This document shows, in pieces, positions 1 to 7,181 of a stretch of DNA of 7,181 nt. Numbering within the stretch: the stretch's first letter is position 1; each line of letters begins with the position of its first letter. The notes below the pieces were generated by a model. That model was not told where the DNA came from, searched no databases, and was given only the letters and a program-made list of their open reading frames with translations. This stretch comes from Oscillospiraceae bacterium. GTDB lineage: Bacteria; Bacillota; Clostridia; Oscillospirales; Ruminococcaceae. Made by a program: the position numbers and the translations under genes. The DNA lies in the NCBI GenBank assembly GCA_017396055.1, contig JAFQND010000144.1:1-7181 (forward strand), read 5' to 3'.

Positions 1-21
1 TCCCCGCCCGTTGTTTTTATG

Positions 22-42
22 TTCGGATGAGCCGAATTTCGG
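22..42. repeat. Overlapping small palindromes (TTCGG / CCGAA / TTCGG)
   Basis: Three five-base arms lie in a row: TTCGG at 22-26, CCGAA at 32-36 and TTCGG at 38-42. The middle arm can pair with either neighbour, giving two mutually exclusive hairpins: a 5 bp stem with a 5 nt loop, or an 11-base odd palindrome. The stretch lies downstream of the iolB stop codon, next to the larger palindrome at 48-66, and probably belongs to the same intergenic element. No coding signal is visible. The stems are short, so this could be partly chance. Confidence 0.4.
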
Positions 43-47
43 AATAC

Positions 48-66
48 GGGACGGGAGACCCGTCCC
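48..66. repeat. GC-rich palindrome at the 3' end of the operon, probable dispersed repeat
   Basis: GGGACGGG (48-55) and CCCGTCCC (59-66) form a perfect 8 bp stem around the 3-base loop AGA, flanked on the right by CTACAAAAAT. The hairpin lies about 20 bases past the iolB stop codon on the minus strand. It is very stable, but neither strand has a T-run directly after the stem, so it is not a classical intrinsic terminator. It could still stop or slow polymerase, or protect the mRNA 3' end. The sequence resembles GTAGGGGACGGG-type palindromes that I recall as scattered between genes in gut Clostridia; that is memory, not a search. The first ten bases of the window (TCCCCGCCCG) may be one arm of a further copy cut by the window edge. 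Confidence 0.55.
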
Positions 67-86
67 CTACAAAAATTATCCCGTGA

Positions 87-872
87 TCAGGCGTTCAGCC
101 ACTTATGAGCTTCTTCGGTGGTCATGAAGAAGCCGCGGTTTTCACCGGCCATGACCCACAGATAGTAGTTGTTGTAGCCGGGAGCGCAGCAGAAGGGATG
201 ATAGCCGCGGGGGATCTCAACAGCATCGCCGTTCTTGACGGTATAGGTCTCGTCGATATCGCCGCCCTTGGAGTAGACTTTCTGAATACCAAAGCCTGCT
301 TCCTTGTCGAACTCGTAGTAGTAGTACTCCTCGAGGATACCTTCGATAGGCATGTTGTCTTCGTCATGCTTGTGGGGAGGATAGCTTGCCCACTGGCCGC
401 CTTCAACGAAAGCTTCGCCGATGTAGATCAGGTTGGCGGTCACGCGCTCGTCAACGACGAAATGAGCCTCACGCTGCCAGCCGGGTTTGCCCAGGTGCTT
501 GATGATGACGTCTTCGGGGTTGATCAGAACGGGCTCGCAGTCCAGCTCGGAGGGAGACTTGCAGACAGCGATGGTGACATCGGTCACAGCGGTGATGGTA
601 TAGGGAGTGTCATGGGGAATATAAACAGCGGTAGCTGCGCCCTCAAAGGGGTTCATGCGCTTGCCGATGTTCTCATAGTCAAAGCCCTCGCCCTTGACAG
701 AGCATTTGCCGCCCAGCAGGATCAGAGAGGTCTCTTTGCCCTTTTCAGCGAAGGAGACAGACTCGCCGGGATGAAGTTTTACCATGGTCAGCTCCAGCAT
801 TTCGAGAGAGCTGTTTTCCTTGGTGATGATCTCTTCGGTGCCATAGGCACGGTCCCATGTCTTTTTCAGCAT
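87..872 (-). CDS. iolB: 5-deoxy-glucuronate isomerase IolB (cupin)
   Basis: The IolB/KduI cupin family isomerises 5-deoxy-D-glucuronate to 2-deoxy-5-keto-D-gluconate in the cytoplasm, a middle step of myo-inositol breakdown. The protein is 261 residues from the chosen start, close to the usual 265-275. Seen in the sequence: the second-cupin metal motif PPHKHDED with H167 and H169, the acidic LEEYYYYEF segment (E181, E182), and the IPRGYHPFCCAPGYNNYYLW block with H225. By comparison with KduI, the two histidines, one glutamate and the last histidine should bind the metal. An ATG three codons upstream (881) sits directly on the ribosome binding site AGAAAGGA, with no spacer. The ATG at 872 lies 8 bases from it, so it is the better start. 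This is the last gene of the five-gene operon, 15 bases after the kinase stop. The family call is firm; the substrate is inferred from the family. Confidence 0.9.
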   Translation of the reverse strand: MLKKTWDRAYGTEEIITKENSSLEMLELTMVKLHPGESVSFAEKGKETSLILLGGKCSVKGEGFDYENIGKRMNPFEGAATAVYIPHDTPYTITAVTDVTIAVCKSPSELDCEPVLINPEDVIIKHLGKPGWQREAHFVVDERVTANLIYIGEAFVEGGQWASYPPHKHDEDNMPIEGILEEYYYYEFDKEAGFGIQKVYSKGGDIDETYTVKNGDAVEIPRGYHPFCCAPGYNNYYLWVMAGENRGFFMTTEEAHKWLNA

Positions 873-880
873 GATAGTCA

Positions 881-888
881 TCCTTTCT
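881..888 (-). promoter_or_regulatory. Ribosome binding site deciding the iolB start
   Basis: Read on the minus strand, AGAAAGGA follows directly on the kinase stop codon and ends 8 bases before the ATG at 872. The alternative ATG at 881 overlaps its last base, which is too close for initiation. This is the weakest ribosome binding site of the operon junctions and the only one not of the TAAGGAG form. Confidence 0.65.
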
Positions 889-1790
889 TAAGCTCGTTCG
901 TTCAGGAATTTCTGTACCTGTTCAAATGTGGGTGCGCCGTCGCGGGCGCCCACTCTGGTGCATTTCAGAGCGGAAACTGCGCTGGAGAAGCGGCAGCATT
1001 CCGCGATCGGATAGCCCTTACAGAGGGCTGCGGCGAAAGCGCCGTGGAAGACGTCGCCGGCTCCGTTGGAATCCACTGCCTCCACAGGGAAGGCGGGATA
1101 GGAAACGATCTTTTCGCCGTCATAGAAGATACCGCCCTTTTTGCCCTGGGTGATGACCACGGCTTCGGGGGAGTAGCGGCGGTAAAGTTCCTTTGCTGCT
1201 TCTTCTGCAGTGGCACAGCCGGTGTGACCCAGCGAGAATTCCTCAGAAGGGATCAGATAATCCGCATAGGGCAGCAGGGCTTCGATACCCTGATACAATC
1301 CGCCGGCGTCATAAAGCACCTTCACGCCGTTTTCACGGGCGAATTTCGCCGCTTCCACCGCACAGGCAAGGTCATTGCCGTCGACCATGAGGATCTCGGC
1401 GTTTTTGATGGCCTCTTTCTGTGCATCGTTCAGCACAGTGCCCGGCAGGGTGCCGCGGTCGAAGATGCAGGTGCGGGTGGCAGCTTTTTTGTTCAGAAGA
1501 ATAAAGGAAGTGAAGGAGGTAAAGCCGGGCTTTACTTCGATCAGGGAGGTGTCGACGCCGAAACGTCCGAAGTCCGCCATCAGGAAAGCTCCTGCGGCGT
1601 CATCGGTCAGGTCGCCCAGAAAGGCGGCCTTTTCACCAAGTTTTGCGGCGGCGACAAGTCCGGTGGCACAGGGTCCGCCGCCCGACTGGACGGTGGACTC
1701 TGCACGCATTTTGGTATCTTCGGGAGGAAAACCGTCGGTGACCATCAGGGTGTCGCAGACGACGGCGCCGATGCCAACGATCTTGTTCAT
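888..1790 (-). CDS. PfkB/ribokinase-family sugar kinase (IolC-like role by context)
   Basis: A cytoplasmic ATP-dependent sugar kinase of 300 residues, the normal PfkB length. The N-terminal substrate-side signature is SGGGPCATGLVAAAKLG (residues 36-52). The C-terminal PfkB signature is VDSNGAGDVFHGAF (239-252), with D246 as the expected catalytic base and GAGD as the anion hole. In an inositol operon this slot is IolC, which phosphorylates 2-deoxy-5-keto-gluconate. However, classical IolC has a GGSPAN-type motif, whereas GGGP is more typical of ketohexokinase-like and sulfofructose-kinase-like members, so I leave the symbol blank. The start at 1790 has AAGGAGT five bases upstream. An in-frame ATG at 1820 would overlap the aldolase gene and lacks such a site. 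The start lies 10 bases after the aldolase stop, and the gene is co-transcribed with its neighbours. Confidence 0.88.
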   Translation of the reverse strand: MNKIVGIGAVVCDTLMVTDGFPPEDTKMRAESTVQSGGGPCATGLVAAAKLGEKAAFLGDLTDDAAGAFLMADFGRFGVDTSLIEVKPGFTSFTSFILLNKKAATRTCIFDRGTLPGTVLNDAQKEAIKNAEILMVDGNDLACAVEAAKFARENGVKVLYDAGGLYQGIEALLPYADYLIPSEEFSLGHTGCATAEEAAKELYRRYSPEAVVITQGKKGGIFYDGEKIVSYPAFPVEAVDSNGAGDVFHGAFAAALCKGYPIAECCRFSSAVSALKCTRVGARDGAPTFEQVQKFLNERA

Positions 1791-1795
1791 GGAAG

Positions 1796-1803
1796 ACTCC
1801 TTA
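1796..1803 (-). promoter_or_regulatory. Stop-embedded ribosome binding site of the kinase gene
   Basis: The minus-strand sequence TAAGGAGT contains the aldolase stop codon TAA and the ribosome binding site of the kinase in one string, five bases before the ATG at 1790. It fixes the kinase start and suggests that ribosomes ending on the aldolase re-initiate on the kinase. Confidence 0.7.
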
Positions 1804-2628
1804 CAGAATGGTGTCGGCACGGAGCAGCTTCATCTTGCTCAGTGCGAAGTTCTTGACGGCTTCAACGGGACCTCTCATGAACATATCGATACCGACCAGC
1901 TCGCGGGAGGTGGCAAAGCCTTCGTCCAGGAAGGAATAGCACAGGTCGGTGCCGAAGTTGATCTTCTTGATGCCGGCATCGATAGAGGCCTGGATCTGAT
2001 CATCGGGCACGCCGGAGCCGCCGTGGAGGACCAGAGGAAGACCGGTGGCCTCGGAGATCTCTTTGATGCGGGCGATGTTCAGAACGGGAGCCTGTTTATA
2101 GCGGCCGTGTGCGGTGCCGATGAGAACTGCCAGTGCGGCAACGCCGGTCTCTTTGACAAAGCGGACAGCTTCGTCGGTTCTGGTGTGCTCGGTGGAAACA
2201 CCGTCTTTTGCTGCGCCGATATGGCCCAGCTCACCTTCCATGGGGACGCCGGCGTGGGCACAGAGCTCACAGGCTTCCCTGGAAGCGGCGATGTTTTCTT
2301 CGAGGGGCAGGGTGGAGCGGTCCAGCATAACGCCGGTGCAGCCCCAGTGCAGGGCACGCATGACCTCGGGCAGACCTGCGCCGTGGTCCAGATGGACACA
2401 GACGGGAACGGTCGCCTTTTTGGCAGCGGCCAGCATGATGGCGGTCAGATAATAGCCGTTGTCGCTGTCGAACAGGCGGCTGTAGCCCTGCAGGATAACG
2501 GGGGAGTTTACCTCCTCTGCAGCGGCGATGACGCCCATGACAGTCTCCATGTTATAGACGTTGAAAGCGGGGACAGCGGCTTTTTTATCCTTGGTCAGAG
2601 CGAGGATCTCAGCAAGATTGACAAGCAT
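1801..2628 (-). CDS. Class II (zinc) ketose-bisphosphate aldolase, IolJ-like
   Basis: A cytoplasmic metal-dependent aldolase of the FbaA/GatY/IolJ family. All key family residues are visible: VHLDHG with catalytic D81 and zinc ligand H82, MEGELGHIG with E133, LIGTAHGRYK with zinc ligand H174, LHGGSGVPDD with zinc ligand H202, and the phosphate-binding stretch KKINFGTDL (221-229). At 275 residues it matches the short form of the family (about 280-290), not the longer E. coli FbaA type. Family members cleave fructose-1,6-bisphosphate, tagatose-1,6-bisphosphate or, for IolJ, 6-phospho-5-dehydro-2-deoxygluconate to dihydroxyacetone phosphate and malonate semialdehyde. The kinase and IolB next door favour the last, but the sequence alone does not settle the substrate. 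The ribosome binding site GGAGGAG, five bases before the ATG, directly follows the TAA of the Fe-S gene. Confidence 0.88.
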   Translation of the reverse strand: MLVNLAEILALTKDKKAAVPAFNVYNMETVMGVIAAAEEVNSPVILQGYSRLFDSDNGYYLTAIMLAAAKKATVPVCVHLDHGAGLPEVMRALHWGCTGVMLDRSTLPLEENIAASREACELCAHAGVPMEGELGHIGAAKDGVSTEHTRTDEAVRFVKETGVAALAVLIGTAHGRYKQAPVLNIARIKEISEATGLPLVLHGGSGVPDDQIQASIDAGIKKINFGTDLCYSFLDEGFATSRELVGIDMFMRGPVEAVKNFALSKMKLLRADTIL

Positions 2629-2640
2629 CGTTTCTCCTCC

Positions 2641-3726
2641 TTAGCAGTGTTCCCACAGGAAGACTTCGAGAGACTTGACGGGCAGGGTGCCGACAGCCTT
2701 CAGAGCGTTATAGGAAGTGGGACAGGCGGTGATGACCATGGAAGCACCGGTGGAGATGGCTTCGGGCATACGGCGGGCAGCCATGAGAACGGTCAGGTCG
2801 GGGCGGTAAAGGCCGATGGTGCCTTCGCCGCAGCTGATGGCTTCTTCGCCGTGACGGTACATATCCTTCAGAGCTGCGCAGGCCTTGATCAGTGCTCTGG
2901 GAGCCTCGGTCTCATGCAGCTCGCGGGCCAGACGGAAGGGATCCTGATAGGTGACGGTCTCTTCGGAGGCGGTGAAGGTCAGTTTGCCCTCGTTCATCAG
3001 ACCGAGAACATAAGCGGGGAAGGTGCGGACGTCGGCGTTCAGCTCGATGCCCCATTCGCGGTATTCACGCAGGAACATCTTGGCGCTGTCGGGAGACAGG
3101 GCGACGACGGTCTTTGCACCGAAGGCGTTGATCTTTTCAGAAGCAGCGGCAGCAAACTGTCTTGCTTCTTCGGCGGGGCCGACGATATCGGCAAAGTCCA
3201 TGCCGCAGTCGGGCTCAGACTTCATAACAGCGAAATCGACGCCGGCTTTTTTCAGCAGTTTGATGGCAGCGACAGCGCTTTCGGGAGCGAGGGAAGCAGT
3301 GTTGCCCAGGAACAGCAGGGTCTCGGCCTTTTCGGGCAGAGAAGCGATCTCGCTGAGCAGAGCCTCATCGGTGACGGGGCCGTAGGCGGAGCCTTCTGCT
3401 TCGATCTTGTCCAGCAGGTCGTTGATGTAAGCGGGAGCGATATCTGCAGCCAGAGCTTCCATACGGGCGTTCTTGGTGAAGGGCAGGGGATCAAAGCCGG
3501 TGCAGCACTGGGTGGTGCAGGCGCCGCAGAGAGCGCACTCATAAACCACTTCAGCCATGTCAGCGGTATAGTTAAAGCCTCTTGCCACCATGGAGATCAG
3601 CTCAGCGCGGGCACGGGCGTTGTTGGCCTCGTTGCCGGTGACCATGCCGACGGGGCAGACGTGCCGGCACATAAAGCAGAACCGGCAGTTATCGACGGTG
3701 TGTTTATCCTGATCGTTGATGTACAT
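2641..3726 (-). CDS. (Fe-S)-binding electron-transfer protein, GlpC/LutA/HdrD-like, with degenerate CCG motifs
   Basis: A 361-residue partner of the upstream flavin oxidase. Two ferredoxin-type cysteine sets are intact: C14-x2-C17-x2-C20-x3-C24-P and C64-x2-C67-x2-C70-x3-C74, enough for two [4Fe-4S] clusters. The C-terminal two thirds follow the outline of the two CCG domains found in GlpC, GlcF and HdrB/D, but most CCG cysteines are gone. The first repeat has DCG at 173-175 and SPDS at 211-214 where CCG and CPxC are usual. The second has YQDPF (260-264), SCGEG (298-302) and CPTS (335-338). No signal peptide or membrane segment is seen, so the protein is probably cytoplasmic or peripheral to the membrane. 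It likely takes electrons from the FAD oxidase and passes them to an unknown acceptor. The start at 3726 has AGGAGG eight bases upstream, fused to the oxidase stop codon. The acceptor and substrate are unknown. Confidence 0.85.
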   Translation of the reverse strand: MYINDQDKHTVDNCRFCFMCRHVCPVGMVTGNEANNARARAELISMVARGFNYTADMAEVVYECALCGACTTQCCTGFDPLPFTKNARMEALAADIAPAYINDLLDKIEAEGSAYGPVTDEALLSEIASLPEKAETLLFLGNTASLAPESAVAAIKLLKKAGVDFAVMKSEPDCGMDFADIVGPAEEARQFAAAASEKINAFGAKTVVALSPDSAKMFLREYREWGIELNADVRTFPAYVLGLMNEGKLTFTASEETVTYQDPFRLARELHETEAPRALIKACAALKDMYRHGEEAISCGEGTIGLYRPDLTVLMAARRMPEAISTGASMVITACPTSYNALKAVGTLPVKSLEVFLWEHC

Positions 3727-3739
3727 CTGTTGCGCCTCC

Positions 3740-5164
3740 TTACAGTCCCAGCTTGAAGGGATTCATGATGCCGTTGGGGTCGAGCTCTTTCTTGATGCCG
3801 GTCATGACCTGCATGGCAGGACCGTACTGTTCGCGCATCAGCTTGCCCAGTTTGACGCCGACGCCGTGATGGTCGTTGACGACACCGCCGTTGGCCAGAG
3901 CTGCACGGACACCGGTGTACCAGATGTTGTTGTGCAGTCTGAGAGCTTCATGAGGATCCTGGGGAGGATTGTCGACGATGAAGCGGTCGTAGATCATTGC
4001 GCCCCATTCGTACCAGTGAGAGAAGTGAGCGATAAATCTTGCCATGGGGAAGTTGGTCTCGATGGCTTCCTTCATTGCCCAGTAGATCTTTTCGATGTTG
4101 GAGTAGGTGGCGATGGAGTCCATGGTGCCGAACATCTGGGGGATATCCATCATATGGCCGGGATAGAAGAAGGTGATCTTTTCCTTCCACCACTTTTCGC
4201 CGTATTCGCTGCCCAGATCTTCTGCGCCGTATTTGTTGAAGATATCGAACAGGACTTTCTGTTCAACAGCAACGATGTCCTTCATGCCTTCGAGAGCCAG
4301 GTTCATGAAAGCACCCTTCTTCTCGACGCCGACGATCTTCTTGATCAGGGAAACGGTCTCAGCCTCGTCGTACAGACGCATAACGGAGGGCTTGATCTTG
4401 GTCAGCAGTTCCTTGCCGGCGGCAAAGGCGCTGGTCAGATCCTTGAACAGGAAAGCGCGGAACCAGCGGCACTCGGGCTCTTCGTAAATGCGCATCTGTG
4501 CCTTGGTGATAACGCCCAGGGTACCCTCGGAACCGATGAAGATCTGGTTCAGGTCGGGGCCTGCAGCATGTTTGGGAACGGGGGAGGTGTTGATGATGTC
4601 GCCGTTGGGCAGAACGACTTCCATGCTCAGGCACATGTCATCGATCTTGCCGTATTTGGTGGAGACAACGCCGATACCGCGGTGTGCCAGGAAGCCGCCC
4701 AGAGTAGAGCAGTTCTGAGAGCTGGGGTAATGCATGGTAGCATAGCCGCGCTCGTTGGCGTACCATTCCAGATGGGTGTGGATAGCGCCGGTGCCGGATT
4801 CCATATACATCGAGTCGGTGTTGAACTCGGTGATCTCGTTCATCCGCTTGGTGTCCAGCACGATGCCGCCTGCCAGAGGCAGAGCGCCGCCCTGGGTACC
4901 GCCGCCGCCGCCCCAGGTGGTAACGGGCATTTTGTAGTAGTTGGCGATCTTCAGGACATTGGAAACTTCCTGAGCATTTTTGGGGCAGACAATGATGTCA
5001 GCCTCGGGGGGAGTCATACCCCGGTCAGCCCACATTCTGGACAGCCAGAAATAGTCGATACCGTGGATGATCTTGTCAGCCTCTCTGGTGGAGCAGTTGG
5101 CGCGGCCTACCGCGTCCTCCAGTTCGTTTTGGATCATGTCGAACATGAAACCTTTGAGTTGCAT
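3740..5164 (-). CDS. FAD-linked oxidase/dehydrogenase (VAO family, GlcD/AGPS-like)
   Basis: First gene of the operon, 474 residues. The PCMH-type FAD domain is clear: PPEADIIVCPKNAQEV (52-67), the FAD pyrophosphate loop GGGGGTQGG (85-93), NCSTLGGFLAHRGIGVVSTKYG (151-172) and IFIGSEGTLGVITKAQMRI (208-226). The C-terminal cap ends with NDHHGVG (430-436), at the place of the active-site histidine motif of the family, and with the usual tail LDPNGIMNPFKLGL. The segment HFSHWYEWGAMIYDRF recalls alkyl-dihydroxyacetone-phosphate synthase-like members as well as glycolate and D-lactate oxidases. Such enzymes oxidise a 2-hydroxyacid or polyol carbon and hand electrons to a partner, here probably the Fe-S protein encoded 13 bases downstream. 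No signal peptide is present. The start at 5164 has AAGGAGAGG a few bases upstream. The substrate cannot be read from the sequence; a sugar acid, a cyclitol or a C3 hydroxyacid from the same pathway is possible. Confidence 0.85.
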   Translation of the reverse strand: MQLKGFMFDMIQNELEDAVGRANCSTREADKIIHGIDYFWLSRMWADRGMTPPEADIIVCPKNAQEVSNVLKIANYYKMPVTTWGGGGGTQGGALPLAGGIVLDTKRMNEITEFNTDSMYMESGTGAIHTHLEWYANERGYATMHYPSSQNCSTLGGFLAHRGIGVVSTKYGKIDDMCLSMEVVLPNGDIINTSPVPKHAAGPDLNQIFIGSEGTLGVITKAQMRIYEEPECRWFRAFLFKDLTSAFAAGKELLTKIKPSVMRLYDEAETVSLIKKIVGVEKKGAFMNLALEGMKDIVAVEQKVLFDIFNKYGAEDLGSEYGEKWWKEKITFFYPGHMMDIPQMFGTMDSIATYSNIEKIYWAMKEAIETNFPMARFIAHFSHWYEWGAMIYDRFIVDNPPQDPHEALRLHNNIWYTGVRAALANGGVVNDHHGVGVKLGKLMREQYGPAMQVMTGIKKELDPNGIMNPFKLGL

Positions 5165-5171
5165 ACCGTCC

Positions 5172-5179
5172 TCTCCTTT
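5172..5179 (-). promoter_or_regulatory. Ribosome binding site of the lead oxidase gene
   Basis: Minus-strand AAAGGAGA(GG) lies about six bases before the ATG at 5164. It is a strong site on a short AT-rich leader of about 30 bases. Confidence 0.65.
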
Positions 5180-5186
5180 TCAGAAC

Positions 5187-5228
5187 TTATTTTCAAAAAT
5201 ATATTATCACAAATGAAAATAAATTTCA
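5187..5228. promoter_or_regulatory. Possible operator: three TGAAA half-sites over the operon promoter
   Basis: TTATTTTCA (5187-5195) and TGAAAATAA (5214-5222) are a perfect 9 bp inverted repeat with an 18-base gap that brackets the -10 box. The right arm also forms TGAAAATAAATTTCA (5214-5228), a second dyad overlapping the -35 box. A repressor bound here would block the promoter. AT-rich DNA gives chance palindromes, and no regulator gene is in the window, so this is a candidate only. Confidence 0.4.
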
Positions 5229-5229
5229 A
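5201..5229 (-). promoter_or_regulatory. Sigma-A-type promoter of the oxidase-iolB operon
   Basis: On the minus strand the -35 box TTGAAA (5229-5224) and the -10 box TAATAT (5206-5201) are separated by exactly 17 bases. TGA directly before the -10 gives an extended -10. Both boxes match five of six consensus bases. Transcription should begin near 5194, giving a leader of about 30 bases before the ATG at 5164. No other strong promoter was noticed between the five genes, so all are probably read from here. Confidence 0.75.
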
Positions 5230-5280
5230 TAGCTTTTGCGAAGATTTTACTGATTTTCGGGAAATTTTCTTTATTAATAG

Positions 5281-5312
5281 AAAAAAGCCCTGCTGTTTGA
5301 AAACAGGGCTTT
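5281..5312 (-). terminator. Intrinsic terminator of the lipoprotein gene
   Basis: Read on the minus strand, AAAGCCCTG and CAGGGCTTT form a perfect 9 bp stem (5312-5304 with 5292-5284) around an 11-base loop. The T-rich end of the stem runs into TTTTTTCTATTAAT. The hairpin begins eight bases after the stop codon at 5320. It separates the lipoprotein transcript from the oxidase operon, whose promoter lies just downstream. Confidence 0.92.
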
Positions 5313-5319
5313 GGAAGAT

Positions 5320-6975
5320 TTATTCTGTGAAGGTCACACTGCTGAACATATTGGCTCCTTCGGCGATCCGGAACTCTGTGGAGAGCTCTCCGGACGAAGC
5401 TTCGCCCCGGTTTTTACCGAAGCCGCCTTTTCCACCGTCGAATCCCTCGGGGGGAGTCATGCCTTCGGGCATCTCTCCGTCAAATCCCTCGGGAGGGGTC
5501 ATGCCTTCAGGTATCTCGCCGTCAAATCCCTCGGGGCGGGTCATGCCTTCTGGCATCTCGCCGTCAAATCCCTCGGGAGGAGTCATGCCTTCGGGCATCT
5601 CGCCATCGAATCCCTCGGGAGGAGTCATACCTTCGGGCATCTCACCGTCGAATCCCTCGGGAGGGGTCATGTCTTCCCGGAAACCACCGCCCGGACGCAT
5701 ACCGCCCATCATGCCGCCGAAGCTGCCGCCGTGGGCAAGCTGCTGTTCACCGCTCCAGAGGGTATAGCTGCCCGCTTTCAGAGCGGAGTCCGCATAGATC
5801 ACCGTGGAACAATCGTTGGTCAGGGTGAATTCCGCAGCGGTTTTCTCTTTCTCATCTTTGAGGGTGAGGGTACTGCCGCCCGGCAGCAGCTGGCCGAAGG
5901 TGAACACGGCATAGGTGCCGCTCTCTTCGATGCGGTCGAGCATATGTCCGCCGGCGATAACGGTGCCGCCGTTGATATGAATACCCATGTCTGAATCGAT
6001 GCCGGCGTCTGCGCTGTCCGCACAGGCAGAAGCGGTGACTGTTCCGCCGTTGATGACCAGCCATCCGTTGGAGTCGATTCCGTCGCCCTCGCCGGTGTCG
6101 CCGGTGACGGTGATATCCAGGTTTCCGCCGTTGATGGTGGTGACCGAAACGTTGTCTTCGTTGGTATTGATGCCGTCGTTGCCGGAGAAGATATGGATAT
6201 TGCCGCCGTTCAGGGTCAGGTGCAGCTCGCTGTCGAGTCCTTCGTTTTCGGCGTAGATGGTCAGTTCACCGGTGCCCTTTTTTTCGCCGTCGATGTTCAT
6301 CGACATCTTTGAATAGAAAGCGCCGTCGTATTTGTGCAGCTTTTTGGCATCCTCCACCTGGCCGTTTTCGTCGAGCACAACGCTGTCGGGTTTATAGATG
6401 CGCGCCACATAGGAGCCGCGGACGGTATTGGACGTTCCGTCGGCGATGATCACTCTTGCGCCGGCAGCGGAAGTGTCCGGGTCTTTGACGGCTGTTTCGG
6501 CGTCATTGCTGCCGCATTCATAGACGTTATAGAAGATGACGGCGGGTGCCGCTTCACAGGTGATATCGGCGCCGTCAAGGATCAGGGTAACCACAGCGTT
6601 CGGGTCTTTTTCTGCTTCTTCGCCCAGGTCGACGGCGATCTGTCCGAGAGAGAGGGTGCCGCTGATGCGATAGCTGCCCGGCTTTGTGATATGCACGACG
6701 GTATGCGCCGCAGCTTCTTCGGCCGTATGGGCGTCGGCTTCGCTGCCCTCGCCGTAGGTATGATCTTTTCCGGATTCGTAATAAATGATATCGTTGGCGG
6801 TATAGACAGCGGCTGACGGATCGCTGCCGACCGCTGTTCCGTTGAGGGTGATGCCGCTGTCGTCGAGAACGATCTTTTCCGCATCGGTTTGCTGTGCGGG
6901 GGCGGCGCAGCCGGCAATCACCGCCGGCAGAAAGGCTGCCAGAAGTGCCGCTGATGCCATTTTAAGCAGTTTCAT
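5320..6975 (-). CDS. Surface lipoprotein with Cthe_2159-type carbohydrate-binding beta-helix and Pro/Gly/Met-rich repeat tail
   Basis: A 551-residue exported protein. Residues 1-22 are a signal peptide (MKLLK, then an Ala/Leu core) ending in the lipobox VIAGC with C23 as the lipid-attached cysteine, so it should sit on the outer face of the membrane. The middle region has recurring beta-helix turns of the form DGI(D/N)SN..INGGTV: about 244-265, 266-292, 297-318 and 323-343. This matches the carbohydrate-binding family typified by Cthe_2159 of Clostridium thermocellum (formerly DUF4353), which binds acidic and other plant polysaccharides and calcium. A Gly/Met-rich linker (416-432) leads into five and two-thirds copies of MTPPEGFDGEMPEG (436-515), then a 36-residue end rich in Gly and Ser. 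AGAGGAGG seven bases upstream supports the start. It has its own promoter and terminator and uses TCA codons, unlike the operon to its left. The exact ligand is unknown. Confidence 0.85.
   Translation of the reverse strand: MKLLKMASAALLAAFLPAVIAGCAAPAQQTDAEKIVLDDSGITLNGTAVGSDPSAAVYTANDIIYYESGKDHTYGEGSEADAHTAEEAAAHTVVHITKPGSYRISGTLSLGQIAVDLGEEAEKDPNAVVTLILDGADITCEAAPAVIFYNVYECGSNDAETAVKDPDTSAAGARVIIADGTSNTVRGSYVARIYKPDSVVLDENGQVEDAKKLHKYDGAFYSKMSMNIDGEKKGTGELTIYAENEGLDSELHLTLNGGNIHIFSGNDGINTNEDNVSVTTINGGNLDITVTGDTGEGDGIDSNGWLVINGGTVTASACADSADAGIDSDMGIHINGGTVIAGGHMLDRIEESGTYAVFTFGQLLPGGSTLTLKDEKEKTAAEFTLTNDCSTVIYADSALKAGSYTLWSGEQQLAHGGSFGGMMGGMRPGGGFREDMTPPEGFDGEMPEGMTPPEGFDGEMPEGMTPPEGFDGEMPEGMTRPEGFDGEIPEGMTPPEGFDGEMPEGMTPPEGFDGGKGGFGKNRGEASSGELSTEFRIAEGANMFSSVTFTE
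5431..5670 (-). repeat. 42-bp in-frame tandem repeat (14-residue unit) in the lipoprotein tail
   Basis: Five full 42-base copies (starting at 5670, 5628, 5586, 5544 and 5502 on the minus strand) are followed by a 30-base partial copy from 5460. Each full copy encodes MTPPEGFDGEMPEG; the fourth reads MTRPEGFDGEIPEG. Copies differ mainly at third codon positions, so the array is not freshly duplicated but is kept in frame and nearly constant in protein sequence. The unit is rich in Pro, Gly, Met and acidic residues and is likely extended or disordered. Confidence 0.95.
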
Positions 6976-6982
6976 GAGAAAA

Positions 6983-7009
6983 CCTCCTCTGATATTTGGT
7001 CTCAGTATA
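6983..7009 (-). promoter_or_regulatory. Promoter -10 and ribosome binding site of the lipoprotein gene
   Basis: On the minus strand TATACT (7009-7004) is a good -10 box. Its start point near 6997 would give a leader of about 22 bases carrying AGAGGAGG (6990-6983), seven bases before the ATG at 6975. The -35 position at 17-base spacing reads CTTATT, a poor match, which suggests that an activator is needed. Confidence 0.5.
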
Positions 7010-7036
7010 GGTTAAAAATATGAAAGAATAAGTAAA
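7010..7036 (-). promoter_or_regulatory. Possible direct-repeat activator site upstream of the lipoprotein -10
   Basis: Minus-strand hexamers TTTACT (7036-7031), TTTCAT (7025-7020) and TTAACC (7015-7010) recur at 10-11 base steps, one helical turn, and occupy the weak -35 region. This spacing is typical of OmpR/PhoB-class response-regulator sites such as TTAACA-type boxes. The repeats are imperfect and the region is AT-rich. Confidence 0.3.
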
Positions 7037-7041
7037 GTTAT

Positions 7042-7052
7042 CTGAATTTCAG
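7042..7052. promoter_or_regulatory. 11-base palindrome in the divergent intergenic region
   Basis: CTGAA-T-TTCAG is a perfect odd palindrome midway between the two divergent start codons. It could be an operator shared by both genes. It is short, so confidence is low. Confidence 0.3.
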
Positions 7053-7091
7053 GTGAAGTTCCCGCGCAGGAGAGAGAAATCGCTTCGCATC

Positions 7092-7120
7092 TTGACATCG
7101 GGGCGGGAAAAAGTTAAAAT
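7092..7120 (+). promoter_or_regulatory. Sigma-A-type promoter for the plus-strand gene at the right edge
   Basis: TTGACA (7092-7097) is a perfect -35 box, followed after exactly 17 bases by TAAAAT (7115-7120), five of six for a -10. Transcription should start near 7127, leaving a leader of about 50 bases. A perfect TATAAT at 7145-7150 lies further down but has no recognisable -35, so it is secondary at best. Confidence 0.75.
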
Positions 7121-7176
7121 AGAAAAGTGAAAAAAAGTTTCATTTATAATGTATCCTTTCCGAAAGGCTGGAGTTT

Positions 7177-7181
7177 ATGAA
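7177..7181 (+). CDS. Start of a plus-strand gene cut by the window edge
   Basis: Only ATG and two further bases (AA) are present. The evidence for a real start is the promoter at 7092-7120 and ribosome binding sequence just upstream: AAAGG at 7163-7167 and GGAG at 7170-7173. The product cannot be told. It is transcribed divergently from the lipoprotein gene with 201 bases between the start codons. Confidence 0.45.

Follow-up and report, generated by a model that had tools for sequence, protein, structure and literature searches.

A conserved operon pairing a flavin dehydrogenase and an Fe-S protein with an aldolase, sugar kinases and an IolB-type isomerase may encode a sugar-degradation pathway not described before

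Which compound is broken down by an operon that places a flavin enzyme and an Fe-S protein ahead of an aldolase, a sugar kinase and an IolB-type isomerase, and in which order do these proteins act? The question is raised by the window, a complete contig (C38) of 7181 bases, in which these five genes span positions 87-5164 of the minus strand (Table 1). They are packed and co-directional, as the initial annotation had them, with intergenic gaps of 13, 12, 10 and 6 bases from the oxidase gene to that of IolB. The PfkB start was placed at a conserved ATG (1790; the ORF list has a GTG at 1820), and family scans and searches with this kinase used window positions 888-1787, without the first Met. 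A single promoter for the five genes is plausible, promoter and terminator both being consensus matches only (6 promoter-like matches found versus 2.5 expected, and 8 terminator-like matches versus 7.5); the promoter-like match ends 36 bases ahead of the oxidase start codon. Scanning the window for tRNAs and Rfam families yielded none.

Table 1. Features of the window (all coordinates in bases of the 7181-base contig).
Feature	Position	Strand	Length	Basis
FAD-dependent dehydrogenase (FAD_binding_4 + FAD-oxidase_C; AGPS-type Arg263, Tyr392, His432, His433)	3740..5164	-	474 aa	Pfam, AGPS alignment, residue conservation, model
Fe-S electron carrier (two ferredoxin-type 4Fe-4S motifs; weak CCG domain match)	2641..3726	-	361 aa	Pfam, cysteine conservation
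Class II (F_bP_aldolase) aldolase with Arg51 and Cys230	1801..2628	-	275 aa	Pfam, alignments, 62/62 rows
PfkB sugar kinase, closest solved relative sulfofructose kinase	888..1790	-	300 aa from conserved ATG	Pfam, family-model scan, comparison with solved proteins
IolB-type aldose-ketose isomerase (KduI/IolB family)	87..881	-	264 aa	Pfam; TIGR04378 251.2 bits vs cut-off 205
Promoter-like match (TTGAAA-17-TAATAT) before oxidase gene	5201..5229	-		Consensus scan only
Terminator-like hairpin between upstream gene and operon	5284..5312	-		Consensus scan only

The contig stops 86 bases past the IolB gene, and because it ends there the initial annotation missed two further members of the set, an FGGY kinase and EtfBA. 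In the genome from which the window comes (completeness 67.7%), contig C97 carries the FGGY kinase together with a fused EtfBA, in an order that matches the sister species (locus L025, where one contig holds the operon), whose FGGY kinase is 79% identical. The conserved set consists of the FAD dehydrogenase, the Fe-S protein, the class II aldolase, the PfkB kinase, the IolB-type isomerase and the FGGY kinase, with a fused EtfBA in most loci.

Conservation was followed in 80 loci, out of 242 confirmed stretches, with genes called by a codon-usage script rather than taken from annotation. Among the 54 loci with at least 5.2 kb downstream of the oxidase gene, on which co-occurrence was counted, the oxidase was linked to the other four genes in 53, a linkage far above chance, and the content and order of the genes are conserved; the FGGY kinase was present in 53/54 and Etf in 46/54. 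All five genes were likewise kept in 44 of the 45 loci that extend at least 9.0 kb downstream. The oxidase, Fe-S and aldolase genes adjoin in the main group and also in locus L125, which lacks PfkB, and the FGGY kinase recurs beside the oxidase/Fe-S pair at 61% (L125), 53% (L141) and 36% (L130) identity (unscanned genes of L130 and L141 being named by sequence appearance). Residue conservation was counted only on rows of the expected length without X (oxidase 81, Fe-S protein 67, aldolase 62, IolB 61, PfkB 57, FGGY 51, fucose-isomerase-like protein 39, Etf 37 and DUF4867 30). Genome-wide family searches covered 48 or 50 genomes, fewer than the 80 loci; many of these genomes are incomplete, the operon is only partly visible on some of their contigs, and two genomes (G034 and G299) could be a single one, since their results did not differ.

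The set occurs in gut and environmental bacteria: by record titles, the hosts are uncultured Clostridia from the guts of goat, sheep, deer, buffalo, yak, cattle, horse and rabbit, together with Planctomycetia. The oxidase is about 78% identical across phyla, and was found in 1 of 12 relatives in the class of G456 (G456 itself) and in 7 of 246 in the order of G310. Conservation of this kind suggests a substrate that is common to these hosts and much used, likely of plant origin. Neither a transporter nor a glycosidase was widespread across the loci; a DMT-type permease, named by sequence appearance, occurs in four loci, all planctomycete, and the rest are single cases. Because 37/50 genomes already have the standard uronate isomerase UxaC, D-glucuronate or galacturonate is less likely as the main substrate, and no link was seen to the 4-O-methyl-glucuronate of xylan, GH115 being present in 7/50 genomes.

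By sequence, the PDB entry that the oxidase matches best is alkyldihydroxyacetonephosphate synthase (AGPS), an ether-lipid enzyme that acts on a DHAP ester; a DHAP-like product end would therefore fit the oxidase. Alignment equates AGPS Arg419, Tyr578, His616 and His617 with oxidase Arg263, Tyr392, His432 and His433, which are invariant in 81/81 oxidase rows and also in relatives at 33-35% identity. The catalytic residues of the AGPS family are thus kept, except that AGPS His615 is Asp431 in the oxidase. The two proteins nevertheless share only 24% identity, and the bacterial oxidase shares its operon with an Fe-S protein and Etf, a context that suggests a dehydrogenase. The flavin enzyme is predicted to hand its electrons to a dedicated carrier; in 26/67 Fe-S rows the protein begins late, leaving gaps at the first two cysteines.

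The aldolase exceeds the cut-off of the ketose-bisphosphate aldolase subfamily model TIGR00167 (222.6 vs 215.6) and falls below that of the class II FBA equivalog TIGR01859 (229.7 vs 343.05). Its Cys230, present in 62/62 rows and shared with YdjI, takes the position of an Arg in 8q58 and a Lys in AgaY, the basic residue at the 6-phosphate site of fructose-1,6-bisphosphate aldolase. Arg51 is equally invariant (62/62 rows); the residue there is Lys in 8q58 and in a true IolJ. An unassigned aldolase of locus L144 also lacks a basic residue at the Cys230 position. Sulfofructose kinase is the closest solved relative of the PfkB kinase, and the position of YihV Arg138, which binds the sulfonate, is Asn in 56/57 PfkB kinases. 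The FGGY kinases of L025 and L125 exceed the xylulokinase cut-off of TIGR01312 (385.7 and 400.5 vs 380.25), and FGGY remains far below that of PRK15027 (247.5 vs 912).

A fucose-isomerase-like protein, closest to the sulfoquinovose isomerase SftI, is encoded in half of the loci; none was found in the window's own genome, which is incomplete. A DUF4867 cupin and an aldose epimerase also accompany the set. According to PMC11968277, the largest cluster of DUF4867 proteins neighbours genes of the fucose-isomerase and FGGY types, in aldose/ketose metabolism that is unassigned.

Because the oxidase has Fe-S and Etf partners and the set holds two kinases, a pathway can be drawn that differs from those of the initial annotation. 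Tentatively, and with doubt outweighing confidence, we read the conserved set from its sequences as degrading a sugar other than inositol, probably one with an acidic end, through two arms that would lead via a ketose-1-phosphate-like compound to DHAP and a short aldehyde. In the first arm, isomerisation of an aldose would fall to IolB or, in half of the loci, to the fucose-isomerase-like protein, perhaps assisted by the DUF4867 cupin and the epimerase, and PfkB would phosphorylate the resulting ketose next to its keto group. In the second arm, the FGGY kinase would phosphorylate the matching aldonate or polyol, and the flavin/Fe-S/Etf complex would oxidise the carbinol next to the phosphate to yield the ketose-1-phosphate-like intermediate, much as glycerol kinase and anaerobic glycerol-3-phosphate dehydrogenase act on glycerol. 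The two arms would meet at the aldolase, which would release the glycolysis intermediate DHAP and the short aldehyde. An acidic end would suit the nearest relatives of several of the proteins, namely sulfofructose kinase, SftI (far below its cut-off) and IolB, whose substrates are anion-ended sugars, and also the TRAP importer carried by L125. A bolder part of this scheme, which we hold to be rather unlikely though worth stating, is that an AGPS-type flavoenzyme with Fe-S and fused Etf partners converts a sugar phosphate by oxidation into a ketose-1-phosphate, which the class II aldolase then splits, in a glycolysis-like pathway not described before.

A linear route is a doubtful but serious alternative. 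Here isomerisation of the aldose (by IolB or the fucose-isomerase-like protein) and phosphorylation (by FGGY or PfkB) would be followed by cleavage, giving DHAP plus an aldehyde or acid of three carbons; the flavin/Fe-S/Etf complex and the second kinase would act on this C3 product, in line with the third reading of the initial annotation. Such a route would suit the closeness of IolB and FGGY in all arrangements, as well as the GldA-type dehydrogenase that follows the aldolase in L125, where PfkB stands elsewhere. The oxidase also has a fold common to the D-2-hydroxyacid dehydrogenases LDHD, LctD (of the Ldh-EtfAB complex) and GlcD; however, LDHD His405 and the Glu of the EHGIG motif are replaced by Tyr392 and His432 in 81/81 rows, so that a D-lactate dehydrogenase is disfavoured by its missing catalytic His and Glu. 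Moreover, PfkB resembles ketose kinases rather than kinases of C3 compounds, and no aldehyde dehydrogenase recurs in the operon.

Less probable still is that the oxidase acts first, on a free imported sugar acid or polyol, to give a keto sugar for the kinase and aldolase, with FGGY and the fucose-isomerase-like protein serving a second sugar. The leading position of the oxidase gene, the TRAP importer of L125 (a type typical for acids) and the many dehydrogenases of free alcohols and acids in the fold family would all agree with this order. However, FGGY is hardly there for a separate sugar, since it is linked in 53/54 loci, and the residues of the oxidase match those of an enzyme with a phosphorylated substrate.

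A variant of sulfoglycolysis, acting on sulfoquinovose or a related sulfosugar, appears very unlikely, even though the PfkB kinase and the fucose-isomerase-like protein have their closest relatives there (sulfofructose kinase and SftI) and DUF4867 is known from its clusters according to PMC11968277. The SftI model NF048012 gives the fucose-isomerase-like protein (L048) only 100.8 against a cut-off of 700, and this score and the loss of YihV Arg138 both disfavour sulfoquinovose as substrate. No sulfoquinovosidase recurs in the loci, and neither a sulfolactaldehyde reductase or dehydrogenase nor a sulfonate exporter recurs among the clustered genes located up to 10 kb from the oxidase. Single LDH2-type genes, closest to sulfolactate dehydrogenase and below the cut-off, lie beside L057 and L096.

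The initial annotation had matched IolB, the kinase and the aldolase to the lower half of inositol breakdown. Its IolB assignment stands, as the protein exceeds the TIGR04378 cut-off (Table 1), although this model discriminates poorly, since the IolB of a true iol operon in the same family (L145), which looks different from the present operon, scores only 102.7. The fit of the kinase and aldolase to inositol specifically is not borne out by the kinase scores: against the IolC model TIGR04382 (cut-off 300) the window's PfkB kinase reaches 111.5, whereas the L145 kinase, a true IolC, reaches 374.9. Searched genome-wide, iolD (TIGR04377) and iolE (TIGR04379) each exceeded their cut-off in 0/48 genomes (weaker matches in 25/48 and 40/48, respectively), while the control genomes gave 3/14 and 2/14, and the iol operon of L145 scored 902 vs 715 for iolD and 417 vs 290 for iolE. 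The refuting condition named by the initial annotation thus came out in its favour, on these searches and on the 53/54 linkage of the oxidase to the other four genes, and a myo-inositol locus whose neighbours are merely absent is highly improbable. In its logic, the conserved set without iolD and iolE is closer to another proposal of the initial annotation, to oxidise, isomerise, phosphorylate and cleave a different sugar, than to inositol breakdown.

The operon may thus represent a way of degrading sugars that has yet to be described; searches of open-licence PMC full texts gave no description of it among the matches listed. If the two-arm scheme is true, anaerobes would gain a way to use sugar acids or polyols via a flavin/Fe-S/Etf complex, and the operon would give a context for DUF4867 proteins. 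If true, the AGPS-type reading would add a bacterial sugar-phosphate dehydrogenase of a new kind, and in gut Clostridia and Planctomycetes it would link the cleavage of sugars with flavin-based electron confurcation.

Among known systems, the Sulfo-EMP pathways of sulfoquinovose offer an isomerase, a PfkB-type 1-kinase, an aldolase, DUF4867 and an epimerase, including the nearest relatives of the kinase and isomerase (PMC11968277, PMC9594981), whereas here the flavin/Fe-S/Etf complex and FGGY kinase stand in place of the sulfolactaldehyde enzymes. Routes of the L-fucose/L-rhamnose type share an isomerase, an FGGY kinase, an aldolase and, in L125, a GldA-type dehydrogenase; the present aldolase, however, is an F_bP_aldolase rather than a FucA/RhaD family member, and a second kinase and the flavin complex are added. 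Compared with LctBCD or a GlcDF-type glycolate oxidase, the set has an Fe-S protein as well as a fused EtfBA, and the oxidase scores 183.4 against the GlcD model cut-off of 567.9. Finally, the IolB-IolC-IolJ lower half likewise gathers an isomerase, a PfkB kinase and a class II aldolase in one operon, to which the present set adds the FAD, Fe-S, Etf and FGGY genes.

The five packed, same-strand genes proposed in the initial annotation were recovered by gene calls and family matches on the minus strand of the window, where they are tightly spaced. The window spans the whole of contig C38 (7181 bases), part of a 1.9 Mb genome that is 67.7% complete, and because this contig stops 86 bases past the IolB gene, the end of the operon had been invisible to that first reading. 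At the corresponding locus of a sister species (L025), whose oxidase is 95% identical, the operon continues past IolB with an FGGY kinase and then a fused EtfB-EtfA protein. The same two genes were located on a second contig of the window's genome (C97), which is likely the continuation of C38. Repeat-like intergenic sequence was observed at the facing ends of both contigs (window 1-60, downstream of IolB, and 1-335 of L154, the C97 sequence), and may be the reason for the assembly break.

Genes of the operon and its upstream neighbour in the window's genome
Feature	Contig	Position	Strand	Remark
Cthe_2159-type carbohydrate-binding protein	C38	5320-6975	minus	551 aa; upstream of the five genes
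FAD dehydrogenase (oxidase)	C38	5164-3740	minus	
Fe-S protein	C38	3726-2641	minus	
Class II aldolase	C38	2628-1801	minus	
PfkB kinase	C38	1790-888	minus	
IolB-type isomerase	C38	881-87	minus	
FGGY kinase	C97 (4080 bases)	336-1802		79% identical to L025 FGGY
EtfBA	C97	1812-3200		directly after FGGY kinase

The sixth gene of the window is separated from the five-gene set by a terminator-like hairpin and carries, near its end, a 42-base tandem repeat in 5.8 copies (5435-5676). A divergent gene apparently starts right at the contig end (7092-7181, plus strand), where a near-perfect promoter-like match (TTGACA-17-TAAAAT) precedes a possible start codon at 7178.

Scanning genome contigs for the oxidase yielded 242 confirmed stretches, the best 80 of which were kept. 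By title, these best 80 of 242 came from uncultured bacteria, mainly Clostridia of herbivore guts; five were titled as Planctomycetia or Thermoguttaceae and one as Paenibacillaceae. Downstream sequence reached 5.2 kb or more at 54 of these 80 loci. All 54 carried Fe-S and IolB; aldolase, PfkB and FGGY were each present in 53, Etf in 46 and the complete seven-gene set in 45. The commonest order was oxidase, Fe-S, aldolase, PfkB, IolB, FGGY, Etf, while some loci had oxidase, Fe-S, IolB, FGGY, Etf, aldolase, PfkB. Of the 70 loci whose upstream sequence extended for 2.5 kb or more, 37 had an RpiR-type regulator upstream of the operon. A fucose-isomerase-like gene occurred at 40/80 loci (none was found in the window's 67.7% complete genome) and DUF4867 at 30/80. 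PMC11968277 reports that the largest DUF4867 cluster (434/557) lies next to genes for fucose isomerase and FGGY and belongs to unassigned aldose/ketose metabolism, and PMC9594981 proposes sugar ring opening for the family.

Median identity to the window was 78% for the oxidase, 40% for Fe-S, 56% for aldolase, 61% for PfkB and 60% for IolB, the last falling into two main classes (24/61 at 35-46% and 34/61 at at least 56%, with 3/61 between). Any IolB relative was found in 17 of 297 family genomes; apart from the window's own genome, G034 (57%), of the same family, was the single one to exceed 37% identity. In the phylum sample, 3/398 genomes, the window's own included, had an oxidase with 61% identity or more, and the oxidase was present in 7/246 genomes from the order of a planctomycete carrier. 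This patchy distribution suggests horizontal transfer.

Several related loci carried further genes. NagB-like genes, often with NagA, lay in or beside the operon at L030, L052, L056 (scoring under the NagB cut-off), L069, L071, L077, L079, L088, L090 and L141, and L077 additionally had two genes scoring under their cut-offs, one for an AGE epimerase and one for a MurQ-like protein. These genes may point to a link with amino sugars. Phosphoesterase-like, GH31 and beta-helix-like genes were inserted among the operon genes at L027:8522-15909 (profile scan of GH31 only). LDH2-type dehydrogenase genes adjoined the operon at L057:17064-17690 and L096:15075-16193, the latter nearest to L-sulfolactate dehydrogenase (245 vs cut-off 500).

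More distant relatives retained parts of the set. L125 (oxidase 61%) comprised RpiR, oxidase, Fe-S, aldolase, a GldA-type dehydrogenase, a TRAP importer, a TIM barrel (nearest to hydroxypyruvate isomerase, yet far under that model's cut-off), IolB (185, under cut-off) and FGGY, with PfkB and Etf matches absent from the following 18 kb. The presence of a TRAP importer points to an acidic substrate; among solved structures, the nearest binding proteins were 4ovt, 4pc9, 4pfb and 4o8m, which bind L-fuconate, D-mannonate, glycerol-3-phosphate and L-galactonate, respectively. In the planctomycete locus L141 (oxidase 53%), a weak fucose-isomerase-like match (21%), IolB and FGGY come first; next lie what look like two Gfo/Idh genes, a TIM barrel, a transporter, the NagB-like gene and a deacetylase, and finally oxidase and Fe-S. 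Aldolase and PfkB were not seen, but the contig stops soon after Fe-S, so that their absence says little. At L130 (oxidase 36%), the oxidase/Fe-S pair lay within a cluster resembling, by eye, glycerol-3-phosphate oxidation genes, followed by FGGY. At L127, L128, L129 and L131, AGPS-like oxidases (33-35% identical) and Fe-S proteins, without other operon genes, form a separate bacterial group.

No description of the operon was found among the matches listed from open-licence PMC full texts, and this gene set does not appear in the passages of PMC13219744 and PMC12890257 that treat sulfoquinovose breakdown. Several wirings are conceivable for a set with two kinases, one or two isomerases, a single aldolase and a single redox complex; we favour a scheme of two arms meeting at the aldolase. 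In one arm, IolB or the fucose-isomerase-like enzyme would convert an aldose into a ketose, which PfkB would phosphorylate adjacent to the carbonyl, as happens on the routes for inositol and sulfofructose. In the other, an aldonate or polyol would be phosphorylated by FGGY on its terminal hydroxyl, after which the flavin/Fe-S/Etf complex would oxidise the neighbouring carbinol to a DHAP-like end, which is what the AGPS-type residues of the oxidase would bind. Such a scheme would explain why there is a second kinase, why the oxidase has these residues, why its gene adjoins those for Fe-S and aldolase in two lineages, and why L125 can lack PfkB. The main rival is a single linear scheme in which the oxidase would act on the C3 fragment; the xylulokinase-like score of FGGY and its position beside IolB speak against two arms.

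The claim that the set occurs without iolE and iolD held across 48 genomes (46 with oxidase loci, the window's and G034): neither gene scored over cut-off in any, with weaker matches in 40/48 and 25/48, respectively, while 14 named control genomes had iolE over cut-off in 2 and iolD in 3. A nearer control of the same family (G011) carried a real iol operon (L145), scoring 375 for IolC (cut-off 300), 902 for IolD (715), 417 for IolE (290) and 482 for IolG (355). The NCBIfam IolB model (cut-off 205) is a poor guide here and may mislead annotation, the window's IolB scoring 251 and that of the true iol operon (L145:7713-8495) 103. An ordinary inositol locus was rejected on this iolE/iolD result and on the window's PfkB kinase, which reached 111 on the IolC model on which the true IolC exceeds the cut-off.
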